Virus record (IMG/VR): IMGVR_UViG_3300009103_000012
Span: 1 to 64,000 of that record
Direction: 5' to 3' (one strand)
Source: a virus
DNA length: 64,000 nucleotides
Shown: positions 1 to 64,000 of the stretch, one piece after another
Layout of the letters: the number at the start of each line of letters is the position of its first letter
Numbering within the stretch: the first letter of the stretch is position 1
Program-made: the position numbers and the translations under genes
Notes under the pieces: model-generated
What the model was told of the DNA's origin: nothing
Seen by the model: the letters and a program-made list of their open reading frames with translations, nothing else
Database searches by the model: none

Positions 1-579
1 CCATGTGGATTGATCTAAAACATAAGGAATATTCCTCGCCATTTTTTCGCCAAACTCACTACCACGCTTAAGTTTTCCATAGCGACTATAATCTTTTGAC
101 GTTGTCGGTAACTTGTTGATTCCAGAAGACTTCTTTCGTTGTTCATATTCTTTTTCTGACACGGTACTCGTCAAACCCGGGATATAATCCTCCCAGTGAC
201 CACTATAAAGCTGGTCCATGTCATTAGTTGCCAGAGTAATCCGGCCCTTTACCCACAAGCCATAGTCCATCAAGCCATCAAAGTTTTCTCCTGAAAGTGT
301 CATAGTAGTAGAAAGTTCATCTTTTCCTTTACCAGCCAGCGCTTCCATGTCATAGATCTCACCAGTCCAGTGAACGGTGTCTAGAGTAGAAAGCCATTGA
401 TGGTCTGCATTTGCACTAAATGCGCGCTTAATCGCTTTTGCTCCACCCTTACCCGGGTTACCACCAAAGAATGGCTGGCCTTCTTCGCCGAACTCTTCTG
501 ATGCGGCGGCAAGGTCGTGCACAAACCCCATCGGGTCTTCTTTGAGCAACTCTCTTATATATTCACGGAGTAGGTTCAT
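1..579 (-). CDS. Leader-bearing protein, 3' end outside window
   Basis: Partial gene: it opens at ATG 579 and stays open to base 1. The protein begins MNLLREYIRELLKED, the best copy of the leader shared by many proteins here: a short amphipathic helix ending in L-K-E, a plausible prohead-protease site of the T4 gp21 (L/I)-x-E type. The body is Gly/Lys/Asp rich; I do not recognise a fold. Its ATG overlaps the stop of the upstream gene by ATGA, so the two are translationally coupled. Leader and position suggest a virion-packaged protein; that is inference. Confidence 0.75.
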   Translation of the reverse strand, partial: MNLLREYIRELLKEDPMGFVHDLAAASEEFGEEGQPFFGGNPGKGGAKAIKRAFSANADHQWLSTLDTVHWTGEIYDMEALAGKGKDELSTTMTLSGENFDGLMDYGLWVKGRITLATNDMDQLYSGHWEDYIPGLTSTVSEKEYEQRKKSSGINKLPTTSKDYSRYGKLKRGSEFGEKMARNIPYVLDQSTW

Positions 580-1103
580 CCCATACCTGCCCATTTCTTG
601 AGCCAAGCTAGCGACCTTGCACCTTGGTCGCCGAAGGCGGTATGGTGACCCCATGGGTGCGGAACAATGCTCCAAAGTGCTTTCGTAGCAACATGCACAA
701 GATGATCGTGTAGTTCGTCCGAAATAGTGGGATATAATCCTGTCATTGCGATCTCATCTTGGAGATGCCGTTGGGTTGTCTCCAGTTGCATTTCGGCATC
801 TTTAGCTGTAAAGTTCTTAGCCGGTGTTTTCTTAAATTCTTCTCCGTATTTTTCAACATCTTCGATTAGCTGGATAGCGCCATGAATAATGGTCTCAAAA
901 ATCTCAGAGAGTGGTTTCCCATCTTTATCAGTCGCTCCTACCATCTCAGCCAACTGAAGCCCTTGGGCGCCACTGCCCCAAAATATATTGGTAAGCTTGG
1001 TTACCTCTTTTTCATTATTGAGCATGTCTTCGATTGAGGCTGTCTTCTCCTCTGTGCTGGCTTCAGTAAGCATTTCTCTTATGTATTCACGGAGTAGGTT
1101 CAT
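576..1103 (-). CDS. Leader-bearing protein with QGLQLAEM helical motif
   Basis: 175 residues from ATG 1103, where the leader MNLLREYIREMLTEA begins; an in-frame start five codons earlier is less likely because the leader is a conserved N-terminus. After the leader comes a mainly helical, acidic body with W-G-S-G-A-Q-G-L-Q-L-A-E-M-V-G near residues 43-57. The same motif (GSGVQALELAEMTG) is in the next gene upstream, so the two are diverged paralogues. Function unknown. ATGA overlaps link it to both neighbours. Leader ending L-T-E|A suggests head packaging and cleavage (inference). Confidence 0.75.
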   Translation of the reverse strand: MNLLREYIREMLTEASTEEKTASIEDMLNNEKEVTKLTNIFWGSGAQGLQLAEMVGATDKDGKPLSEIFETIIHGAIQLIEDVEKYGEEFKKTPAKNFTAKDAEMQLETTQRHLQDEIAMTGLYPTISDELHDHLVHVATKALWSIVPHPWGHHTAFGDQGARSLAWLKKWAGMG

Positions 1104-1609
1104 GCAACACCTGCCCACATCTTTATCTTGTCTAAATCCTGCTTTGACTTTGTTTCTGAGGCGACATTGTAGCTGTCAAAATCTATACCGTGATACCAGA
1201 TATTATCTGCCATCTCATATATGCTGTCTATCCAATGGTCATCAGGCTCAAACCAGCTATTCCATGTATCGGCAGACATCTCTGGTACATCTTTCTCTAA
1301 AGCATCAGCTAACTTATCTAGCTTCTTTTTCTTCATGGCTCCGTTTTGGATATCTTCTATAGCATTTTCAATCTTTGCTATTCTATCTCTGATCGGATCT
1401 ATAATCTTGTGGAACTCAGCCGCCATCTCATCATTGCCAGTCATTTCTGCCAATTCCAGAGCCTGAACTCCACTACCCATAAAAGCATCCATTAATTTGA
1501 TTTCATCTTCGGTCGGCTCTCGACCCTCAAACGCAGTCCATTTCCAGTCAGGACTTTTTGACATCGCCTCAGCAATAATACTTCTAAGTTGTCTACGTGT
1601 TATCTTCAT
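1100..1609 (-). CDS. Leader-bearing protein, paralogue of the 576-1103 product
   Basis: 169 residues. N-terminus MKITRRQLRSIIAEA is a variant leader with the I-A-E|A ending. Residues 38-58 (DEIKLMDAFMGSGVQALELAEM) align with the downstream paralogue. The middle is charged and probably coiled-coil (residues about 75-110), and the C-terminus is Trp-rich. No catalytic motif seen; function unknown. It overlaps the next gene by ATGA and starts one base after the stop of the nucleotidyltransferase gene, so it belongs to the same transcription unit. Confidence 0.75.
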   Translation of the reverse strand: MKITRRQLRSIIAEAMSKSPDWKWTAFEGREPTEDEIKLMDAFMGSGVQALELAEMTGNDEMAAEFHKIIDPIRDRIAKIENAIEDIQNGAMKKKKLDKLADALEKDVPEMSADTWNSWFEPDDHWIDSIYEMADNIWYHGIDFDSYNVASETKSKQDLDKIKMWAGVA

Positions 1610-1610
1610 A

Positions 1611-3221
1611 TTATTCCCACGTTACCACGATGTGCTGGTGTTCTTCATCAACATCTGTAATTCTTAATTCCTGATTAGAAGAACGATAATCCTCATAATG
1701 TGCCATTGCATCATCAAAATGTTTTTGGGTCGGCGGATGGTCTCTAGCGGATTCACCCCAGACATGTCCAATAGAGTAACCACCAAGAGCAGCGAATGCC
1801 ATATATTCCGGTGACGTTGCTTGATCGTAGTTTAATTCTGCTACGAGAACATCACCGGTCTCGCCATCTAGAAGATCCCACATGAACAAATCAGGATGTC
1901 GACTTACCTCTGGACCCATCATATATGCTAGCTCCTGGGCCTGCTCCCATTCGTCTGCATCCCAGAGTTGCATAATCTTGGCAACTTCTTCTCTTGATTC
2001 CCTTAGTAAACGCCTTATGTATCGACGAAGAAGAATACGGCTTTCCCCAACAATCTCATCATATGCGTTCATCTCAGCATCAATCAATGCTTTTCCAAGA
2101 TCTGGACCTTTTATCCCTTGAGCCATAAGCTCTTGCGGATCGCCTGCTTTTGGAGCAGCAACATAATCTAAAAACTTTTTAACAGCAGCTGGGGTCGGAG
2201 TACCAACAATCGCCGCGAACTCTGTAACCACGGCAGGATCGAGCTTAAATCGCTTAAAGTCTTTTTTAAGCTGAGGGGCGGTCTCTCTTGACATACCCTT
2301 AAGCGCCACAAGAAATTGGATCAGCTTCGTCTCCTCATTTGAGTATTTCATATTTTTTAGAACTGGACCAACTGCATCAGGATCATTGTCTCCCAATAGC
2401 GAAGCTATCTGAACATTGGCGTTTTGTGTTGTTGATCCAGATATTCCAACATCAAGACCTGGAAAGATCTGCTCAAATAATTCCAGCTCTTCCGTCAACT
2501 GAAGAAAATAGCCGATATCCTGCGCGGATGTTATTCCCTTAATGAATTCATCTCTTATCCGTTCGGGAGAAACTTGCCTCAGTTCATTGTCGTCGAGAAT
2601 CGCCTGCTTCGTTTCCTCATCAAGCTCAGACCCAGTACGACCTGCAAATCGAACTGCTCGTAAAATTCGAAGCGGGTCTTCAGCGAATCTATCAGCTGCG
2701 GCACCAACAGGTCGAACAATACCGTCTTCAATATCCTGAATACCCCCAACGAAATCAATAACTTCCTGAGCCGCCATATCATAGAAAAGAGCGTTCATTG
2801 TAAGATCTCTACGTTGGGCGTCAGTTTCCATATCTGTAAAACTAACAGAATCCGGACGTCGACCAGAACCCATGTCTTCTCTAAATGTAGCAACTTCATA
2901 TTCATTTCCGGCAGGTGTCTTTACAAGCACCACACCAAATGCCTCGCCAACCGGCTTGATTTGAAGCTGCGGATCTCGTTTGAGGATCTTGGTAACTTTC
3001 TCCGGCGGAGCGTTCGTGGCCACGTCATAGTCTTTTGGTGACTGACCCATGAGAGCATCGCGGACTGCGCCACCAACAAGATAAAGCTCTTGCCCAGCGG
3101 ACTCCATCCTCTTTTGAATATTCTGGAGATCAGCAGGTATCGATATGCTAAGCGATTGACGAATCGGACCTTGGTCAGCTGTTTCTACTATCATTTTTAT
3201 GTATTCATGTAGTAGGGGCAT
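1611..3221 (-). CDS. CCA-adding/poly(A) polymerase fused to a second leader-plus-domain
   Basis: 536 residues from ATG 3221, preceded by GGAGATTGTG. Leader MPLLHEYIKMIVETA is at the N-terminus. Residues about 33-260 are a class II tRNA nucleotidyltransferase/poly(A) polymerase: LVGGAVRD (48-54), DYDVAT (64-69, the catalytic Asp pair), RRDLTMNAL (137-145) and DPLRILRAVRFAGR. Such enzymes add CCA to tRNA or A-tails to RNA. At residues 396-409 a second leader copy (RRYIRRLLRESR) occurs, followed by a roughly 120-residue domain containing EQAQELAYMMG, like the LAEM motif of the two downstream proteins. This looks like two leader-bearing genes fused. Whether the enzyme acts on tRNA or mRNA cannot be told. 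Packaging into the head is inferred. Confidence 0.85.
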   Translation of the reverse strand: MPLLHEYIKMIVETADQGPIRQSLSISIPADLQNIQKRMESAGQELYLVGGAVRDALMGQSPKDYDVATNAPPEKVTKILKRDPQLQIKPVGEAFGVVLVKTPAGNEYEVATFREDMGSGRRPDSVSFTDMETDAQRRDLTMNALFYDMAAQEVIDFVGGIQDIEDGIVRPVGAAADRFAEDPLRILRAVRFAGRTGSELDEETKQAILDDNELRQVSPERIRDEFIKGITSAQDIGYFLQLTEELELFEQIFPGLDVGISGSTTQNANVQIASLLGDNDPDAVGPVLKNMKYSNEETKLIQFLVALKGMSRETAPQLKKDFKRFKLDPAVVTEFAAIVGTPTPAAVKKFLDYVAAPKAGDPQELMAQGIKGPDLGKALIDAEMNAYDEIVGESRILLRRYIRRLLRESREEVAKIMQLWDADEWEQAQELAYMMGPEVSRHPDLFMWDLLDGETGDVLVAELNYDQATSPEYMAFAALGGYSIGHVWGESARDHPPTQKHFDDAMAHYEDYRSSNQELRITDVDEEHQHIVVTWE

Positions 3222-3783
3222 CACAATCTCCTGCTTTTATTAGCTCTTCAACCCCCTGCGCGTTCCAGATACATCCTGATGCTACATCCCAACCGTAATA
3301 CCAAAAAGCATCGTCGTCCATCCTCTTGCTGCTTAAGTACGGACAGATCTCTATCCCTGAATAATGCTCTGCGACTTTTGGCCAGTCGATCATCTTATCG
3401 AGCCCCTTACTACCATCAGGATCAGCAGGATGATTTACGCTGTACATCTTAGCAAACTTTTCGAAATGGTGGTCATCGGTGATGTGCAATATATAGTAGC
3501 CGTCATCTTTGAGAATAACATTGTAGGTGCTATCATACTTGTCATAACCGGACGTCAATCCAACCGTACAAAACTCTTCCCATGTCTCCGAGCTTCCGTC
3601 TTGACACTCATACCAAAGACCATTTGGCTTGGGTCCAATCTCCTGGGAAAACCCACTAATCTGTGGCTCGGTACCTGATCGAGTGCCTTCTCGAGAATGA
3701 TGGATCCTCATCTTGTCTTGAGCATAAATCGGAAAATGAGATTCATTGATTAACTCTCTCATATACTGGCGTAGAAGACTCAT
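3205..3783 (-). CDS. Leader-bearing protein of unknown function
   Basis: 192 residues starting MSLLRQYMRELINES, with the leader ending I-N-E|S. The body is rich in Trp, Tyr and Asp: GLWYECQDGSSETWEEF near residue 55, a Y-Y-I-L-H-I-T-D stretch near 98, and YGWDVASGCIWN near 165. Such spaced aromatic motifs suggest a folded, possibly enzymatic, domain, but I cannot name the family. The gene overlaps its downstream neighbour by about 17 bases and its upstream neighbour by ATGA. Size and position match a packaged-cargo gene. Confidence 0.75.
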   Translation of the reverse strand: MSLLRQYMRELINESHFPIYAQDKMRIHHSREGTRSGTEPQISGFSQEIGPKPNGLWYECQDGSSETWEEFCTVGLTSGYDKYDSTYNVILKDDGYYILHITDDHHFEKFAKMYSVNHPADPDGSKGLDKMIDWPKVAEHYSGIEICPYLSSKRMDDDAFWYYGWDVASGCIWNAQGVEELIKAGDCDAPTT

Positions 3784-4298
3784 GCTTTAACCTTCCCAAG
3801 ACTGAATGCAACAGGCTTAAACTTTTGCCACATCTTACCGCCCTTCTTATCAGCAATAAAAACTTGGACTGCGGAGATGTCTATCTCTTCGCCTTTTGGA
3901 ATTCGTACTTCACTCTCATCTTCAAACATTGGTGGCTCTTCACCTGTTACTGTTGGGTCATACCCAAAGTCATTCGGGATCTTGCCAACAAACATCACAT
4001 GGAGAGTGCTACCTCTATTCTTTGCAGACCATGCATCCGCAAAATTGGCGGCAACATCTTGGTTGGTGGTCCATGATTCACCGATCTCTTCATTTTGCAG
4101 CTGTCCCATGATAAAAGAGCCAGCTTCACGCTCACTCATCCCCGCAGGCTTGTCTTGCGCTATCCTTCTTATCGCTCGAGCTAAACCATCATTGCCCATA
4201 TCAATTTTCATGCCGCGATAGATGTACTTTAAGCCTGGACCTGCGGAATTATCTTTTTCCGTGATCAACTCTCTTATGTATTCGCGGAGGAGATTCAT
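3780..4298 (-). CDS. Leader-bearing ADP-ribosyltransferase-like protein
   Basis: 172 residues beginning MNLLREYIRELITEK. The rest fits the R-S-E class of mono-ADP-ribosyltransferases, in order: Y-R-G-M (Arg about 28), E-S-W-T-T-N (the S-T-T element, about 75-80), and E-S-E-V-R-I-P-K-G (E-x-E followed by the usual I-P-K-G turn, about 130). These enzymes move ADP-ribose from NAD+ to proteins. T4 Alt is the precedent: an ADP-ribosyltransferase carried in the head behind a cleavable targeting leader. The match to that arrangement is strong, but the assignment is by motif only. Start overlaps the upstream stop (TAATG). Confidence 0.7.
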   Translation of the reverse strand: MNLLREYIRELITEKDNSAGPGLKYIYRGMKIDMGNDGLARAIRRIAQDKPAGMSEREAGSFIMGQLQNEEIGESWTTNQDVAANFADAWSAKNRGSTLHVMFVGKIPNDFGYDPTVTGEEPPMFEDESEVRIPKGEEIDISAVQVFIADKKGGKMWQKFKPVAFSLGKVKA

Positions 4299-5500
4299 TA
4301 GTAATTCCTTGCGCCTATTGTATCGACATCAGGATACTTATCAACCATCTTGTCTTTTATATGTCCGATTGCGGGATGCATCATCTTACCAAAGCTAACG
4401 TTGTCTCCAGGTTGTACTACGTTTTCATAGAAATGCTCGACAAGTTTACTTGCTGTCCCTTGGCCACGACTATCACTTCGATTTTTCATATAGTCGATAT
4501 ACCAATATGTACTTCCATCAGAATTCTTGGCGTGTTGATGATAGTCTAAAAATCCAATGACACAGACATCACTAACACCCGGAACAATTTCTTCAAGAAC
4601 CGGTTTTTTGAGCTTTCTTCCGGTCGATGAGCGTTTTCGCCATCTTTCCCATTCCTTAAAGTAGGGATCATGATGCTCTGGTGGCTCTGTAACTGCTTTG
4701 TCACAATATGCAATACGCTTTACATTACTTGAGCGAGAATACTTCAGCGGAGAATCTAGTTCATGGAACTCAACACCTTCGCTAAGCAAGCCGATGGCTT
4801 CTGCTAAGCCCATCTTTTTATACCAATTGGTAATCACATCATTTGTGTTTTGTCCAACCCAATTTTTCTTTTGTCGGCCTTTGGCTTTTCCGTCTTGACC
4901 CATCGTCTTTCGATCGGCTTTGTTCCAGCCGTACTCGTTAACTTCGATTAACAAGTCTCTCACATATCGTCTTAAGGCCGCTTCTTGGACTGGGTCATCA
5001 AGCACGCATGGATCTTTTAACGCTTCACCGACAAAGTGCGGAATAGCTTCGAGACCTGCATCTTCTGCAACTTTCATAAAATGGTCTAAGTGGTCGGATC
5101 GATCTTCCCAAACTTGTACAGTTTGAAGATCTGGGAACTTTTGAATAAACTGCTCTAGCATCGATGACTTCCAAGCCATTGTTCTTCCACCGGGCTTCAA
5201 GTGAATCTCATCAAAAGACAGACCAGCTGATGAGACAAGCTCTGAAACTCTCGCATGCAATTCGGGAGACATCCCTCTGCCTGTCATAAGAACAACATAG
5301 GCTTCAGGACGATTGATTGCTTCAGCTGCGGCAGAAACAGAGCCTCCGATCCATAAGGGACCAGGATCAATAACACATGGGGGAGTTAAAGACTGGAGAG
5401 TATCGAACCACTGACCTGTATGACCTTCCCAATCATCAGGGAACATTGGGCTCATGAAAAGAGTTGCGTCAAAATCAAATATACAAAGCTCAGTTATCAT
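4298..5500 (-). CDS. HAD phosphatase domain - internal leader - GNAT acetyltransferase domain
   Basis: 400 residues. The N-terminal third is a HAD-superfamily domain: FDFDATL (8-14) holds the nucleophile Asp pair, LMTGRG (71-76) is motif II, and VWEDRSDH (130-137) the acidic motif. Residues 174-186 (EAALRRYVRDLLIEV) are an internal copy of the leader. The C-terminal part looks like a GNAT N-acetyltransferase: hydrophobic strands, YIDYMKN, then SRGQGTASKLVEHF, the acetyl-CoA pyrophosphate loop (R-x-x-G-x-A). It has no leader at its own N-terminus, so a HAD gene was apparently fused in front of a leader-GNAT gene. Substrates unknown. Confidence 0.75.
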   Translation of the reverse strand: MITELCIFDFDATLFMSPMFPDDWEGHTGQWFDTLQSLTPPCVIDPGPLWIGGSVSAAAEAINRPEAYVVLMTGRGMSPELHARVSELVSSAGLSFDEIHLKPGGRTMAWKSSMLEQFIQKFPDLQTVQVWEDRSDHLDHFMKVAEDAGLEAIPHFVGEALKDPCVLDDPVQEAALRRYVRDLLIEVNEYGWNKADRKTMGQDGKAKGRQKKNWVGQNTNDVITNWYKKMGLAEAIGLLSEGVEFHELDSPLKYSRSSNVKRIAYCDKAVTEPPEHHDPYFKEWERWRKRSSTGRKLKKPVLEEIVPGVSDVCVIGFLDYHQHAKNSDGSTYWYIDYMKNRSDSRGQGTASKLVEHFYENVVQPGDNVSFGKMMHPAIGHIKDKMVDKYPDVDTIGARNY

Positions 5501-5501
5501 C

Positions 5502-5801
5502 TCATCCTCTACGAACGGTATACGATCTTCCCGCTGGGTTTAACATGGGAGCCAACTGATCCATAGTCTTCTTGAGAATGTCGCCTTCCTCCCATGTTGG
5601 GCCAGAATTTGTGCAGCGATAACCAACCACCTTACCCTGATCATCTGGCAACTCTTCAACAGACACGACTGTGCCCTCGCTACCTTTATGTCTACAATTA
5701 TCATTAACATTCATAATCATATCACCCTCTTTTGGTTCGAATGAATGACTTTGATATGTTTCTTTGATAAGAGCCCTAATGTACTCTCGTAAGATCTTCA
5801 T
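5502..5801 (-). CDS. Small leader-bearing SH3/KOW-like protein
   Basis: 99 residues starting MKILREYIRALIKET. The remaining 80 residues are beta-rich: E-G-D-M-I-M-N-V, then K-G-S-E-G-T-V-V-S-V-E, a KOW/SH3-barrel pattern in which a Gly precedes a strand pair. A similar barrel follows the internal leader of the HD protein at 10359-11105. Function unknown; nucleic-acid or protein binding would be usual for such folds. One base separates it from the HAD-GNAT gene. Confidence 0.75.
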   Translation of the reverse strand: MKILREYIRALIKETYQSHSFEPKEGDMIMNVNDNCRHKGSEGTVVSVEELPDDQGKVVGYRCTNSGPTWEEGDILKKTMDQLAPMLNPAGRSYTVRRG

Positions 5802-5805
5802 ACAC

Positions 5806-6552
5806 TTATCCCCGCAATACAGACATAAGTATTTTGCGGAGACGGTCTTTTATATTCTCTGTACAGGTTTCTGGGCTGGAAGCCGAACCATTGGCAACTT
5901 GATAGGCGGAAATCTTGACATCAGGCGAATACTGCTTACAAAGTTGAGCTACAGCACGGACATTTCTTTCACTATCGTCGTAAAAAATTAACTCTTCTGG
6001 CTGGTGCTTGTCGAGGTACCCAGCAAGTACCGAAGCCTTTCCAGCTGGTGTTTCGCCATCCATATCCCCCACTGTGTGTAACTGATTGTCAGATATACCG
6101 ATTCCATTATCATTAAGGAACTGAATGATCTGCTGCCTATTCTGGGGTGTTATATTCGCTCCCTGAGCTGGACTGTACATATCTTTACTTCCAGCTCTTG
6201 CGGTAACAACCAAAGCGAGCGTCTCAGGGTCCGCTTGAGCTTCAGATAATTTACTCAACATGGAACTGATGCCTTTCGATAACGTCATATCAATGGAGGC
6301 TGTACCAGAATAGTCTATTTCATCTTCTGAACCTTTTGGTACGGGTAATTCTTCAAAAAGAGCAAAATTCGCTGAATCTAACCACCAGAATCCGTGTTCA
6401 TTTCTTACATATTGAATATTGTTGTCTAACAGAAAGTCCTCGAATGACTTATCGGGCGTTCCATCTGCCAAAAGTCGACGAACCCCAATGGTGGAAACCG
6501 TTTGAGCTAGAGTGTCGTCAAAATCAAAAGCTATGATTCTCTTAATAGGCAT
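5806..6552 (-). CDS. HAD-superfamily phosphatase
   Basis: 248 residues from ATG 6552, with AGGGAT upstream. HAD motifs: AFDFDDTLAQ (8-17) with nucleophile and acid/base Asp, VVTARAG (about 135-141) and FYDDSERN (about 208-215). The shape resembles polynucleotide-kinase phosphatase or small-molecule HAD enzymes of phages, but the substrate cannot be read from sequence. There is no N-terminal leader; the C-terminus (IKDRLRKILMSVL) is a weak leader-like amphipathic helix. An ATATTTA motif sits just upstream (6557-6564). Confidence 0.75.
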   Translation of the reverse strand: MPIKRIIAFDFDDTLAQTVSTIGVRRLLADGTPDKSFEDFLLDNNIQYVRNEHGFWWLDSANFALFEELPVPKGSEDEIDYSGTASIDMTLSKGISSMLSKLSEAQADPETLALVVTARAGSKDMYSPAQGANITPQNRQQIIQFLNDNGIGISDNQLHTVGDMDGETPAGKASVLAGYLDKHQPEELIFYDDSERNVRAVAQLCKQYSPDVKISAYQVANGSASSPETCTENIKDRLRKILMSVLRG

Positions 6553-6556
6553 ATCC

Positions 6557-6564
6557 CTAAATAT
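6557..6564 (-). promoter_or_regulatory. CATATTTA-type motif upstream of HAD gene
   Basis: Minus-strand ATATTTAG, five bases before the ATG of the HAD gene. It is one of several copies found just ahead of genes and in the same orientation as transcription. Role unproven: late promoter element or translation-region motif. Confidence 0.35.
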
Positions 6565-6595
6565 ATTGTAGAAAAGTACAGTGGTTTGTACAGAT

Positions 6596-7477
6596 CTAGC
6601 TTTCTGGACGCTCTATGACTTTAATATTGATCTGAGGCTTATAATCCTCAGGGGTTTTATCCATAACTCCCTCAAAGTCACACTCATCAGGGAAATAGTA
6701 AAAAATAAACTCTTTTTTAGGGAGATGCATGGCAACTTGTGATGTAGTGGCCATTCCACTATCAGGTTCAGTCCTACGTAGCATGTTATTGTTTGATCCT
6801 GGCTCAAAATTTTGCTGAGCAAGAGCGGGGGCAATCTCTTCAAAGTCTGCGATGTCTGATAGCTCTACTTCGGCCTGGGCTTTTCGTATTTTGGAAGACA
6901 TATAGTCTTCCGGGCGCCGCTCTGGGGAATAACCGGCGCCATCATGATCCATTCCATGATTAGTACGTACATCAAACCCTGTGGTAGGATCAAGCGGTGT
7001 AATTACGGGAGTGTGAGCTGATGACATCTCAATACTGTATAAAGACTGTGGGTTTCCAACGAATGTGTGCCCCTTGATGCCGCCCATAAAGCCGACGAGA
7101 GACTTTATCGCTTCATCTATATCTTGATACTGTAATGCGTTTATCATTCTTGGACCATCGTCAGAATTAACTTTGCCCTTCGTCTTATCTTTTGCTTTCT
7201 CATCATCAGCAATAGAAAGAGCAGAATTAATGACACCTAAGCCGTGGGAATTCATGCCTTCGGCATAACCTGTATCTAAATCTTCAAAATAAACGATCTC
7301 CGTACCATCATCAAGTAAGTCTCGTATAATCTTAACACGAGCATGATAATTTCTATCACGTGATTTTGCCAAAACATGATCGCCATCTACTTCCCCACCG
7401 ACGATGATGCATTCATCAATTCTTTTATAGTTCTGAAGCCGTGACATTACTGCTTCTAACAACCGAAGTTCGTCCAT
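6596..7477 (-). CDS. Ntn-hydrolase-like (acyl-transferase/C45-like) protein
   Basis: 293 residues from ATG 7477, which has GAGG eight bases before it; a longer in-frame start at 7567 would run almost to the tmRNA and is less likely. Residues 21-85 (DECIIVGG, then VLAKSRDRN, then EGMNSHGLGVINSAL) look like the start of the acyl-CoA:6-APA acyltransferase/C45 family of N-terminal-nucleophile hydrolases. Those mature by cutting before a Cys, here Cys23. The segment before it (MDELRLLEAVMSRLQ) is leader-like. Substrate unknown. A CATATTTAGAGAT motif lies 35 bases upstream. Confidence 0.55.
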   Translation of the reverse strand: MDELRLLEAVMSRLQNYKRIDECIIVGGEVDGDHVLAKSRDRNYHARVKIIRDLLDDGTEIVYFEDLDTGYAEGMNSHGLGVINSALSIADDEKAKDKTKGKVNSDDGPRMINALQYQDIDEAIKSLVGFMGGIKGHTFVGNPQSLYSIEMSSAHTPVITPLDPTTGFDVRTNHGMDHDGAGYSPERRPEDYMSSKIRKAQAEVELSDIADFEEIAPALAQQNFEPGSNNNMLRRTEPDSGMATTSQVAMHLPKKEFIFYYFPDECDFEGVMDKTPEDYKPQINIKVIERPES

Positions 7478-7511
7478 GAAGGGTGCCTCTTTAAAAAGCG
7501 CGAAGATATCT

Positions 7512-7520
7512 CTAAATATG
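7512..7520 (-). promoter_or_regulatory. CATATTTA motif upstream of Ntn-hydrolase-like gene
   Basis: Minus-strand CATATTTAG followed by AGAT, 35 bases ahead of ATG 7477. Same motif and orientation as copies before other cargo and virion genes. Confidence 0.4.
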
Positions 7521-7545
7521 TCGTAAAAACTACGATGTCGATAAA

Positions 7546-7551
7546 TATAAT
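7546..7551 (+). promoter_or_regulatory. Probable -10 box for the tmRNA
   Basis: TATAAT on the plus strand, 21 bases before the mature 5' end of the tmRNA, leaving a short leader that RNase P could remove. No clear -35 is visible at 17 bases. Confidence 0.45.
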
Positions 7552-7572
7552 AAGAAAGATCAAACATTTAAC

Positions 7573-7910
7573 GGGGGCGTAACGGCTTCGACGGGGTAGA
7601 ATCAAGGGGAGAGTGCAAGCGGGTAAGAAACGGCCCCTAATCGTTCAAAAACAATAGTTGCAAATAACAACAACCACTTCGAAGAGCGCTTAGCCGCTTA
7701 ATCGGGTGGCTGCCTAAAGCCATCTATCCAATTTAGGCTTGAGCAGTTGGTCCTGCCGAGAAATAAAAGCCCACCAGTCCTCACTCGGTCACAGCAGAGG
7801 CGAAAAAGGCAGTGACTATCCTACTGGCCGGAGAAATGACCAGACAAGCTTGTGGATGACTCAAACTAAGACTATTGCGGACGCGGGTTCGACTCCCGCC
7901 GCCTCCACCA
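7573..7910 (+). ncRNA. ssrA: tmRNA (ssrA), one-piece, CCA encoded
   Basis: 338 bases. The 5' GGGGGCG pairs with CGCCTCC just before the encoded ACCA end, forming a seven-pair acceptor stem. The 5' region continues with the tmRNA signature TAACGGCTTCGACGGGG, and the 3' T-arm is GCGGGTTCGACTCCCGC. Between them lie a tag reading frame (7660-7701) and sequence able to form pseudoknots. tmRNA enters stalled ribosomes as an alanine tRNA, swaps templates and adds a degradation tag. The one-piece form differs from the two-piece form typical of alphaproteobacteria. A T-run follows the CCA. It heads the only plus-strand island. Confidence 0.95.
7660..7701 (+). other. tmRNA tag-peptide reading frame
   Basis: Resume codon GCA at 7660, then Asn x4, His, Phe, Glu, Glu, Arg, Leu, Ala, Ala and stop TAA at 7699-7701. 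The encoded tag is ANNNNHFEERLAA, added after the tRNA-borne Ala. The L-A-A end is the ClpX-recognised end of the E. coli tag; the N-N-N-N-H-F-E-E-R middle is unlike the common E. coli tag ANDENYALAA. The frame is set by the stop, and the preceding bases fit the usual A-rich resume context. Confidence 0.85.
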
Positions 7911-7946
7911 TTTTTATATTCTTCTCGTATCATTTACAATATTTGC

Positions 7947-8213
7947 ATGAGCGAAAAGAAAACAAAATACCTATGTAGCATTTACAAAGATCGTCCTGAA
8001 ACATGCAGAAAATATCCTTGGAATCACGCAAATCAGATTTTCGCCGAATGTATTTTCTTGGATAAAGAAAATCAAAAATTAAGAACCATGGATGAGCAGC
8101 TCAAGCTTAACACTGAGAATGAAATCAGTGACTATTGTGTTGAGTGTGGAAGGTGCTGTTTCTTTGGACCAGCAGCTTGCTCTATGTTACGCATAGTTAA
8201 TGAAGATAATTAA
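7947..8213 (+). CDS. YkgJ-like cysteine-cluster protein
   Basis: 88 residues from ATG 7947; the reading frame is open further upstream but that part would lie in the tmRNA. The sequence has YLCSIYKDRPETCRKYPW near the N-terminus and CVECGRCCFFGPAAC near the C-terminus, with nine or so Cys. This spacing (C-x-I-Y-x-x-R-P-x-x-C-R-x-Y-P and C-x-x-C-x-x-C-C) is that of the YkgJ family of zinc/iron-chelating proteins, here with the two halves in swapped order. Role unknown. It lies directly after the tmRNA and before the tubulin-like gene. Confidence 0.65.
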   Translation: MSEKKTKYLCSIYKDRPETCRKYPWNHANQIFAECIFLDKENQKLRTMDEQLKLNTENEISDYCVECGRCCFFGPAACSMLRIVNEDN

Positions 8214-8224
8214 CCACAAAACCG

Positions 8225-8234
8225 CATATTTAAG
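8225..8234 (+). promoter_or_regulatory. CATATTTA motif on plus strand before tubulin-like gene
   Basis: CATATTTAAG on the plus strand, 36 bases before ATG 8271. It is the only plus-strand copy noted and precedes a plus-strand gene, so the motif follows the direction of transcription. Confidence 0.4.
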
Positions 8235-8270
8235 TAGGAGAGTATGGGGTCAGGTTAACGGAGAACAAAT

Positions 8271-9482
8271 ATGGCTTCGGGAAGCTGGTCGCTTAAGGGA
8301 CAGAAATTTACTGATCAAAAAGATTATAACGACTTAAGTCTGCTGGAAATTCTTACAATCCTAATTCCAGACGGAAATCTAACAAAGGAAAAACAAATGT
8401 CAAAAATTGATGAAAATAAAGACGATACTTACATTAACGCTCCAGATGCGGGTGATGATTTTGATTTCGTCATGGCTTATGATGATGATCCAGCTGAAGC
8501 GGATGAAAGATTACTCCCGGACAATGCAGCCCGATCCGCGATATCATGTGGCTTTATTGGAGTCGGTGGAGGTGGAGGAAAATTAGCTAAAGCATTTCTC
8601 GATCTTGGATTTAATAAGACTATCTTAGTAAATACCACCAAAAAAGATCAGCCAGGTGGTCTAGAAGAATCACACTTTGTTCTCGTTCCAGGAGCTGACG
8701 GTGTCGGAAAAGATATTAAGCTAGGTAAACAAGTCCTCCAAGAAAACAGTGCTTTTGTTGAAGACGCTGTCCGTACAAGACTTGGTCAGGTTGATTGGCT
8801 ATTCGTATGTGCCGGTGGCGGTGGCGGTACCGGATCTGCGTGTCATGAACTACATGGCTCTTTGAGTCGGTATCTATCATCTATCGAAGCGTCTGGAAAG
8901 GTTGTATACATCGTTTCTAAGCCAACAGCACAAGAAATGCTGAACCCCACTATCTCAAAAAATTACAAATCACTTATAGCAGATATCGCTGGTACTCCGC
9001 ATATTGTTATTGATAACGAAAAACAGCTACAACTGCTGAGAGGGAAAGTAGGGATGATGAATATGTTCCCTGCTGCTAACAAAAACTTCGCAAAGCTTCT
9101 TGCTCAAGTCCTTAAGCTAGCCGATGAACATACTGAAATCCAAACATTCGATACAAAAGACCTCGAGAAGTGTTTAAGCACCGAGGGCAGAATGGTTCTT
9201 GGAAGTACAGTGGTTCGAGATGTGACAAGGAGTGACCTGGGTTCACTTGTATACCAAGGATGCCTACGATCTTCCCCATGCCCAACACCTTCGGGTGCGG
9301 CCGAGACTGGAACACTTCTCCTTGTCGTAAATGGTGATATGGCGTCTGATCCCGACGTCAGCCGAAGACTAGAGTCTGCATTTTCTTACGTCGGTGGTCG
9401 AGCTTCGACACTCTTCTCGGGTGTGTATATAAAGGAAGGAATCCCCGGACTAATCGCAATTACCCTATTAGGCGGAATCTAA
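8271..9482 (+). CDS. Tubulin/FtsZ-like GTPase (phage tubulin)
   Basis: 403 residues if started at ATG 8271 (GGAG eight bases before); ATG 8397 with AAGGA is an equally good start and would give 361 residues, closer to the family core. GFIGVGGGGGKLAKAF is the first nucleotide loop and CAGGGGGTGSACHEL the tubulin signature GGGTG(S/T)G. The region after it should hold the catalytic loop, but I do not see a standard N-x-D-x-x-D. Phage tubulins (PhuZ, TubZ) form filaments that position or segregate phage DNA; this role is inferred. The N-terminus is very acidic. Confidence 0.8.
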   Translation: MASGSWSLKGQKFTDQKDYNDLSLLEILTILIPDGNLTKEKQMSKIDENKDDTYINAPDAGDDFDFVMAYDDDPAEADERLLPDNAARSAISCGFIGVGGGGGKLAKAFLDLGFNKTILVNTTKKDQPGGLEESHFVLVPGADGVGKDIKLGKQVLQENSAFVEDAVRTRLGQVDWLFVCAGGGGGTGSACHELHGSLSRYLSSIEASGKVVYIVSKPTAQEMLNPTISKNYKSLIADIAGTPHIVIDNEKQLQLLRGKVGMMNMFPAANKNFAKLLAQVLKLADEHTEIQTFDTKDLEKCLSTEGRMVLGSTVVRDVTRSDLGSLVYQGCLRSSPCPTPSGAAETGTLLLVVNGDMASDPDVSRRLESAFSYVGGRASTLFSGVYIKEGIPGLIAITLLGGI

Positions 9483-9483
9483 A

Positions 9484-10353
9484 ATGAACTTGACCGAGGC
9501 AACGTTACGTATAATAATAAGGGAAGAAATTCTCCACAACCAACAAAAGAAAATTAACGAAGCGGTCATAGGACTTATAACCGAAGGGCTATACGATCCT
9601 GGAATCTTAAAAGCTGTCTTCATGGCAGGCGGTCCTGGAAGCGGTAAAAGTAAGACTGCATCCTTAATCTTCGGAGGTGAAGCTATAGAAAATGCAGCTA
9701 TGCAAGCAGGTACCGCGACTGGACTTCGCGTTATCAATAGTGATCCAGCCTTCGAGAAATTTCTAAAAGATGCGGGAATCTCACCCTCTGAGCTGAAGGA
9801 TATGAGTGATGAAGAATTCTACAATGTGACTGAGCTTCCGGGTTCGCCGCGGCAGAAAGCAAAGGGATTAAAGAAAGTCGCTCAATCAGCTGCAATGATC
9901 GGTCGTCTCGGGTTGATTGTGGATGGTACAGGACAAGATCTGGACAAGATGAAAAAGAAAAAAGCATACGTGGAGAAGGCGGGTTATGATACCATGATGG
10001 TATTCGTCAATACCACCCTAGAAAAAGCTCAAGAACGAAACCTAAAGCGAGAAAGAAAGCTTAAGGAAGCCGATGTGGAAGAAATCTGGACCAACGTCCA
10101 AGCGAATCTTGAGGCATATCGATCATTATTCGGGGCAAACTTTCAGATTATAGACAATACAGACTACAACTGGGATGTGGCCACCAAAGAGGCAGCGGCT
10201 GCTGCGCAAGCATTTGTTGCATCGCCGATTAAAAACCCAATCGGTCGTGAATGGATCGAGCAGCAGGTTAAAGAAAGAGAAATTGATAGAGAAGACCCAT
10301 GGGTCGGTAAGAAAATGGACAAACTTCTTACGTTACCACCAGAAGGGGACTAA
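9484..10353 (+). CDS. Leader-bearing P-loop kinase, zeta-toxin-like
   Basis: 289 residues starting one base after the tubulin stop. The N-terminus MNLTEATLRIIIREEI is a variant leader (I-R-E). Residues about 40-60 contain the Walker A loop AGGPGSGKSKT, followed by VINSDPAFEKF and LIVDGTGQDL, the layout of zeta-toxin and related AAA-type kinases (P-loop, N-x-D substrate motif, D-G-T-G). A Lys/Arg-rich stretch (ERNLKRERKLKE) follows. It probably phosphorylates a small molecule, nucleotide or RNA end; the substrate cannot be named. It runs convergently with the HD gene, six bases apart. Confidence 0.75.
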   Translation: MNLTEATLRIIIREEILHNQQKKINEAVIGLITEGLYDPGILKAVFMAGGPGSGKSKTASLIFGGEAIENAAMQAGTATGLRVINSDPAFEKFLKDAGISPSELKDMSDEEFYNVTELPGSPRQKAKGLKKVAQSAAMIGRLGLIVDGTGQDLDKMKKKKAYVEKAGYDTMMVFVNTTLEKAQERNLKRERKLKEADVEEIWTNVQANLEAYRSLFGANFQIIDNTDYNWDVATKEAAAAAQAFVASPIKNPIGREWIEQQVKEREIDREDPWVGKKMDKLLTLPPEGD

Positions 10354-10358
10354 TCGCT

Positions 10359-11105
10359 TTAGTCGTTACGGACAAGCTCAACGTCAACAACTTCGGTCAG
10401 TGTTATACTTTTGGTTTCCCACAGGACCCTAATATAGGTCGTGTAATTTCCACGCCTTTTTTCTAATACAACACCAATCCGGCCTGTCTCAGTGCATCTG
10501 ACTGTGCACCCTTTCTCTACTTTGTTCGTAGGTTTCATGTATTCCCTTATTAGTAATCTTAAAGCGCGGTTTTCTAATGTTTCTGTCAAAGATATTAAAT
10601 CATCCCAATGTTGTGTACTGATATCGGCTGGTACTCCACCTACAGCGTTAGTTGCAATTTCCAACGCATCACCATATTTCTTTTTCTGTCGCTCTGATGG
10701 AGATGACGAAAGATTATGAAGCATATCAGAAAGCTTTACTCTCAACGCTAGTGGGTTATCTAGCAAAGAAACGACATACGTTCCATAATCGGTCCCTTTA
10801 TCGTGAGTCAAGCTTCTGACGGCGTCTACGACTTCTTGACCAGATGCTGGGTCTGCGATTGAACCAAGAATAAAAGACTCCATTTCCTCGATCGAGCCTA
10901 CTGTCGAACCGGGAGCGTCCTCTAATGAATCATGAAGAAGTGCAACCATCTGTGCAGCATAATCATCAGGATAATATTTGCGTACGATATTACGAACTTC
11001 AGACGGGTGCGTAAAATACTCTGCACCTGTTCTTCTCTTCTGCCCCATGTGAGCCATACGAGCAGTTGAATACACGTCTTCGAAGTCTTCTCTTGTGAAG
11101 GTAGC
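10359..11105 (-). CDS. HD hydrolase, (p)ppGpp-hydrolase-like, with internal leader and SH3/KOW-like tail
   Basis: 248 residues from ATG 11105 (MATFTRED). Residues 20-64 have ARMAHMGQKRRTGAEYFTHP and ALLHDSLEDAP (H59-D60 and E63-D64), and residues 125-132 have KLSDMLHN: the metal site of SpoT/Rel/MESH1-type HD hydrolases that remove pyrophosphate from ppGpp. No synthetase domain. Residues 181-191 (RALRLLIREYM) are an internal leader-like segment, followed by a 50-residue beta-rich KOW/SH3-like domain. Lowering host ppGpp after infection would favour growth; that role is inferred. Confidence 0.75.
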   Translation of the reverse strand, partial: ATFTREDFEDVYSTARMAHMGQKRRTGAEYFTHPSEVRNIVRKYYPDDYAAQMVALLHDSLEDAPGSTVGSIEEMESFILGSIADPASGQEVVDAVRSLTHDKGTDYGTYVVSLLDNPLALRVKLSDMLHNLSSSPSERQKKKYGDALEIATNAVGGVPADISTQHWDDLISLTETLENRALRLLIREYMKPTNKVEKGCTVRCTETGRIGVVLEKRRGNYTTYIRVLWETKSITLTEVVDVELVRND

Positions 11106-11110
11106 CATAG

Positions 11111-11121
11111 CAATAAATATC
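11111..11121 (-). promoter_or_regulatory. ATATTTA motif upstream of HD gene
   Basis: Minus-strand GATATTTATTG, seven bases before ATG 11105. Variant of the recurring CATATTTA motif, same orientation as the gene. Confidence 0.3.
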
Positions 11122-11467
11122 ACATAAAAAGTTGTATGGCCAAAATAGCGCAAGACAAAGTAATGCAGAGCATTGTCTTAAGAGTGAACATCGATTCGCC
11201 CAGAAAATAATACGTCATAAATGGAAATGTTAGATAAGATAGCGAAAATGCTAAGAACCTTACGCCCCATGCAGAGTCACCAAGAGCGCTATATCCAAAC
11301 CTAGACCCAAAATATGCTAGCATAGATATTGGGATCGCCAATGTTAATGAAACCCACAAGCTTTTTGCAGACCAGCCTGTATTCATAAACTGAAGATTTG
11401 TGGAAAACCATACCATTACATGTAAGCTAATGAAACATAACGCTGAGTATGCAATGTTAGCGCTCAT
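11120..11467 (-). CDS. Small four-helix membrane protein
   Basis: 115 residues, almost wholly hydrophobic, with four probable transmembrane segments (about residues 4-24, 36-54, 68-88 and 93-113). Strong ribosome-binding site AAAGGAGG ahead of ATG 11467. The length and layout resemble small multidrug/EamA-like transporters, but no signature was recognised. It could equally be a lysis-related membrane protein. Its start overlaps the end of the 56-residue gene upstream. Confidence 0.65.
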   Translation of the reverse strand: MSANIAYSALCFISLHVMVWFSTNLQFMNTGWSAKSLWVSLTLAIPISMLAYFGSRFGYSALGDSAWGVRFLAFSLSYLTFPFMTYYFLGESMFTLKTMLCITLSCAILAIQLFM

Positions 11468-11627
11468 TCACTACCTCCTTTATGTCTGCTTCATTGATCT
11501 CTCGGACAATATCACCATCAATCACAGTATAAAAAGTACCGAATAATCCACCTACAATGACTCCAATCACAACAACGATGTTATCATTATGCAGCTTCAA
11601 AACAGAACCAATATCCACTATGCCCAT
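11457..11627 (-). CDS. 56-residue single-span membrane protein
   Basis: A short gene read directly from the minus strand: ATG 11627, stop TAA 11457-11459. The protein MGIVDIGSVLKLHNDNIVVV... has one strongly hydrophobic segment (about residues 17-33, with a G-V-I-V-G-G-L-F-G core), then an acidic C-terminus. It fills what would otherwise be a 150-base gap and overlaps both neighbours by about 10 bases, as is usual in this genome. An ATATTTAG motif lies five bases before its ATG. No Shine-Dalgarno is obvious. Function unknown. Confidence 0.55.
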   Translation of the reverse strand: MGIVDIGSVLKLHNDNIVVVIGVIVGGLFGTFYTVIDGDIVREINEADIKEVVNER

Positions 11628-11806
11628 ACTGCTAAATATTCTCTGGCGATCGTGAACAACTCACCGCAGTAAAATACTTTAGCAAAACCTGAGGACTCTA
11701 CAACACATAATACTACCTCTCCACCCACAAAGGTTAGAGGATAGAATATGGGAATTTGCTCTGGCAGATCTTTATACTTCTTGACCAGACACAATTCATT
11801 AACCAC
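11618..11806 (-). CDS. Small beta-rich hypothetical protein
   Basis: About 62 residues. The best start is GTG 11806 with AAGAGG nine bases before it; no ATG suits. The sequence is hydrophobic and beta-rich (FYPLTFVGGEVVLCVV, then FAKVFYCGELFTIAREYL), like the small SH3-type proteins encoded just upstream. Overlaps the upstream gene by eight bases. Function unknown. Confidence 0.5.
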   Translation of the reverse strand: MVNELCLVKKYKDLPEQIPIFYPLTFVGGEVVLCVVESSGFAKVFYCGELFTIAREYLAVWA

Positions 11807-12080
11807 GCTTCTTAACCTCTTCAAATGCATTTATGTCACAAGGACCGTACCACCTTCCATTATAGATTACTTCAATACCTTTTTTCAAGACTATTAGACT
11901 CGTCTTTGAATTATGGTTCCGATCATGCAAACTCAAATCAACTTCTTTTGGATTTGAGGTAACAATACAGATCTCGCTCTCAGGTGGGTAAAGAGAGGTT
12001 AAAATATCATAGCGCAATTTCAGGCTCAACGAACAGAAATCATTAGGTTTTCTTCTGACGATTGTTCCCTTCTTTATCAT
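11799..12080 (-). CDS. Small SH3-like hypothetical protein
   Basis: 93 residues from ATG 12080, which overlaps the deaminase stop by ATGA. It begins MIKKGTIVRRKP, matching the G-D-V-V-R-R opening of the protein at 12773-13027, so these small proteins may share an SH3-like barrel. Later it has VLKKGIEVIYNGRWYGP, a second strand pair. No catalytic motif. Function unknown. Confidence 0.6.
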   Translation of the reverse strand: MIKKGTIVRRKPNDFCSLSLKLRYDILTSLYPPESEICIVTSNPKEVDLSLHDRNHNSKTSLIVLKKGIEVIYNGRWYGPCDINAFEEVKKRG

Positions 12081-12433
12081 AACTCCATAGTCTCCCACTG
12101 ACCTTCCCAATTTGTGTATCTAACTTTCTTGATTCCGGCCTTCAAAAGCTGCTCTACACAAAGGGAGCAAGGGCGAGCCATTGTCACCTCATGACTGCAC
12201 TTTTTGAAACGCATAACTTCAATCTCATCTCCCGGTTGAGCAAACCGCAAGACATTCATTTCAGCATGCATGTGCGAAGCCCACGTACCGTCTGCATATT
12301 GACGTTTGAACCTTGGATGAGTCTTGTCAGTATTCTCGCCGATCTTGATAACCCTCCCATTCCTTCGTAGAATGGCAGCGAGATGGTATGTTCTCCCATT
12401 GCTAATGGCGAGATTTTTAGCTCGATAGTACAC
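12077..12433 (-). CDS. Cytidine/deoxycytidylate deaminase-fold protein
   Basis: 118 residues. Zinc-binding and catalytic motifs of the cytidine-deaminase superfamily are present: SHMHAEMNVL (H-A-E, proton shuttle Glu) and ARPCSLCVEQL (P-C-x-x-C). Length matches small free nucleoside or base deaminases rather than dCMP deaminase; the window has a separate dCMP deaminase at 32699-33118. Substrate undetermined. ATGA overlap with the next gene. Confidence 0.75.
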   Translation of the reverse strand: MYYRAKNLAISNGRTYHLAAILRRNGRVIKIGENTDKTHPRFKRQYADGTWASHMHAEMNVLRFAQPGDEIEVMRFKKCSHEVTMARPCSLCVEQLLKAGIKKVRYTNWEGQWETMEL

Positions 12434-12441
12434 TGGGCATT

Positions 12442-12780
12442 TTACGCTCCTATATCTGAAACTTTGGAAATCTTATCTGTAACGATAGTGTCGATTATTT
12501 TTCCAATATCTTTGTATTCTTGAGAATACGATACGTAAAAATCTCGAACCCAATACTTGTAAACAGAAGCTTGATATGTAGTATTACCTGGCTTCCTTTC
12601 CGTCAATTTTACAATCCATTCACGGATTGAGTCTCTATCATTACCCTTTAATTCAACAGGACATTTTCCACTGGGAATTGCCAGAGACACATGTGGATGA
12701 GTAATCTTTACATTAGGATTAGGCTTTGACCATTTAGATGTGTCTGTTTTTCTAACCCGAGATTTTCTCTTTTTAGCCAT
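12442..12780 (-). CDS. Basic hypothetical protein
   Basis: 112 residues from ATG 12780 (MAKKRKSRVRK); longer in-frame starts would cover the upstream gene. The first 25 residues are highly basic, then a mixed alpha/beta body with VSLAIPSGKCPVEL and YWVRDFYVSYSQEY. The basic start suggests nucleic-acid or ribosome contact. Function unknown. It overlaps the upstream gene by eight bases. Confidence 0.6.
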   Translation of the reverse strand: MAKKRKSRVRKTDTSKWSKPNPNVKITHPHVSLAIPSGKCPVELKGNDRDSIREWIVKLTERKPGNTTYQASVYKYWVRDFYVSYSQEYKDIGKIIDTIVTDKISKVSDIGA

Positions 12781-13027
12781 TCTTCGCAACCCACACAACC
12801 ATCTCCTTCGTACGGGAATCATACCTATCTTTTTCTGCGAAGGAAGAACATGGAACATGATATGCAATAAAATTTTGGCACTCGTTCCACCCCGTCTGCT
12901 GGTCTGCAACACAGTCTTCTCGCACCATAATAGGCTTCCCACTCATGTCTGGGTAATAGAAACCTCTCGCGCCCTGAACCGAGCGTCTAACAACATCTCC
13001 TCTCTTAAGCGTCTTTTGTGACATCAT
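12773..13027 (-). CDS. Small SH3-like hypothetical protein
   Basis: 84 residues; GGAGAA precedes a double ATG at 13027/13024. KRGDVVRRSVQGARGFYYPD is an SH3/KOW-like opening. Cys at two places (EDCVADQ, NECQNF) could bind metal but spacing is not diagnostic. Overlaps both neighbours. Function unknown. Confidence 0.6.
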   Translation of the reverse strand: MMSQKTLKRGDVVRRSVQGARGFYYPDMSGKPIMVREDCVADQQTGWNECQNFIAYHVPCSSFAEKDRYDSRTKEMVVWVAKNG

Positions 13028-13328
13028 TTCTCCAATAAATTAGCTCAATAGTATTCCCACTTGGGTCTACCATATAAACATAACAGCTGCCGTCGCGATG
13101 TTCACGATATTCCGAACCTAATTCTTCTAAAGTGGCAACCCTAAATGCAACATGAGGAGGGTGCTGTGATGCGACAGTAAGCGCAAGCTTAGAGCCCCCG
13201 ACGTCTAACATCGCCCATGTAGCATCTGCATATTCTACTATTGCTCCAACAGAATTAACATACCATTCAATAGCACTTTCGATGTTGGCGACATTGATAG
13301 CTATGTGATCTAGACTTAATTTATTCAT
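13005..13328 (-). CDS. Glyoxalase/VOC-superfamily protein
   Basis: 107 residues. KLSLDHIAINVANIESAIEWYVNSVGA opens a vicinal-oxygen-chelate domain, and HVAFRV then SCYVYMVDPSGNTIELIYW close it, the typical D-P-x-G-N-x-I-E-L end. These domains form metal-dependent lyases, dioxygenases or drug-binding proteins; His and Glu at the usual metal positions are present (H8, H48-H52 region, E93). Substrate unknown. Confidence 0.75.
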   Translation of the reverse strand: MNKLSLDHIAINVANIESAIEWYVNSVGAIVEYADATWAMLDVGGSKLALTVASQHPPHVAFRVATLEELGSEYREHRDGSCYVYMVDPSGNTIELIYWRNDVTKDA

Positions 13329-13692
13329 TATTGTCCTCTGCTGCCTTTAGCTCTTCAGGCAAAAAGAAGTGTACATCTCCACAGTCTTCAAGTACTGCTA
13401 CAACACGTAAATCATTAAATGAACCAGATAAAAGGCTGCCCAAAACACCAAGCTCATCGCTTTCTACATCGCCCAAGCACAAATAAATCTTTCCATCATT
13501 CTCGTCCTGATAAAACGCATCATTAACCATTGAAGAATAGATGACAATATCGCCTGGAACGAACTTTTTATTTCCGCTTTCTTTGTCTCTTGTTCTTTCT
13601 GCGCGGTTTCGCTTTCCTTTTCCGCGAATAAGTTGTTTTAGCCTTTTCTTTTCCACTAAGCCCAGCAAGCAGTTCTTCGTGATCTCTATCAA
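13321..13692 (-). CDS. SH3-like hypothetical protein overlapping the deformylase tail
   Basis: Up to 123 residues from ATG 13692. The first 40 codons lie in the other frame of the deformylase C-terminal tail, an overlap of 125 bases, far more than elsewhere here. The coherent part begins KFVPGDIVIYSSMVND (about residue 43), an SH3-like opening, and ends acidic. A GTG at about 13653 would shorten the overlap. Start uncertain; a ribosomal shift from the deformylase frame is another way to express it. Confidence 0.45.
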   Translation of the reverse strand: MIEITKNCLLGLVEKKRLKQLIRGKGKRNRAERTRDKESGNKKFVPGDIVIYSSMVNDAFYQDENDGKIYLCLGDVESDELGVLGSLLSGSFNDLRVVAVLEDCGDVHFFLPEELKAAEDNNE

Positions 13693-14221
13693 ATTCTTCT
13701 TTAGTCGCTCGTTCGATATCTGCGATTTTTTTCATCTGCTTTCTTATCTTCTTGACAAGGAGCTGACGTGATAGTCTACCCATTCTATCTAAATAAAGAA
13801 TCCCATCGAGATGATCAACTTCATGCTGAATGCATGCAGCTGCTAATCCTCGAAGATTTAACCATTGCTCCTCCCACTCTTCATTATAGAACACAACTTT
13901 ACATTGTGAATATCTCGGGACATTTCCTGCTACATACGGAACCGAGAAACAACCTTCATCGTTTTTGTACATCTCACCCTTCAGCTCAAGTACGGGATTT
14001 ATCATTAGAAGCATCGCATCGCTTGATATATCAAGATATGAAGGATTGACAACTATAACTCTTCGAGTTATTCCAATTTGAGGAGCTGCTAAACCCAGAC
14101 CACCTGTAACGTTAAAGCTATCTTTTAGATCATCTATCCAAGCTGTCGGATCTTCTTGTGACAACGGAGATGATTTAGTCTTAAGATTGGAATTAGGCCA
14201 TTCAAGTACTTTCCTGAACAT
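13568..14221 (-). CDS. def: Peptide deformylase with basic C-terminal tail
   Basis: 217 residues. All three deformylase motifs are intact: GLGLAAPQ (about 42-49), EGCFSVP (about 89-95, metal Cys) and QHEVDHLDG (about 132-140, metal His pair and catalytic Glu). It removes the formyl group from new N-termini. Beyond residue about 150 there is a long charged helix and a tail very rich in Lys/Arg (last 25 residues), absent from ordinary deformylases; it may bind ribosomes or RNA. Together with tmRNA, GroEL and ClpP it points to phage control of protein quality. Confidence 0.9.
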   Translation of the reverse strand: MFRKVLEWPNSNLKTKSSPLSQEDPTAWIDDLKDSFNVTGGLGLAAPQIGITRRVIVVNPSYLDISSDAMLLMINPVLELKGEMYKNDEGCFSVPYVAGNVPRYSQCKVVFYNEEWEEQWLNLRGLAAACIQHEVDHLDGILYLDRMGRLSRQLLVKKIRKQMKKIADIERATKEEFDRDHEELLAGLSGKEKAKTTYSRKRKAKPRRKNKRQRKRK

Positions 14222-14232
14222 AAACGATATCC

Positions 14233-14421
14233 TTACTTTTTATTAATTTCAGAAACCCACATACCAAAACAAAGCAATGAAGTTACACTGCTAAATGTAG
14301 CTTCAGGGTAAAGTCCAGCTACCACAAAAAAAGTGGTTACACCCACGTTACAAAACGCCATTGTCAAGAACAATACTTCTCGCACTGACGTAGGTAATAG
14401 CTTTCTTACTAAGTCTTTCAC
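14233..14421 (-). CDS. Small two-span membrane protein
   Basis: 62 residues; two probable membrane segments (about 16-36 and 41-56) with a short loop, and a basic N-terminus (MKDLVRKLLP). Could be holin-like or a membrane anchor; no family recognised. Starts with an ATGA overlap on the upstream stop. Confidence 0.55.
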   Translation of the reverse strand: MKDLVRKLLPTSVREVLFLTMAFCNVGVTTFFVVAGLYPEATFSSVTSLLCFGMWVSEINKK

Positions 14422-14747
14422 TTAGAAGTCTTCCGCTTTTTCGTCGAAGACCCCTTTGTTGACTTTCTTAACGGGCGTTCCGCGGCTGGGATATGCCATG
14501 TTTCTTCTGCATCTCCTGGCGAGGTCACCCTCTTTGTAGCTGACTTCTTCTTTGGTTGCGTAAGCTTGGCGCTTGCTTGCTCTTCTCGTTGTGGGACAGG
14601 ATCCCACAGCGGTACTAATGGTGGCTCGATATCATGGTTACTACACCACTCATTTAATCGCTCATCCGTCGTGATGCTCAGCGCCTCAAAGTACGCTTTA
14701 GCATCTGTAATATTCCTTCGATTTAGATATTGTTCAAAAGCTCTCAT
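14418..14747 (-). CDS. Hypothetical protein with Lys/Ser-rich tail
   Basis: 109 residues from ATG 14747 (MRAFEQYLNRR); an in-frame GTG four codons earlier is possible. The N-terminal 50 residues are helical (FEQYLNRRNITDAKAYFEAL), then a proline-rich link, then a basic Lys/Ser/Thr tail (KKKSATKR, KSTKGSSTKKRK) that looks disordered and nucleic-acid binding. Function unknown. Confidence 0.6.
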   Translation of the reverse strand: MRAFEQYLNRRNITDAKAYFEALSITTDERLNEWCSNHDIEPPLVPLWDPVPQREEQASAKLTQPKKKSATKRVTSPGDAEETWHIPAAERPLRKSTKGSSTKKRKTSK

Positions 14748-14749
14748 TT

Positions 14750-15091
14750 CTAGTTCCACTCCGTATCATCGTTTGTACCCTTCACTGTGGGTAGCGCATA
14801 AATTTGGTCTTTTTTTGCTGTTATCTCTTTCAAGATAGTCATTTCAGTCTTGCGAATAGACTTCTCCACCGCTACACCCACTGCGTCTGGTAAGGCTCCC
14901 CCGTCGAAACAGTCCCATGGCGTATTCTTAAGCCAGAACAAAGCTTTATCTACGTTTGGGGGAGCGGCGAGCAACATTGTTCTTAACTCAGTCATAAACT
15001 CAGTCATTAATTCCTCATCCCAGTTAAGAGCTTCTAAAAGCTCTGTCTGGGTTCTTAGGTCATCAATGTAACCTAAAATGAGATTGATCAC
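14750..15091 (-). CDS. Helical hypothetical protein
   Basis: 113 residues, mainly helical and acidic (MINLILGYIDDLRTQTELLEAL). No motif recognised. ATGA overlap with the HTH gene upstream and a three-base-scale spacing to the next gene make it part of the sigma-factor operon. Confidence 0.6.
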   Translation of the reverse strand: MINLILGYIDDLRTQTELLEALNWDEELMTEFMTELRTMLLAAPPNVDKALFWLKNTPWDCFDGGALPDAVGVAVEKSIRKTEMTILKEITAKKDQIYALPTVKGTNDDTEWN

Positions 15092-15369
15092 AACGAAATA
15101 CCCTCTTCTTCTATAATATCGGCCACCGACTCTTGGAAGCGAGGATCTAGAGCAATACGATCCACCTCATCGTTCGATAGGCCATGCATTTCGCAAATGG
15201 GAGCAGCTAGCTTCCTCATGCCTGATAGGAAATAATTGCGAGCAGCAGAATGCTTCATGGGGTATCCTTCACCCGTCATAATTTCGGCAATCTCACGATA
15301 TCCCTTACCACCACGTTCGCCCACAGTGGCGTAACCGTTATCAGCCTTGAATCCTTTTGGCATACTCAT
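15088..15369 (-). CDS. HTH protein, possible detached sigma region 4.2
   Basis: 93 residues. GYREIAEIMTGEGYPMKHSAARNYFLSGMRKLAAPI (about residues 23-58) fits a helix-turn-helix of the sigma-70 region 4.2 kind: E-I-A-x-x-(turn)-S-A-A-R-x-x-x-x-x-x-M-R-K-L. The gene starts by an ATGA overlap at the very point where the sigma gene ends without region 4.2. It may be the missing -35-recognition domain on a separate chain, or a decoy. Assignment by pattern only. Confidence 0.6.
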   Translation of the reverse strand: MSMPKGFKADNGYATVGERGGKGYREIAEIMTGEGYPMKHSAARNYFLSGMRKLAAPICEMHGLSNDEVDRIALDPRFQESVADIIEEEGISL

Positions 15370-16127
15370 TTTGCACCTCGCTTCTTAAGTTCTCTATGTT
15401 CTTTATTTGTAATTGGAAAATTTTTATGATCAGTAGAGTCTTCCGACAAACCAAAGCGTAGCCGGATGATCTTCTCTTCACGAGAAGACAGATTTTTAAG
15501 AGCGCAAACCAAGGCTTCCCTAATAACTATCTTGTCAAGCTCATCACCTGGGTCGGTGTCGTCTACTCCCCCAACAATCTCAGCGAATGTGCGACTACCC
15601 GCGTCATCAGAGTTAATGGGGCGATCAAGTGAGATTTGAGGGGCTCCTGACTTACGAATCGCTTTCAACGTCTCAACTGGAACACCAACAGCAGTCGCTA
15701 CTTCTTGTGGGGATGGTTCACACTTGAAAGCCTCGAGATATTCTTCACGAAACTTATACGCCTTATACAAAACAGCACGCGCTGACGTGGGCATCTTGAT
15801 AGCCCCTGACTGTCCTGCAACGTGCGACTGTACTGCTTGACGAATCCACCACACAGCGTATGTGCTAAACTTGAATCCTTTCCGCCAATCGAATCTGTCA
15901 ACGGCTCGAATCAATCCAATATTAGATTCCTGTACAAGGTCTTCAAAAGAACAACCCTTATCACGGAAATTCTTGGCAATCGAAATTGCCAGTCTAAGAT
16001 TTGCTTGAATCATTCGATCGCGTGCAAACTTGTCTCCAGCTTCAATAGCTTTCGCAAGCTCAACTTCTTCAGCGCGAGTAAGGAGTGAATGTTTTCCAAC
16101 CTCGCTAAAATAACTTTCTAGAACCAA
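15366..16127 (-). CDS. Sigma-70-family factor lacking region 4.2
   Basis: 253 residues from TTG 16127, set by GGAGG six bases before it; no ATG suits. Region 1.2/2.1 (LTRAEEVELAKAIEAG), region 2 (FEDLVQESNIGLIRAVDRFD, FSTYAVWWIRQAV for -10 binding) and region 3 (PTSARAVLYKAY) are well kept. Region 4.1 (LSSREEKIIRLRFGLSE) is present, but the chain stops about 20 residues later in a basic tail, with no region 4.2 helix-turn-helix. The next gene, coupled by ATGA, has one. Likely directs middle or late phage transcription. A TATAAT promoter lies about 55 bases upstream. Confidence 0.85.
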   Translation of the reverse strand: MVLESYFSEVGKHSLLTRAEEVELAKAIEAGDKFARDRMIQANLRLAISIAKNFRDKGCSFEDLVQESNIGLIRAVDRFDWRKGFKFSTYAVWWIRQAVQSHVAGQSGAIKMPTSARAVLYKAYKFREEYLEAFKCEPSPQEVATAVGVPVETLKAIRKSGAPQISLDRPINSDDAGSRTFAEIVGGVDDTDPGDELDKIVIREALVCALKNLSSREEKIIRLRFGLSEDSTDHKNFPITNKEHRELKKRGAK

Positions 16128-16182
16128 AATGGCCTCCGGGGATTAGTGAAATAATGGTAAGTCTTTCCCTACCATCTTTTAT

Positions 16183-16211
16183 ATTATACACTATTTTTGC
16201 GGCGTTTTGCA
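16183..16211 (-). promoter_or_regulatory. Promoter of the sigma-factor operon
   Basis: Minus-strand TATAAT (16183-16188) with 17 bases to TGCAAA (16206-16211). It shares long blocks with the promoter at 20248-20276: ATCGTGYAAAAC upstream and ATAGTGTATAAT at the -10, so the two are one class. Confidence 0.6.
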
Positions 16212-16480
16212 CGATTGTCACGATTAAAATTATTTCTTTTTGCATTCTTTTTTTGCATAAATTTCTGATGTGCTTCTTTTCTTGCGACGCGGCGTTCAAC
16301 TTCTCTGTATAGATAACAAATCTCTTTTTCCATAGAAAGTAACCTCTCTGCAAGAATCTCGTCTTTTTTCTCTCTTCTAATCTGGTGCAGAAGCTGGTCC
16401 CTCTTATATGAAAGGAAGCTCATCTCCTTATGAAGACGATCCTCACGGACATATGGAATATCTTTACTAGCGATCGGCAT
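16184..16480 (-). CDS. Basic coiled-coil hypothetical protein
   Basis: 98 residues from ATG 16480, preceded by AGAGGATAGAG. Charged helical sequence from residue 12 to 75 (RLHKEMSFLSYKRDQLLHQIRREKKD and on), probable coiled coil, then a Lys/Arg/Asn-rich tail. The sigma promoter overlaps its 3' end. Function unknown. Confidence 0.6.
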   Translation of the reverse strand: MPIASKDIPYVREDRLHKEMSFLSYKRDQLLHQIRREKKDEILAERLLSMEKEICYLYREVERRVARKEAHQKFMQKKNAKRNNFNRDNRAKRRKNSV

Positions 16481-16498
16481 TTTCTCTATCCTCTTTTA

Positions 16499-16504
16499 AT
16501 TATA
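16499..16504 (-). promoter_or_regulatory. Possible -10 box between GroEL and coiled-coil gene
   Basis: Minus-strand TATAAT in the 45-base gap downstream of the GroEL gene. No good -35 at 17 bases, so this is a weak call. Confidence 0.3.
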
Positions 16505-16525
16505 CTGATGGGGAAAAAGTGGTTA

Positions 16526-18112
16526 CTACAACTCATCATCCCTAACCATCGCGCATCCTATAGAAAGTAAATTGACAGACACGCTCGCTGCGTTCTGCAA
16601 GGCAAGTCTTGTGACCTTTGCTGGGTCAACAATTCCTGCTTTCATTAGATTGCATACATCACCTGAATTTCCATTATACCCAAAATTCTTAGGTTTTTCA
16701 ATTATTTTCTCCAGAATAACTTCTGGAACAGAACCACAGTTAGAAGCAATTTGCTTTAATGGCTCACGTGCTGCATTATATAGAATTTTATGTCCAATCG
16801 TTAGCTCGCCGGTATCTTTCCGTAGCTTAGATTCCGCCAATTTGGCTAAAAGTGATCCGCCACCAGGAACGATACCTTCTTCCATCGCCGCCTTTGTAGC
16901 ATATAACGCGTCTTCGACGCGATCCTTCCGTTCGCTTATTTCAGCTTCTGTAGAGCCACCAACCCTCAGAATGCCAATACCACTATTCATCCGCTTTACA
17001 CGTCTTGCAAGGACGTTTAGCATTTCTTGGTCATCTGCATATTCGTATGAAGCAGATTTTATTTCCCCGATCCTGTTGTTTATACTCTCACACTGACCTT
17101 CGGCTCCAATAAAAATAGTTCTGAAGCGGTACGACGTCATCTTCTTACAAGATCCCATATCTTTTAACTTCTTGTCTCTCCACCCAGATGGCTCCCCTGT
17201 CAGGACTTCTGTCCCGAGCAAAATCGCTAAATCATGTAAAGCTTCAAGTCGAGATGTCCCAAATTCTGGGGCGGCTAAAACACATGCTCTTATAAGGTTC
17301 TTAGAATGATTCAAAATAAGCCCTTGTAATGCATCACCAGTCGTTTCAGGTCCAATAATAACGAAGGGTCGGTTATCTCGAGCTGCTTCTTCCATGAAGT
17401 GCATAATATCATGAACAGAGCTTACCCTTTGGTCTGTAACCAGAATAGCCGGCCTCATTAATTCACACGACATCCGAGCAGGCTTATTGACAAAATAAGG
17501 GGAAACATACCCACGATCTAATTCACAGCCATCAACAATATCAAGCGAGGAATCAAAACCCTTTGCTTCATCTACTGTCACTGTCCCATGGTTACCCACA
17601 GCTTTAAGAGCTTTCACAATCAGCTCAGCGAGCTCAGGCTCATTATTAACAGAAATATTTGCTACTCTCCGCAAGTCTTCATCTGACTTTACTGGAATAG
17701 CTTTTTTACTAACTTCTTGACAAAGCTGTTCTGATGCCTCTCGGATCCCCGCCCTGATGTCTCTCAATTCATGCCCGCCAGCCAAAGCCTTAAGTCCCTC
17801 TTGAAAAATCGCACATGCCAACACAGTTGCTGTGGTGGTCCCATCGCCGGCCTCTTCGGCAGTTCGTTGTGCAGCTTCCCTCACAAGTTGAACGCCTAGA
17901 TTTGCAAATCTATCTCTAAGATTTATTGCACGAGCAACAGTCACTCCATCTTTCGTAAGGACTGGTGGCGCATCGTGCTGTTCGATCAAAACATTCTTTC
18001 CACTAGGTCCCATCGTTACACGGACGGCGTCGGCCAACTTCTCAACGCCAACCCGGATTAGCTCTCGAGATTCTTCAGAAAAAGTTATAATTCTGTTATC
18101 TTGCTCTATCAT
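16526..18112 (-). CDS. groL: GroEL-type chaperonin
   Basis: 528 residues, near the 540-550 of bacterial GroEL. VTMGPSGKNVLIEQ, PVLTKDGVTVARAI and EEAGDGTTTATVLA (nucleotide and Asp for ATP hydrolysis) are intact, as is VPGGGSLLAKLA near the C-terminus. The usual Gly-Gly-Met tail that fills the ring cavity is absent; it ends CAMVRDDEL. No GroES-like gene is in the window, so it would need the host's or one elsewhere. A phage chaperonin probably folds capsid or other abundant phage proteins. Start overlaps the upstream stop by ATGA. Confidence 0.95.
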   Translation of the reverse strand: MIEQDNRIITFSEESRELIRVGVEKLADAVRVTMGPSGKNVLIEQHDAPPVLTKDGVTVARAINLRDRFANLGVQLVREAAQRTAEEAGDGTTTATVLACAIFQEGLKALAGGHELRDIRAGIREASEQLCQEVSKKAIPVKSDEDLRRVANISVNNEPELAELIVKALKAVGNHGTVTVDEAKGFDSSLDIVDGCELDRGYVSPYFVNKPARMSCELMRPAILVTDQRVSSVHDIMHFMEEAARDNRPFVIIGPETTGDALQGLILNHSKNLIRACVLAAPEFGTSRLEALHDLAILLGTEVLTGEPSGWRDKKLKDMGSCKKMTSYRFRTIFIGAEGQCESINNRIGEIKSASYEYADDQEMLNVLARRVKRMNSGIGILRVGGSTEAEISERKDRVEDALYATKAAMEEGIVPGGGSLLAKLAESKLRKDTGELTIGHKILYNAAREPLKQIASNCGSVPEVILEKIIEKPKNFGYNGNSGDVCNLMKAGIVDPAKVTRLALQNAASVSVNLLSIGCAMVRDDEL

Positions 18113-18300
18113 CCCTTCAAGAGCCTCTTATTCGTAGAGCTTTCTCTTAGGGGGGGCTGCTGCAGCAGTCTTCTCGCACCAGTAATTACATTCACAGCAA
18201 CCAACAAGTCTCCTTCAGTCATTGCAATCTCATTACTCTCTATAACTCCACTCGCTCGCATACGAGCCAGTTGTTCTTCAGGTAAAGTATTTCCTGCCAT
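18109..18300 (-). CDS. Small hypothetical protein upstream of GroEL
   Basis: 63 residues between the flap nuclease (overlap of 23 bases) and GroEL (ATGA). The sequence (PEEQLARMRASGVIESNEIAMTEGDLLVAVNVITGARRLL) is too short and different to be a GroES. Translational coupling to GroEL suggests it is real and co-made. Function unknown. Confidence 0.55.
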   Translation of the reverse strand: MAGNTLPEEQLARMRASGVIESNEIAMTEGDLLVAVNVITGARRLLQQPPLRESSTNKRLLKG

Positions 18301-19108
18301 CTTTTAACTCCATAAACGGCGTAGAGTATTTTCCCCACGCTTTATCGCTAATCATACTTTTGAATTTTAACGTCGTAAAGGCTTCTCGTAAAGTCTCAAG
18401 CGGCTCACTCGGAAATGAATATTCTATTAACAGTCTTTCCCGATTTGTCATCGGTTGTAGCGCTATCATCTCCAAATTCTGAAGATAGGTATTGCGATGT
18501 TCTGGGAACTTGTCAAAATACTCTGTTAATCGACCTGGCTCAAGGAGCTGCGTAGCGCGCTTATTCCCGATCCCCTTAATTCCCGCTATGTTATCTGAAC
18601 TATCTCCTCGTAAGGCTTTCCATCTAGCATAGGGATAAGCAGGTACCTCTCTAAAGTCTTTCTTGATCGGATTATATAGAGATGTATTCGTAGCGTCTTG
18701 ACACAACTGAATGAAGTCTGTGTCACTGGAAACAATAATCTTTTCATGGTCATCAGGAATCAGACATAGCGCAAGATCTGCTATCACATCATCTGCTTCT
18801 GCTTCAGGATGTCGTGCTGTAACAAACGGCACTGACTCTCTTATGATATTTTCTGCGCGCTTTTTCTGAGCACGAAACCCATCTTTATCATGGTACTTTC
18901 GTGTACCCTTATAGTCAGGTTGCATTTCCATTCTTTTCTTTGGATATCCGTCAAGAACAAAATACACATAATCTGGAGAGAACTTTTCTACAATAGGCTT
19001 AAGACTACGAAAGAACGTGTGAATAATCACATTATCATAGCTTCTTCTGGCGCACGCATGACGAGCCCTAAACAACAAATTATTCGCATCCAATAACAAG
19101 TGTTTCAT
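18278..19108 (-). CDS. 5'-3' exonuclease / flap endonuclease (FEN fold), copy 1
   Basis: 276 residues. LLLDANNLLFRARHA opens the fold, EAEADDVIADLAL and SSDTDFIQL carry the metal-binding acids, and GDSSDNIAGIKGIGNKRATQLL is the helix-3-turn DNA-binding motif. Such nucleases remove RNA primers and flaps. It is smaller than the second copy at 53330-54280 and lies away from the replication genes, beside GroEL. Whether it is RNase H-like or flap-specific cannot be told. Confidence 0.85.
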   Translation of the reverse strand: MKHLLLDANNLLFRARHACARRSYDNVIIHTFFRSLKPIVEKFSPDYVYFVLDGYPKKRMEMQPDYKGTRKYHDKDGFRAQKKRAENIIRESVPFVTARHPEAEADDVIADLALCLIPDDHEKIIVSSDTDFIQLCQDATNTSLYNPIKKDFREVPAYPYARWKALRGDSSDNIAGIKGIGNKRATQLLEPGRLTEYFDKFPEHRNTYLQNLEMIALQPMTNRERLLIEYSFPSEPLETLREAFTTLKFKSMISDKAWGKYSTPFMELKDGRKYFT

Positions 19109-19109
19109 T

Positions 19110-19547
19110 TCACATCCTTAACTTCGCGGTACGACCATCAGGAAGAGCGACCTCTATAGGATCACCTGTCGTAGACCCCAAGTCCAGCTCTTCTACTGCA
19201 GCAGATGGGGTAGGTGCAAGTTCTGGGGGCTTAAGATACGTAGCTGCCTCGACAGCAGTTGCTACAAGCTTATCGATCGCTTTCTCCGTCCTCTCCAGCA
19301 TAAAAACCTTTACGTCATCTGGGTCTTCAAAAAGCTCAACTTTCTGGGGATCAACCTCTATAGACTTAAAGGACTTACCCTGTTTTACCTTTAGAACATA
19401 CGTAACTCGTACATCAACATCTAAAGAAGAACGAGTGATCTTTTCTACGACAAGAGCGGGTATTACTTGCTCAGTCTTGCTTGAAATAAAGTAAACAACG
19501 TTTCCGACCCTAAACTCGGATCCGAACGCTCCTTTAGCAGATGTCAT
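19110..19547 (-). CDS. SH3-like hypothetical protein
   Basis: 145 residues from ATG 19547, with GGAGG seven bases before it; a longer frame would cover the end of the nuclease gene. FRVGNVVYFISSKTEQVIPALVVEK and the following strands look like an SH3/KOW barrel; then a helical part and a Pro/Ala-rich acidic tail with GDPIEVALPDGRTAKLRM. Function unknown. Confidence 0.65.
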   Translation of the reverse strand: MTSAKGAFGSEFRVGNVVYFISSKTEQVIPALVVEKITRSSLDVDVRVTYVLKVKQGKSFKSIEVDPQKVELFEDPDDVKVFMLERTEKAIDKLVATAVEAATYLKPPELAPTPSAAVEELDLGSTTGDPIEVALPDGRTAKLRM

Positions 19548-20202
19548 TGAGATCCTCCAGCTGAATTTTATATTGTGATGGTTTATTATACCACATTTCC
19601 AGCTTTTGTGCAGCGGTTTGTTTTTCTTTTTTCGTTTTTGCGGTAACCATGCGCTCTTCATATTTCTTCATGTACATCTTCCTCTTATCCTCAAACGACC
19701 CGATAAGTGGGGTACACTTCTTAAATGCAGTATGCTTATTTAGACGAGCTTTACCTCTTGCACCGGGAGATGGTTCTTTGAAATCTTCTGGTGTCAGTGC
19801 TGTAAACAAAAGAAGCCCAACATTCTGATGTGTTCTATCAAAAAGCAAATAGAGAAAATCACACTCTCCCTTTTTGATAAGTGTCGCCTTATCTGTCTGC
19901 AGATGCCAAGACCCTGTCTTTCCCTGACATACAACTTTACACTCTAGCTCACGGTCGTCTAGACACTCGATAATAATGTCAGCTGCACCGGTACGACCAT
20001 CATTAGAGCATGTTCCAAATGACTGGTTAATAGCATTTGCAAAGAAGTGCTCTTGTGCTGCTGATATTAGAATATTCTGTCTACCGACATCATTCGTAAT
20101 GTCAATTCCGTGAGCTGAGTAAAGCTCCTTGATCTGACAGAAAAGCTTATTGATATTCTGGATCGCGGTGAGCGACGAATCTCGTGTAAGATAAGGTTGC
20201 AT
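19534..20202 (-). CDS. PD-(D/E)xK-type nuclease-like protein
   Basis: 222 residues; GAGG seven bases before ATG 20202. GAADIIIECLDDRELECKVVCQG has D, then E-x-K spaced as in restriction-endonuclease-fold nucleases, followed by strand-rich sequence and a basic C-terminal helix (KKYEERMVTAKTKKEKQ). Could be a recombination or host-DNA-degrading nuclease. The motif is suggestive, not proof. First gene after a clear promoter. Confidence 0.55.
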   Translation of the reverse strand: MQPYLTRDSSLTAIQNINKLFCQIKELYSAHGIDITNDVGRQNILISAAQEHFFANAINQSFGTCSNDGRTGAADIIIECLDDRELECKVVCQGKTGSWHLQTDKATLIKKGECDFLYLLFDRTHQNVGLLLFTALTPEDFKEPSPGARGKARLNKHTAFKKCTPLIGSFEDKRKMYMKKYEERMVTAKTKKEKQTAAQKLEMWYNKPSQYKIQLEDLNDIC

Positions 20203-20247
20203 GTAAAGTCCTCAAGACAAAGTGCGGGATGTATTTCCTACATTTTT

Positions 20248-20276
20248 ATTATACACTATTATGTCTTGTTTTACAC
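20248..20276 (-). promoter_or_regulatory. Promoter upstream of the nuclease operon
   Basis: Minus-strand TATAAT (20248-20253), 17-base spacer, GTGTAA (20271-20276). ATAGTGTATAAT and ATCGTGTAAAAC are shared with the sigma-operon promoter at 16183-16211. Confidence 0.6.
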
Positions 20277-20278
20277 GA

Positions 20279-20656
20279 TTATGAGGCGCTTTCTATGTTG
20301 TTCCTAACCTTTTCAGTAATCGCCCTACCCTTCTCAACAGCGCTGGAAAGCTCTTCAAGTCCAAGAGCTTGACGTACAATACTGTACGTAGCCTGGGATA
20401 AGTTATCACGTAAAATATTCATATCGGCGTATTGATGTAGATCAAGGTCTACGATGGGCATTGGTTCACCATCAGGACCCGGCTCGAATTCACCTGTCTC
20501 ACTTGCTTCAAAGATGAATAATATCTTTGGCATCTCTTCATTCATAGGCACATCAATAAACGGTATTTTTGACGTTAGGCCCTCATCAGCTTCCTCATAA
20601 CAAATCTCTGGCAACCAATGAGTTGCTCTATCGTCTGTAGACACTATAACCTCCAT
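20279..20656 (-). CDS. Acidic hypothetical protein
   Basis: 125 residues, acidic, with short strands (MEVIVSTDDRATHW, KILFIFEASETGEF) and a C-terminal helix (SSAVEKGRAITEKVRNNI). No motif recognised. It is the last gene before the virion module and is followed by a 43-base AT-rich gap. Confidence 0.55.
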   Translation of the reverse strand: MEVIVSTDDRATHWLPEICYEEADEGLTSKIPFIDVPMNEEMPKILFIFEASETGEFEPGPDGEPMPIVDLDLHQYADMNILRDNLSQATYSIVRQALGLEELSSAVEKGRAITEKVRNNIESAS

Positions 20657-20699
20657 ATCTCAAGCATTATATTAAAAAATGAGTAGAATTAAAAAATAA

Positions 20700-21986
20700 C
20701 TACATCGAGAGGAGGTCATTCTCCAGCTGAAAAATAATGTCAGCGAATTCTTTCCCCAGGGGGCTAGCCTTCTGTATCTTTTCTAGATCAGGGCGAGGCA
20801 TCTCCGCAACGAACCCAATCATCTCGCCAATGCTTTGTTTCTTGGCCTCATCAACAGCATCTGCAAATGCGACCGCCAATGTCGCTTGCTCTATAATCGG
20901 ATGCCACTCTTCTGGTTTAGCATCTTTAGAAACAGCTTTCCCATCAGGGGTACCCCTGAGCTGCTCAATCATCTTATCAGCTTCATCCCCGCCGGCCTCA
21001 AGAGTCGCCTTCTGTTCTTCAATGTTTTTCTCTAATTCTGCGGCTGCAGGAGCTAAATCAATTCCAGCCGAAGCGAGCTTAGGGATCAACTGTGCAAGTT
21101 CTTCAAGCGACTTTGCCTGAGAAACTGCGTTCAATCCCTCGATCATATCCATATATTGCTTCTTTACTTCTTCTGCCTCTGCCTTCTTATCAGTAATGAC
21201 TTCCCTCATATATCCTTCAATTTTTTCACCAGCACCAGACATAGCCAGAAAGTCATCAACTAAATACTGAATATCTTCCTCACCACCAGATTTCTCTTCT
21301 TTCTTTTCGTCATCACCCTCAGTCAGAATTCGCTCAAGCTCATCAATCTCGTCTAGTCCCTCAATACGTACTGTCCCACCAGACTGTCCACCAATCTGGC
21401 CCATATCAGCAGTTGTCATCTTCATATCAGGGCCAAAAAACAAATTCTTGAGATCTCCGAGAAGACCGCCGATTGGACCCTTTGGAGGGGGCGCAGGAGG
21501 AGTATAATCACTTCCAAGCCCTAGCATCTTCGATATATTACCGAATTTATCTGCTGCATAATCTGTGATTGGCTCTGCCACATCGACTGCTTCTCTAGCC
21601 ATACCGGCTCCCAAATACACACCAGGATTTGCCATGAACATAAATAACTGAGCGTCTGGAGATGAAAGGGCTTCGTCTGTTGTCTTCATCGCCGCAGCCA
21701 TTTCAGAATTGTATTTATCACGCTTCTTTCGAAATTTATCCATCAATACTTTTTGCTTCGCAGGATCAAAAGTAAATGCTGATTCGATATTCGCTAATAC
21801 CATATCAGCAGTGTCTTTAAGGGCAACGGTCGCGACCTTATATACATCCACAAAAGGGCCAATGAAAGTCTTGTAAAACTGCTCGCCTGAAGGCGGGACG
21901 ATGTCTCCCCATGTAGCGTCGAATGTTTGCTCATTCAAGATTCGCTGGATTTCATTTCTGATAAATATCTCGTCAAGCTCTCTCAC
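20700..21986 (-). CDS. Probable virion/head-internal protein
   Basis: 428 residues from GTG 21986. N-terminus MRELDEIFIRNEIQRILNEQTF is leader-like, ending L-N-E|Q. The rest is Ala/Glu/Lys-rich and largely helical, with an acidic stretch (EGDDEKKEEKSGGEED) near the middle and long predicted coiled coils. A small Pro-rich hinge (TPPAPPPKGPIGGLLGDL) is also seen. No enzymatic motif. Composition and context fit a scaffold, core or injected head protein (inference). Confidence 0.6.
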   Translation of the reverse strand: MRELDEIFIRNEIQRILNEQTFDATWGDIVPPSGEQFYKTFIGPFVDVYKVATVALKDTADMVLANIESAFTFDPAKQKVLMDKFRKKRDKYNSEMAAAMKTTDEALSSPDAQLFMFMANPGVYLGAGMAREAVDVAEPITDYAADKFGNISKMLGLGSDYTPPAPPPKGPIGGLLGDLKNLFFGPDMKMTTADMGQIGGQSGGTVRIEGLDEIDELERILTEGDDEKKEEKSGGEEDIQYLVDDFLAMSGAGEKIEGYMREVITDKKAEAEEVKKQYMDMIEGLNAVSQAKSLEELAQLIPKLASAGIDLAPAAAELEKNIEEQKATLEAGGDEADKMIEQLRGTPDGKAVSKDAKPEEWHPIIEQATLAVAFADAVDEAKKQSIGEMIGFVAEMPRPDLEKIQKASPLGKEFADIIFQLENDLLSM

Positions 21987-22218
21987 GATCCATATCCTTT
22001 TTCAATCTTGTGCCTGTTCTACTATAATAATTATCAATCAGGCGATGTTCGAATTCATTTAGTCTTTGTTTTTTCGTTTTAGGATCTCTTACTGAGAAAT
22101 TTGAGCGAGCATGAGAGGGTAGTGTAACAAGCAAAAGCTTCTTTAATTCCATCCAGCTCTCGACTCCGCAATCACTGCCTAACGATATTGCTTCAGATAT
22201 TATCTCTGTTTCTGTCAT
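21973..22218 (-). CDS. Small hypothetical protein
   Basis: 81 residues, with ATGA overlap on the upstream stop and a 14-base overlap downstream. Charged, helical (LNEFEHRLIDNYYSRTGTRLKKDMDRERA). Size and place would suit a head-completion or neck factor, but nothing diagnostic is seen. Confidence 0.55.
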   Translation of the reverse strand: MTETEIISEAISLGSDCGVESWMELKKLLLVTLPSHARSNFSVRDPKTKKQRLNEFEHRLIDNYYSRTGTRLKKDMDRERA

Positions 22219-23039
22219 CTTCTTAATCCAAAAACTGGCATTGGTCCTTCACCGGACTTTTCTTGCTTCTTTTTAGCAGAGAATGATTTACTTCGCACCT
22301 GATAAGTAGTATCCTCAAAGTTGAAATAAAATCCTGGATTCGACTCTAGTGGAATGTCAAAATTACTCTCGAGCAATCCATCAACGAATTCATTCGCCGT
22401 CTCAATAGAGAATGAATGAAGGCCAGATACGTCGGAAAGCTTTTTGCCTTCTGCAAGATACAGCATCCCCTCCATCTGTTCACGAAAGTTTGTAAAAACT
22501 CCGGTACCAGAAATATTAGATAATTGAATAATAGGGTCAATGACAAACCTGAAGGGACCAGACTCATTACACGGAGTGAATGCCTTGAACATTCTTTCTA
22601 GAAGTGGAGTAGTAGTGAGTTCGCCCTTTGGGCTTATCCTCACTGCTCGACGAAAAATAATTGCAGGACGATTTGACGATGCGGCAATCTTTATTTCTGG
22701 GTGTAGGACCTCAAGCAAAACCCAGCTTGATGATCCTGCTACGAAAGGCCATTCATGAATACACTCACGCTCTATATTTTCCAATGCATTGAAAACGACG
22801 TCCCGTCTTATTGGGTCCTTCATACGAGAAGCGATATCTTCTGCAGGAATAATATTCGTTCCAAGATCGAATGGATGACGAGCATAAGTGAATTTACCAG
22901 ACTCGTCTAGCCTCGCGAAGATCTTAACACACTCAAAGATGGGACGAACGATAGGAGATTGATGACATAGAAAATCAGCAATCTCTAAAAGCTTCTCCCC
23001 CCCAACGCATGTCAGGTTATCCCGAGCTTCGACCAACAT
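22215..23039 (-). CDS. Hypothetical protein in the virion module
   Basis: 274 residues. Mixed alpha/beta; GPFRFVIDPIIQLSNISGTGVF and SSSWVLLEVLHPEIKIAASSNRPAIIFRR are beta-rich. No known motif or leader recognised. It sits between two overlapping virion-type genes, so a structural or assembly role is likely by context only. Confidence 0.6.
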   Translation of the reverse strand: MLVEARDNLTCVGGEKLLEIADFLCHQSPIVRPIFECVKIFARLDESGKFTYARHPFDLGTNIIPAEDIASRMKDPIRRDVVFNALENIERECIHEWPFVAGSSSWVLLEVLHPEIKIAASSNRPAIIFRRAVRISPKGELTTTPLLERMFKAFTPCNESGPFRFVIDPIIQLSNISGTGVFTNFREQMEGMLYLAEGKKLSDVSGLHSFSIETANEFVDGLLESNFDIPLESNPGFYFNFEDTTYQVRSKSFSAKKKQEKSGEGPMPVFGLRR

Positions 23040-23972
23040 TTAAGCAGAGTCCGCAAGGTTTAATTTGGATTGTAGCTTAAGTTCCTCATCCTCTTTTGAT
23101 ATCTTCTGAGCCTTGCGCATCTTTTGTCGCAAATATTTTAGCGTACCGTTTAAGCTTGAGCGATCCGCAGACCCTCTATTCAAACTATCTCGCTGTTGGA
23201 CTGTATCTTCAATTCTAGAAGAAAGATCCTGAATACAATCGGAGCTGCCGAAATCTACAATCTGACCATCTATACAACGGTGAGAATCAGAAGATGAATA
23301 ATTTTCTAGCACAAAACTAAGCTCTCTTGATTTATCAGCTAATTCGCCAACAATGATCGGTGCCTCCCCTGGAGGAAGACGATCAAGACCAAGTTCCTCA
23401 GGCTCTCCGGCTGGAGTTTTCGACTTCTCTTCTTTTTCGGGTTGAGTTATCTTTATCCCCATTTGACTTGGACGAGGAGCTTCTTCTCCAGAAGTACCTC
23501 CCGTCAAAATAGCACCAAGAGCTGCAAGGTATGAAAACAGCGCATCAGTTTCTCCTGTACCCAAACTGTCAAAATAGTCTTCAAGCGCACCGGATATCTC
23601 TTCATCTTTCAAACTTTTGCCTGCACGAAGATTATTGATCTGTTTTTCTATCTGTTTATAGGATACCATATCTGGTATGACATCTGGTGCCTGAACTTCA
23701 AAGTCGTCAGAAGAATCACCACCTTCATCATCAGCCGAAGGTTTCGGCTTAGCTTCAATATCCTCTTCTTCCTCTTCTTCCTCTTCTTCCTCTTCTTCAG
23801 CCTCGTCAGTTATTTCTTCTTTCTTTGCTTTTTCTGGAGCACGTAAGCCATCGTCATCAATTTGTTTTGACATTTTGGACTGTTTCGACTCTTCATCGGT
23901 AACTTTAAAGTCTTCCTGCAGAATCTTAGAAGCAATCCCATCGGCTATCTTCATCAAATCAATTCTTCTCAT
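23040..23972 (-). CDS. Acidic virion-module protein with poly-Glu tract
   Basis: 310 residues. N-terminus MRRIDLMKIADGIASKILQED is leader-like, with L-Q-E|D. Residues about 56-70 are an unbroken run of glutamates, followed by a Pro/Asp/Ser-rich linker; the C-terminal half has FVLENYSSSDSHRC and a coiled coil (QQRDSLNRGSADRSSLNGTLKY). Highly acidic head proteins are typical of phage scaffolds and internal cores. Function not established. Confidence 0.6.
   Translation of the reverse strand: MRRIDLMKIADGIASKILQEDFKVTDEESKQSKMSKQIDDDGLRAPEKAKKEEITDEAEEEEEEEEEEEEDIEAKPKPSADDEGGDSSDDFEVQAPDVIPDMVSYKQIEKQINNLRAGKSLKDEEISGALEDYFDSLGTGETDALFSYLAALGAILTGGTSGEEAPRPSQMGIKITQPEKEEKSKTPAGEPEELGLDRLPPGEAPIIVGELADKSRELSFVLENYSSSDSHRCIDGQIVDFGSSDCIQDLSSRIEDTVQQRDSLNRGSADRSSLNGTLKYLRQKMRKAQKISKEDEELKLQSKLNLADSA
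23761..23800 (-). repeat. Tandem Glu-codon repeat
   Basis: Four or so head-to-tail copies of a nine-base unit (plus strand CTCTTCTTC), encoding the poly-Glu run. A coding microsatellite, likely variable in length; not a CRISPR. Confidence 0.7.
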
Positions 23973-24141
23973 TTTTACCTCGCGTTACCCAGCGTATAGA
24001 GTTTTGCCAACGCTCAGTATACCTTCTGACTCTTTCACGCTGGGAATGATTTTGTTCGTCTTGCCTTACGGCTTCCCTAGACTGCTTTTCTCTAGCTTGT
24101 TTCTGCTCAATATCTTTCATGAATTTATCAAAATAGGACAT
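23959..24141 (-). CDS. Small basic helical protein
   Basis: 60 residues from ATG 24141 (MSYFDKFMKDIEQKQ); an upstream TTG is less likely. Highly charged single helix (REKQSREAVRQDEQNHSQRERVRRY). It overlaps the ends of both neighbours by about 14 bases. Function unknown; context is the virion module. Confidence 0.5.
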   Translation of the reverse strand: MSYFDKFMKDIEQKQAREKQSREAVRQDEQNHSQRERVRRYTERWQNSIRWVTRGKNEKN

Positions 24142-24586
24142 GCTCACTCTCAAATGTTACGGTTAATAAAAATGTATTCGATGCGATCTTAACAATGCCA
24201 AATGACGAAATGGTGCAATCATCTGCCTCAAATCCGTTGTCGCCCGTTAAGACAATATTAACAGGCTTACTCTCTGTGTTCTTTTTCGCATCATGCAAAG
24301 CCTGCATAATTTCCGGGTTGCATTTAGATATCTCCATACTAAGACTTTGTCTATTTGTCTCTCCCACAAATTGTAATGTGTGGAGATTACCTATGATTGT
24401 TGCGCACTCGGGGGGCTCTATAATTATTGAAAGCTTATTTTCTTCCGCGATAGGCTCACCCTTCTCCTGATCAAAGTCTAGACCCATGAGCTCTCTCAAT
24501 CCATCAGACATGATAATATTATCCGGATTATCGAGCACCCGCTCATACTCTTTATTGATGACCCTCATATTATTATCTGTACTCAT
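24128..24586 (-). CDS. Hypothetical virion-module protein
   Basis: 152 residues from ATG 24586 (MSTDNNMRVINKEY); the longer in-frame start would cover the upstream gene. The C-terminal half is beta-rich (KPVNIVLTGDNGFEADDCTISSFGIVKI). The layout resembles small head or tail proteins, but no family is recognised. Confidence 0.6.
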   Translation of the reverse strand: MSTDNNMRVINKEYERVLDNPDNIIMSDGLRELMGLDFDQEKGEPIAEENKLSIIIEPPECATIIGNLHTLQFVGETNRQSLSMEISKCNPEIMQALHDAKKNTESKPVNIVLTGDNGFEADDCTISSFGIVKIASNTFLLTVTFESEHVLF

Positions 24587-24971
24587 AGCCAAACTCTCCA
24601 AGCAAACCAACATCATTAAAAATATCGTCACAACGACCTGCATATTCAAGATCAAGTTCAGTAACGGCATTAACATCATGTGTCCAGACTTCTACAGTTA
24701 TTTCCATTCCTTCAATTAGAATATTGGCATGATGACCTGACTGCGCTTCATCTTCGATAAGCTCTTTAAGAAACCAATTACGCATCTGAACATCGTCAAA
24801 AGCAAATTTCTTTATGAGGCGCTCAGGACCCTGAAGTGTTCCCCAAGTACTCTCATCTACTTCAATGGGAATTTCTGGTCCTGATTCTACAACAAGTCCA
24901 AAAACTCCAGAAGAGGGATTGGCTGACTCTTTCTCGCTTAGGTAATTTTTCATTATCGATTGAAGCATCAT
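24573..24971 (-). CDS. Pterin-4a-carbinolamine-dehydratase-fold protein
   Basis: 132 residues. LIKKFAFDDVQMRNWFLKELIEDEAQSGHHANILIEGMEITVEVWTHDVNAVTELD... matches the PCD/DCoH fold: F-x-F-x-D, then G-H-H in the place of the usual catalytic His pair, then T-H-D and a closing T-E-x-D-L-x-x-A helix. PCDs recycle tetrahydrobiopterin and serve as dimerisation modules. The N-terminus (MLQSIMKNYLSEKES) is leader-like. In a virion-gene run it may be a structural use of the fold. The match is by pattern only. Confidence 0.65.
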   Translation of the reverse strand: MMLQSIMKNYLSEKESANPSSGVFGLVVESGPEIPIEVDESTWGTLQGPERLIKKFAFDDVQMRNWFLKELIEDEAQSGHHANILIEGMEITVEVWTHDVNAVTELDLEYAGRCDDIFNDVGLLGEFGYEYR

Positions 24972-24975
24972 GTCC

Positions 24976-26001
24976 CTACTCAGCGTTCATGGCATTGACC
25001 ACACCCTGCATTAACTTGCTATGCGGCAAGCCATCAAAATAAGTCTTCGCCCGGGCATACAGCCCTGGAGTTAGATCTTTTAGTTGTGTTACTGGGTCTA
25101 AGCCGTCTCTCTTAGCATCTCGAACCATCTTATTATAGACATTCGTCAGGAAGCCGTCCCATATAAAGTATCTTAGTGGGGGCCACCCTCTAATGGCTTC
25201 ACCTGCATTCCTTAACTCATCGGCATCTTGATCGTCAATGGCATCTAATTCAACCAGTGCATTTGCAAAAAATTGCAATGCAAAGTCATTTATTTTATCC
25301 ATATCACCAGGAAAATCGTCATATATCAAGCGAAAGTGTTTGAGAGCATCGCCTTCCAGCTTCTTAATACCGCTGGTGCTTAGACCCATTTCATCAGCAA
25401 TCTGCGCTAGCGTTACTTCACCAGCATGAGGATCACCCCGTTCTACAGCTGCTAAATCTTCATCACTTGGTCCGTCCCATTCATCGTCTTCATCATCATC
25501 ATAGTGTTTACCCAGCTTAAACTCATCCCAATTTCCTTCCATCAAAGAAATAAGGAGCTGATTTCTAATAACGCTTCTTGCTTCTTGGACTTCTTCTGGT
25601 TCGTTCATACCAGCTTCATCTTTCACCTGAACGCTGACCACTTCGTGATCATCAACAAACTTCTTAAATTTTTCATAAGTCTTTGTTGTTATTTTTGCGT
25701 CGTCAGGTAATTTCTGGGCGAGTGTATAAAGAGAACGAGCTAAATCTTGGGTGTTCACAGGCCTGTACTCTGGATCATCAACAGGGGGCTCATCTTCGCT
25801 GAGCTGTGTCGCCATTTGTGGCGCTGGACTTATTGGCATGTCCATTGGATCTTCTTCTTCTGGCCCATCATCCACAAATTGAGTACCGGCTCGTTCGCCA
25901 TCAGCCCAACTTGACTCGCTATATTCGGGATAGCCAAAAGCCTGCTCAAAAAGTAACGCTCTTGCTTGAACCCTTAAATTACCAAAATTCTTGTTAGTCA
26001 T
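24976..26001 (-). CDS. Leader-bearing protein with sigma-region-4-like HTH
   Basis: 341 residues from ATG 26001 (MTNKNFGNLRVQARALLFEQAF), eight bases after GAGG; an earlier GTG is poorer. The start is leader-like with L-F-E|Q. An acidic linker follows, a second leader-like helix (ARSVIRNQLLISLMEG) around residue 140, then VTLAQIADEMGLSTSGIKKLEGDALKHFR near residue 205, a sigma-70 region 4.2 type helix-turn-helix. The C-terminus is a Trp/Phe-rich helical domain. Could be injected to affect host transcription or be a DNA-contacting head protein. Confidence 0.6.
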   Translation of the reverse strand: MTNKNFGNLRVQARALLFEQAFGYPEYSESSWADGERAGTQFVDDGPEEEDPMDMPISPAPQMATQLSEDEPPVDDPEYRPVNTQDLARSLYTLAQKLPDDAKITTKTYEKFKKFVDDHEVVSVQVKDEAGMNEPEEVQEARSVIRNQLLISLMEGNWDEFKLGKHYDDDEDDEWDGPSDEDLAAVERGDPHAGEVTLAQIADEMGLSTSGIKKLEGDALKHFRLIYDDFPGDMDKINDFALQFFANALVELDAIDDQDADELRNAGEAIRGWPPLRYFIWDGFLTNVYNKMVRDAKRDGLDPVTQLKDLTPGLYARAKTYFDGLPHSKLMQGVVNAMNAE

Positions 26002-26018
26002 TATTGCCACCTCACCTA

Positions 26019-26027
26019 CTAAATATG
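26019..26027 (-). promoter_or_regulatory. CATATTTA motif upstream of the HTH gene
   Basis: Minus-strand CATATTTAGTAGG, 18 bases before ATG 26001; also contains the ribosome-site GTGAGG nearby. One of the recurring copies in the virion/cargo module. Confidence 0.4.
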
Positions 26028-26046
26028 AAGAAGATTAGTAGTTTTT

Positions 26047-26496
26047 CTATTGAGCTGCGGCTTGATTCATAGCGACACCGGCGCCGATTGTAATACCAAC
26101 ACCAGCAACTATCCCTATAACTAAAGCCCACTCAGGAGAAAGCCTTGGTTTTGTCAGTCTTTCCTCTAAATAAATATTGTAGTCACGATAAGCAGCTAGC
26201 TGCGTATTATAAAAATCAGTACGAATTTGAAAATTAGAATTGCATGTATCAAGCTCTAATTGCTTGGCAGATACAGCAGTTGTGACTGCTAAATCTATGC
26301 TTGCTTGGCAGCGCTCATTTTGCTGCTCAAGATTAGCCAAAAGAGTCGCGGCATCTTCAGTGGTAAGAATGACCCCAGTAAAGGGAGCAGGTTCGCCTTC
26401 GTTAATAGGCACAGGTTCGTCAGCATAAGAAATAGCTGGATACATTACTAAAAATGCACAAATCCACGCAACGATTACTGTATTGAAAAACTTCAT
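26047..26496 (-). CDS. Signal-peptide protein with C-terminal membrane segment
   Basis: 149 residues. Residues 1-25 are a typical signal peptide (FNTVIVAWICAFLVMYPAISYADE, cleavage probably after Y-A). A periplasmic coiled-coil stretch with two Cys (NERCQASID, LDTCNSNF) follows, and a C-terminal membrane segment (EWALVIGIVAGVGITIGAGVAM). This layout suits a spanin-like or envelope-embedded lysis protein and implies a Gram-negative host; not proven. Confidence 0.65.
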   Translation of the reverse strand: MKFFNTVIVAWICAFLVMYPAISYADEPVPINEGEPAPFTGVILTTEDAATLLANLEQQNERCQASIDLAVTTAVSAKQLELDTCNSNFQIRTDFYNTQLAAYRDYNIYLEERLTKPRLSPEWALVIGIVAGVGITIGAGVAMNQAAAQ

Positions 26497-26513
26497 ACAG
26501 AATTGTATGTTGA

Positions 26514-27509
26514 TCAGTCGTTTAGTAAACCAGCAAGTTTACGCCAGCGTTCAAGAACAAGATCACCCTCAACGTGCTGCGACTCTTTTGCTGTGTTGCC
26601 CTTCATGGCCCATCCTGTCTCTTCTTCTGCACCATAAGGTTCATTTACATCAACTTCACCTGCCGAGAGAGCTGCCACTGCTTCGGGAACATCAGGCTCA
26701 TCAATAACGGGCATATCTTCACGAGTAGGGGCGCCTGAAGGAAGATCAAACGCCACAGCGCCAAGATTCTCAACAAACTTATCGACAGCGGCGTCAACGG
26801 CAGCCTCGCCGGTCTCATCGGTAAACTTTTCAATTGCTGCCTGAACAGCTGCAGGGTCCATCTGGTATGCACCATTTGCAAGATACTTTTCTAATTGGGC
26901 GCGAATCGGAGCTTCTTTAAATTGATCGAAGCCTCCAGTCGCCGCCTTACCAGCAGTCACACCAAAGCGGCCGACTGTCAAAGCATTCAAGACAGGAATC
27001 AATTTATCAGCTGGAAAATCAACGCTATATCCACCAATCTGTGCAGAGGGATCCACCATGGCAGTAGCAACCCACCGATGGTGACCATCCATAATGTGTT
27101 TATCGTTAGAAATAAATGCGCCCAATTCGCCACCGGCTTGGTCGTCTCTGATCATACCAAGCGCCATGCTAAGTGCCTTCTCAATATTCATGCTTGACTG
27201 GGAAGGCTTCAGGTCGGACACGGAAAAAGAAGCGCCACCGACTCCAATAACGTCATCTGCGGACCCGCCATCTGTCGCGTCCTTACCAGACGAAGTAATC
27301 GCGTGGGCCTTATTGGGGTCACCAGCAACAGATGAGAGAGGAAGCGGAAATCGATCCGTATCGACCTTCTTGGGGTCTGCATCTTCTTTCAAGACTTCTC
27401 GGATTTCATTTAAGATTACACTACGAAGCTGGTTACCACCAAGCTTAATAGCTCCTTTTTGTGCGGGCTGCATTCCAAAAACTTCTTTTAGAGTTTTATT
27501 TCTTTTCAT
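26514..27509 (-). CDS. ParB/sulfiredoxin-like domain protein with leader
   Basis: 331 residues. A leader-like segment (QLRSVILNEIREVLKED) is at residues about 26-43. DLKPSQSSMNIEKALSMAL then HIMDGHHRWVATAM (about 140) is the ParB/Srx signature (D-G-x-H-R), which in relatives binds or cleaves nucleotides or acts as an NTPase. The C-terminal half is Ala/Glu/Asp-rich. Context suggests packaging. An ATATTTA motif lies upstream (27540-27549). Confidence 0.65.
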   Translation of the reverse strand: MKRNKTLKEVFGMQPAQKGAIKLGGNQLRSVILNEIREVLKEDADPKKVDTDRFPLPLSSVAGDPNKAHAITSSGKDATDGGSADDVIGVGGASFSVSDLKPSQSSMNIEKALSMALGMIRDDQAGGELGAFISNDKHIMDGHHRWVATAMVDPSAQIGGYSVDFPADKLIPVLNALTVGRFGVTAGKAATGGFDQFKEAPIRAQLEKYLANGAYQMDPAAVQAAIEKFTDETGEAAVDAAVDKFVENLGAVAFDLPSGAPTREDMPVIDEPDVPEAVAALSAGEVDVNEPYGAEEETGWAMKGNTAKESQHVEGDLVLERWRKLAGLLND

Positions 27510-27539
27510 TTGTATCCCCTATGCGGTCGATATTACTTC

Positions 27540-27549
27540 ATTAAATATT
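27540..27549 (-). promoter_or_regulatory. ATATTTA motif upstream of ParB-like gene
   Basis: Minus-strand GAATATTTAATGAAG, about 31 bases before ATG 27509. Variant of the recurring motif, in the 44-base gap. Confidence 0.3.
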
Positions 27550-27553
27550 CAGT

Positions 27554-27955
27554 CTAATCCAAATATTCCTTAAGTCGGTGAGCAATCTCTTCCTCTGGCG
27601 ACTCTGATGTCAAAATCTCTTTTATGTTTTTTTTCTTCTCTTCATCAAGAGACCCAATTTTTTTCTTATACTTCTCTTCTGCTTCCTTATTGGCAGATAA
27701 AAAAGTTTCCAAATTTTTCTTTAACGCTTCTCGTTCCTTTTCAGTCGCCTCTTGTTCTCCAGCGACCAGAGCATCAATAAGCTTGTTCTTTTCTTCCAGA
27801 GCTTTTGCTGCATCTCTAGAGCCACGAGTTAGGGTTAACATACCCAGGACCCCCACAAGAACCCCTATCAATAATTCCCACCGCTCTTTACAGAATTCGA
27901 TAAAAGACTTCCACGCAGATATAGTCCAGGCCTTCAAAGCTAACCACGTCAACAT
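27554..27955 (-). CDS. Membrane-anchored coiled-coil protein
   Basis: 133 residues from ATG 27955 (TAATG overlap with the upstream stop). One membrane segment (about residues 27-45: LLIGVLVGVLGMLTL), then a long Glu/Lys-rich coiled coil to the end. This is the layout of an inner-membrane spanin or anchor. Together with the next gene upstream it may form a lysis pair; that is inference. Confidence 0.65.
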   Translation of the reverse strand: MLTWLALKAWTISAWKSFIEFCKERWELLIGVLVGVLGMLTLTRGSRDAAKALEEKNKLIDALVAGEQEATEKEREALKKNLETFLSANKEAEEKYKKKIGSLDEEKKKNIKEILTSESPEEEIAHRLKEYLD

Positions 27956-28197
27956 TATCTGCCGTGTCTCCACGCGATGGCAGCATCAATAACTGATTGA
28001 CCACCGATATAAATCATAGCGATCATTCCCCATGTCTCGCTATCAAGACCAGCCCAGGCTAAAAGTCCGGTAGCTGTTAAGAATACAAAAAACTTTCTTG
28101 AGATAATCCTCCCGACTATCTTGTCAACTATCCCAAGCTTCTCGCCTTCCATTGCTGCTTTTGCTTCCAGCAAATCAATTTCATTATCGCCCATCAT
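27955..28197 (-). CDS. Small membrane protein, holin-like
   Basis: 80 residues with two probable membrane helices (about 36-52 and 56-72: FFVFLTATGLLAWAG, GMIAMIYIGGQSVIDA) and a charged N-terminus. Double ATG; GAGAGG supports 28197/28194. Sizes and charge pattern fit a class II holin, adjacent to a spanin-like gene. Endolysin is far away at 47843-48757. Confidence 0.55.
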   Translation of the reverse strand: MMGDNEIDLLEAKAAMEGEKLGIVDKIVGRIISRKFFVFLTATGLLAWAGLDSETWGMIAMIYIGGQSVIDAAIAWRHGR

Positions 28198-28215
28198 AAC
28201 CTCTCAATTATAACA

Positions 28216-28225
28216 CTAAATATGG
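28216..28225 (-). promoter_or_regulatory. CATATTTA motif upstream of holin-like gene
   Basis: Minus-strand CATATTTAGTG, 19 bases before the start at 28197; it lies in the 34-base gap between two minus-strand genes. Confidence 0.4.
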
Positions 28226-28231
28226 ATGAAG

Positions 28232-28498
28232 TTAATTATCGTCTCTATTCTGACCTGAAGAAAAACCAAACATCATCTGGGAAGGATCAATGTCTTGCAA
28301 AAAATGCGCGACCATTTCTTGTATATTCCGGACATCATTGGCTACAAGATCATTATTTCTTGAAATGGCAACAATAGCCGACTGAAGATTCTGCAATGTT
28401 AATGCTAAAGATCGATAATCTCTCTCAAGTTGAAGAATTCGCTCTTTGGCTTCTTCCAATTCTTTGGCTTTTTTACTTCTCCACGGCCACCACGACAT
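28232..28498 (-). CDS. Coiled-coil hypothetical protein
   Basis: 88 residues beginning MSWWPWRSKKAKE with a Trp-rich, basic start, then an unbroken heptad-like helix (LEEAKERILQLERDYRSLALTLQNLQS). Ribosome site AGGAGAAATGAT. The Trp/Arg-rich start may touch membrane. It belongs with the lysis/membrane genes downstream. Function unknown. Confidence 0.6.
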   Translation of the reverse strand: MSWWPWRSKKAKELEEAKERILQLERDYRSLALTLQNLQSAIVAISRNNDLVANDVRNIQEMVAHFLQDIDPSQMMFGFSSGQNRDDN

Positions 28499-28499
28499 A

Positions 28500-28787
28500 T
28501 CATTTCTCCTCAGAAGAATCCTTCAGCGTATCATACATTTCGATTACATCAAATACGCTTTCTGCATCTGTACCAACAACTTTTCGTAACTCTTTGTTTG
28601 ACTTTTCATCCGCAAGCTTGTCTACTATTTTAACCAAAGCTGGATCTCCGTTAACGAGACGAGAAATAAGACCGTCTACAATCTCTTGCATCGATAGCTT
28701 TTTTCTAAAAGCGAGCACCCGAAATTCAGCATGGGTTTCAGTAAGAAGATTAAAGTGGACTGACTTCTTTTTAACCCAATTACTCAT
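28500..28787 (-). CDS. Ribbon-helix-helix-like protein
   Basis: 95 residues. KKKSVHFNLLTETHAEFRVLAFRKKLSMQEIVDGLISRLVNGDP is one strand and two helices, the layout of RHH DNA-binding (Arc/MetJ) domains. The C-terminal 45 residues are charged and helical. May be a small regulator, or a head-DNA adaptor. ATGA overlap with the acidic protein downstream. Confidence 0.65.
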   Translation of the reverse strand: MSNWVKKKSVHFNLLTETHAEFRVLAFRKKLSMQEIVDGLISRLVNGDPALVKIVDKLADEKSNKELRKVVGTDAESVFDVIEMYDTLKDSSEEK

Positions 28788-29443
28788 GGACCAGCTGCAG
28801 CTGTGGCCCCTACCGCAATGGGAACCTGTTCATCATATTCTTCTTGTTTCGCGGCATGGTCTTCTTTCTTTCTAATATCATGACGTGTGGCAAGGAGTTC
28901 TCCAACTTCATCGGCAATCTCTTCACCATACTTGTCTAATAAAAAGCTTCTAGCTTTAGACATAATCAATTCTTCAATGTCAAAAAACGCGTCAAAGTTT
29001 AAGATTAGCCTTGCGGTCTCGGCAGCGAAACGATCTACATCAATCGTAACTTCATCTGCCTCTCTTAACAGCATCCTCTTAAGAGAATAACTTTCCTCTT
29101 GTACTTGAGCGCTCTTAATTGAGTCAGATTCAATATCAATAAAAATAGCCTGAAGTTGATCATCTAAAGACTTACCGAAACGAACCTCATCTTCTTCTTC
29201 AGCTTTTGGACCCTCGTCCTCTTCAGCCTCGCCTCCACCTTCGTCGTCGCCACCTTCTTCTTCACCACCCTCTTCTTCACCACCTTCTTCTTCACCACCG
29301 AATGGATCATCTCCACCTTCTTCTTCGCCGCCGGCCTCTTCTTCGCCGCCGCCTTCTTCTTCGCCACCAAATGGGTCGTCCTGCTCCAGCAAAGTACCTT
29401 TGTATGCTTTACGAAAATAATCTTTTAGTTGGTCTCTCTTCAT
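28784..29443 (-). CDS. Acidic repeat protein, possible head core/scaffold
   Basis: 219 residues. MKRDQLKDYFRKAYKGTLLEQD is a leader-like start (L-L-E|Q). Residues 22-75 are made of D-D-P-F-G-G-E-E-E-G-G-type repeats, very acidic. The C-terminal two thirds form charged helices (SYSLKRMLLREADEVTIDVDRFAAETARL). The composition is that of phage scaffold or internal proteins. ATGA overlaps on both sides. Confidence 0.65.
   Translation of the reverse strand: MKRDQLKDYFRKAYKGTLLEQDDPFGGEEEGGGEEEAGGEEEGGDDPFGGEEEGGEEEGGEEEGGDDEGGGEAEEDEGPKAEEEDEVRFGKSLDDQLQAIFIDIESDSIKSAQVQEESYSLKRMLLREADEVTIDVDRFAAETARLILNFDAFFDIEELIMSKARSFLLDKYGEEIADEVGELLATRHDIRKKEDHAAKQEEYDEQVPIAVGATAAAGP
29218..29380 (-). repeat. 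Acidic Glu/Gly tandem repeat region
   Basis: Codon-level repeat giving E-E-E-G-G and D-D-P-F-G-G-E-E-E-G-G units (the latter twice). Likely intrinsically disordered. Coding, not structural RNA. Confidence 0.65.
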
Positions 29444-30159
29444 TTTTCGCTCCCTAAGCCGGCTGAAAATAGTTTTGCAAGTTTATCTGCTCTTTTTACT
29501 CGTGCGTTAACAAGCTCCCAATTAAGCTCTTTCATCATCGCGAAAATATACTTTTTACGATCATTAAGATAGTCTCTGAAATATGCTCTTTCCTGTACTG
29601 ATAATACAATAATCGGTACAGAGCACATCGGGATCCCTACTTCATTACCATCAATGAATATATTCATATAACGATTTAGAAAGCCATTATACACTGTACA
29701 TACCCATCCATCCCGGGAAGCCATTCCACATGCAATAAAGTCTTTCTGCCAATCTTCAAACGTACCAAAATCACGTGTAAGTCTCATATATGCTAAACTA
29801 TCCATTGAAATCTTGGATGTTGGATCTGCTATATTATCGAAATAATAAGCTGAAAGAAATGAGCCATTCATATTGAAGGCCTCCTCCTGCTTAATCCCTC
29901 TAAACGAAGAGTCTTTAGAATTCGACTCCGATCGGTCAACAGAATCCAGCTTTGCGGAAACGTCATTTAAGGCGTCAACATATTCATGTAAATTTTCCAC
30001 ATTTGCCTTGATAGCTTTCTCACTAAGCATATCAGTATTAATTTCATAATTCTTTGCTTGGACAACATAAGATTCTGAAAGGGGCTGCTGCGGTTTCTCT
30101 GAGTCCTTATAGAGCGTCTCATTTATCGCTCTCAATATTTCTTTCTCATTTATTGGCAT
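29440..30159 (-). CDS. Superoxide-dismutase-fold protein lacking the metal ligands
   Basis: 239 residues. From about residue 38 the chain follows Fe/Mn-SOD: SEKAIKANVENLHEYVDALN, then FNMNGSFLSAYYFDNIADP, FGTFEDWQKDF, GWVCTVYNG, and VQERAYFRDYLNDRKKYIFAMMKELNWELVNARV. Those are the usual Y-V-x-x-L-N, G-S/F-x-x-F, G-W-x-W, W-E-H-A-Y-Y and N-W-x-x-V elements. The four metal ligands are absent: position of His26 falls at Ala52/Asn53, His73 is Ala104, Asp156 is Ser187 and His160 is Arg191. So the fold is likely kept as structure. N-terminal 30 residues are leader-like (MPINEKEILRAINETLYK). Role unknown. Confidence 0.75.
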   Translation of the reverse strand: MPINEKEILRAINETLYKDSEKPQQPLSESYVVQAKNYEINTDMLSEKAIKANVENLHEYVDALNDVSAKLDSVDRSESNSKDSSFRGIKQEEAFNMNGSFLSAYYFDNIADPTSKISMDSLAYMRLTRDFGTFEDWQKDFIACGMASRDGWVCTVYNGFLNRYMNIFIDGNEVGIPMCSVPIIVLSVQERAYFRDYLNDRKKYIFAMMKELNWELVNARVKRADKLAKLFSAGLGSEK

Positions 30160-30161
30160 GT

Positions 30162-30623
30162 TTAATCCACCTCGTATTCTTTTTCAAACTCTTCTTGATC
30201 GATCACAAAAACAACTTCATCCTGTGGCTCTTCATCTGCGATTTGCGCGATTGCTTGAACCTGGGCATCTACATCGACCGGGTCCGATTCAGGATCTAAT
30301 AAATCTGGAATTCGTGGGTCGGCTTCATCTTCATTCAATTGACCCATATCATCTGGTCCGCCTAATACTTCTTCACCACCACCAGGAGGATCAAAACGTG
30401 GTTCTTCTGGTTCACGTAAAATAATCTGAACCTTTCCAGGTTTATCACCTTTTACATGTGCAATTGTGTATTCATACCCAGACTTTTTATGGCGTACCTT
30501 CAGGTCGGGTGCAAGAATTAGATTTCCTCTATCATCAAAAACATCAGACTCGCCCATAACTTCATTCAGGCGATTATTGTACTCAAACTTTAGTACCTCT
30601 AATAAAAAAGCTGCATCTGCCAT
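30162..30623 (-). CDS. Acidic virion-module protein
   Basis: 153 residues, starting MADAAFLLEVLKFEYNNRLNE. The N-terminal half has beta-rich LKVRHKKSGYEYTIAHVKGDKPGKVQIIL, the C-terminal half is an acidic Pro/Asp tail ending in FEKEYEVD. No motif recognised. Adjacent to the scaffold-like gene by TAATG, two bases from the SOD-fold gene. Confidence 0.6.
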   Translation of the reverse strand: MADAAFLLEVLKFEYNNRLNEVMGESDVFDDRGNLILAPDLKVRHKKSGYEYTIAHVKGDKPGKVQIILREPEEPRFDPPGGGEEVLGGPDDMGQLNEDEADPRIPDLLDPESDPVDVDAQVQAIAQIADEEPQDEVVFVIDQEEFEKEYEVD

Positions 30624-32635
30624 TATTTGCTCCGAATTCCTGCTAACACTTCCCAGCGCGCTGACTCAATTAACATTCCATGACGCCCGAACTTTCTATC
30701 CAGATGGTGGTATACGGTCTTTCGTAACATACCACGAGTGAGTCGAACATTATTTTCTGACGTCACTTTTAACATTTGAGCGGCGATCTGTGGAATTAAC
30801 TCTGAAAGAGAATCAAAATTCTTCTTTGCGAAACGCTTACTCTTCATTAGCGTCTCTTCATGTTCACCACGCCAGATATCAATAGCCGCCTGAACCTCAC
30901 CCTCAATAGCCTTGGCAGCATCTTCTAGAGCGGTATTGACCAAACCCTTTAATCCACCAATACGATCCTTCGCAGTCAGAGATTGTTGAGATGATTTTGA
31001 TAATCCACCCATCCAATTATCTAAGGCTGCTGCAACAGCAACGGCAGGTGGGACTTCTTCAGCTGCAGCTTCTTTAGCGGCTGATTCAAGCTCTGCTTGC
31101 GCAGTCTCTTGTTCTTCCTCAGCTTCCTCTTCAGAGGCCGGAGCACCCTCTTCACCTTCAGCTCCTTCTTCACCCGCTGCAATTGCGATGGCTTTATCTA
31201 GAAGCTCTTGGTCATTCACGTCGGTTGCCCATGCTGTTATTTCTTCCTCGCCCGGTTCCAGGCCGGAGGATTTACCTACGGTTGAAAATGCGGCAATGAC
31301 ATCTTCAAAAGGAATACCCTCTTCTTCCTCAAATAATAGCGTCATTAAGGTACTTTCATGGATTGCAGCTCCGGGACGAGAGTAATGGGCAGCAAAAATC
31401 TTGCTGGCCTCTTCATCACTAAGCATATTCTTTACAAGTTCATCACCACCATCACCCAGGTGTTTGGTACCGAGATCAGCAAGTGCGTCTAAATTCTTAA
31501 AAGTCGATGCAACTTCCTCATCTGCTGCATCATCAGCTTGGTCAGCAACGTCTGCAACTTGTTCAGGTGTCGCGGCATCAGGACCAGCCCCAAACAGCTG
31601 AAGGATCAGAGCTACAATCTGTTGCTGTCTTGGTGATAATGCATCAAGCTTACCCCCAATACCAGCTTCAACTGCGGCGGCATCAGATGGCTCTAAAACT
31701 TTTTGTGCTGAGGCGAGCGTTTCTTTTGCAACGTCAGGATTCTTTTTGAGAACCTCAGCGCCTTGTGCTGCAGCTTTCATATCAGCCTTACCAGATGCTG
31801 CGGCGTCTGCTCCGCCCTGAGCCTGTGCGGCGGCGGCGGATGCTTCGGCTGTCTCTGCACCGATATCTTCTGTCACACCCACAAGCTCTTGCTGCAATGA
31901 CTGAAGGTTTATTGCAGCAAACTCCTCAAAGGGAGAAGACATAATAGCTGCTACCACCATATCATCAGCTACAATATTTCCTGAATCATCACCACCGAAA
32001 AGTTTACCTATAAACCCCATGACCTTCTTAAAGAAGCCACCGCTCTCTGCTTCAGCTTCTTTCGACCCAGCTTCCCATGCCTTATTAAACCAGTCTGGAA
32101 CAACATATGTTTTTTCGACAGCTTTCTTAATATCATCAGGTGTTGGAAAGTCTGGTGCGTCGTCGCCGCCTTCGTCAGCTGCATTAGCGAGATCGCCGAC
32201 TGTTTTCGTTCCATCTTCAACCTTGGACTTACCAATCTCACCCTTCACAGCCTCGATACACTGGATTAGCGCAGCTGCTTCGCCCATTAGATCTTGAACG
32301 GTTTTCGTTATGTTGGCAGCTGCGTCGGCCCGAGCTTTGGGGTCGGCTTTCTCGTCGTACATGGCATCGCCGCCAGTAATTTCAACACCGCCCAGTGCAT
32401 CAACGAGGGCACTCCACTCAGGTGTATCTGGTGTGGCGTCGCCAATCTGGCCAAGAATGGACGTTGCTTGATCTACTGCAGTATTCCACTCTGCCTTATC
32501 TTTATCATCAAGCGCTTCTGTAAGAAGCGTCTCTAACTCACCAGCAGCCAAAAAATGTTCTGCGAATAGATCAACTTGTGTCTTAATAAACGCCTTCGAG
32601 CATTGCTTCGAAAGGTTATGTATAATCCCACTCAT
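30623..32635 (-). CDS. Large Ala-rich scaffold/core-like virion protein
   Basis: 670 residues from ATG 32635 (MSGIIHNLSKQ), nine bases after TTGGAG; an in-frame TTG five codons earlier is less likely. The composition is dominated by Ala, Glu, Asp and Gly with many short helices, suggesting a scaffold, core or packaged internal protein. The C-terminus (VRLTRGMLRKTVYHHLDRKFGRHGMLIESARWEVLAGIRSK) is basic and contains L-I-E|S, a possible maturation cut site. No enzymatic motif. First gene of the virion operon after the nucleotide genes. Confidence 0.6.
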   Translation of the reverse strand: MSGIIHNLSKQCSKAFIKTQVDLFAEHFLAAGELETLLTEALDDKDKAEWNTAVDQATSILGQIGDATPDTPEWSALVDALGGVEITGGDAMYDEKADPKARADAAANITKTVQDLMGEAAALIQCIEAVKGEIGKSKVEDGTKTVGDLANAADEGGDDAPDFPTPDDIKKAVEKTYVVPDWFNKAWEAGSKEAEAESGGFFKKVMGFIGKLFGGDDSGNIVADDMVVAAIMSSPFEEFAAINLQSLQQELVGVTEDIGAETAEASAAAAQAQGGADAAASGKADMKAAAQGAEVLKKNPDVAKETLASAQKVLEPSDAAAVEAGIGGKLDALSPRQQQIVALILQLFGAGPDAATPEQVADVADQADDAADEEVASTFKNLDALADLGTKHLGDGGDELVKNMLSDEEASKIFAAHYSRPGAAIHESTLMTLLFEEEEGIPFEDVIAAFSTVGKSSGLEPGEEEITAWATDVNDQELLDKAIAIAAGEEGAEGEEGAPASEEEAEEEQETAQAELESAAKEAAAEEVPPAVAVAAALDNWMGGLSKSSQQSLTAKDRIGGLKGLVNTALEDAAKAIEGEVQAAIDIWRGEHEETLMKSKRFAKKNFDSLSELIPQIAAQMLKVTSENNVRLTRGMLRKTVYHHLDRKFGRHGMLIESARWEVLAGIRSK

Positions 32636-32672
32636 GTCTTGGAACTCCAATTAATAATATAGCGCTTACAAG

Positions 32673-32690
32673 TAAATATGGAGTAAATAT
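32673..32690 (-). promoter_or_regulatory. Tandem ATATTTAC motifs upstream of the scaffold-like gene
   Basis: Minus strand carries GATATTTACTCCATATTTACTTG, two ATATTTAC copies in a row, about 38 bases before ATG 32635. Same orientation as the virion operon. Confidence 0.45.
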
Positions 32691-32698
32691 CACTGGTG

Positions 32699-33118
32699 CT
32701 ACGTTCTATAGCGCCTAACTGTGACTCCTGCGGACTTAAGTAGGTCAACTCCAGACATATCCCTATATTCTTCGTCAAAAACCACTTCCGAGATCCCGCC
32801 ATTGATCATTGCTTTCGCACACATCTTGCATGGACTAAGAGTCACATACATGATTTTTCTTCCGCGAATATTATAGTCGCACTTCAGCAATGCGTTAATC
32901 TCAGCATGGATCATTCCTGAATTTCCAGGCTCAGTGGACTCCACTTCATTAGGTCCACCAGAATAATTACCGTTATATCCCACGGCAAGAACCTGTGTAT
33001 TCTCCTTTGTCACAATAACGGCACCGACCTGATATCGAGGGTCGTAAGATCTACGAGATATGGAATGGGCAAAGCCCATCCATATCTCATCCCACTCTGG
33101 TCTACCACCCAAGCTCAT
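32699..33118 (-). CDS. dCMP deaminase
   Basis: 139 residues. VGAVIVTKENTQVLAVGYNGN is the typical N-terminal part; HAEINALL (H-A-E) and LSPCKMCAKAM (P-C-x-x-C) form the zinc site. Converts dCMP to dUMP, feeding thymidylate or modified-base synthesis. Extended N-terminus (GFAHSISRRSYDPRYQ) matches phage dCMP deaminases. It overlaps the methyltransferase by 17 bases. Confidence 0.9.
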   Translation of the reverse strand: MSLGGRPEWDEIWMGFAHSISRRSYDPRYQVGAVIVTKENTQVLAVGYNGNYSGGPNEVESTEPGNSGMIHAEINALLKCDYNIRGRKIMYVTLSPCKMCAKAMINGGISEVVFDEEYRDMSGVDLLKSAGVTVRRYRT

Positions 33119-33695
33119 TCAAATACCTCTTAAGATTTTCACAACTTTCAACCTCATCACCCCAAGCAGACCAGCCTGGATTCTGATGTCTTGCAAAAAG
33201 CTCCACCTTACTTTGGTCCGGAAACATCTGCTCAATTCGAGCTCGTACTTCATCTGGCTTCTTACTATGCTCTTCGCGGAGGTGCTCAAGATATTGTCTT
33301 ATATTTCTCGCGCCACGGGGACGAGGAATCTTTCCATTCTTCCCAACAAGACAAAGCTCACACTGGGACATTGTATAAAAGCCGGGATTGACTCGCATTT
33401 TATTCCATACAAACCCAACGGTCGCATATTTCAAACCCCAACTTTTTAGAAGCTCGATGCCTTGATCAAGATGAGGATTTGTCACCCACATAAATACCAA
33501 CGCATCCTCATTCATGAGTTTTTGCATTGGAAACTGCTTTAGCTGCTTTAGCTTGAGTGTACCATAATGCTTGCGAGCGCCACCTGTATCACCCATTCCA
33601 GGCTTACTATGTTGGAGCTGGCCTTTGTAATCCCATGGTGGATCAAGGTAGACAATGTCATACCTCGGACTCGGCTGTGTCAAAAAGTTCTTCAA
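33102..33695 (-). CDS. MT-A70-family N6-adenine methyltransferase
   Basis: 197 residues from TTG 33695, seven bases after AAGGAG; the ATG at 33779 would overlap the DHH gene by 120 bases. YDIVYLDPPWDY is the D-P-P-W catalytic motif of MT-A70/Ime4-type methylases; a S-adenosylmethionine pocket is expected further on (VFMWVTNPHLDQGIELLKSWG). It probably methylates adenine in phage DNA, protecting against host restriction. Lies in the modification gene run. Confidence 0.85.
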   Translation of the reverse strand: MKNFLTQPSPRYDIVYLDPPWDYKGQLQHSKPGMGDTGGARKHYGTLKLKQLKQFPMQKLMNEDALVFMWVTNPHLDQGIELLKSWGLKYATVGFVWNKMRVNPGFYTMSQCELCLVGKNGKIPRPRGARNIRQYLEHLREEHSKKPDEVRARIEQMFPDQSKVELFARHQNPGWSAWGDEVESCENLKRYLNELGW

Positions 33696-34512
33696 TGTGT
33701 TTCTCCTTAGGTAAAGTAAATCCCGCTGCTTTCTTGTGACCGCCGCCGCCAAATTGCTTTGCAATCTCAGAAACATCAACGCTATCGTGAAAAGCCCTTA
33801 AGCTAACCTTCGTTATTTCATCTTCATGATCCCAATACCAGATCATTGCAAAATCACAATCAGGGGCTAAACGAGCACCAATCTCGGACATCCAGTGAGA
33901 TGCATTTACTACCAGCACCTCTTTTCCGCCCATCTTACGAGGTTGCGCTTTTTCACAAACTTTTTTGACAACCGTCTTGCTGTATGCAAGAATGTAAGAT
34001 CCGCGCTTACACGCATCGTCAAAAACAGAATCATCTTCGAACTTCTCGAACTCCTCAAATTCAAACGGCACCATATCAAATGCTGCGCTGAACTCTTTGG
34101 AATATTCAAGTTTCCACTCCCAGAGATCGCGATCCTGGATATACTTTATGAACTTTGGCGGCTCTTTCCCTGGATGGAAATATTCCCATGCAAGCATCGC
34201 ACCGCTCTTCGTCATATCAAACCGAGTATTTGAGATATCGTGAAGCTCGACCATGGCTGATTTGTGGTGATCAATGATCAGTAGATTTTTAGCTTTCTTT
34301 ATCATCTTCTTGATCGTTGACTTACCCCAAGAAAAATCAAGAATTACAACGTTTTTTCCTTTTACATCTGGAGGAGTGGTACCATGCTTACATGCATAAT
34401 ATTCTGCTCGATTTCCAAGTTGTTTCCAAGCAGAGTAAGCTGCGCCGAAACCGTCTGTGCAGTCTGCATGATAAATCACTACGTTAACCGAATTTGGGTC
34501 CATTGAACTCAT
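33658..34512 (-). CDS. DHH/DHHA1 phosphoesterase
   Basis: 284 residues. IYHADCTDGFGAAYSAW, then ILDFSWGKS and LLIIDHHKSAM (D-H-H), then the C-terminal DHHA1 signature GGGGHKKAAGF. Family members are nano-RNases, pAp phosphatases or cyclic-dinucleotide phosphodiesterases, so it may clear signalling molecules such as c-di-nucleotides or short RNAs. Substrate cannot be settled here. An anti-defence role is an attractive inference. Confidence 0.85.
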   Translation of the reverse strand: MSSMDPNSVNVVIYHADCTDGFGAAYSAWKQLGNRAEYYACKHGTTPPDVKGKNVVILDFSWGKSTIKKMIKKAKNLLIIDHHKSAMVELHDISNTRFDMTKSGAMLAWEYFHPGKEPPKFIKYIQDRDLWEWKLEYSKEFSAAFDMVPFEFEEFEKFEDDSVFDDACKRGSYILAYSKTVVKKVCEKAQPRKMGGKEVLVVNASHWMSEIGARLAPDCDFAMIWYWDHEDEITKVSLRAFHDSVDVSEIAKQFGGGGHKKAAGFTLPKEKHIEELFDTAESEV

Positions 34513-34532
34513 AGTATTCCCGGGATAGATTT

Positions 34533-34973
34533 TTAATTATCATTTTCTTTGTTCGGGTGCACAAAAACATACTTTCCACTTTCATCAACTTCACGCCCAT
34601 AATCGTCTTCCAACCGAACAGGAGAGGAAGAATCAGTACCTGAAGAAATTTCAAAAACAACACTGTCATCCATTGCTGTCAATCGATACGCACACCCTGC
34701 TTGAACATTTATTATTTCACCAGGTCCCAACGTTACAACTCGAGCAGGATAAAGCACATGATCTAAGAAGTGTCTTTCATCTGCAATTTCAGCACTGATC
34801 AGACCACTCTGAACATATAAGACTTCTTGTTTCGATCTGTGAAATTTTAAGCTTGTCCGATGACCTGCTCTCAAATGAATTTCTTTGCCGTGGAAAATAC
34901 CATTCCACTGGATCTCATAACCCCATGGCTTCTTTGTCGCTGATGATCTTCCTGGCCAAATGCACCTATTCAT
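34533..34973 (-). CDS. Cupin-fold sugar-nucleotide-type protein
   Basis: 146 residues from ATG 34973 (TAATG overlap with the epimerase stop). WGYEIQWNGIFHGKEIHLRAGHRTSLKFHRSKQEVLYVQSG is the type II mannose-6-phosphate isomerase/cupin strand set with His ligands (AGHRTSLKFH) and Glu. Such cupins isomerise or epimerise sugar phosphates or nucleotide sugars. The sugar is unknown. Part of the glycan gene run. Confidence 0.7.
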   Translation of the reverse strand: MNRCIWPGRSSATKKPWGYEIQWNGIFHGKEIHLRAGHRTSLKFHRSKQEVLYVQSGLISAEIADERHFLDHVLYPARVVTLGPGEIINVQAGCAYRLTAMDDSVVFEISSGTDSSSPVRLEDDYGREVDESGKYVFVHPNKENDN

Positions 34974-35977
34974 TAATCGATTAGCTCCCACCATTGAAGC
35001 GTTTTTCTTAGCCCATCCCAAAATTGCTTACGGGGATGCCAGCCAAGATCTTCGCTAATCTTATTTATACAGCCCAATGTATGCTTAACATCACCTGCCC
35101 TCTCTGGAGCATGAGTAATGGTTAGGTCAGGAAAATACTCTTCCAGCACTCCTAAAATCTGATTATTCGATACCGACGCACCAGTAGCGACATTATACAT
35201 CTGAAACCCTAAATACGCAGGGTGGTCGGCTGCGGCAATCATGGCTTGAGCAACGTCTTTAACATAAATCATATCTCTCGTCTGCTCACCGTCTCCATCA
35301 CTTCGAAGAGGGTCACCATTCTTTATACGAGCACACCATGCTGCAACAGCAGTAGAATATGGAGAATCTCCCAGTTGGCCTGGACCGTATACATTAAAGA
35401 ATCTTAACGCAACAAAATCCATCCCGTAGAGTGTAGTATACATCTCAGCGAATTGCTCAACCACAAGCTTTTGTAATCCGTAAGGAGACGTAGGATCCTC
35501 CGCTTCTTCTTCTGTCGTTGGTAAACTGGCAACCTCCCCGTAACAAGCAGACGATGATGCAAATACAAATCGTTCTATCTTGTTAATCGCGGCGGACATT
35601 AATTCAATTGTCTTCTGAACATTTGTGTGGGTCGTTAATGCTGGATATTTAACAGAATATTCAACTCGTGGATTCGCAGCGAGGTGAAAAATCACGTCAT
35701 AATCGCCGGCGGCGACACGAGACAAAATCTGTCCTGCTGCAAAATCAGCCGTGATAACTAGAAGCTCGCCAGCCAATGGAATACCGGCTTGCTCATCATA
35801 CAGGTGAAGCATTCCTTCTGTAACTGTACGATGTCGCATACCCTCCAAAGTGGAAAGATCACCATTCGAGAGATCATCGACACCCTCAACATACCACCCA
35901 GCTTCTACAAGCTGACGTGTCACATGGCTTCCTATAAAACCGCAACACCCCGTCACTAGTGCTTTACGTAAACGCAC
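34973..35977 (-). CDS. NAD-dependent sugar epimerase/dehydratase
   Basis: 334 residues from GTG 35977, placed five bases after GGAGG; an in-frame TTG four codons earlier is less likely. KALVTGCCGFIGSHV is the Rossmann G-x-x-G-x-x-G; SSSACYGE and SPYGLQKLVVEQ hold the S...Y-x-x-x-K site. NVYGPGQ and RDMIYVKDVAQAM are typical of GalE/UDP-sugar epimerases. It probably makes UDP-galactose or a related nucleotide sugar, a substrate for the mutase at 37586-38716. Confidence 0.85.
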   Translation of the reverse strand: MRLRKALVTGCCGFIGSHVTRQLVEAGWYVEGVDDLSNGDLSTLEGMRHRTVTEGMLHLYDEQAGIPLAGELLVITADFAAGQILSRVAAGDYDVIFHLAANPRVEYSVKYPALTTHTNVQKTIELMSAAINKIERFVFASSSACYGEVASLPTTEEEAEDPTSPYGLQKLVVEQFAEMYTTLYGMDFVALRFFNVYGPGQLGDSPYSTAVAAWCARIKNGDPLRSDGDGEQTRDMIYVKDVAQAMIAAADHPAYLGFQMYNVATGASVSNNQILGVLEEYFPDLTITHAPERAGDVKHTLGCINKISEDLGWHPRKQFWDGLRKTLQWWELID

Positions 35978-35993
35978 AAAATCCTCCAATTCT

Positions 35994-36518
35994 CTAAATG
36001 TTAATTCCTAAAAATATTTTAATCTTTTTGATCTGATTGTTCAAATCCATATCATCAGTTTCTAAAATAAAGCATTCACAGGCTGTCGTTTCTACAAAGG
36101 CTCTATACAGCTTATCAAGCTTTTCCAGCATTTCTTTCGGCAGGTCATTAGGGTATTGATCATCAATGAGCCCCGAATAATCTTGTCGTAAACAAATAAT
36201 AAATTTACCCGCTGCCTCGGAAAAATTCACGTCCATCCAAGATATCGCAGACATATCTGTCTCTCTTTCAAACGCTTCTGCGTATACAAGTTCGCAAGGG
36301 TAAAAGCGATCAAGGATAACTTTCGCGTCGGTTTGCCTCATAAAGTCCATAAGAAATGGACCACCATAACGTAAAAGATTGAGAAAATAATCGGGTCTAT
36401 CTAACTCCGTTTCCCACTCTCCAGAATTCTTAAATACAGGAATTCCGGTCTGTCGAGACAACTCAGCAGCAATATTGGATTTTCCGGTCATATCAGGACC
36501 GATGAACGCAATTTTCAT
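35994..36518 (-). CDS. P-loop deoxynucleoside-monophosphate-kinase-like protein
   Basis: 174 residues. MKIAFIGPDMTGKSNIAAEL is a Walker A close to G-x-D-x-x-G-K-(S/T) of thymidylate kinases; VILDRFYPCELVYA (D-R-F) is the TMK-type substrate motif, and FIICLRQDYSG resembles the lid. Could phosphorylate dTMP or a hydroxymethylated dNMP, as T4 gp1 does; the setting between glycosyltransferase and epimerase favours a modified nucleotide. Specificity undetermined. Confidence 0.7.
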   Translation of the reverse strand: MKIAFIGPDMTGKSNIAAELSRQTGIPVFKNSGEWETELDRPDYFLNLLRYGGPFLMDFMRQTDAKVILDRFYPCELVYAEAFERETDMSAISWMDVNFSEAAGKFIICLRQDYSGLIDDQYPNDLPKEMLEKLDKLYRAFVETTACECFILETDDMDLNNQIKKIKIFLGINI

Positions 36519-37570
36519 ACCCGATAATCCCCCAGGATGTGCTCGAGAAGATCAGTCCTATATTCAGGCCTTGGATCGATTACAGTCCTCAGAGCTTCCT
36601 CCTGGGCGTCGACAAGCGCCTTCCTCTCATTCGCAGATAAAGTCGCAATCCACTTCACTTTCTTAACAACATCCTCTGTTGTTTCAACAAGCAATGACTT
36701 GTCGGCTAATCCAACAGGTACAGCATGCTGAAACTCAATTGGAACCAAAGCTGGTACGTTACTCTTAATCGCTTCAAAGAAGCGACCCGTAATATTTCCA
36801 TAGGGAGTATAAGCCGGCTTCGTAATATGAGTCACAGTAATGGAAGAGTTTAGAACACCAAAAATATCCTTGTAGGCTAGACGAGGTCCAAATGCAACAT
36901 TCGGTGTCTGCGCAAGCAGCTCCGCTGGGTCTATTCGCTCAGGTGATTTGTTCAGCCAATTTCCGTAAATCATTGTCTGGACACCTTGCTCGCGCAACGC
37001 AGCGCTTGGGCCAGTGTAATACTTCGCAAAAGGCTGCTCACGTTCGTAGTTGTTACCAACGTATGTATAATTGTAAGAATACTCAATGGGCTCAAAATAT
37101 CGCTTCATGTAATTGCACCAGGGGATTGTAATCCGCTTTCGTGTTTGGTGCTGGGGTGCTACACATGCATCAGCAAGAATTGCATTCGGCCAACGATTCT
37201 CTTCTTGCGGTGTCATTTTAAGATCACCGTCTACAATCACTATGGGGATTCCTTGCTCATGGTAATAGTCAAGAACCTGACATTGACGCTGATAGTCAGA
37301 CTCTTCTGGATTTTCGCCGCTGTTCTTCCACGTAGGCCATCTCCATTCTACATAAAGAATATCGCCATCAGGGAAGCCGGTGTCATCATACTCTACACCA
37401 GGGTATTGTTCATCATCCCTCATTTTCTGAAGCTGGATTGGTGTATGGCCACGCTTAAGTAATTCATTGACCCAATCTACACGGTTTCCACGCTCTCCAT
37501 CTGGTGTGTTAACAATGCTATTCTTTTCAAGGGGTGTAATAAACCCCCAAAAACTATACAAAACCCTCAT
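36515..37570 (-). CDS. GT-B-type glycosyltransferase
   Basis: 351 residues. C-terminal half shows GNITGRFFEAIKSNVPALVPIEFQHA, the E-A-I-x-x-x-x-P-A-L acceptor of GT-B nucleotide-sugar transferases; N-terminus (MRVLYSFWGFITPLEKNSIV) is a Rossmann strand and loop. Conserved Trp/Asp-rich segments (ILYVEWRWPTWKN) are unusual. Might glycosylate hydroxymethylated bases in DNA, or a phage surface. Coupled by ATGA to the kinase-like gene. Confidence 0.75.
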   Translation of the reverse strand: MRVLYSFWGFITPLEKNSIVNTPDGERGNRVDWVNELLKRGHTPIQLQKMRDDEQYPGVEYDDTGFPDGDILYVEWRWPTWKNSGENPEESDYQRQCQVLDYYHEQGIPIVIVDGDLKMTPQEENRWPNAILADACVAPQHQTRKRITIPWCNYMKRYFEPIEYSYNYTYVGNNYEREQPFAKYYTGPSAALREQGVQTMIYGNWLNKSPERIDPAELLAQTPNVAFGPRLAYKDIFGVLNSSITVTHITKPAYTPYGNITGRFFEAIKSNVPALVPIEFQHAVPVGLADKSLLVETTEDVVKKVKWIATLSANERKALVDAQEEALRTVIDPRPEYRTDLLEHILGDYRV

Positions 37571-37585
37571 TTTTTCTCCTTAATA

Positions 37586-38716
37586 TTAACCATTATATGT
37601 CGGGGTGTTACGTTTTTCAAGCTCACGTTTAGCTTTTACAAGTGCTGAACCGATAACTTGATGCATATCGTAGTATTTATACTCCGCCAATCTCCCACCA
37701 AAAATAACTCCCGATTCTTCATGAGCCATAGCAGCATACTTCTTATACATCGATGTATTCTTCTCATTATTGATAGGGTAATAAGGCGTCTTACCGCGCT
37801 TATACTCATCAGAATACTCACGTGTGATTATCGTATTTGGAATCTTGTTGGCTGTCTCTGGTAAAAAGTGTTTATGCTCAACAATCCGAGTATATGGAAT
37901 TTCAGGATGAGTGTAGTTTATGACCGCATTTCCCTGGAAATCTCCCTCAAGCTCCTCATGCTCAAAGCGAAGTGTCCTATATTCTAGCTCGCCAAACTGA
38001 TATCCGAAATACTCATCAATCTTACCAGTGAATACAACTTTGTCAGCAAGGCTGTTCAACTCATCTTTATTCATAAAATAATCAACACCTGTCCGGACCT
38101 CAATTCCTTCCAGCATATTCGCAACCATTTGTGTGTATCCCTCCTTGGGGATCCCCTGATACTTGTCGAAGAAATAGTTTTCTTCAAAAACCATACGAAT
38201 AGGAAGCCGTTTAATGATGGAGGCGGGTAGCTCTCTTGGGTCACGCTGCCATTGCTTCATCGTGTAACCCTTGATAAAAGTCTCATAGACCTCACGCCCC
38301 ACTTGGGAAAGAATCCAGTCTTCAAGATTATCAGGGTTCTCACATGGGATTCGAACTTCTTCTAGCTTTGCTTCTGCTTCGGCCGGAGTCATGACTCCCC
38401 ACAACTGATGGAGCGTCATCAAATTAATAGGAAACGAGAAAATACGGTCATTATAGCGGATCTTTGGCTTGTTAATATAATTGTTAAAAGTCGCAAATCG
38501 ATTAACATAATCCCAAATACGATCATTGCTCGTATGAAAAATATGCGCCCCATACACGTGGACATCTACCCCATTTCGCTTTTCTGAATAAACGTTTCCA
38601 GCGATGTGGTTTCGTTTGTCTATTACAAGACATCGATATCCTGCATCTGTCATTTCTCTGGCAAATGTAGACCCAAATATTCCTGAACCGACAATTAGAT
38701 AATCGTACTTACTCAC
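37586..38716 (-). CDS. glf: UDP-galactopyranose mutase
   Basis: 376 residues, the family's usual length. YDYLIVGSGIFGSTFAREM is the FAD-binding G-x-G-x-x-G; RNHIAGNVYSE, YGAHIFHTSND (catalytic loop), GYTMKQWQRDP and RTLRFEHEE are family blocks. Interconverts UDP-galactopyranose and UDP-galactofuranose, flavin-dependent. A phage-borne copy suggests galactofuranose on DNA or surface glycans. Start overlaps the ThyA-like stop by ATGA. Confidence 0.95.
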   Translation of the reverse strand: MSKYDYLIVGSGIFGSTFAREMTDAGYRCLVIDKRNHIAGNVYSEKRNGVDVHVYGAHIFHTSNDRIWDYVNRFATFNNYINKPKIRYNDRIFSFPINLMTLHQLWGVMTPAEAEAKLEEVRIPCENPDNLEDWILSQVGREVYETFIKGYTMKQWQRDPRELPASIIKRLPIRMVFEENYFFDKYQGIPKEGYTQMVANMLEGIEVRTGVDYFMNKDELNSLADKVVFTGKIDEYFGYQFGELEYRTLRFEHEELEGDFQGNAVINYTHPEIPYTRIVEHKHFLPETANKIPNTIITREYSDEYKRGKTPYYPINNEKNTSMYKKYAAMAHEESGVIFGGRLAEYKYYDMHQVIGSALVKAKRELEKRNTPTYNG

Positions 38717-39744
38717 TTTGCACCCCTTGTATTAAATCGATAACCTTCAAATTTCAAATTTTCCAACATTTTTCTTGCTTCACTTCTTGTCGAGATTTTT
38801 CTTATTCTATCAGCAGCTAACACTACCGCAAAATCATGCCAGGTCAATGCGTCATTAGTGGGATATGCAAACACACGACGAAACGCTTGGTGGATAGCTT
38901 CTACCGAAGTGGCGATAGAGATGTCTTTTTCGACCTCCATCATCTTTTCTATCCAATAAGAAAGTTCATCACTTGAAGCACATCCTAACGGTGGCATCTG
39001 TCCATACCTTTTCCATAGCTCAAACTGTGATCTATTAACATTTGATGTCTGTAGAATTCTCTCTGCCATCTCAAAGTGGCGCTCATATATGTGTAATGAA
39101 TTGCTGGTATGAGTGTAGGTTCCCAACCCAACGCCAAGTTCATTAGCAAGTAATTCTTGAAATAGCGTAAATGCTGGAATATCATATGCAATACCGAATA
39201 TCACATCTGAACTTCTCATATTCACAACCTGATGAAGTTTGCCGTCTCTAATAAAAAATTGAAGTGCCAATGTACAAGGAACGTCTAGCTTTGCGTCAAT
39301 ACTATCATCAGGCACCCTAAGATGCATTACCGCTCGACGGGAATCTGGGTCTCTAGTAAGCTCATCAATAATATACTCCCATTGATTGAACCTCCCCTGA
39401 GCAATCTTGGGGTGTCGTTGAAATAGTCTTGCGCCATAAGCAGAGTTTGCTGTTACTCCATCATCTGAAATATTTCTCCAAAAGTTTGAATATTTCGATA
39501 TCCACGCTGTCTCATTATTTCCAGAAAGATACCACACAAGCTCAGCAACCATATAAGAAATACTAAACTTTCGTCCTGCAACGTATGGAATTCTGTCTCT
39601 GGGATTTAAGATCGTAAATGAAGCGCCAAGTATTTCCTTGACTCTTTGCCCACGAGGGGCTGCTTCAAATGTTGGACTTTCGTAAACATTTCGAACTAGC
39701 GAAATGTAGCAGTGCGTAAATGATTGATAGGTTCCAATATGCAT
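38713..39744 (-). CDS. Thymidylate-synthase-fold deoxypyrimidine methylase/hydroxymethylase
   Basis: 343 residues. ThyA landmarks are present: catalytic Cys157 in DVPCTLALQFF, RDPDSRRAVMHL (phosphate Arg), MRSSDVIFGIAYDIPAF, and LHIYERH (His218, Tyr220). The residue that is Asn177 in thymidylate synthase is Asp188 here. T4 dCMP hydroxymethylase also has Asp at this place, fitting a cytosine ring. Since a ThyX is encoded at 45686-46393, a separate hydroxymethylase role is favoured. No TMP-specific evidence either way. Confidence 0.75.
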   Translation of the reverse strand: MHIGTYQSFTHCYISLVRNVYESPTFEAAPRGQRVKEILGASFTILNPRDRIPYVAGRKFSISYMVAELVWYLSGNNETAWISKYSNFWRNISDDGVTANSAYGARLFQRHPKIAQGRFNQWEYIIDELTRDPDSRRAVMHLRVPDDSIDAKLDVPCTLALQFFIRDGKLHQVVNMRSSDVIFGIAYDIPAFTLFQELLANELGVGLGTYTHTSNSLHIYERHFEMAERILQTSNVNRSQFELWKRYGQMPPLGCASSDELSYWIEKMMEVEKDISIATSVEAIHQAFRRVFAYPTNDALTWHDFAVVLAADRIRKISTRSEARKMLENLKFEGYRFNTRGAK

Positions 39745-39797
39745 GTTACAAATTTACTCCAATTAGGTTTAGATGTAGACTTTTTGTACCAAGCTAA

Positions 39798-42700
39798 TCA
39801 TATACGAAGAAGCTTGACTTTACTCATAGAAGTTTGGTATCCGAAGTCATTTTTCTTCACTTCTGCGCAACACAAACTGTAAAGTGGGAGATCTGTCTCG
39901 CCATCCCAACCCCAACAAAACATTCGAAAGTTTTTACCCTCCAGCCCAGTCGCGGTGACCAAAAGATATGGACGCTTGTTTTTTGTGAGCTTAGGCTTAA
40001 TGTCAGACACGAGGAACCAATACACATCATGACCCCTGGTATCGATTTCATCAATACACGCGATGTCTTTCTTTGCCAAGCGCTCCTGAACTTCTTCGCT
40101 AATAAGAGTTGATGCGTTAAAAGACCCAAAATGCTTTACACTATTTTCTACCATCTCCCTGCGAGACCAATGGCCCGATCCTTGCGTCTCAAGTAGGGCC
40201 TCCTTGAAGTTATTTCTGCCACGTTCTGGATCACGCTTTGTCCACTTCTTGATGTCGTTCTGTCGTCCGATAACGACTTCATGCATGTGCTTATAGCTCT
40301 CGAACGTCTTACCGGGGCCGACTAGATCCATAGATTCGAAGCCGCGGATTTTGATCAAAGCCTCAAGAGCGCGCTTGTTGAACTTAGAATGTTTCCACTT
40401 TCCATCATCGGTCCATAGAAGATCATCGATGCCTTGATATGGTCGATTTGCAACTAGCTCATCGATTGCAGACTCGCCAATACCCTTACAAGATAAGAGC
40501 GAAGGCATGAACTTTTTACCCTCAAGGATTGTCCACTTCTTTGTGGCATAATTGATATCTAGAGGCGCAACGCGATATCCTAAAGCCTTAACCTCAGCAA
40601 AAGCCTTTGCTCGCTTCTTGTCGTTACCTGACATCGCCTCAAGATAAGCACACAGCCATTCTTCTTCAAAATATGTCAAGAGCCAAGCGCAGTAATACGA
40701 GTCAATCGCGTAACATACTGCGTGAGACTTATTGAAGCCATAACCTGCAAAGAACAAAATCTTTTCGTATAAGTCATCAGCCAATTGTCGATCTACTCCA
40801 TTCTTCACAGAGCCTGCAACAAACTGCTCCTTGATCGATCTAGCTTTGGCAAGACTCTCTGCTGCTTCTGACGCTTTCCGCTTCATAATACTCCGACGTA
40901 CGGTGTCTGTTTCTTCTTCGGGGAAACCCGCCACCACAGAGCAAAGCTTCATGATTTGCTCCTGAAAGACAATTAGACCGTAGGTTTCTTCAAGAACTTC
41001 CTTGATTAACGGATGGCCATAATCGATCTTCTCAGGGTTGTTCTTGGCCTTGATATACAATCTATCGACCTTCGCCGTGAGTGGGCCTGGACGATAGATG
41101 GAAGTCAGCGTAGCAATATCAACGATGCTCTTAGGCTTCGCCTTTTTGAACAAGTTCTGAGCACCACGGCCGGCCAGCTGAAAGATGCCAGCCCAGCGGC
41201 CTTTTCCGTAAACGTGATCGTATACGTGCTGATCGTCCATGTCAAGTACTTTCGGGTCCATATTGGCGTTAAACCATTCATACACCTGAGCGAATGTTGG
41301 GTCTTCGATACCCTCCTTTCGCTGTAGGATGAGCTCGATGGTACGCTGGATAATTCGAAGCGTTTCAAGACCAAGTAGATCAAACTTAATCCAGCCGAAA
41401 GTCTCAAGATGCTTATAGTTCATGCCCTCAGCCCACGGGGTCTGTAGCTCACCACGTGCCTTGATAAGCGGCATCCTTTCCGCAATATCCTCTGCAACGA
41501 TACAACCACCAGCATGGCGACCTAAGGCCTTGTTCTGCTTGAACAGAACCTGGATTGGAGCAGCAACTTCTGGATGAGCCTCGATGAATGCTCTGAACGT
41601 CTTCGAGTGAGCTAGCGCATCTTCGTAAAGCAGCACAAATAGATTCTTATCAGTACCCTGCTTGAATACTGCGCGCTTTACATCTTCTTCGACCGGCGCT
41701 AGCGCCTTATTCACTTCGTTAAATGGAATACCATAAAATCGTGAAATATCTTTGACAAGAGACTTAAGCTTGAATGTATTGTAATTAGAGATCGGGACAA
41801 TATTCTCATCGCCCCACTTGTCTTTCATCATATTGATGAGTAGGTCTCGGTCGCCAACATCAGTATCGATGTCTGGTGCACCTTCACGAGAAGGATTCAA
41901 GAAGCGACCGAACATAAGATCATATTCAAATGGGTCAACGTCTGTTAGCTTAAGAACATAAGCAACAAGACTACCAGCAGCTGAGCCGCGACCGGGACCA
42001 ACAAGCATGGCTTGTTTGGCAATCTTAATAATCGCTTCCATTGTCAAAAAGTATCGAGAGAAATTCTTGTCTTTAATAATCTTCAACTCATGCTTTATTC
42101 GCTCGATATATTTTGGGTCACCCGCCAATCCTCGCTCAACAAGACCCTTTTTACATGCCTCAAGCAGAGCCTTATCGTCTGTCATACCCTCAGGTACAAC
42201 ATAAGAAGGAAGTTTCATCGTCCTATCAGGTGCAATTGTGCTGATCTCTTCATGGACAATCTGATGAGGTCGCTCAATAGCATTCTTCACAATCTGGTCA
42301 TCATAAAATGACATACCATCTGCACTTTCTAGATATGTATCCCACAATTGCTGAGCATTCTTAGGGTATAACTCACACTTCAAGTCCTCTTTAGTTTGGG
42401 GTAGTTTTGACGGATCAAACTCACGATAATTTAGCCAGCCAAGCTTCTTGTAAAGTTCACGCTCACGCCAATGCTCTGGTCGAGCGTAATGAGAGTCAGT
42501 CGTTACAACTAATTTATCTTGTAAGCTATTTTTATTCGCGAACTCGATGATTGCTCGATTAACAAGGTGCTGGGCAGGGAGCTTATTGAATTGAAGCTCT
42601 AGATGAACATCATTAATTCCAACGGCGTCTACCAAACCTTGGTAAGCGTTACCCACGCCAGTCATTACACTACGGTGAAAAGACGGATCATCCATCAGTT

Positions 42701-43418
42701 TATAGCTAAGATCATCAAACTCAACGTTCTGAGCATGCCGAAAGACCTCATAAGCAATTGGTCCGCCAATACAAGCGGTAGAAACCATCAGGTGGCCACC
42801 CTCGGCGGCCTCCCTTAACATCTTATAGTCGATTCGTGGAAACCTATAGAAACCCTCTCTATACCCCCTACTCACAAGATGGAACAAGCGCTGGAGACCT
42901 ACGCTTGTCTTAGGAAGAACGACCAAGTGATGGCGTCTCTTAATCGGATCATAGAATTTTGAAGACTTTGTTTCTTCTTCATTTTCAATAGTGAGGCCGG
43001 CATCTTCTTTGCCGATATCTACAATCTCATCATCCCCATCCACTATTGCAGTTAGAGGTGTAGCGATTGCTTCTCTCTGCTCACGAAGTCGAAGCAAAGC
43101 CTCTTTATCACCCTTCTTCGCAGCTTGCCGAATCTCCATATCAAGCTTCCATGCTTCAAGGTCAGGATGTACATACATCTCACAGCCTGGAACGAACTTA
43201 AATTTACCGCCGCGCTTTTGTACTTTTTCAGCATGAAGGAATGCATGGCCAAAAGAATTCATGTGACCATGATTGGTGAGACACCAACCATCCATGCCGT
43301 TTTCGATTATAAAATCAATATGTTCTTGAGGATACCCAAGGCCATCGAATGTACTAAACCCATCATGTGAATGAAGGGAAATAAACTTACTAGGGGGAGT
43401 AAGCAAAGTCTTTCTCAT
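39798..43418 (-). CDS. dnaE: DNA polymerase III alpha subunit (DnaE)
   Basis: 1206 residues, close to bacterial DnaE1. The PHP domain is at the N-terminus (SLHSHDGFSTFDG, LTNHGHMNSF); LVGPGRGSAAGSLVAYVLKL and APDIDTDVGD (near residues 478 and 516) carry the palm's catalytic Asps; GRHAGGCIVA and FAGYGFNKSHAV are typical; an OB-fold-like end finishes it. Replicative polymerase of the C family, unusual as a phage's own enzyme. Ribosome site TCTGGAG before ATG 43418. The epsilon-like exonuclease is at 56725-57564. Confidence 0.95.
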   Translation of the reverse strand: MRKTLLTPPSKFISLHSHDGFSTFDGLGYPQEHIDFIIENGMDGWCLTNHGHMNSFGHAFLHAEKVQKRGGKFKFVPGCEMYVHPDLEAWKLDMEIRQAAKKGDKEALLRLREQREAIATPLTAIVDGDDEIVDIGKEDAGLTIENEEETKSSKFYDPIKRRHHLVVLPKTSVGLQRLFHLVSRGYREGFYRFPRIDYKMLREAAEGGHLMVSTACIGGPIAYEVFRHAQNVEFDDLSYKLMDDPSFHRSVMTGVGNAYQGLVDAVGINDVHLELQFNKLPAQHLVNRAIIEFANKNSLQDKLVVTTDSHYARPEHWRERELYKKLGWLNYREFDPSKLPQTKEDLKCELYPKNAQQLWDTYLESADGMSFYDDQIVKNAIERPHQIVHEEISTIAPDRTMKLPSYVVPEGMTDDKALLEACKKGLVERGLAGDPKYIERIKHELKIIKDKNFSRYFLTMEAIIKIAKQAMLVGPGRGSAAGSLVAYVLKLTDVDPFEYDLMFGRFLNPSREGAPDIDTDVGDRDLLINMMKDKWGDENIVPISNYNTFKLKSLVKDISRFYGIPFNEVNKALAPVEEDVKRAVFKQGTDKNLFVLLYEDALAHSKTFRAFIEAHPEVAAPIQVLFKQNKALGRHAGGCIVAEDIAERMPLIKARGELQTPWAEGMNYKHLETFGWIKFDLLGLETLRIIQRTIELILQRKEGIEDPTFAQVYEWFNANMDPKVLDMDDQHVYDHVYGKGRWAGIFQLAGRGAQNLFKKAKPKSIVDIATLTSIYRPGPLTAKVDRLYIKAKNNPEKIDYGHPLIKEVLEETYGLIVFQEQIMKLCSVVAGFPEEETDTVRRSIMKRKASEAAESLAKARSIKEQFVAGSVKNGVDRQLADDLYEKILFFAGYGFNKSHAVCYAIDSYYCAWLLTYFEEEWLCAYLEAMSGNDKKRAKAFAEVKALGYRVAPLDINYATKKWTILEGKKFMPSLLSCKGIGESAIDELVANRPYQGIDDLLWTDDGKWKHSKFNKRALEALIKIRGFESMDLVGPGKTFESYKHMHEVVIGRQNDIKKWTKRDPERGRNNFKEALLETQGSGHWSRREMVENSVKHFGSFNASTLISEEVQERLAKKDIACIDEIDTRGHDVYWFLVSDIKPKLTKNKRPYLLVTATGLEGKNFRMFCWGWDGETDLPLYSLCCAEVKKNDFGYQTSMSKVKLLRI

Positions 43419-43452
43419 ATTATCTCCAGATTAGATTATTCTAAAAGAGATG

Positions 43453-43659
43453 CTAGCGGTTTTCAACACTTGGATGACTTAATTTCTCTAAAGATCGAGT
43501 CTCAACGTATACCAAGTGATTTGAAATTAAAAGGCTGGTTGTTTCGTCTGTTATCTCCACAACTAAACCAGAGTCTCCCGGGTGGAGGACGTAGCTATAA
43601 AACTCATCATCAACTCCCACATGTTCGTCCATCAAGACAGCGATATCACCAACTTTCAC
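43453..43659 (-). CDS. Small SH3-like protein next to DnaE
   Basis: 68 residues from GTG (TAG-TG overlap with the J-protein stop). KVGDIAVLMDEHVG then HPGDSGLVVEITDETTS looks like a KOW/SH3 barrel. Precedes dnaE by about 35 bases. Function unknown. Confidence 0.6.
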   Translation of the reverse strand: MKVGDIAVLMDEHVGVDDEFYSYVLHPGDSGLVVEITDETTSLLISNHLVYVETRSLEKLSHPSVENR

Positions 43660-44357
43660 TATTGCCTTCCGTAATCCGAAAGTAATTGCGATATCTGCTT
43701 CTGCGTCAAAGAAAATCCTCTAGATGATAAAATCGCCTCTAACAACTGACACCTTAGTGGCGGGGAATCTAATGACTCGCCCCACTGCCACTCGTCAGTA
43801 CATTCTATCTTATGAATATCTTGCCGGCAGGAATGAATCTTTGCCTTTAGAAGTGGTATTAAAGCCTCGTCCTCTAATCCGGCATCAATGCTCAACTCAA
43901 CTGCGACACCGACGAGGTCATCAAATTTACCTTCTTCCAAGGCTCTACTAGCACGTAAGAAACTCTTCTGAAGATTTTCTCTTAAATCATCATCACTAAT
44001 TCTGTCGGGATGGGTCATAAGTGCAATCTTTTTGAATAATTTTCGAGCCCACTCAGGTGCTTCTGATTTTTTACTAGATTCAGGATCATCTTCGCTAAAC
44101 CATTTTTCGCTTTGTTCTCTAAATTCTTGGTCTTCTTTTGCTACTTCAAAGACAGCATCTTTTTGTTCATCCTCCTGTTCATCTTTTTTACCTGTAACTT
44201 CTCTAGCTCTGTGAGTAAAAAATTCTAAATCACGAGAATATTCCGCTTTGTAATCATCGAATAGTTCTGATATCTGAGAATAATAATGCTGGAGCATTTG
44301 TAACTCTGATTGGAGAATTCGAATCTTTCTACGAGTTATTCTGGAGGGAATTTGCAT
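43659..44357 (-). CDS. J-domain protein
   Basis: 232 residues. Coiled coil for the first 100 residues, then an acidic linker, then WARKLFKKIALMTHPDRISDDDLRENLQKSFLRASRAL, a J-domain helix II-loop-helix III with the essential His-Pro-Asp (around residue 133). J-domains recruit DnaK/Hsp70. The N-terminal helical region is not a standard client domain. With GroEL and ClpP it suggests the phage directs host chaperones, for example in replisome assembly as lambda P does with DnaJ. Confidence 0.8.
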   Translation of the reverse strand: MQIPSRITRRKIRILQSELQMLQHYYSQISELFDDYKAEYSRDLEFFTHRAREVTGKKDEQEDEQKDAVFEVAKEDQEFREQSEKWFSEDDPESSKKSEAPEWARKLFKKIALMTHPDRISDDDLRENLQKSFLRASRALEEGKFDDLVGVAVELSIDAGLEDEALIPLLKAKIHSCRQDIHKIECTDEWQWGESLDSPPLRCQLLEAILSSRGFSLTQKQISQLLSDYGRQ

Positions 44358-44368
44358 AGTAAGTCTAA

Positions 44369-44743
44369 CTATGCATTAAGACGCTCCGTTATAATGTTGT
44401 GTTTCCTTACATAAGCACTAAAAAATTCATCGCAATCAACCCCAGAAAGTACAATTATCGCAAGAAAATAATTGAATGCATCAATCATTTCTTCTAGAAA
44501 TTCTTCCCTATCAAACTCAGGAACGCCATAAGTCTCTTCACGATGGTCTTTCCAATTCTTTAAATGAAGCAAAGCTTCAAAAAGCTCTTCCATACCTCGA
44601 AAAGCAAATTCACGAATTGCTTGTTGGTTTTTTTTCTTGCTTAAATCAACCGGCCAATCAGGATATGCACCTTCAATCTTTTCGTTAATACGATACATAA
44701 ACTCTTCACGGAGGCCAAATATCTTTGCTAAACGATCAGACAA
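44369..44743 (-). CDS. All-alpha NTP pyrophosphatase (dUTPase/MazG-like)
   Basis: 124 residues from TTG 44743 (GGAGG nine bases before); a longer in-frame start at 44782 would overlap the gene upstream. FRGMEELFEALLHLKNW then EFLEEMIDAFNYFLAIIVLSG has the E-x-x-E and E-x-x-D metal motifs of dimeric dUTPases/MazG. FSAYVRKHNIITERL ends it. Probably hydrolyses dUTP (or another NTP) to keep uracil out of DNA. The exact nucleotide is not given by sequence. Confidence 0.7.
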   Translation of the reverse strand: MSDRLAKIFGLREEFMYRINEKIEGAYPDWPVDLSKKKNQQAIREFAFRGMEELFEALLHLKNWKDHREETYGVPEFDREEFLEEMIDAFNYFLAIIVLSGVDCDEFFSAYVRKHNIITERLNA

Positions 44744-44744
44744 T

Positions 44745-44975
44745 TTACTCTTCCTCCGCTGCCTCTTCATTTTGAGTAGCAATTTCAGTAATCATGGCTT
44801 GAATGTTTGCATTAAAAGCTTCATGATAATCAGGTGAAAGATCAAGTTGCCCATTGGTAGTAACAAACTCTGCCATTCGAAGATTATCAACAATATCTGT
44901 CCCGGTTAGAATTGCAACCTGAACGATTTGCGCAATATGAGCGATTGCATTATCACTTAATTTTGACGTTTCCAT
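44745..44975 (-). CDS. Small acidic hypothetical protein
   Basis: 76 residues, ribosome site AAGGGAG ahead of ATG 44975, served by the promoter at 45014-45042. Helical with an acidic end (TQNEEAAEEE). No motif recognised. Confidence 0.65.
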   Translation of the reverse strand: METSKLSDNAIAHIAQIVQVAILTGTDIVDNLRMAEFVTTNGQLDLSPDYHEAFNANIQAMITEIATQNEEAAEEE

Positions 44976-45013
44976 TTTTTCTCCCTTAGTTTGAAAGCTG
45001 GATCAACATAATG

Positions 45014-45042
45014 ATTATAGTCATTTCAACAAAGGGTGTACA
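45014..45042 (-). promoter_or_regulatory. Promoter upstream of the dUTPase-like/dnaE run
   Basis: Minus-strand TATAAT (45014-45019), 17-base spacer, TGTACA (45037-45042). Near-consensus sigma-70 layout in the 80-base gap before 44975. Confidence 0.6.
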
Positions 45043-45055
45043 CGCTAATTGTGTG

Positions 45056-45376
45056 CTACATAAATTTCATTGCCCAAGCAAAGAATGCCATGCCAAACTG
45101 AACAACAGCAAATATCGTGATTGCTTTTGTCTTGAACATCTTGAGGTCTTCAACATCTTTCACCATCGTCTGCATCTGAGATGGTGATGCGACCTCATCA
45201 ACTTTTTCTTTCCACGATCGGAGCTCGTCAACACGATCTTCGCGCTCTCTCATTCTAGCAATTTCTTGCTTAAGCTCTTGAATCTCTGTATTTAGAGCTG
45301 TAATGCTTGTCGCAAGTGTTTCTAGCTCTTTCAGGACCAATCGTGAGTATTCGCTCCATCCGTTTTCTTCAGCCAT
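45056..45376 (-). CDS. Coiled-coil protein with C-terminal membrane anchor
   Basis: 106 residues from ATG 45376 (MAEENGWSEY), GGAGATAACG before it. Long coiled coil (SITALNTEIQELKQEIARMREREDRVDELRSWKEKVDE), then a C-terminal hydrophobic helix (ITIFAVVQFGMAFFAWAMKF). Common phage layout for a tail-anchored or lysis-associated protein. Function unknown. Confidence 0.65.
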   Translation of the reverse strand: MAEENGWSEYSRLVLKELETLATSITALNTEIQELKQEIARMREREDRVDELRSWKEKVDEVASPSQMQTMVKDVEDLKMFKTKAITIFAVVQFGMAFFAWAMKFM

Positions 45377-45635
45377 CGTTATCTCCAGTTGTGGTGTCTG
45401 GTAAAGCACAAACGCGATCTAGAATGTGCTCTACTTTTTCTTTGCACCACTCTGGTGTAACACTAGAATCACTTTCGCTCAACTTGAGGTGCATATCTTG
45501 CAATTCATTAATTACAAAATCTCTTACTTCAAAAGCAGAAGACCACTCTGAAGTTTGGTTGCAAAGCTGATCTCTTAAAGAGCGTAACTTCTTCACACGA
45601 GACTGAAATGTTTCACACTTTGAGTCATCACTCAT
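45369..45635 (-). CDS. Helical hypothetical protein
   Basis: 88 residues, charged helices (FQSRVKKLRSLRDQLCNQTSEWSS), two Cys, good ribosome site GGAG before ATG 45635. No motif recognised. Overlaps the next gene by eight bases. Confidence 0.6.
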   Translation of the reverse strand: MSDDSKCETFQSRVKKLRSLRDQLCNQTSEWSSAFEVRDFVINELQDMHLKLSESDSSVTPEWCKEKVEHILDRVCALPDTTTGDNDG

Positions 45636-45685
45636 ACAAACTCCAAAAACGTAGCTAAAACAACGAACCGCTTTCTTAAGTATGC

Positions 45686-46393
45686 TTAAAGCTGACGATA
45701 TTCTCGATATGAAGCCAAAGTTTCAGGCCAAATTTCTTCAGCTATATGAAGACATGCTTTTGCAACTTGCTGAATTTCCCACTGCGCTCCCTCATGTACA
45801 CGTAGCTCTATAAACTTAAATAAATTGTTTAAATTTACTGTGCCATAATATTCTGAATAAAGATTTTGGGGAAGCACTCCGCGGGCTTGCTCTCTACAAA
45901 TACCGTTCTTCATAAGGTCATTATAGAGGCGCAAAGATAACTTGTGATGTTGCTCTATACAATGAGCTGCTGTCAATCCCATTTCAGGATCTGAAAGATC
46001 TGGAATTAATACCGGATCGATCTGCCCGCAAATATTTGAGGCTTGACGATTTGACTTGTGTTGGGTCCTAAAGCTCTTTGGCTCATAAAATCTGATATCT
46101 ACATCCGTATACCTTCTAGATATCTCGTTATAAGACCAAGTCCTGTGGCGATGATGCTGGCTACGTACAAAAAGAGGCACAATAAAACGGAAAGTAATAA
46201 CGTTATGCTCAAGAGTTGATGTATGCTTATGCCTGATTAGATAGCGAATGAGCTTTTTATCTTTCCCATCGAGCTCTTCCTTCACTTTTCCGAATGAAAC
46301 CCTTGCACTGTTCACCACTGTTAAGTCTGATCCCATATGTTCAATATATTCCACTGCACCAATGGCATCGTCATAAAGCTCAATTCTTTTCAC
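45686..46393 (-). CDS. thyX: Flavin-dependent thymidylate synthase (ThyX)
   Basis: 235 residues from GTG 46393, following GGAGTATTAA. RHKHTSTLEHNVITFRF and RHRTWSYNEISRRY are the ThyX signature (R-H-R-x-x-S-x-N-E-x-S-x-R-Y). Makes dTMP from dUMP with FAD and methylene-folate. Its presence explains why the ThyA homologue at 38713-39744 is free to have another role. Confidence 0.95.
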   Translation of the reverse strand: MKRIELYDDAIGAVEYIEHMGSDLTVVNSARVSFGKVKEELDGKDKKLIRYLIRHKHTSTLEHNVITFRFIVPLFVRSQHHRHRTWSYNEISRRYTDVDIRFYEPKSFRTQHKSNRQASNICGQIDPVLIPDLSDPEMGLTAAHCIEQHHKLSLRLYNDLMKNGICREQARGVLPQNLYSEYYGTVNLNNLFKFIELRVHEGAQWEIQQVAKACLHIAEEIWPETLASYREYRQL

Positions 46394-46825
46394 TTAATAC
46401 TCCATGTCTTTTCGGATTTCTTCTTCGCTTTTCTCTCTTCGGTCTTGGTACTCTTTCTTTATATTAAGAATTGGTACTGCCTCGCCATCGCCGTCGATCC
46501 TTACAAACGTCATTTCAACATCACATACAAGCTTTTGTGATCCATTGACGACACTATGTCTTCGAGCTTCAAGCTTCACAGTTATCGAACATGTTCCGAT
46601 TCTTAATACATCACCGTAAATTTTTATTATCTGTCCCGGTCGAACTGGCCTCTGGAAAACCACTTGAGAAATACTTTTTGTAACTAATCGAGGTGAGCCA
46701 CATACTTGGGCTGTAAAAGCTCCTGCAGCTTCATCAAGCCATGAAAGCATAACTCCACCAAAAAGGTTTCCATGAACACCGATATTTTGACCTTTACATA
46801 TATGCGTCGAGATGAGCTGCATCAT
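46394..46825 (-). CDS. Acyl-CoA thioesterase-like hotdog-fold protein
   Basis: 143 residues. GVHGNLFGGVMLSWLDEAAGAFTAQVC is the YciA/BACH motif (G-x-x-x-G-G-x-x-x-x-x-x-D) with the catalytic Asp; VVFQRPVRPGQIIKIYGDV and SITVKLEARRHS continue the beta sheet; C-terminal helix is charged. Such enzymes cut fatty acyl-CoA. Role in the phage unknown, perhaps membrane lipid change or metabolic support. Starts within a run of metabolic genes. Confidence 0.8.
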   Translation of the reverse strand: MMQLISTHICKGQNIGVHGNLFGGVMLSWLDEAAGAFTAQVCGSPRLVTKSISQVVFQRPVRPGQIIKIYGDVLRIGTCSITVKLEARRHSVVNGSQKLVCDVEMTFVRIDGDGEAVPILNIKKEYQDRREKSEEEIRKDMEY

Positions 46826-46832
46826 ATTTTAT

Positions 46833-47843
46833 TTATTGGACAAATTTACAAAGTTGTAAAGCTACTCTATAGGGATCGCATCCTGATGATGGGCGACGAT
46901 CTTCAAGGTACCCACGCCACTCTTTCTCTATAACACTATTGGGTATCCTCACTGAAGTGTCTCTAGCGGCGACGCCATAAGTAAATCTATCTAATGAAGC
47001 CGTCTCAAATCCCCCAGTTAGACGAAGACCATTCTCAGCCCCATATTCAGATATCGACTCGTGATGTCGAGCCTCCATATTAGAAATAATTCGCTGGAAT
47101 TCTTCTTCATTACCATCTTCTCTCATTTTCTTAGTAGAGAAATTAGTATGACACCCAGAGCCATTCCAACCAGGGTGGGGCTTGGGATGCCAATCGACAC
47201 CAAGCTCAAGGTCTTCTGTCATCAGCTCCAGAAGATACCTACTAACCCACAACGCATCGGCGGCAGTTATCGGATTCTCTGCGAAACATTGATATTCCCA
47301 TTGTCCTGGGGAGACCTCCGCATTATAGCCAACCACCCTAACTCCGACCTGATTACAAAATGAAGCATGCTCACGAATAAGCTTCCGAAACTTCACGCTA
47401 CCTCCTGAAGAGCAATAGTAACGCGAATCCTTGATCGGCTCTCCGCTATCAGGCCAGAACACATTCTTATCATTCGAAGTGATGAAATATTCCTGTTCGA
47501 AACCAACCCACATTTCTTGAGCACCTTCCGTGCTCGCTACTGCTTCTCGTAACTTCGCCCTGTAATTTGACGGATGAGGTGTTCGCTCAGCATTAGGCAT
47601 ACATACTTCACATAAAGCAACATAGTGATTGTCAGCGACTTGAAACATTGCTTTTGGTTGCAGGACTCTTTCAGAGTCGCCAGTGTCTGCTTGCCCGGTC
47701 GAAGAGCCATCAAAGTTCCACTCAGGAACATCTAATTGAACTTCTCCAGCTTCATTAGGCTGAAGGACAGTCGATTTTGTTTTCGACCTAATGGAGGGAT
47801 GCTCAAAACCATCCACCCAAATATAGTCTAAATGAACTAACAT
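46833..47843 (-). CDS. glnII: Glutamine synthetase, type II (eukaryote-like)
   Basis: 336 residues, slightly short for GSII (about 350-370). VPEWNFDGSSTGQA is the beta-grasp signature (W-N-F-D-G-S-S), VVGYNAEVSPGQWEYQ gives the catalytic Glu residues, NGSGCHTNFSTKKMR the ATP/glutamate site, GFETASLDRFTYGVAARDTSVRIP the ammonia-side Arg, and YLEDRRPSSGCDPY the C-terminal signature. Makes glutamine from glutamate and ammonia. Unusual in a phage; probably tunes host nitrogen flow for nucleotide synthesis. Catalytic residues look intact. Start overlaps the endolysin stop (TAATG). Confidence 0.9.
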   Translation of the reverse strand: MLVHLDYIWVDGFEHPSIRSKTKSTVLQPNEAGEVQLDVPEWNFDGSSTGQADTGDSERVLQPKAMFQVADNHYVALCEVCMPNAERTPHPSNYRAKLREAVASTEGAQEMWVGFEQEYFITSNDKNVFWPDSGEPIKDSRYYCSSGGSVKFRKLIREHASFCNQVGVRVVGYNAEVSPGQWEYQCFAENPITAADALWVSRYLLELMTEDLELGVDWHPKPHPGWNGSGCHTNFSTKKMREDGNEEEFQRIISNMEARHHESISEYGAENGLRLTGGFETASLDRFTYGVAARDTSVRIPNSVIEKEWRGYLEDRRPSSGCDPYRVALQLCKFVQ

Positions 47844-48757
47844 TAGTCCCCCTTAATCTCGTTTAATATTTTAACAATGTCTAAATTCGCGCAATCTTTC
47901 TTTCTATTGCTCTGATGATAATGACTAACAAAACCGTTGAATTTACTATTCTTCACAGATAACTCGAGCTTTCTACTTGTCAAGAACCCAGAGTCCCCAG
48001 ACTCTGGACCCTCTAGCGGGATGTTATATCTCTCATGCATTGCAAGCCAAAGAGCTTTTAATGCTTCAATTTGTACTGGATAAAAATCCAGAAAGGGCTC
48101 TAGCTTTCGTCCATGGCATTTAGCATTTTCTACTAATGCACGTTCACCGAACCCATTCTTAACATACCATGACTGATACTTGGTATAATAAGCATTTGCA
48201 ATCTCAACACCAACCGCACAGCGATTAACACTTCCTGCATGCCATGCACCATGCTGGGTATCTAACATCTGATAAATCGTTCCATCATTGTCTATCAAAA
48301 AATGAACAGATATACCACGCTTATTTAGCACCTTCGCACAAGACTCGGAGCTTAAACAAACGTCCCAATGATTAACAAACATCTTTACATCACGCTCTTT
48401 TTCACCCGAATAATCATAATAGGTGCCCGGTTCTGACTTAAAACCATCGGAGTCGTCCCACAAAATAACCTTGGCCCAATCAATCACTTGTGGTTTTCCA
48501 TTACAAATGATATAGCTTTGGTCTTTCTCTTTTGGGCAAGTATAGATGTAGTCGCTTATCTCTGCTTCTCGCTCAGTCCATATCCGACGATATGTCGTGG
48601 GTCCGCAAAGACCATCAGCTGTCAACCTATTCTCTCGCTGCCATTTTCTAATCGCACTTACAAGCTTTTCATCATGATACTTCACACCGAACCATTCAGG
48701 TGTCCACCCAAGAGAATCAGCAGAACTTTTATTGTAGAATACTTTGTCGATTGCCAT
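47843..48757 (-). CDS. Endolysin, N-acetylmuramoyl-L-alanine amidase with PG-binding domain
   Basis: 304 residues. Residues about 30-60 (ISAIRKWQRENRLTADGLCGPTTYRRI) are a PG_binding_1 domain; the rest is an amidase-2/PGRP domain: MFVNHWDVC, GISVHFLIDNDGTIYQML, AWHAGSVNRCAVGVEIAN and FVSHYHQSNRKKDC hold the zinc His residues. Hydrolyses the stem peptide-glycan bond at lysis. Not close to the holin-like gene at 27955-28197. Coupled to glutamine synthetase by TAATG. Confidence 0.85.
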   Translation of the reverse strand: MAIDKVFYNKSSADSLGWTPEWFGVKYHDEKLVSAIRKWQRENRLTADGLCGPTTYRRIWTEREAEISDYIYTCPKEKDQSYIICNGKPQVIDWAKVILWDDSDGFKSEPGTYYDYSGEKERDVKMFVNHWDVCLSSESCAKVLNKRGISVHFLIDNDGTIYQMLDTQHGAWHAGSVNRCAVGVEIANAYYTKYQSWYVKNGFGERALVENAKCHGRKLEPFLDFYPVQIEALKALWLAMHERYNIPLEGPESGDSGFLTSRKLELSVKNSKFNGFVSHYHQSNRKKDCANLDIVKILNEIKGD

Positions 48758-48765
48758 CGGCCCGC

Positions 48766-49368
48766 CTACTCAAAATCAATGTCGACAGCTACCTTTATAG
48801 ACAGCTTCGGAACACGAAGATGATTAGCCATGTTATGCTTCTTGGTTTCTGCTGCATCCAGAAACCAGTCCGCATGCTTCTTCTTATCTACGATCTTCAT
48901 GAAATAGTCATCTTTCTTACCGCAATTCTGAGCCATCATGGTATAAATTATTGTATTTAGCCTGTCGGCTTCTGCGGCGCCAGCCTTCATCTCTTCAACT
49001 TTACCCCATTCCATTGACGAAACATCATGAATCATTACTGTTGCGTTGGGGTCCATAAACCGATATCCTTCATCTCCAAATGAAAACAACACTGCTCCGC
49101 ACGACATAGCTTTACCTTCTACGATAGTTGCTACGGGAATCTCAGCGTGTTTAATCGCACTAATCATGCTCATTAAACTATATACTTGGCCGCCATAAGA
49201 ATCGATTATCACTGGAATTACCTTTTGCCCAGTATTATGAGCTTGTCCCATTTCTAATGCAAATTTCTTTGCTGACTCTTCATCGAACTTATTGACGCGA
49301 ATCATTATTGGCTGCTTCCTCAGCTCTATCTCTTTTATTTTCGGATCTATCTCAGATGTCCAGTGCAT
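48766..49368 (-). CDS. ClpP-type serine protease
   Basis: 200 residues, the usual ClpP length. VIIDSYGGQVYSLMSMISAI, EGKAMSCGAVLFSFG with catalytic Ser89, ATVMIHDVSS with His114 and KKKHADWFLDAAE with Asp167 make the triad. ClpP degrades proteins with Clp ATPases, including tmRNA-tagged ones. Could also serve as a maturation protease. No Clp ATPase is in the window. Note S-C in place of the usual S-M after the nucleophile. Confidence 0.85.
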   Translation of the reverse strand: MHWTSEIDPKIKEIELRKQPIMIRVNKFDEESAKKFALEMGQAHNTGQKVIPVIIDSYGGQVYSLMSMISAIKHAEIPVATIVEGKAMSCGAVLFSFGDEGYRFMDPNATVMIHDVSSMEWGKVEEMKAGAAEADRLNTIIYTMMAQNCGKKDDYFMKIVDKKKHADWFLDAAETKKHNMANHLRVPKLSIKVAVDIDFE

Positions 49369-49383
49369 TTCATCTCCTCTAAA

Positions 49384-51891
49384 TTATCCACACTTCGCCA
49401 TACCGCAATTTTTGCAGGTTGCACAGCCTTCCTGATATACTATATTCGGGCTATCGCAACAGGCAGTATCAAATACTCCATTACTTGCTTTGGTACCATC
49501 AGCGATATACTTCTTAAGGCATCGCGCTGTCACCTTAGCAAAACTAAATAGGTCAGCATCTTTGTCTTTTTGTAATTGCTCTACCATATACTGCACAGGA
49601 ACACCATGCCGTAATGCCAATGATATTGTTCTGGTAAATGCAGAGTGGTTCGGATTATCAAATACCTTAACGATATCTTTTATCACAAACTCATCACCAT
49701 TAGTACCTACAATCAAGTCATACTTCGAATTAACTGATTTTCGAGATCGTCGACGAATCTTTCCAGAAGTATATTTTCTGGGGATTTCAACATACTCAGA
49801 TAATCCCCCTATAACTTCGTAAGGTTTCCCCTTCATTAGTCCAATGAGGATGGTCCATGCCTCTCCCTTAATGTTCGCTTGATGAATATCACAAACCATT
49901 TCCTCAGGACGCTTTGGGGCTGATCTCGTTATTATCTCACCCGCGTCACGGGGATTTTGATTCTTTTTATCAGAAGAAACTAAAACGCCCGCGCGACTTC
50001 CATCTCTATAAACAGTCACACCCTTACAACCAAGCTCCCAACCAGTCATGTAAACTTGCTTTACTGTCTCGACGCTTGTATCGGCTGGTAAATTTGTCGT
50101 ATTAGAAATTGCATGACAAACCCACTTTTGTGCAGCTGCTTGCATTTTAACTTTTGCGAGCCAATCAATTTCATTAGCAGTCGCACCGGCATAAGGGCTC
50201 ATCTTAACAAGCTTTTCATTACTCATTGTTTCACCCTCGCCGACCTCGATTGTGTCTATCCACTCCTTAAAGCCGTGGTGGTATACCGTATACTCCTGCC
50301 ACTTATCACCGGAATCGTCAACAAAGTCAACACGAGCATCCTCATCTTGTCCAGTCAGCTTTTTCCTGCGTGTATAATGAAGCATAAATGCAGGTTCAAT
50401 TCCTGATGTTGTCTGGCTTAAGACAGAGACGGAGCCAGCAGGGGCTGTCGTAGTTAGAGATATATTTCTGCGGCCATACTTCTTATTCATGCCGCGTAAT
50501 TCCTCGTCGGCCTCCCAAATCCTCTCGAGAAATGGATGTCCTTCTTCTTTCTTAGCATCAAAAACTTCAAAAGCGCCCCGCTCTTTAGCCATCATAATCG
50601 ATGAACGATAAGCATTTACCGCAAGAGCCTTGTAAATCTTTCCTGTCCATTCAATGCTTTTATCTGAGCCGTAACGCTCTCCAAGCATTGCAAGAGTATC
50701 GCCTAAACCCGTTATCCCGAGACCGGTTCTACGACCTAAAATCGCTTGTGTCTTTATATTCTCCCAAAGGTCTAATTCAATACGCTTTACTTCTTGAGAT
50801 TCTGGATCTTCGCTAATTTTAGAAATAATTTTATCAATCTGCTCGATCTCAAGATCGATCATATCGTCCATTAGCCTTTGCGCCTTATGAGACACCTCTG
50901 CAAACTTCTTGAAATCAAAAGAAGCGTCTGCTGTCCATGCATTTCGAACAAAACCAGTTAGATTAAGAAGCATTAGCCGACAGCTATCATACGGAGAAAG
51001 AATAATCTCCCCACAAGGATTTGTAGAAACAGACCCAAAGCCCTCTTCTGAATAAATATCAGCAGGAGTATAAGACTTTGCTGTATCCCAAAATAGCACT
51101 CCTGGTTCTGCTGCAGTATGTGCTCCCTCAATTATCTCATGCCATATCGATCTAGCATCTGCATACTCACTAACCTTAGGGCTAGTAGAATTTATGGGCC
51201 ATCGCAACTCTACATTTAAGCCATCCTTAACAGCATTCATAAATTCATCAGATACTCGAACAGAAATATTCGCGCCAGTGACTCTTGTCAGATCTCGTTT
51301 GATCTTTATGAAGTCACGAATTTGAGGATGATGAACTGAAATGGTTAGCATCAGTGCTCCGCGTCTACCGCCTTGCGCTACCTCTCTACATGAATTTGAG
51401 AACCTATCCATAAAAACTTCAATACCATCTGTGGTTCGAGCCGCATTTGCAGTAGGTAGTCCTTTCGGGCGAATAGTGCTTAAATCAAATCCGACACCAC
51501 CACGACGCTTGGCTATTTGCACCAACTCTTGGTCTGTCTTCAATATCCCACCGTAGCTATCTTCTGGTGCTGGAACGACAAAGCAATTAGACAAGCTCTG
51601 AATTCTCTCTTCATTACCAATCCCAGACATAGGTGACCCCTGAGGGATTACATACTTAAAATCTTTTAGTAAGCCGTAGATCTCTTCATATGACAACGGA
51701 TTGGGATAACGAGATTCTGCTCGGTGAAGCTCTTTTGCTATCCTTTTGTGCATATCATCAGGTGACGATTCAAGGTAAGTACCATCGTTTCCTGCTAAAA
51801 GATATTTTGTTGTGACTACATTGGCCGCTAATTCATCGCCAGAAAAGTACTCTAACGAATTTGCAAACGCTTCCTGATAATCAAAAGTCAT
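49384..51891 (-). CDS. nrdJ: Class II (B12-dependent) ribonucleotide reductase
   Basis: 835 residues in one chain. Substrate/catalytic blocks: SNCFVV, RRGGVGFDLS, STNPCGEIILSPYDSC and NAYRSSIMMAKERGAF, and a C-terminal zinc-finger-like Cys cluster (CCDS, EGCATCKNCGMAKCG). No R2 partner gene is near, and the pattern is that of the adenosylcobalamin-dependent enzyme, which works with or without oxygen. It supplies dNTPs. Needs host or environmental B12. Confidence 0.9.
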   Translation of the reverse strand: MTFDYQEAFANSLEYFSGDELAANVVTTKYLLAGNDGTYLESSPDDMHKRIAKELHRAESRYPNPLSYEEIYGLLKDFKYVIPQGSPMSGIGNEERIQSLSNCFVVPAPEDSYGGILKTDQELVQIAKRRGGVGFDLSTIRPKGLPTANAARTTDGIEVFMDRFSNSCREVAQGGRRGALMLTISVHHPQIRDFIKIKRDLTRVTGANISVRVSDEFMNAVKDGLNVELRWPINSTSPKVSEYADARSIWHEIIEGAHTAAEPGVLFWDTAKSYTPADIYSEEGFGSVSTNPCGEIILSPYDSCRLMLLNLTGFVRNAWTADASFDFKKFAEVSHKAQRLMDDMIDLEIEQIDKIISKISEDPESQEVKRIELDLWENIKTQAILGRRTGLGITGLGDTLAMLGERYGSDKSIEWTGKIYKALAVNAYRSSIMMAKERGAFEVFDAKKEEGHPFLERIWEADEELRGMNKKYGRRNISLTTTAPAGSVSVLSQTTSGIEPAFMLHYTRRKKLTGQDEDARVDFVDDSGDKWQEYTVYHHGFKEWIDTIEVGEGETMSNEKLVKMSPYAGATANEIDWLAKVKMQAAAQKWVCHAISNTTNLPADTSVETVKQVYMTGWELGCKGVTVYRDGSRAGVLVSSDKKNQNPRDAGEIITRSAPKRPEEMVCDIHQANIKGEAWTILIGLMKGKPYEVIGGLSEYVEIPRKYTSGKIRRRSRKSVNSKYDLIVGTNGDEFVIKDIVKVFDNPNHSAFTRTISLALRHGVPVQYMVEQLQKDKDADLFSFAKVTARCLKKYIADGTKASNGVFDTACCDSPNIVYQEGCATCKNCGMAKCG

Positions 51892-51914
51892 TTTTTCCTC
51901 TATCTCTAATGCTG

Positions 51915-53321
51915 TTAGACGCGCTTTAATTCAGCCCACTTCTTTTTGATTAGAGCTTTCGTTTCTTGTTTGTCATCCTTTATTGCTTCTGCCAAGGTGG
52001 ATACTTCTTCATCAAGTACTTTAATAGTAGAGCGCGCGGTGTCAATGTGAATAGGAAAAAGGATCCCATCTTTTCCGGCTCGATTTTTCGCGATGAAAAG
52101 TCGACCTGCTCCTGTAGCTTTTTCCGCCGGCTTACGAGATAACGATACCACGAGGTCAGCGACCATGGCCTTTCCATAAGCTTCTGACATATTTTCAAGC
52201 CCAACGATATCAGAATTTGCAGAATCTCTATTCGCTTGAGAAGCAGTCCAAATAGGTATCCGCAATTCCATCGCAAGGTTTCTAAGCTCTTCATAAATTA
52301 GTTTAAGCTCGTGACGTAAAGAATCATACGATCGTGTGGACCGCATAATATCGGCATAATCAATTACCAAAACACTCGGCTTAAACCCTCTAAGAGCAAG
52401 CTTTTCTATGTGGTTCCTAATCGTTGTAACAGACGGATACCCTGTCGGATACTCTTTGATAATGAGTCTACCAAGGTCTTCATTTTCTTCATAAAATTTC
52501 TTTACACGATCTTTATTATCGACGACGTCTGATGAAGAAATGCCACAAAGATTCGAATCATACCGAATGCCAACCGCATTCTCTGTTAATTCGAACGTAT
52601 AGTGTAATACATTCTTTCCGACCCTCATTGCATTTGCGCCCATTTGTACCAGATAATGAGACTTGCCGACACCAGTATTTGCTGTTACAACACCAATCTC
52701 ACCTCTTCCGAGACCACCAGCGAGTATATCTTTCGCATCAAGTTGCGGAATACCAGTTGGACAAACGCAACGATTAACTTTCTGAAAGCGTGCTTCCATA
52801 TCCTCAAAAAAATCATGACCTACGGTATTCGCTAGACCAATCGAAACTGCGTTCTTCATGAGTGAAATAACGGACTCAAAATTATCTGTGGAGATAAGCT
52901 CAACTGACTTTTCAAGAGCTTCTTTAAATGCTTGTCTCTTACAAAAATCAAGTGACTTTTCTTTTACATAAGCAATATCACCGGGGTGTGGGTTCTCTTT
53001 TGCTCTTATCAAATAGCTTACGATCTGGTCACGGAGCAAAACATCACCGTCTTCGCTTAACCCATCTTTGATAATACTGATTAGCAAAGCTTGGGTGGGA
53101 AAACATCTATACTCAGTAAAGTACTTAAAATATTTCTCGCAAAGATACTCAAGGTATCGCAGCTCAAAAAAATCTGGTCTCATAACTTCGACCATTTGCG
53201 CAGCCCACTGGTGATCTGTCAATAGTCCTTGCAAAATCTTTTCTTGAAAAGACTTATTATATTGCCTAAACTGGCCACCTGGAATTTCATTCAAGATATT
53301 ATTGTTAGCGAGTGCGCTCAT
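51915..53321 (-). CDS. dnaB: Replicative DNA helicase (DnaB-like)
   Basis: 468 residues. RecA-type core: GLGRGEIGVVTANTGVGKSHYLVQMG (Walker A), VLHYTFELTENAVGIRY, SVLVIDYADIMRS (Walker B) and IWTASQANRDS. The N-terminal third is a helical interaction domain. Hexameric 5'-3' helicase for the fork. No separate primase was recognised in the window. Start MSALANNNIL at 53321. Confidence 0.9.
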   Translation of the reverse strand: MSALANNNILNEIPGGQFRQYNKSFQEKILQGLLTDHQWAAQMVEVMRPDFFELRYLEYLCEKYFKYFTEYRCFPTQALLISIIKDGLSEDGDVLLRDQIVSYLIRAKENPHPGDIAYVKEKSLDFCKRQAFKEALEKSVELISTDNFESVISLMKNAVSIGLANTVGHDFFEDMEARFQKVNRCVCPTGIPQLDAKDILAGGLGRGEIGVVTANTGVGKSHYLVQMGANAMRVGKNVLHYTFELTENAVGIRYDSNLCGISSSDVVDNKDRVKKFYEENEDLGRLIIKEYPTGYPSVTTIRNHIEKLALRGFKPSVLVIDYADIMRSTRSYDSLRHELKLIYEELRNLAMELRIPIWTASQANRDSANSDIVGLENMSEAYGKAMVADLVVSLSRKPAEKATGAGRLFIAKNRAGKDGILFPIHIDTARSTIKVLDEEVSTLAEAIKDDKQETKALIKKKWAELKRV

Positions 53322-53329
53322 TATTTTTT

Positions 53330-54280
53330 TTACCCCAATGTTCGTAAGGTCATGAACAATTTATCATAATCGAAGTTTTTTATTCCCAATGCCCTTAGGG
53401 AACGAATAAAGCCAAGCTTATCTCTCTTTAAGCTGGAAATTTCAAGTGCTTCATCTATTTTCTTAGCCTGAGCTCCCGATACATTTCCATGTCCCAAATA
53501 CATAAGCTTCCAATTTTTGTTGACAGTATCTTCGTGATCTATGATGCTATCATAGAGCTTCAGACGCTTTTGTTTCCGAAGATCTTCACATTCTGTAAGT
53601 ATGTCGGAAACAGCCAGAGATTCTCCGCTTTCCAAACGAGCGAACCTTTTCGCCAGGCTCCTAAACCCAGCTCCAGGGACACCTTTTAGCCCGTCAGACC
53701 CATCACCGACAAAGCATCTTGCCAAACAAAAATTTACAGGATGTATCCTAAACTCTTGTAACACTTTATCAACTGTCCACTCTCTCTTGCTGCCTGGAGA
53801 CCAAACGCTAATCCTCTCATCAATTAATTGATAAAAATCTTTATCAGTAGAAATAATGACACATTTTTTTTCTTTAAGAACGACATTACAAAGACGTGCA
53901 ATTACATCGTCTGCTTCACAATCTGAAATATAGACCTGCGGTACCGCTGTCTTTCGTAAGAGACCAACTAAATTTGTAATTTGCTCATTTCTATTTGAAA
54001 CTGTATCAGGTAAATCCCCAGAATAGAAACGGTTTAATTTTTCAGGTCTGCGGCCGCCCTTATAATTGGGGTCGATTGATCTTCTTCTAGGTGAGCCGCC
54101 GCCCTCCCAAACAACTATAACTGACTCTGGAGAATACCTCTCTGTCAACAGTTGAATGCTCTTCAGAAAACCGACTATGCCACCTATGGGATCCCCATTC
54201 TCTCCCATCGATGGATTTGCTACAAAATGTCTATAAAAGCAATTTAGGCCATCAATCAGTAAAATTGGTCGATCTTTCAT
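53330..54280 (-). CDS. 5'-3' exonuclease / flap endonuclease (FEN fold), copy 2
   Basis: 316 residues. ILLIDGLNCFYRHF, VVWEGGGSPRRRSIDPNYKGGR (the arch and the Asp motif), DCEADDVIARLC and STDKDFYQL, and FVGDGSDGLKGVPGAGFRSLAKRF (H3TH). Fits removal of RNA primers in the replisome, next to helicase and RecA-like genes. Second copy of this family in the window; the other is at 18278-19108. ATG overlaps the RecA-like stop (TAATG). Confidence 0.85.
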   Translation of the reverse strand: MKDRPILLIDGLNCFYRHFVANPSMGENGDPIGGIVGFLKSIQLLTERYSPESVIVVWEGGGSPRRRSIDPNYKGGRRPEKLNRFYSGDLPDTVSNRNEQITNLVGLLRKTAVPQVYISDCEADDVIARLCNVVLKEKKCVIISTDKDFYQLIDERISVWSPGSKREWTVDKVLQEFRIHPVNFCLARCFVGDGSDGLKGVPGAGFRSLAKRFARLESGESLAVSDILTECEDLRKQKRLKLYDSIIDHEDTVNKNWKLMYLGHGNVSGAQAKKIDEALEISSLKRDKLGFIRSLRALGIKNFDYDKLFMTLRTLG

Positions 54281-55476
54281 TAGTCATTCAAGTCCGGAAG
54301 GTCTTCCAAATTAATCTCCATTGCAGCTGCTCGGACTTCTTCGTAAGACTCTGTATCAAGCATTGCATGTTCATCATCAGACATTTTTCTTATCATACAT
54401 ATAGCCAAAAGATCGTCTATATACTTCTGGTACTCAGCATCTTTCCATACATCTCCAAAATCGTTCTTATAAAATTTCTTCTCGATGTTAATTTCGCCCG
54501 TTACAGTGTCGGTTACAGTCAACGTTTTCCATGCGCTTGTTCCCTTAACACACACTTCTTTTCCGTCAATTATCTCGGGGCCGTGCTTCCGAAGCTCATC
54601 AAAGACTTGCTCGTGCTCAACGATTCCTTTACCGAAATGAATTTCAAAATTGCACTCCCTGAAAGGTGGTGCTACCTTATTCTTAATTGTCTTCGCGCGG
54701 ACGTGAATGCCAATAACTTCTTTGCTCTTATTGGTAATCTGTTGACCGGCGCCGAGCTTGATTCGTACAGATGAATGGAAAGGAATCGCCTTACCCCCGG
54801 GAGTAGTTGTGGGATCTCCATACATAACTCCAATTTTTGTTCGAATTTGGTTTAAGCAGATAAACAGGACATTCTGATTTGCAATGACACCTGTAATTTT
54901 GCGCATACCTTTAGAGATGGCGCGTGCTTGTAAACCAATAGAATTTTGTTCGTATGTTCCATCTAATTCGGCCTTAGGAGATGAAGCAGCAACAGAGTCC
55001 CAGATAATGGTTACTGGTACGTCTTTATCCATCGCCTTGGCTTTCATTATAGTCGATTCAGCAATAGAAAGAACCTCCTCTGTGCAGTGCGTATCAACAT
55101 ATACGAACCGCTTGTTAATATCAACGCCAAGCAGCCCCAGGTTTTCAACAGAAGTTGCATTCTCTGTATCAATATAGACTACAATTCCGCCAAGAAGCTG
55201 GCATGATCTTGCGATCTGAATTGCGATATGAGACTTTCCAATCGAGGGAGGCCCAAATATCTCTATAATTCTCCCCTCCGGTAATCCTCCATTACTGCGA
55301 TTTGCGATGATGTAATCTAGCTGTTGGGACCCGGTACTAATCCATCGATTAACATGCGTTGGAGATTCGTCTGTTGAAAGATTATACGCTACTCTAGAAC
55401 CGTGCTCTTTGTTAAGAGACTTAATCAAATCAGAAGTGAAATCATCACTACCGCTACCACCTTTTTTCTTTGCCAT
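54280..55476 (-). CDS. uvsX: RecA/UvsX-like recombinase
   Basis: 398 residues from ATG 55476 after GAGGTAATAAC; the longer in-frame start would read through the upstream terminator. IIEIFGPPSIGKSHIAIQI is Walker A, VVYIDTENATS the next strand, VTIIWDSVAASSPKAEL Walker B, ICLNQIRTKIGVMYGDPTTTPGGKAIPFHSSVRIKL the L2 loop region. Forms filaments on ssDNA for recombination and restart. C-terminus is acidic. Own promoter lies just upstream. Confidence 0.9.
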   Translation of the reverse strand: MAKKKGGSGSDDFTSDLIKSLNKEHGSRVAYNLSTDESPTHVNRWISTGSQQLDYIIANRSNGGLPEGRIIEIFGPPSIGKSHIAIQIARSCQLLGGIVVYIDTENATSVENLGLLGVDINKRFVYVDTHCTEEVLSIAESTIMKAKAMDKDVPVTIIWDSVAASSPKAELDGTYEQNSIGLQARAISKGMRKITGVIANQNVLFICLNQIRTKIGVMYGDPTTTPGGKAIPFHSSVRIKLGAGQQITNKSKEVIGIHVRAKTIKNKVAPPFRECNFEIHFGKGIVEHEQVFDELRKHGPEIIDGKEVCVKGTSAWKTLTVTDTVTGEINIEKKFYKNDFGDVWKDAEYQKYIDDLLAICMIRKMSDDEHAMLDTESYEEVRAAAMEINLEDLPDLND

Positions 55477-55494
55477 GTTATTACCTCGTAAAAG

Positions 55495-55523
55495 ATTATA
55501 CACTCGAAATAAGAAGTGTTCAA
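55495..55523 (-). promoter_or_regulatory. Sigma-70-type promoter of the RecA-like gene
   Basis: Minus-strand TATAAT (55495-55500), exact 17-base spacer, TTGAAC (55518-55523). Near-perfect consensus; sits just after the SSB terminator. Confidence 0.8.
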
Positions 55524-55527
55524 GTAA

Positions 55528-55556
55528 AAAGGGAGGAAGCATTGCTTCCTCCCTTT
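55528..55556 (-). terminator. Intrinsic terminator between SSB and RecA-like genes
   Basis: Perfect 13-pair inverted repeat AAAGGGAGGAAGC/GCTTCCTCCCTTT with loop ATT; on the minus strand it is followed by T-rich TTTTTACTT. It should stop transcription from the SSB gene just before the next promoter. Confidence 0.8.
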
Positions 55557-55579
55557 GGGTTAAAGACCAGAGATGTTAA

Positions 55580-56374
55580 TTAGAAACTATCATCTTCAAG
55601 GTCTGCAAACGCGTCATCAAGGCTCTTGAACTTAGACTCGATATTCTTTGGTGCGGAGCTAGTGGTAGTAGTACCGTTGAAGCCGCGTGTTGTTTCACCC
55701 TCATCGCTCTCGGCGTCATCGCCTTCAAGCCAATCATTTACGATCTTTGTCAAAGCGTCATAAGACTTTGCTTCATACATATCGTTAATATCAGGAATGT
55801 TTTCAACCCATGTCGCTGCCTGCTTATTATCACTACAAAGAGCTGATTGCTTGCCGCGGGGGCGCACTTCAGTTGTTGCCCACATACGTCCAGGCGCCTT
55901 TGTACAAATCACCTTGACATCACGACCATCTGTCGGGTCGGTGATATCGCCGTAATCTTCATCAAGCATAATATTGAGAAGAGACTGATATACTGTTTTG
56001 CCAAAAGCCCAAATACGAACACCTTTGTCTTCTTCACCGCGAACGATAACAGGGGCGTAATATCGCGCCTTGGGATAAAGCTTCTTACAAAGCTCATAAG
56101 ACTCCTTTGTTCCCTCATCACGAAGCTTTGTGATGAGCTCCTGAATCGGATCGGGATCGCCAAACTGATATGGCGCAAGAAGTCCAGGGTTGTTTCCGAT
56201 GTTATAGTAAAACCATCGCTCAGCGAAGGGAAGACCGTCATCATTCGCTGGGAATGACATGAGCCGAACTACGCTCTCTTCACCTTCTTGGGGACGCCAC
56301 ATTGTGTTGCGGCGGGAGTTATTGCCAGAAAGCTGGCCAAGCTTCTTACGAAGCGCATCAAAATTAATTGCCAT
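55580..56374 (-). CDS. Single-stranded DNA-binding protein, T4 gp32-like
   Basis: 264 residues from ATG 56374, five bases after GGAGG; an earlier ATG is less likely. N-terminus MAINFDALRKKLGQLSGNNSRRNTMW is like the cooperativity domain. WRPQEGEESVVRLMSFPANDD and FYYNIGNNPGLLAPYQFGDPDPI follow the gp32 OB-fold core, and the C-terminus is an acidic tail (VNDWLEGDDAESDEG, LEDDSF). I see no gp32-type zinc Cys set. Covers ssDNA and recruits other replication proteins. Confidence 0.75.
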   Translation of the reverse strand: MAINFDALRKKLGQLSGNNSRRNTMWRPQEGEESVVRLMSFPANDDGLPFAERWFYYNIGNNPGLLAPYQFGDPDPIQELITKLRDEGTKESYELCKKLYPKARYYAPVIVRGEEDKGVRIWAFGKTVYQSLLNIMLDEDYGDITDPTDGRDVKVICTKAPGRMWATTEVRPRGKQSALCSDNKQAATWVENIPDINDMYEAKSYDALTKIVNDWLEGDDAESDEGETTRGFNGTTTTSSAPKNIESKFKSLDDAFADLEDDSF

Positions 56375-56434
56375 GTTAACCTCCAAATGTTTAATATGCA
56401 ATATTCAATTGTCTTTTGTCCTAAGGACATTTAT

Positions 56435-56463
56435 AGTATAATAGCTAGTAGTCAGTTTTTCAA
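56435..56463 (-). promoter_or_regulatory. Sigma-70-type promoter of the SSB gene
   Basis: Minus-strand TATACT (56435-56440), 17-base spacer, TTGAAA (56458-56463), about 60 bases ahead of ATG 56374. Confidence 0.75.
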
Positions 56464-56464
56464 A

Positions 56465-56713
56465 TTATTTTTTATATTCTTTTCCACCGCCGAAAGCAGA
56501 AGCATTTGCTTTTTCAGCACCTTTTCTTCGCTTCTTTCTTTCGGCAGAAGGACCCATCCCTAAAGGAACCATAGGCCCAGGCACGCCGCCGGCGCTTTGT
56601 TCATCATGGTGATCTTCATCTTCTGCCTCGCGGTCATCTTCTGCACTCTCATCAGGCTCGCCCAAGACTTCTTTCTCGAGTAACAGTCGTATATATTCTC
56701 TGATCAAATCCAT
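56465..56713 (-). CDS. Small leader-bearing acidic protein, internal-protein-like
   Basis: 82 residues. MDLIREYIRLLLEKE is a clear leader (L-L-E|K), followed by an acidic stretch (ESAEDDREAEDEDHHDEQ) and a basic C-terminus (ERKKRRKGAEKANASAFGGGKEYKK). The layout recalls T4 internal proteins: targeting leader plus a small charged body. Lies among replication genes, away from the virion module. Function unknown. Confidence 0.7.
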   Translation of the reverse strand: MDLIREYIRLLLEKEVLGEPDESAEDDREAEDEDHHDEQSAGGVPGPMVPLGMGPSAERKKRRKGAEKANASAFGGGKEYKK

Positions 56714-56724
56714 ACATTTAATTA

Positions 56725-57564
56725 TTACTCAGAAAAGCGATGTGATGCATCTATCTCAAAATATTGTGGCTCAACCCTTGAAAGGTTCTCCTTTAGCCAC
56801 AAGCATTCACGCTTAGCTTCCTCTTCGCTGTTCGTAGCCTTCCACCAACATGTCAATTCAGGATTCCACCTGTATCGACCTTGCTTCAAGATTACATTCT
56901 CTTCCCTTAGCGAATTCGCGGCAAAAACATGATAGTCTGGCTCTGACGCATTCTGCAACAGCTCTTGCATATATTTGTTCTTTCGCAAAAGATGAAGTGT
57001 GGCATCCACATCTGCAACTGCATTGTGAGAATCATAAAAATACCCATGCCAGGCGCAAAGCACTTCTAGAGCCTTAGAGCATCGTACGATAGGTGTCCAA
57101 TCAACTTGAGTCATAGAACATCCCCAGATAGCATTCTCAGGCGCCAGTTGATTGTTTTTACGAAGGGCTATATCAATCCATTTTCTGTCAAAAGAAGCGT
57201 TGTGTGCAATGATAAATTGGCACTTTTGCAAGACACGAGAAATCTTATCCCAAGGAATACTCTTTCCTTCTAGGTCTTCATCTGTGAACCCAGTTATGTG
57301 CGTAATAATCTTAGGTAGAGGAGCTGACGGTTGCTGCAGGGCAACGATCGTATTTCTCAATCCGGAAACTTCGCCAGTGGTTGGACTCACAAAGAATGGG
57401 CGAATCGCAATCTGAATTATTTCATCCTTCAGATGATTCAAGCCCGTTGTTTCAACATCAATAACTGCTGCTACAACATCTCCATCTTCAGGCTCTCTAT
57501 CTGGATCATCCAAATTAGCCAATTTATTAAGAAGTACTTTTCCGTTTAGTTCTAAATGCTTCAC
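56725..57564 (-). CDS. DnaQ/epsilon-type 3'-5' exonuclease
   Basis: 279 residues from GTG 57564 (GGAG six bases before). VAAVIDVETTGLNHLKDEIIQIAI is ExoI (D-x-E), FIIAHNASFDRKWIDIAL ExoII and HNAVADVDATLHLL ExoIII (H-x-A-x-x-D). Proofreading partner for the phage DnaE. C-terminal extension with YRWNPELTCWWKATNSEEEAK is not typical and may bind the polymerase. Confidence 0.85.
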   Translation of the reverse strand: MKHLELNGKVLLNKLANLDDPDREPEDGDVVAAVIDVETTGLNHLKDEIIQIAIRPFFVSPTTGEVSGLRNTIVALQQPSAPLPKIITHITGFTDEDLEGKSIPWDKISRVLQKCQFIIAHNASFDRKWIDIALRKNNQLAPENAIWGCSMTQVDWTPIVRCSKALEVLCAWHGYFYDSHNAVADVDATLHLLRKNKYMQELLQNASEPDYHVFAANSLREENVILKQGRYRWNPELTCWWKATNSEEEAKRECLWLKENLSRVEPQYFEIDASHRFSE

Positions 57565-57626
57565 TGCTTCTCCAAGAATATAATCAAATTAATAGTATTT
57601 GAAAGAAGCAATGTTTACAAGAATTA

Positions 57627-58124
57627 CTACCAATCGCCCTTGTTCGGTCCGGTGTGAACGATCACATCACCACCATCGACTTGTATTTGAAGCGGCACGT
57701 CTGAAGACAGTATACCGGCGGTCATGGCCCCCATTAAAGTGTGGTGAAGAAATTTCGCACCATTTCGAGCATCAAGCTCTCCCAGCCCGATAGACAATCC
57801 TTTCCGATCTCCCTTTGTCACCACGCCAATACCTCCGTAGGCCTGAGCCATGGTGTCTTGTTTCACAGCTTGTTTCCAAATAGTGCGTACACCTTCCAGA
57901 CCGTTTCCGCCACCAGAAATTCCAAGATTCTTCATAAGCTGGCCAGGATTTCTTTTCGCCAAGGCGCCAGTCTCAGCGACCACTTTGGTAAAACCACCCT
58001 TTCCAACCGACAAGCCAATTTCACCAGGCTTTATCGCTTTTCCTTTTTTGCGGTGTCCTCTTCCCTTTTTTTCTTCTTCATTTAGAATTGTTCTAATATA
58101 ACTTCTAACTTTTTGTTCATTCAT
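57627..58124 (-). CDS. Leader-bearing basic protein
   Basis: 165 residues. MNEQKVRSYIRTILNEEEKK is a leader variant (L-N-E|E). A basic stretch (RGHRKKGKAIKPG) and a Gly-rich, beta-rich body (IGLSVGKGGFTKVV, SGGGNGLEGV) follow; GLSIGLGELDARNGAKFLHHTLMGAMTAGIL near the end. No family recognised. Its ATG overlaps the mini-PolA end. Confidence 0.65.
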   Translation of the reverse strand: MNEQKVRSYIRTILNEEEKKGRGHRKKGKAIKPGEIGLSVGKGGFTKVVAETGALAKRNPGQLMKNLGISGGGNGLEGVRTIWKQAVKQDTMAQAYGGIGVVTKGDRKGLSIGLGELDARNGAKFLHHTLMGAMTAGILSSDVPLQIQVDGGDVIVHTGPNKGDW

Positions 58125-59313
58125 GATTGTTAAACTCTTTTATCTTAAGCGGGAAATTTCCAAGTCCAGAAACATCGTACCCTGTATTTACATATCTTGT
58201 GATTTCGTCTAAATGCTCATTCGGTGTATCAATAATTAGTGCATCGTGAATTACGAATAGTGGCTTACACTTGCTGGAAAAACGCTTGGTAAACTCCTTG
58301 AACCCAGCAATTGCGACGTCTGAGGCTGTCGATTGTAAGTAATTATTCACAAGAATACTTTCTCTTCCACTATCAATTTCTATAGGGCGTCCAAAATAAT
58401 TCTGGATCATTCCTGATTTTGCCTGATATCTCAACTCACGCTTAAGATCAACTAACTTAAAATAGCTTGACACTTCGCGCATCAAATATGAGGCGCTTAT
58501 TTTGGACTTATCTTTTTTCAGAAGCTGTTCAAGACGCAAATTACCAGCTCCATATAACGAACACAAGACTGCCAACTTTGCGGTGTCTCTCGACACCTTT
58601 ATATTACTAGACTCTATAAACGAAAGATATACGTCACTTGCAGCATGAACGTTCGCAAGATTAAGGGCAACTCGGGGCTCTAGAGAAACAAAATCGATCT
58701 CATAAAGAGTACCGCGATTTGAAGCGGGAGTAAAGACAGACCTAAATTCTTTTTTCAATGTCAAAATCTGCGGGCCACTTTTGATCGTTAAGCGTCCAGT
58801 CTTTGTTGAAACCCGATCATACAATGGGACGTCCAAAAAAGAGTTGGCTGAACCTGACAATAACTTTCTTAAGACATGCGAATCGTTGTGCTGTAATAAT
58901 TTCCTTGTCAGTGTTGTATCGATTCGTGATTGACACAAGCTACTAAACAGCTCATTTGAATCTATAAAAAACTTTGGGTAATTACTCTCGGTTAACAACT
59001 CTTCAATTTTGCAAAGTTCTTCAACATACTTCTTAAAATTCTTCTTAAATACTTTTCTAGGGAGGATGTAGCGCCACGGTATCGATGGAGGGACCTTAAT
59101 GTCGGAAAAGCTTTTCCTGAATCTTTTCGGTACAAAATCAGGAATATCTATATCATATAAGCTTAATAGAGGCTCCAAAGAGTCTGGTCGGCCTGGGCAC
59201 CCAATCACAAAATATGACCTATCCGATATCTCATGTGTCCACCTGATTAGTCCACCGCTTATAATCATGTGATTTTCTGTGCCGATGTAATTCTTATGAA
59301 GCAAAATTGGCAT
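58117..59313 (-). CDS. Minimal family-A DNA polymerase without exonuclease domain
   Basis: 398 residues, about the size of the polymerase core alone (T7 or E. coli Pol I cores are near 400-600). TKTGRLTIKSGPQIL, motif A YEIDFVSLEPRVAL (Asp207), motif B RDTAKLAVLCSLYG (Arg242, Lys246, Tyr254), QSTASDVA and motif C VIHDALI. In motif C the usual H-D-E reads H-D-A (356-358). No 3'-5' exonuclease motifs. It may fill gaps or bypass lesions beside the DnaE replicase. Start not marked by a clear ribosome site. Confidence 0.8.
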   Translation of the reverse strand: MPILLHKNYIGTENHMIISGGLIRWTHEISDRSYFVIGCPGRPDSLEPLLSLYDIDIPDFVPKRFRKSFSDIKVPPSIPWRYILPRKVFKKNFKKYVEELCKIEELLTESNYPKFFIDSNELFSSLCQSRIDTTLTRKLLQHNDSHVLRKLLSGSANSFLDVPLYDRVSTKTGRLTIKSGPQILTLKKEFRSVFTPASNRGTLYEIDFVSLEPRVALNLANVHAASDVYLSFIESSNIKVSRDTAKLAVLCSLYGAGNLRLEQLLKKDKSKISASYLMREVSSYFKLVDLKRELRYQAKSGMIQNYFGRPIEIDSGRESILVNNYLQSTASDVAIAGFKEFTKRFSSKCKPLFVIHDALIIDTPNEHLDEITRYVNTGYDVSGLGNFPLKIKEFNNHE

Positions 59314-59349
59314 GTGTCAATTTAATAAAGTTGCATAGAATGTTCAAGC

Positions 59350-62300
59350 TTATCCAGCATCTGTCATCGCAGTTAGCGCTCCCTTTACGCTATCCATCAT
59401 GCTTATGTACTTACCAAATGCATCGATCTGCGTCATCTTTAATTTCGTCTCAAATTTCCCTTGAGAAAGTGAGTGATCGATTCCTGTTACCACGAACGTA
59501 TTATCTATCGTGGTTCCCGTCCCAAAGTCTACGAAGAATTGCTGACCATACGAAATAAGCGGACATCCGTATGTTGTTAGCGATAGCTGTACCGGTGCGG
59601 TTTGAAGCGGTAGTCCAGCATCGCGGGATCCCTGGGGACCGTCACCTCCACCCATTCCTCCTCGCATCATATTAACAGAAGCAAGCTTGGGATCATTCAT
59701 CGATGAAAGGTCTGCTGCTAGCACTGCTGAATTAGAGCTACCATAAATAATCGATGGCATGCTCTTCATCAAAAAATCTTTTAACGCTGGAAACCCTCCT
59801 TTCACGCGAAAGTGCGAAGTCAAGAATTCTTCCATTACTGCATCTACAGTTGCATCAGTAGCATTATTCACATCATCCAGAATCTCTTGAGGAACAACCT
59901 CCAGAAGGCCACCCTCAATTGCCATTATAAGACCTGCCACAAATTCACTTTGATGAGTACAGTCCCAACCATCAGTAGCACCTGCCGCTGCCTCAACTTC
60001 TCCAGGCACTCCTCCTGCTGCGGATGAAAGCAGACCAATTGAATCGCTTCTTGCGGCACCCATCATTTTATGCAATGCCGTGTAAGGAGTGCACACAGTG
60101 TCATATATGTGTATTCTTAGAAGTGTACCCTTCTTTCCATTTGGGTGAGTACCCGGCTTACAGGGAACAGCTTGCATTTCAAACTTAATTCGAGGCATCT
60201 TAAATTCTATATCTGCACCCTCTCCATACGCGTCTTCCAACCTCTTCTTTTTTTCGTCATTCAATTTCGTGGCGTCTTCTTTAAACTCTTCTTTCATTTG
60301 AGTCTCGCCTTCTTCATCTGTCTCAAATAAGTCACACAAGCCGTAGACATACGATGCTTGGTTTTGTATAAACTCTTTAGACACAAAATTCAAGAATCGA
60401 CCCAATGGCATATTAACAGATGTCTTAGTCGCTTCTTCGAACTTTTTCTTAAAGTCTTCAATTCTGATCGGAATATCTGCAATCGTTAAGCTTGAAAGAT
60501 AACTTGCTTTATCATTCACAGGATAAAAGATAAATTGAATCTCATCGAACCGACGTGTTGAAGCTAAAGGTTTTCCTATCATATACATCAGCATAGCGCC
60601 AAAAGAAACAAATTTGCTGTCATTATATCTAGCATTAACGTAAGCTGTACTACCCATCGCGCCACGGACCGTACGAGCGAAGGGATCTTTATTAGAGCCG
60701 CGCATATTCCCAAGATGCTGAATTTTTCCCGCGACGGCATCTGCTATCGTCGCTTTTGCTTCAGCAACTACACCGCCCTGACCGTCACTACCAAACATAT
60801 CAGAGAGGGTACTAGCTAATTCTTCCTCTGCTGGATCTGTCGAATTTCTTTTTTCAGAAATAAACTTTTTGATAGCATCAGCTGTCTCTTGATCAACTGT
60901 CATAGCCTTACTAGTGTCTGAGGCGGCGGACATAAAAGAACTACCAAACATATCTTTAGCAGACTGTGTATCACCCGTTGCTTCAGCGTCCTCCATGATC
61001 TGTTGCTTAATCACTTTAATCGCTTCTTGTAAGTCTTTCAAAGTCTGAAGAATGTCATCTACACCTTCACCCTGGCTGAGGTTAGCTGTGTCGATATTTC
61101 CGGAGCCCTTCATGGAAAGTTTTAGTTTTATCTTAACTTGGCCGACATCATCAAACGAAAAAGAGCTATTCACAACCATATATTTTTTCTTAACTTTACA
61201 AAGGTCTAAGAACGTTCCAAAGAAATTTCCCTGGACTGACCCAACCGGTAAACCGGTTGAAGAGGCTTCTTCACCTCCAACCGTTCGTCCAGACGGATCT
61301 GGATGAGACCACCCATAGGTTATCAAAAGCTCGGTATGACCATAAAGATCGGGCTTAACAAACTCAGATATCTCAGTTAAGCGTGATCTATCATGCATGA
61401 TTAAAGATATCTCAGCTGTTTCATGAGACATGAATCCCTTCGAAGGAGTAACAGAAACGCTGAAGTCTTCAATCGTCATCATAGGACGGAATGGATCAAT
61501 TATCCCGGCTCCTCTGCGGCCGCCGGTTTGTGGCTGGTCTTCTGGAGCTGAACCTGGGGTCTGAGAGAATGCTTCATAGTCTTCGTATCTTTCCATTCTT
61601 GCTTGTGGTCCATGACCGATCACAGGCACCATTGTCTGAGGCGCTAAAAACATTTCCATACCCGCTGTTGCGATTTCAACTTCCTCAGCATCCGGATCGA
61701 CAGCATTGGGGTCTGAAGCGGGTAAGGCATTAGCCTGTGCATCAAGAGTTTGTTGGGCCTGCTCAAAATCATGTAAAGCAGAACCGTCAAGAGCAGTTGC
61801 CATATAATAATCTGCGGTGTTCTCTGCAGGTGCCGATGACCCAAGCAGAAATTGCATCATACCCATCGTCTGAATTCGACCATCTTCAGCCACACCACTC
61901 TTGGGAGATATCACTGTTATGTCAAGATAAGGCTGACACCTGCTCAGCTCCAGCGTCGGTAAGCAATTCATAAAAAGAGCAACAGCGCCTGTGTCTCTTT
62001 TTGCTGGGGTTAATTTAGGATTAAAAACCTGGAGGGCTGATACGTTCGGAGTGTATTTCGTTGGGGAAGCAAACGCACCGTTAATCTGGCCCTCTCCATC
62101 TGTGTCAATCTTCATGCATTTTTTTGCAGAAAAAGTTGAAGCTACAAAAGAGGGCCAGGTTGGTGACCCAACACCCGTTGGCATATCAATCACGTCAAAA
62201 GCTTCGGGCTCTCCAATAATTCGGTATAACCCCTTGGCTAAATCAACCATGTCAGCAACTTCCGCGGAGGTGGCACCCTGCATTGCATCAACCAGCGCTT

Positions 62301-62523
62301 GCATTGCTTGCATTGTCGTCACACCACCTTCTGTGGTATTCGTGAATGCGCGGATGACCTTGTGCATTTCAGGTGTTGGATCCAGATCTAAGGTACCAAA
62401 TGAACCGACTGCGTCATCGCCACCAAAAGCCAGTACTGCCATAAAATCTTCTTTCGAAACAATAGACCAGTATCTTCCTAGTTTGTCAACGACATCCGAT
62501 AACTTGTCATCATAAATAGCCAT
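59350..62523 (-). CDS. Large virion protein, probable tail/baseplate component
   Basis: 1057 residues. Central region (FSVSVTPSKGFMSHETAEISLIMHDRSRLTEIS..., ELLITYGWSHPD, FFGTFLDLCKVKKKYMVVNSSFSFDDVG) has the look of tail hub domains: beta-rich, F-x-G-x-x-x-x, with a Y-x-W. N-terminal and C-terminal parts are alpha-rich or Gly/Ala-rich. The C-terminal SYGQQFFVDFGTGTTIDNTFVVTGIDHSLSQGKFETKLKMT fits such hub proteins. No enzyme motif. Role by context: next to the gp53-like protein. Confidence 0.6.
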   Translation of the reverse strand: MAIYDDKLSDVVDKLGRYWSIVSKEDFMAVLAFGGDDAVGSFGTLDLDPTPEMHKVIRAFTNTTEGGVTTMQAMQALVDAMQGATSAEVADMVDLAKGLYRIIGEPEAFDVIDMPTGVGSPTWPSFVASTFSAKKCMKIDTDGEGQINGAFASPTKYTPNVSALQVFNPKLTPAKRDTGAVALFMNCLPTLELSRCQPYLDITVISPKSGVAEDGRIQTMGMMQFLLGSSAPAENTADYYMATALDGSALHDFEQAQQTLDAQANALPASDPNAVDPDAEEVEIATAGMEMFLAPQTMVPVIGHGPQARMERYEDYEAFSQTPGSAPEDQPQTGGRRGAGIIDPFRPMMTIEDFSVSVTPSKGFMSHETAEISLIMHDRSRLTEISEFVKPDLYGHTELLITYGWSHPDPSGRTVGGEEASSTGLPVGSVQGNFFGTFLDLCKVKKKYMVVNSSFSFDDVGQVKIKLKLSMKGSGNIDTANLSQGEGVDDILQTLKDLQEAIKVIKQQIMEDAEATGDTQSAKDMFGSSFMSAASDTSKAMTVDQETADAIKKFISEKRNSTDPAEEELASTLSDMFGSDGQGGVVAEAKATIADAVAGKIQHLGNMRGSNKDPFARTVRGAMGSTAYVNARYNDSKFVSFGAMLMYMIGKPLASTRRFDEIQFIFYPVNDKASYLSSLTIADIPIRIEDFKKKFEEATKTSVNMPLGRFLNFVSKEFIQNQASYVYGLCDLFETDEEGETQMKEEFKEDATKLNDEKKKRLEDAYGEGADIEFKMPRIKFEMQAVPCKPGTHPNGKKGTLLRIHIYDTVCTPYTALHKMMGAARSDSIGLLSSAAGGVPGEVEAAAGATDGWDCTHQSEFVAGLIMAIEGGLLEVVPQEILDDVNNATDATVDAVMEEFLTSHFRVKGGFPALKDFLMKSMPSIIYGSSNSAVLAADLSSMNDPKLASVNMMRGGMGGGDGPQGSRDAGLPLQTAPVQLSLTTYGCPLISYGQQFFVDFGTGTTIDNTFVVTGIDHSLSQGKFETKLKMTQIDAFGKYISMMDSVKGALTAMTDAG

Positions 62524-62526
62524 GCG

Positions 62527-62823
62527 CTACCCTAATAGAGCCATAATCTGACCTATGTCAGTTGGAATTTTAAGATAAATTCCTGGAGGCACCTGTAAAC
62601 CCCATCCAATGCCACTGGCTCCAGCAATGACCCACCACAATGTTCCATCGCCATATATTTCACCAGCAATAATATCGAGTCGCTCGGCCTCTGTCGTAAC
62701 ACGTCCTTTCCATGAAATCTTTCCTGACGCGACGGCGACAGCTACCATATAACAAGCGTCCCATGTTCCATAAAATTTTCCACCCCTTAATTTTGGAGCT
62801 CTCTTGTATCGATTTATTGGCAT
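62527..62823 (-). CDS. gp53-like/LysM-type baseplate wedge protein
   Basis: 98 residues. RLDIIAGEIYGDGTLWWVIAGASGI then GLQVPPGIYLKIPTDI is the LysM-like fold of T4 gp53-family baseplate proteins (x-L-D-x-x-A-x-x-x-Y-G-D-x-x-L-W-W-V-I-A ... I-P). Supports a contractile-tailed phage. Spacing of three bases to the large protein. Confidence 0.75.
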   Translation of the reverse strand: MPINRYKRAPKLRGGKFYGTWDACYMVAVAVASGKISWKGRVTTEAERLDIIAGEIYGDGTLWWVIAGASGIGWGLQVPPGIYLKIPTDIGQIMALLG

Positions 62824-62836
62824 TAGCTAGTCCCCA

Positions 62837-64000
62837 TTATCCCGTACCCGGGGTTCCACCACCACCAGCTCCATAGCCACCAGTAACAGAATCTTTGAAC
62901 CCTTCTTGTGTGTCGATATTTGCATCATCATCAACGTATGTACCGCGATGGATACTCATACGGCCGCCGGGAACAGATCGGCCGGCACCTGGACTGTAGA
63001 AGTCTTCTGCGAGACCGGCGTTGATTTTTCCAACTGGATAGTTGTATGCGCGCATTGCGCCGTTGTTGTCGAGGCCAGGAACAATATCGTGTATTGGGCT
63101 AAAGCTGATGCTACACTTTATCATCTGTGGAGCTCTTCTACTAATATCAGACATATCCCATTGCGATTCTTTCCAGTCCATATCAAAACTGGTAATGACG
63201 CCCGCTAAGCCTCGTCCACCGGCTGCTTCGAAAGATCGTACAACAGCATTTTTGTCGGGATGAAAGAAATCATAAATATCAAATACCTGCTCTTCAAGGG
63301 TAACATTTACAGGTGGAACTGTCGGTTCGGCTGGTGGTGGATAGATTGGATACAGGTCCACCGATGTTACCACGTATGCGTGGGTATGGCCCTTACTTGA
63401 TAAAGCTGGCCCATAAGGGTCGGCAGGATCATCAGGGTCTGCTGGGGTCACTAGATACTCTGCGTATTGTCCAGCTTCACGGACATCTTCATTAACACTT
63501 GTCTCTTGGTTTAGCTCATCCGCTGATTCACCTGCCGCATTCACAAAAGCCCCATACTCATCGGAAACTCTGCGACCAATGATATTCACTTTCATTTCTG
63601 AATATGTGCGTGAAGTGAATGCATGGTCTTCGATGTTTATACCAGATGTTGCAGTGGGGGGAGGGAACAGAGCAGGCCAGTCATCTGGCCCGTATGGAGT
63701 CCCGGGAGTTGACTTATCCTGGTCCATATCATACGTCGTATAACCCTCGGAATTGGCGTACATCATAGCTACACCGAGGCCAAGGCCACTAGTATCAAAA
63801 GGAATAAATCCATGGTCGAAGTCTGCATGTTCGTCAGGCTCAAAAAACCAATGCATATCAATATCTAGCTCAACACCAGCCGCGTCTGCTTCGGCAGTCG
63901 CCTCTGCTATCTCAACAGCAGCTTGGGCTTCTTCCATGTATGTTAGATCGAATGGCGCGCCTTCCCACTTCGCTCTTTCTTCATCACTATCGATTGTAGT
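62837..64000 (-). CDS. Virion protein, probable baseplate/tail, 5' end outside window
   Basis: The frame is open to the right-hand edge, so an ATG at 63937 is not the true start. Visible part: Ala/Asp/Glu-rich first section, FEPDEHADFDHGFIPFDTSG, then a C-terminal domain with GVITSFDMDWKESQWDMSDISRRAPQMIKCSISFSPIHDIVPGLDNNG, a pattern common in tail/baseplate proteins, and a Gly-rich end (GGYGAGGGGTPGTG). Role by context only. Confidence 0.6.
   Translation of the reverse strand, partial: TTIDSDEERAKWEGAPFDLTYMEEAQAAVEIAEATAEADAAGVELDIDMHWFFEPDEHADFDHGFIPFDTSGLGLGVAMMYANSEGYTTYDMDQDKSTPGTPYGPDDWPALFPPPTATSGINIEDHAFTSRTYSEMKVNIIGRRVSDEYGAFVNAAGESADELNQETSVNEDVREAGQYAEYLVTPADPDDPADPYGPALSSKGHTHAYVVTSVDLYPIYPPPAEPTVPPVNVTLEEQVFDIYDFFHPDKNAVVRSFEAAGGRGLAGVITSFDMDWKESQWDMSDISRRAPQMIKCSISFSPIHDIVPGLDNNGAMRAYNYPVGKINAGLAEDFYSPGAGRSVPGGRMSIHRGTYVDDDANIDTQEGFKDSVTGGYGAGGGGTPGTG

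Follow-up and report, generated by a model that had tools for sequence, protein, structure and literature searches.

The DNA analysed here (the window) is 64 kb of a virus record of 84,394 bases, itself a fragment, and it raises the question of why one short leader peptide lies inside fused proteins as well as at the start of others. The preliminary description had placed three multidomain open reading frames (ORFs) in it, and all three were present, on the minus strand (1611-3224, 4298-5500 and 10359-11153). The best explanation overall, which we consider probable, is that a T4-like capsid-targeting leader of a T4-type marine phage links cargo domains as a modular joint. Cargo genes with this leader would have been fused one behind another again and again and recombined at it, which would be why it now stands in N-terminal, C-terminal or internal position. 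There is good support for the leader as a joint between exchangeable cargo domains and for the fusion of leader-bearing genes; packaging of leader-bearing cargo into the head is likely, judging from the sequences, and of all the steps we are least sure of cutting at the internal copies, which has slightly less than an even chance of being right.

The leader in the three fused proteins

A profile of 11 columns was built only from N-terminal leaders, taken from the window's record and from seven relatives; the leader has the form LLREYIRELLxE and is 14-15 residues long. Scanning all genes of these eight sources gave 90 places of at least 12 bits, compared with one or two in shuffled proteins; a few of the places were inside unrelated structural proteins, and such matches were mostly left out of the upstream-context statistics. 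The profile, together with the re-selection given below, showed that unrelated cargo is tagged by a common short leader ending (L/I)xE. The claim that the same leader sits inside all three fused proteins held for the first two; the copy in the third is weak and truncated.

The first protein (1611-3224, minus strand, 537 aa) is a CCA-adding enzyme (PolyA_pol; Pfam PF01743, 7e-36, and PF12627, 1e-8) with an N-terminal leader MMPLLHEYIKMIVE (3183-3224, 7.3 bits), an internal leader LRRYIRRLLRE (1998-2030, aa 399-409, preceded by IVGES) and an orphan C-terminal domain (1611-1997). The internal leader scored 25.7 bits, which was reached by 0 of 5000 shuffles of the CCA protein. The C-terminal domain had been described as LAEM-type, but it is not detectably so: BLASTP gave no similarity to the LAEM-type protein at 1100-1609 or to the domain in locus L004, and tblastn of the fetched loci returned only the domain itself. 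The L004 domain matching the position of the CCA tail resembles the window's LAEM-type protein at 576-1118 (37 residues, E 6e-6).

The second protein (4298-5500, minus strand, 400 aa; PF10307, 5e-15) is a fusion of HAD (SAK_1), leader, linker and GNAT. The leader had been placed between the HAD and GNAT domains at 4943-4981, and the copy is real (LRRYVRDLLIE, 4943-4975, aa 176-186, preceded by PVQEAA; 19.8 bits, reached by 0 of 5000 shuffles of the HAD protein), but the GNAT domain begins about 55 residues later, where GLAEAIGLLSE (4778-4810, followed by GVEF), another leader end but a degenerate one, forms the actual GNAT junction. The stretch between the two leader copies has a leader-bearing single-gene relative of its own (L103 747-938, 43% over 46 residues). 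A second HAD-like protein on the minus strand (5806-6552) ends in CTENIKDRLRKILMSVLRG, possibly another C-terminal leader.

The third protein (minus strand) joins an HD_4-like phosphohydrolase, a truncated leader and an SH3-like tail. Its ORF is 10359-11153, the true start is probably the ATG at 11108, and the match to HD_4 (3.5e-5) is below the curated cut-off, while that to phrog_990, a metal-dependent phosphohydrolase, is 1e-30. The leader copy LRLLIREYM(KP) (10536-10562) has no terminal (L/I)xE and scored 8.4 bits (P = 0.028). In L009, L011 and L012 the HD protein ends with a C-terminal leader or shortly beyond it, whereas in the window, L007 and L008 the SH3-like tail continues past it, and tblastn of the fetched loci found no leader-bearing single-gene relative of the tail. 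Because the LxE is lost and the tail lacks such a relative, this copy more plausibly represents a C-terminal leader that gained a tail than the internal joint it had been described as. The gene at 9484-10353 (plus strand) encodes a Zeta-toxin/AAA_33-like kinase (1.6e-10) with a leader-like N-terminus ending NEAVIGLITE, then GLYDPG.

An N-terminal leader is present in the CCA protein and absent from the HAD and HD proteins. It is carried by several neighbouring cargo genes of the minus strand: the 'SHFPL' ('SHFPLTGG') protein at 3205-3783 (MSLLRQYMRELINE), the ART-like protein at 3780-4298 (MNLLREYIRELITE, 32.2 bits; assigned by motifs only, with no Pfam match), the SH3/KOW-like protein at 5502-5801 (MKILREYIRALIKE, 27.1 bits; named by eye, with no Pfam match) and the LAEM-type protein at 576-1103/1118 (MNLLREYIREMLTE, 34.0 bits). 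The LAEM-type protein at 1100-1609 has a variant leader, MKITRRQLRSIIAEA, recognised from its sequence.

The internal segments could also be helices that simply belong to the folds, or artefacts of the assemblies. In the AF2 model of the CCA protein, residues 18-394 are mostly confident and the last helix (374-409) runs on into the internal leader, as an ordinary helix would, but pLDDT is below 50 from residue 395, so model confidence collapses at the leader. The CCA matches in other phages reach query residue ~380-393, and the leader begins at 399; in full-length alignments, these segments were absent from four CCA and two HD proteins that other phages encode. The HAD-GNAT model (mean pLDDT only 57) has HAD at 1-156 and GNAT at 242-400, and the leader copy lies between them in a stretch with pLDDT below 50 (157-241); the Foldseek matches of this model were weak (a HAD domain from Legionella, and GNATs with low TM-scores). 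Several contigs contain the fusions, their sequence is conserved and most of the differences are synonymous, which argues against an artefact. Both readings are thus very improbable, and that of an ordinary helix was rejected for CCA and HAD from the homologue ends and model confidence, so that the idea of internal leaders survived for these two proteins; the HD copy is weak.

Separately encoded relatives and fusion junctions

If the leader is a joint, the domains behind it may exist as genes of their own, and relatives encoding separate domains with their own leader were found for GNAT, ART-like, 'SHFPL' and other domains. The earlier claim that the downstream domains have leader-bearing single-gene relatives was therefore right for GNAT and wrong for the SH3-like tail. 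GNAT stands alone with an N-terminal leader in L072, L075-L078, L080-L083, L086 and L087; in L073 and L084 it is alone behind the leader, and the ORF extends further upstream of the leader's Met. The leader before it is internal in L071, L074, L079, L085 and L088, and in L090 it is of another type, MKKLLTEWRQFLKE. At all loci with a readable start (n = 19, L090 having the different leader), GNAT begins directly after the leader's LxE end, and these are not 19 independent cases, because several look like one phage in different assemblies. The ART-like, 'SHFPL', 'K-ADL' and DPMGF domains, too, are found both as single genes with a leader and in fusions that place them after one ('SHFPL' at G001 18830-19861, where the leader is internal), and in the fusions the new domain starts immediately past the LxE of the leader.

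The HAD protein illustrates the exchange of partners. It is followed by GNAT in the window and L071, by the ART-like domain in L005, by DPMGF in L004 and, in L194, by a long chain that adds two more parts, and the switch between ART-like (L005), DPMGF (L004, G001) and GNAT (L071) takes place at GLAEAIGLLSE. The L005 protein is 93% identical to the window's up to residue 241 and then passes into the ART-like domain, which the window encodes as the adjacent gene; this is an instance of the fusion of neighbouring leader genes that the preliminary description had suggested, and the junctions again come after LxE. The switch point is GAA, the codon for E of LLxE in both the HAD and the ART-like sequences. 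Recombination through long DNA repeats was considered and rejected as unsupported, because the leader codons differ widely and no more than a few bases around GAA are shared at the breakpoint between L005 and the window.

The CCA protein has different endings in different phages. In distant T4-type or large phages it ends without a C-terminal leader; in L154, L155 and L158 it ends within a C-terminal leader or shortly after one; and in the window, L152, L153, L159, L160 and L161 the leader is followed by varied domains. Chains of three or four domains exist among the relatives, and L159 encodes a chain of 923 aa with DUF192, CCA, a further domain and PAP2, with leaders between them. Two or more disparate domains per chain were found in CCA with its tail, HAD-GNAT and HD-SH3, with longer chains in L159, L161, L155 and L194, where the names GNAT and ART rest partly on motifs. 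A possible chain of ART, leader, middle domain, leader and ART-like domain (539 aa) was seen in L155 (4149-5768), named from motifs with no Pfam match, and runs of small genes, mostly of unknown function, with a related leader type, MKITKRQLRRIIREE/A, in L006 (12387-16399) and L103 (938-2468).

The downstream protein could instead be made separately from translation starts near the leader, so that cutting would not be needed. Some internal leaders do keep a Met (MKES, MNEA, MNES), two fusions (L006 and L103) retain the inner Met of the second leader, and the L006 fusion may be made both ways, because GAGGGA also lies ahead of its inner ATG. But the window's sites, inspected by eye, have no convincing start with a ribosome-binding site, and V at the Met position has mixed codons (GTT, GTC, GTG; by eye). 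Internal start codons were rejected as unsupported at the window's sites, and we regard this reading as quite improbable in general.

Head genes, the LxE end and cutting of the chain

gp21 (PF03420) and gp23 (PF07068) were found above their cut-offs in six relatives, and were not found in the window's own fragmentary 84-kb record. The major capsid proteins (MCPs) of the relatives share LENQAGQ[IV]LRE, followed by Q or S, and its LRE is, by analogy with T4, the predicted maturation site, matching the leader end; the scaffold between gp21 and gp23 is gp22-like by position and composition, as judged by eye. gp21 cleaves C-terminal to L/I-X-E, and incorporation of T4 IPIII needs only the first ten residues (PMC9026906). 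These head genes and the matching LxE ends speak against the reading that the leader is some other docking helix, serving for instance a hub of replication or transcription or a compartment built by the phage, and tolerated at any position of the chain. Such a helix would fit the free position of the leader (N-terminal, internal or C-terminal) and some leader-like genes that lie outside the cargo cluster; but the CCA of other T4-type phages has a different N-terminal leader, for example MKIKKYKQFLES, which resembles MKTYQEFIAEA, the N-terminus of T4 IPII and IPIII, and the CCA homologues of several isolated phages are without a leader. This alternative is unlikely.

Since the seeds of the profile had been chosen with E at column 11, segments were re-selected on leader columns 1-7 only. 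At 12 bits, [LI]xE stood at columns 9-11 in 19 of 52 distinct internal segments, against about 1% expected, and the same selection gave 54/88 for N-terminal and 1/8 for C-terminal segments. At 14 bits, LxE was rarer in internal (17/35) than in N-terminal copies (53/75; Fisher P = 0.03). Because LxE is far above chance yet kept less often, the internal copies are constrained less strictly than the N-terminal ones, and some of them may be relics. The motif [VILMC]xE[SATN] was found upstream of internal leaders in 13 of 39 distinct contexts, compared with 3.4% at random positions; it may be another site of cutting, what is left of an earlier start region, or a piece of an extended leader. Some internal leaders with this motif retain Met, and the motif may belong to a longer leader because N-terminal forms such as MRLTESALRHLIRR show the same letters; for that reason we did not accept it as a proven second cut site, although it is enriched.

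Excision by gp21 at the internal copies is plausible, and consistent with the leader LxE, the gp21 of the relatives and the predicted LRE of the MCP. The leader helices would dock the chain to a gp22-like prohead core, and gp21 would then cut after (L/I)xE and release the downstream domain, and would also free the upstream domain where there is an upstream [VML]xE site with S/A after the cut; the products would pass into the host together with the DNA. In the strongest form of this explanation the chains are true polyproteins, from which gp21 cuts the internal peptides at both ends in the closed prohead, giving two to four enzymes per chain, with one tag as address, cut site and recombination joint; we think this possible, somewhat short of an even chance. 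Multidomain effectors that stay uncut and are injected as one chain of the polyvalent type, with internal leaders as extra packaging tags or fusion relics, are a less probable but serious alternative. A known class of polyvalent proteins, whose domains include ART, GNAT, Pol-beta and metallopeptidase, is thought to be injected, and some members are packaged uncut (PMC5512222). The lower conservation of LxE at internal copies and the HD copy without it fit uncut chains, and so do HExxH-like segments in L161, L194 and G001 (12434); none was noticed in the window's three proteins, and SprT-like and Tox-MPTase3 matches were below cut-off. Against uncut chains stand the frequency of internal [LI]xE given above and the CCA fusions, in which an LxE-like end is kept ahead of downstream domains of several kinds; of three C-terminal CCA copies, two are without it (small numbers).

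If the label works and is cut internally, it would be a polyprotein route that loads a fixed set of enzymes per head. The leader, if it acts as proposed, would also be a sequence rule for predicting packed and injected proteins among uncharacterised marine phage proteins, and the exchange of cargo domains would be explained, as the junctions sit just after the label.

Comparison with known systems, and other genes of the window

The capsid-targeting sequence (CTS) of T4 and the polyvalent proteins are known kinds of system; the leader as a joint is a new variant, as far as the literature found goes. The leader is like the gp21-cut CTS of T4 IPI-IPIII and Alt, a short N-terminal peptide on unrelated cargo ending (L/I)xE, and the T4-type gp21 and gp23 (here in relatives) and ART-like cargo, as Alt in T4, are shared too. 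Unlike the T4 CTS, which is described as N-terminal in the literature found, it is 14-15 residues long, marks more genes and is also a C-terminal or internal joint. Cut sites away from the N-terminus have a precedent, because T4 Alt is trimmed at both ends, with a C-terminal site at LTE-619 (PMC5694885). A literature search found no report of internal capsid-targeting repeats, which does not exclude one.

The polyvalent proteins (Iyer et al. 2017, PMC5512222) are likewise multidomain phage proteins, with ART, GNAT, nucleotidyltransferase and metallopeptidase domains, and have been proposed to be processed into parts, mainly by built-in zincin peptidases; many of them carry an autoprocessing metallopeptidase. 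Unlike in those proteins, copies of one packaging-type leader with a gp21-type end separate the domains here, and several of the domains also exist as single leader genes. In the SPN3US/phiKZ-type giant phages, many head proteins are also cut after glutamate by a gp21-like protease; as far as the consulted part of that literature (PMC10052503) goes, their known propeptides are mostly N-terminal and up to 254 residues long, and no leader-delimited multidomain chains were found there.

Other genes of the window were noted in passing. On the plus strand there are a phage-encoded tmRNA with the tag ANNNNHFEERLAA (7573-7910) and a protein with a tubulin/FtsZ-like GGGGGTGS stretch (8271-9482; Pfam Tubulin 2e-4, under its cut-off). 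On the minus strand there are a phage glutamine synthetase (46833-47843, 1.4e-18) and a ClpP-like protease (48766-49368, 7e-23), and relatives of the phage also have the T4-type prohead protease.
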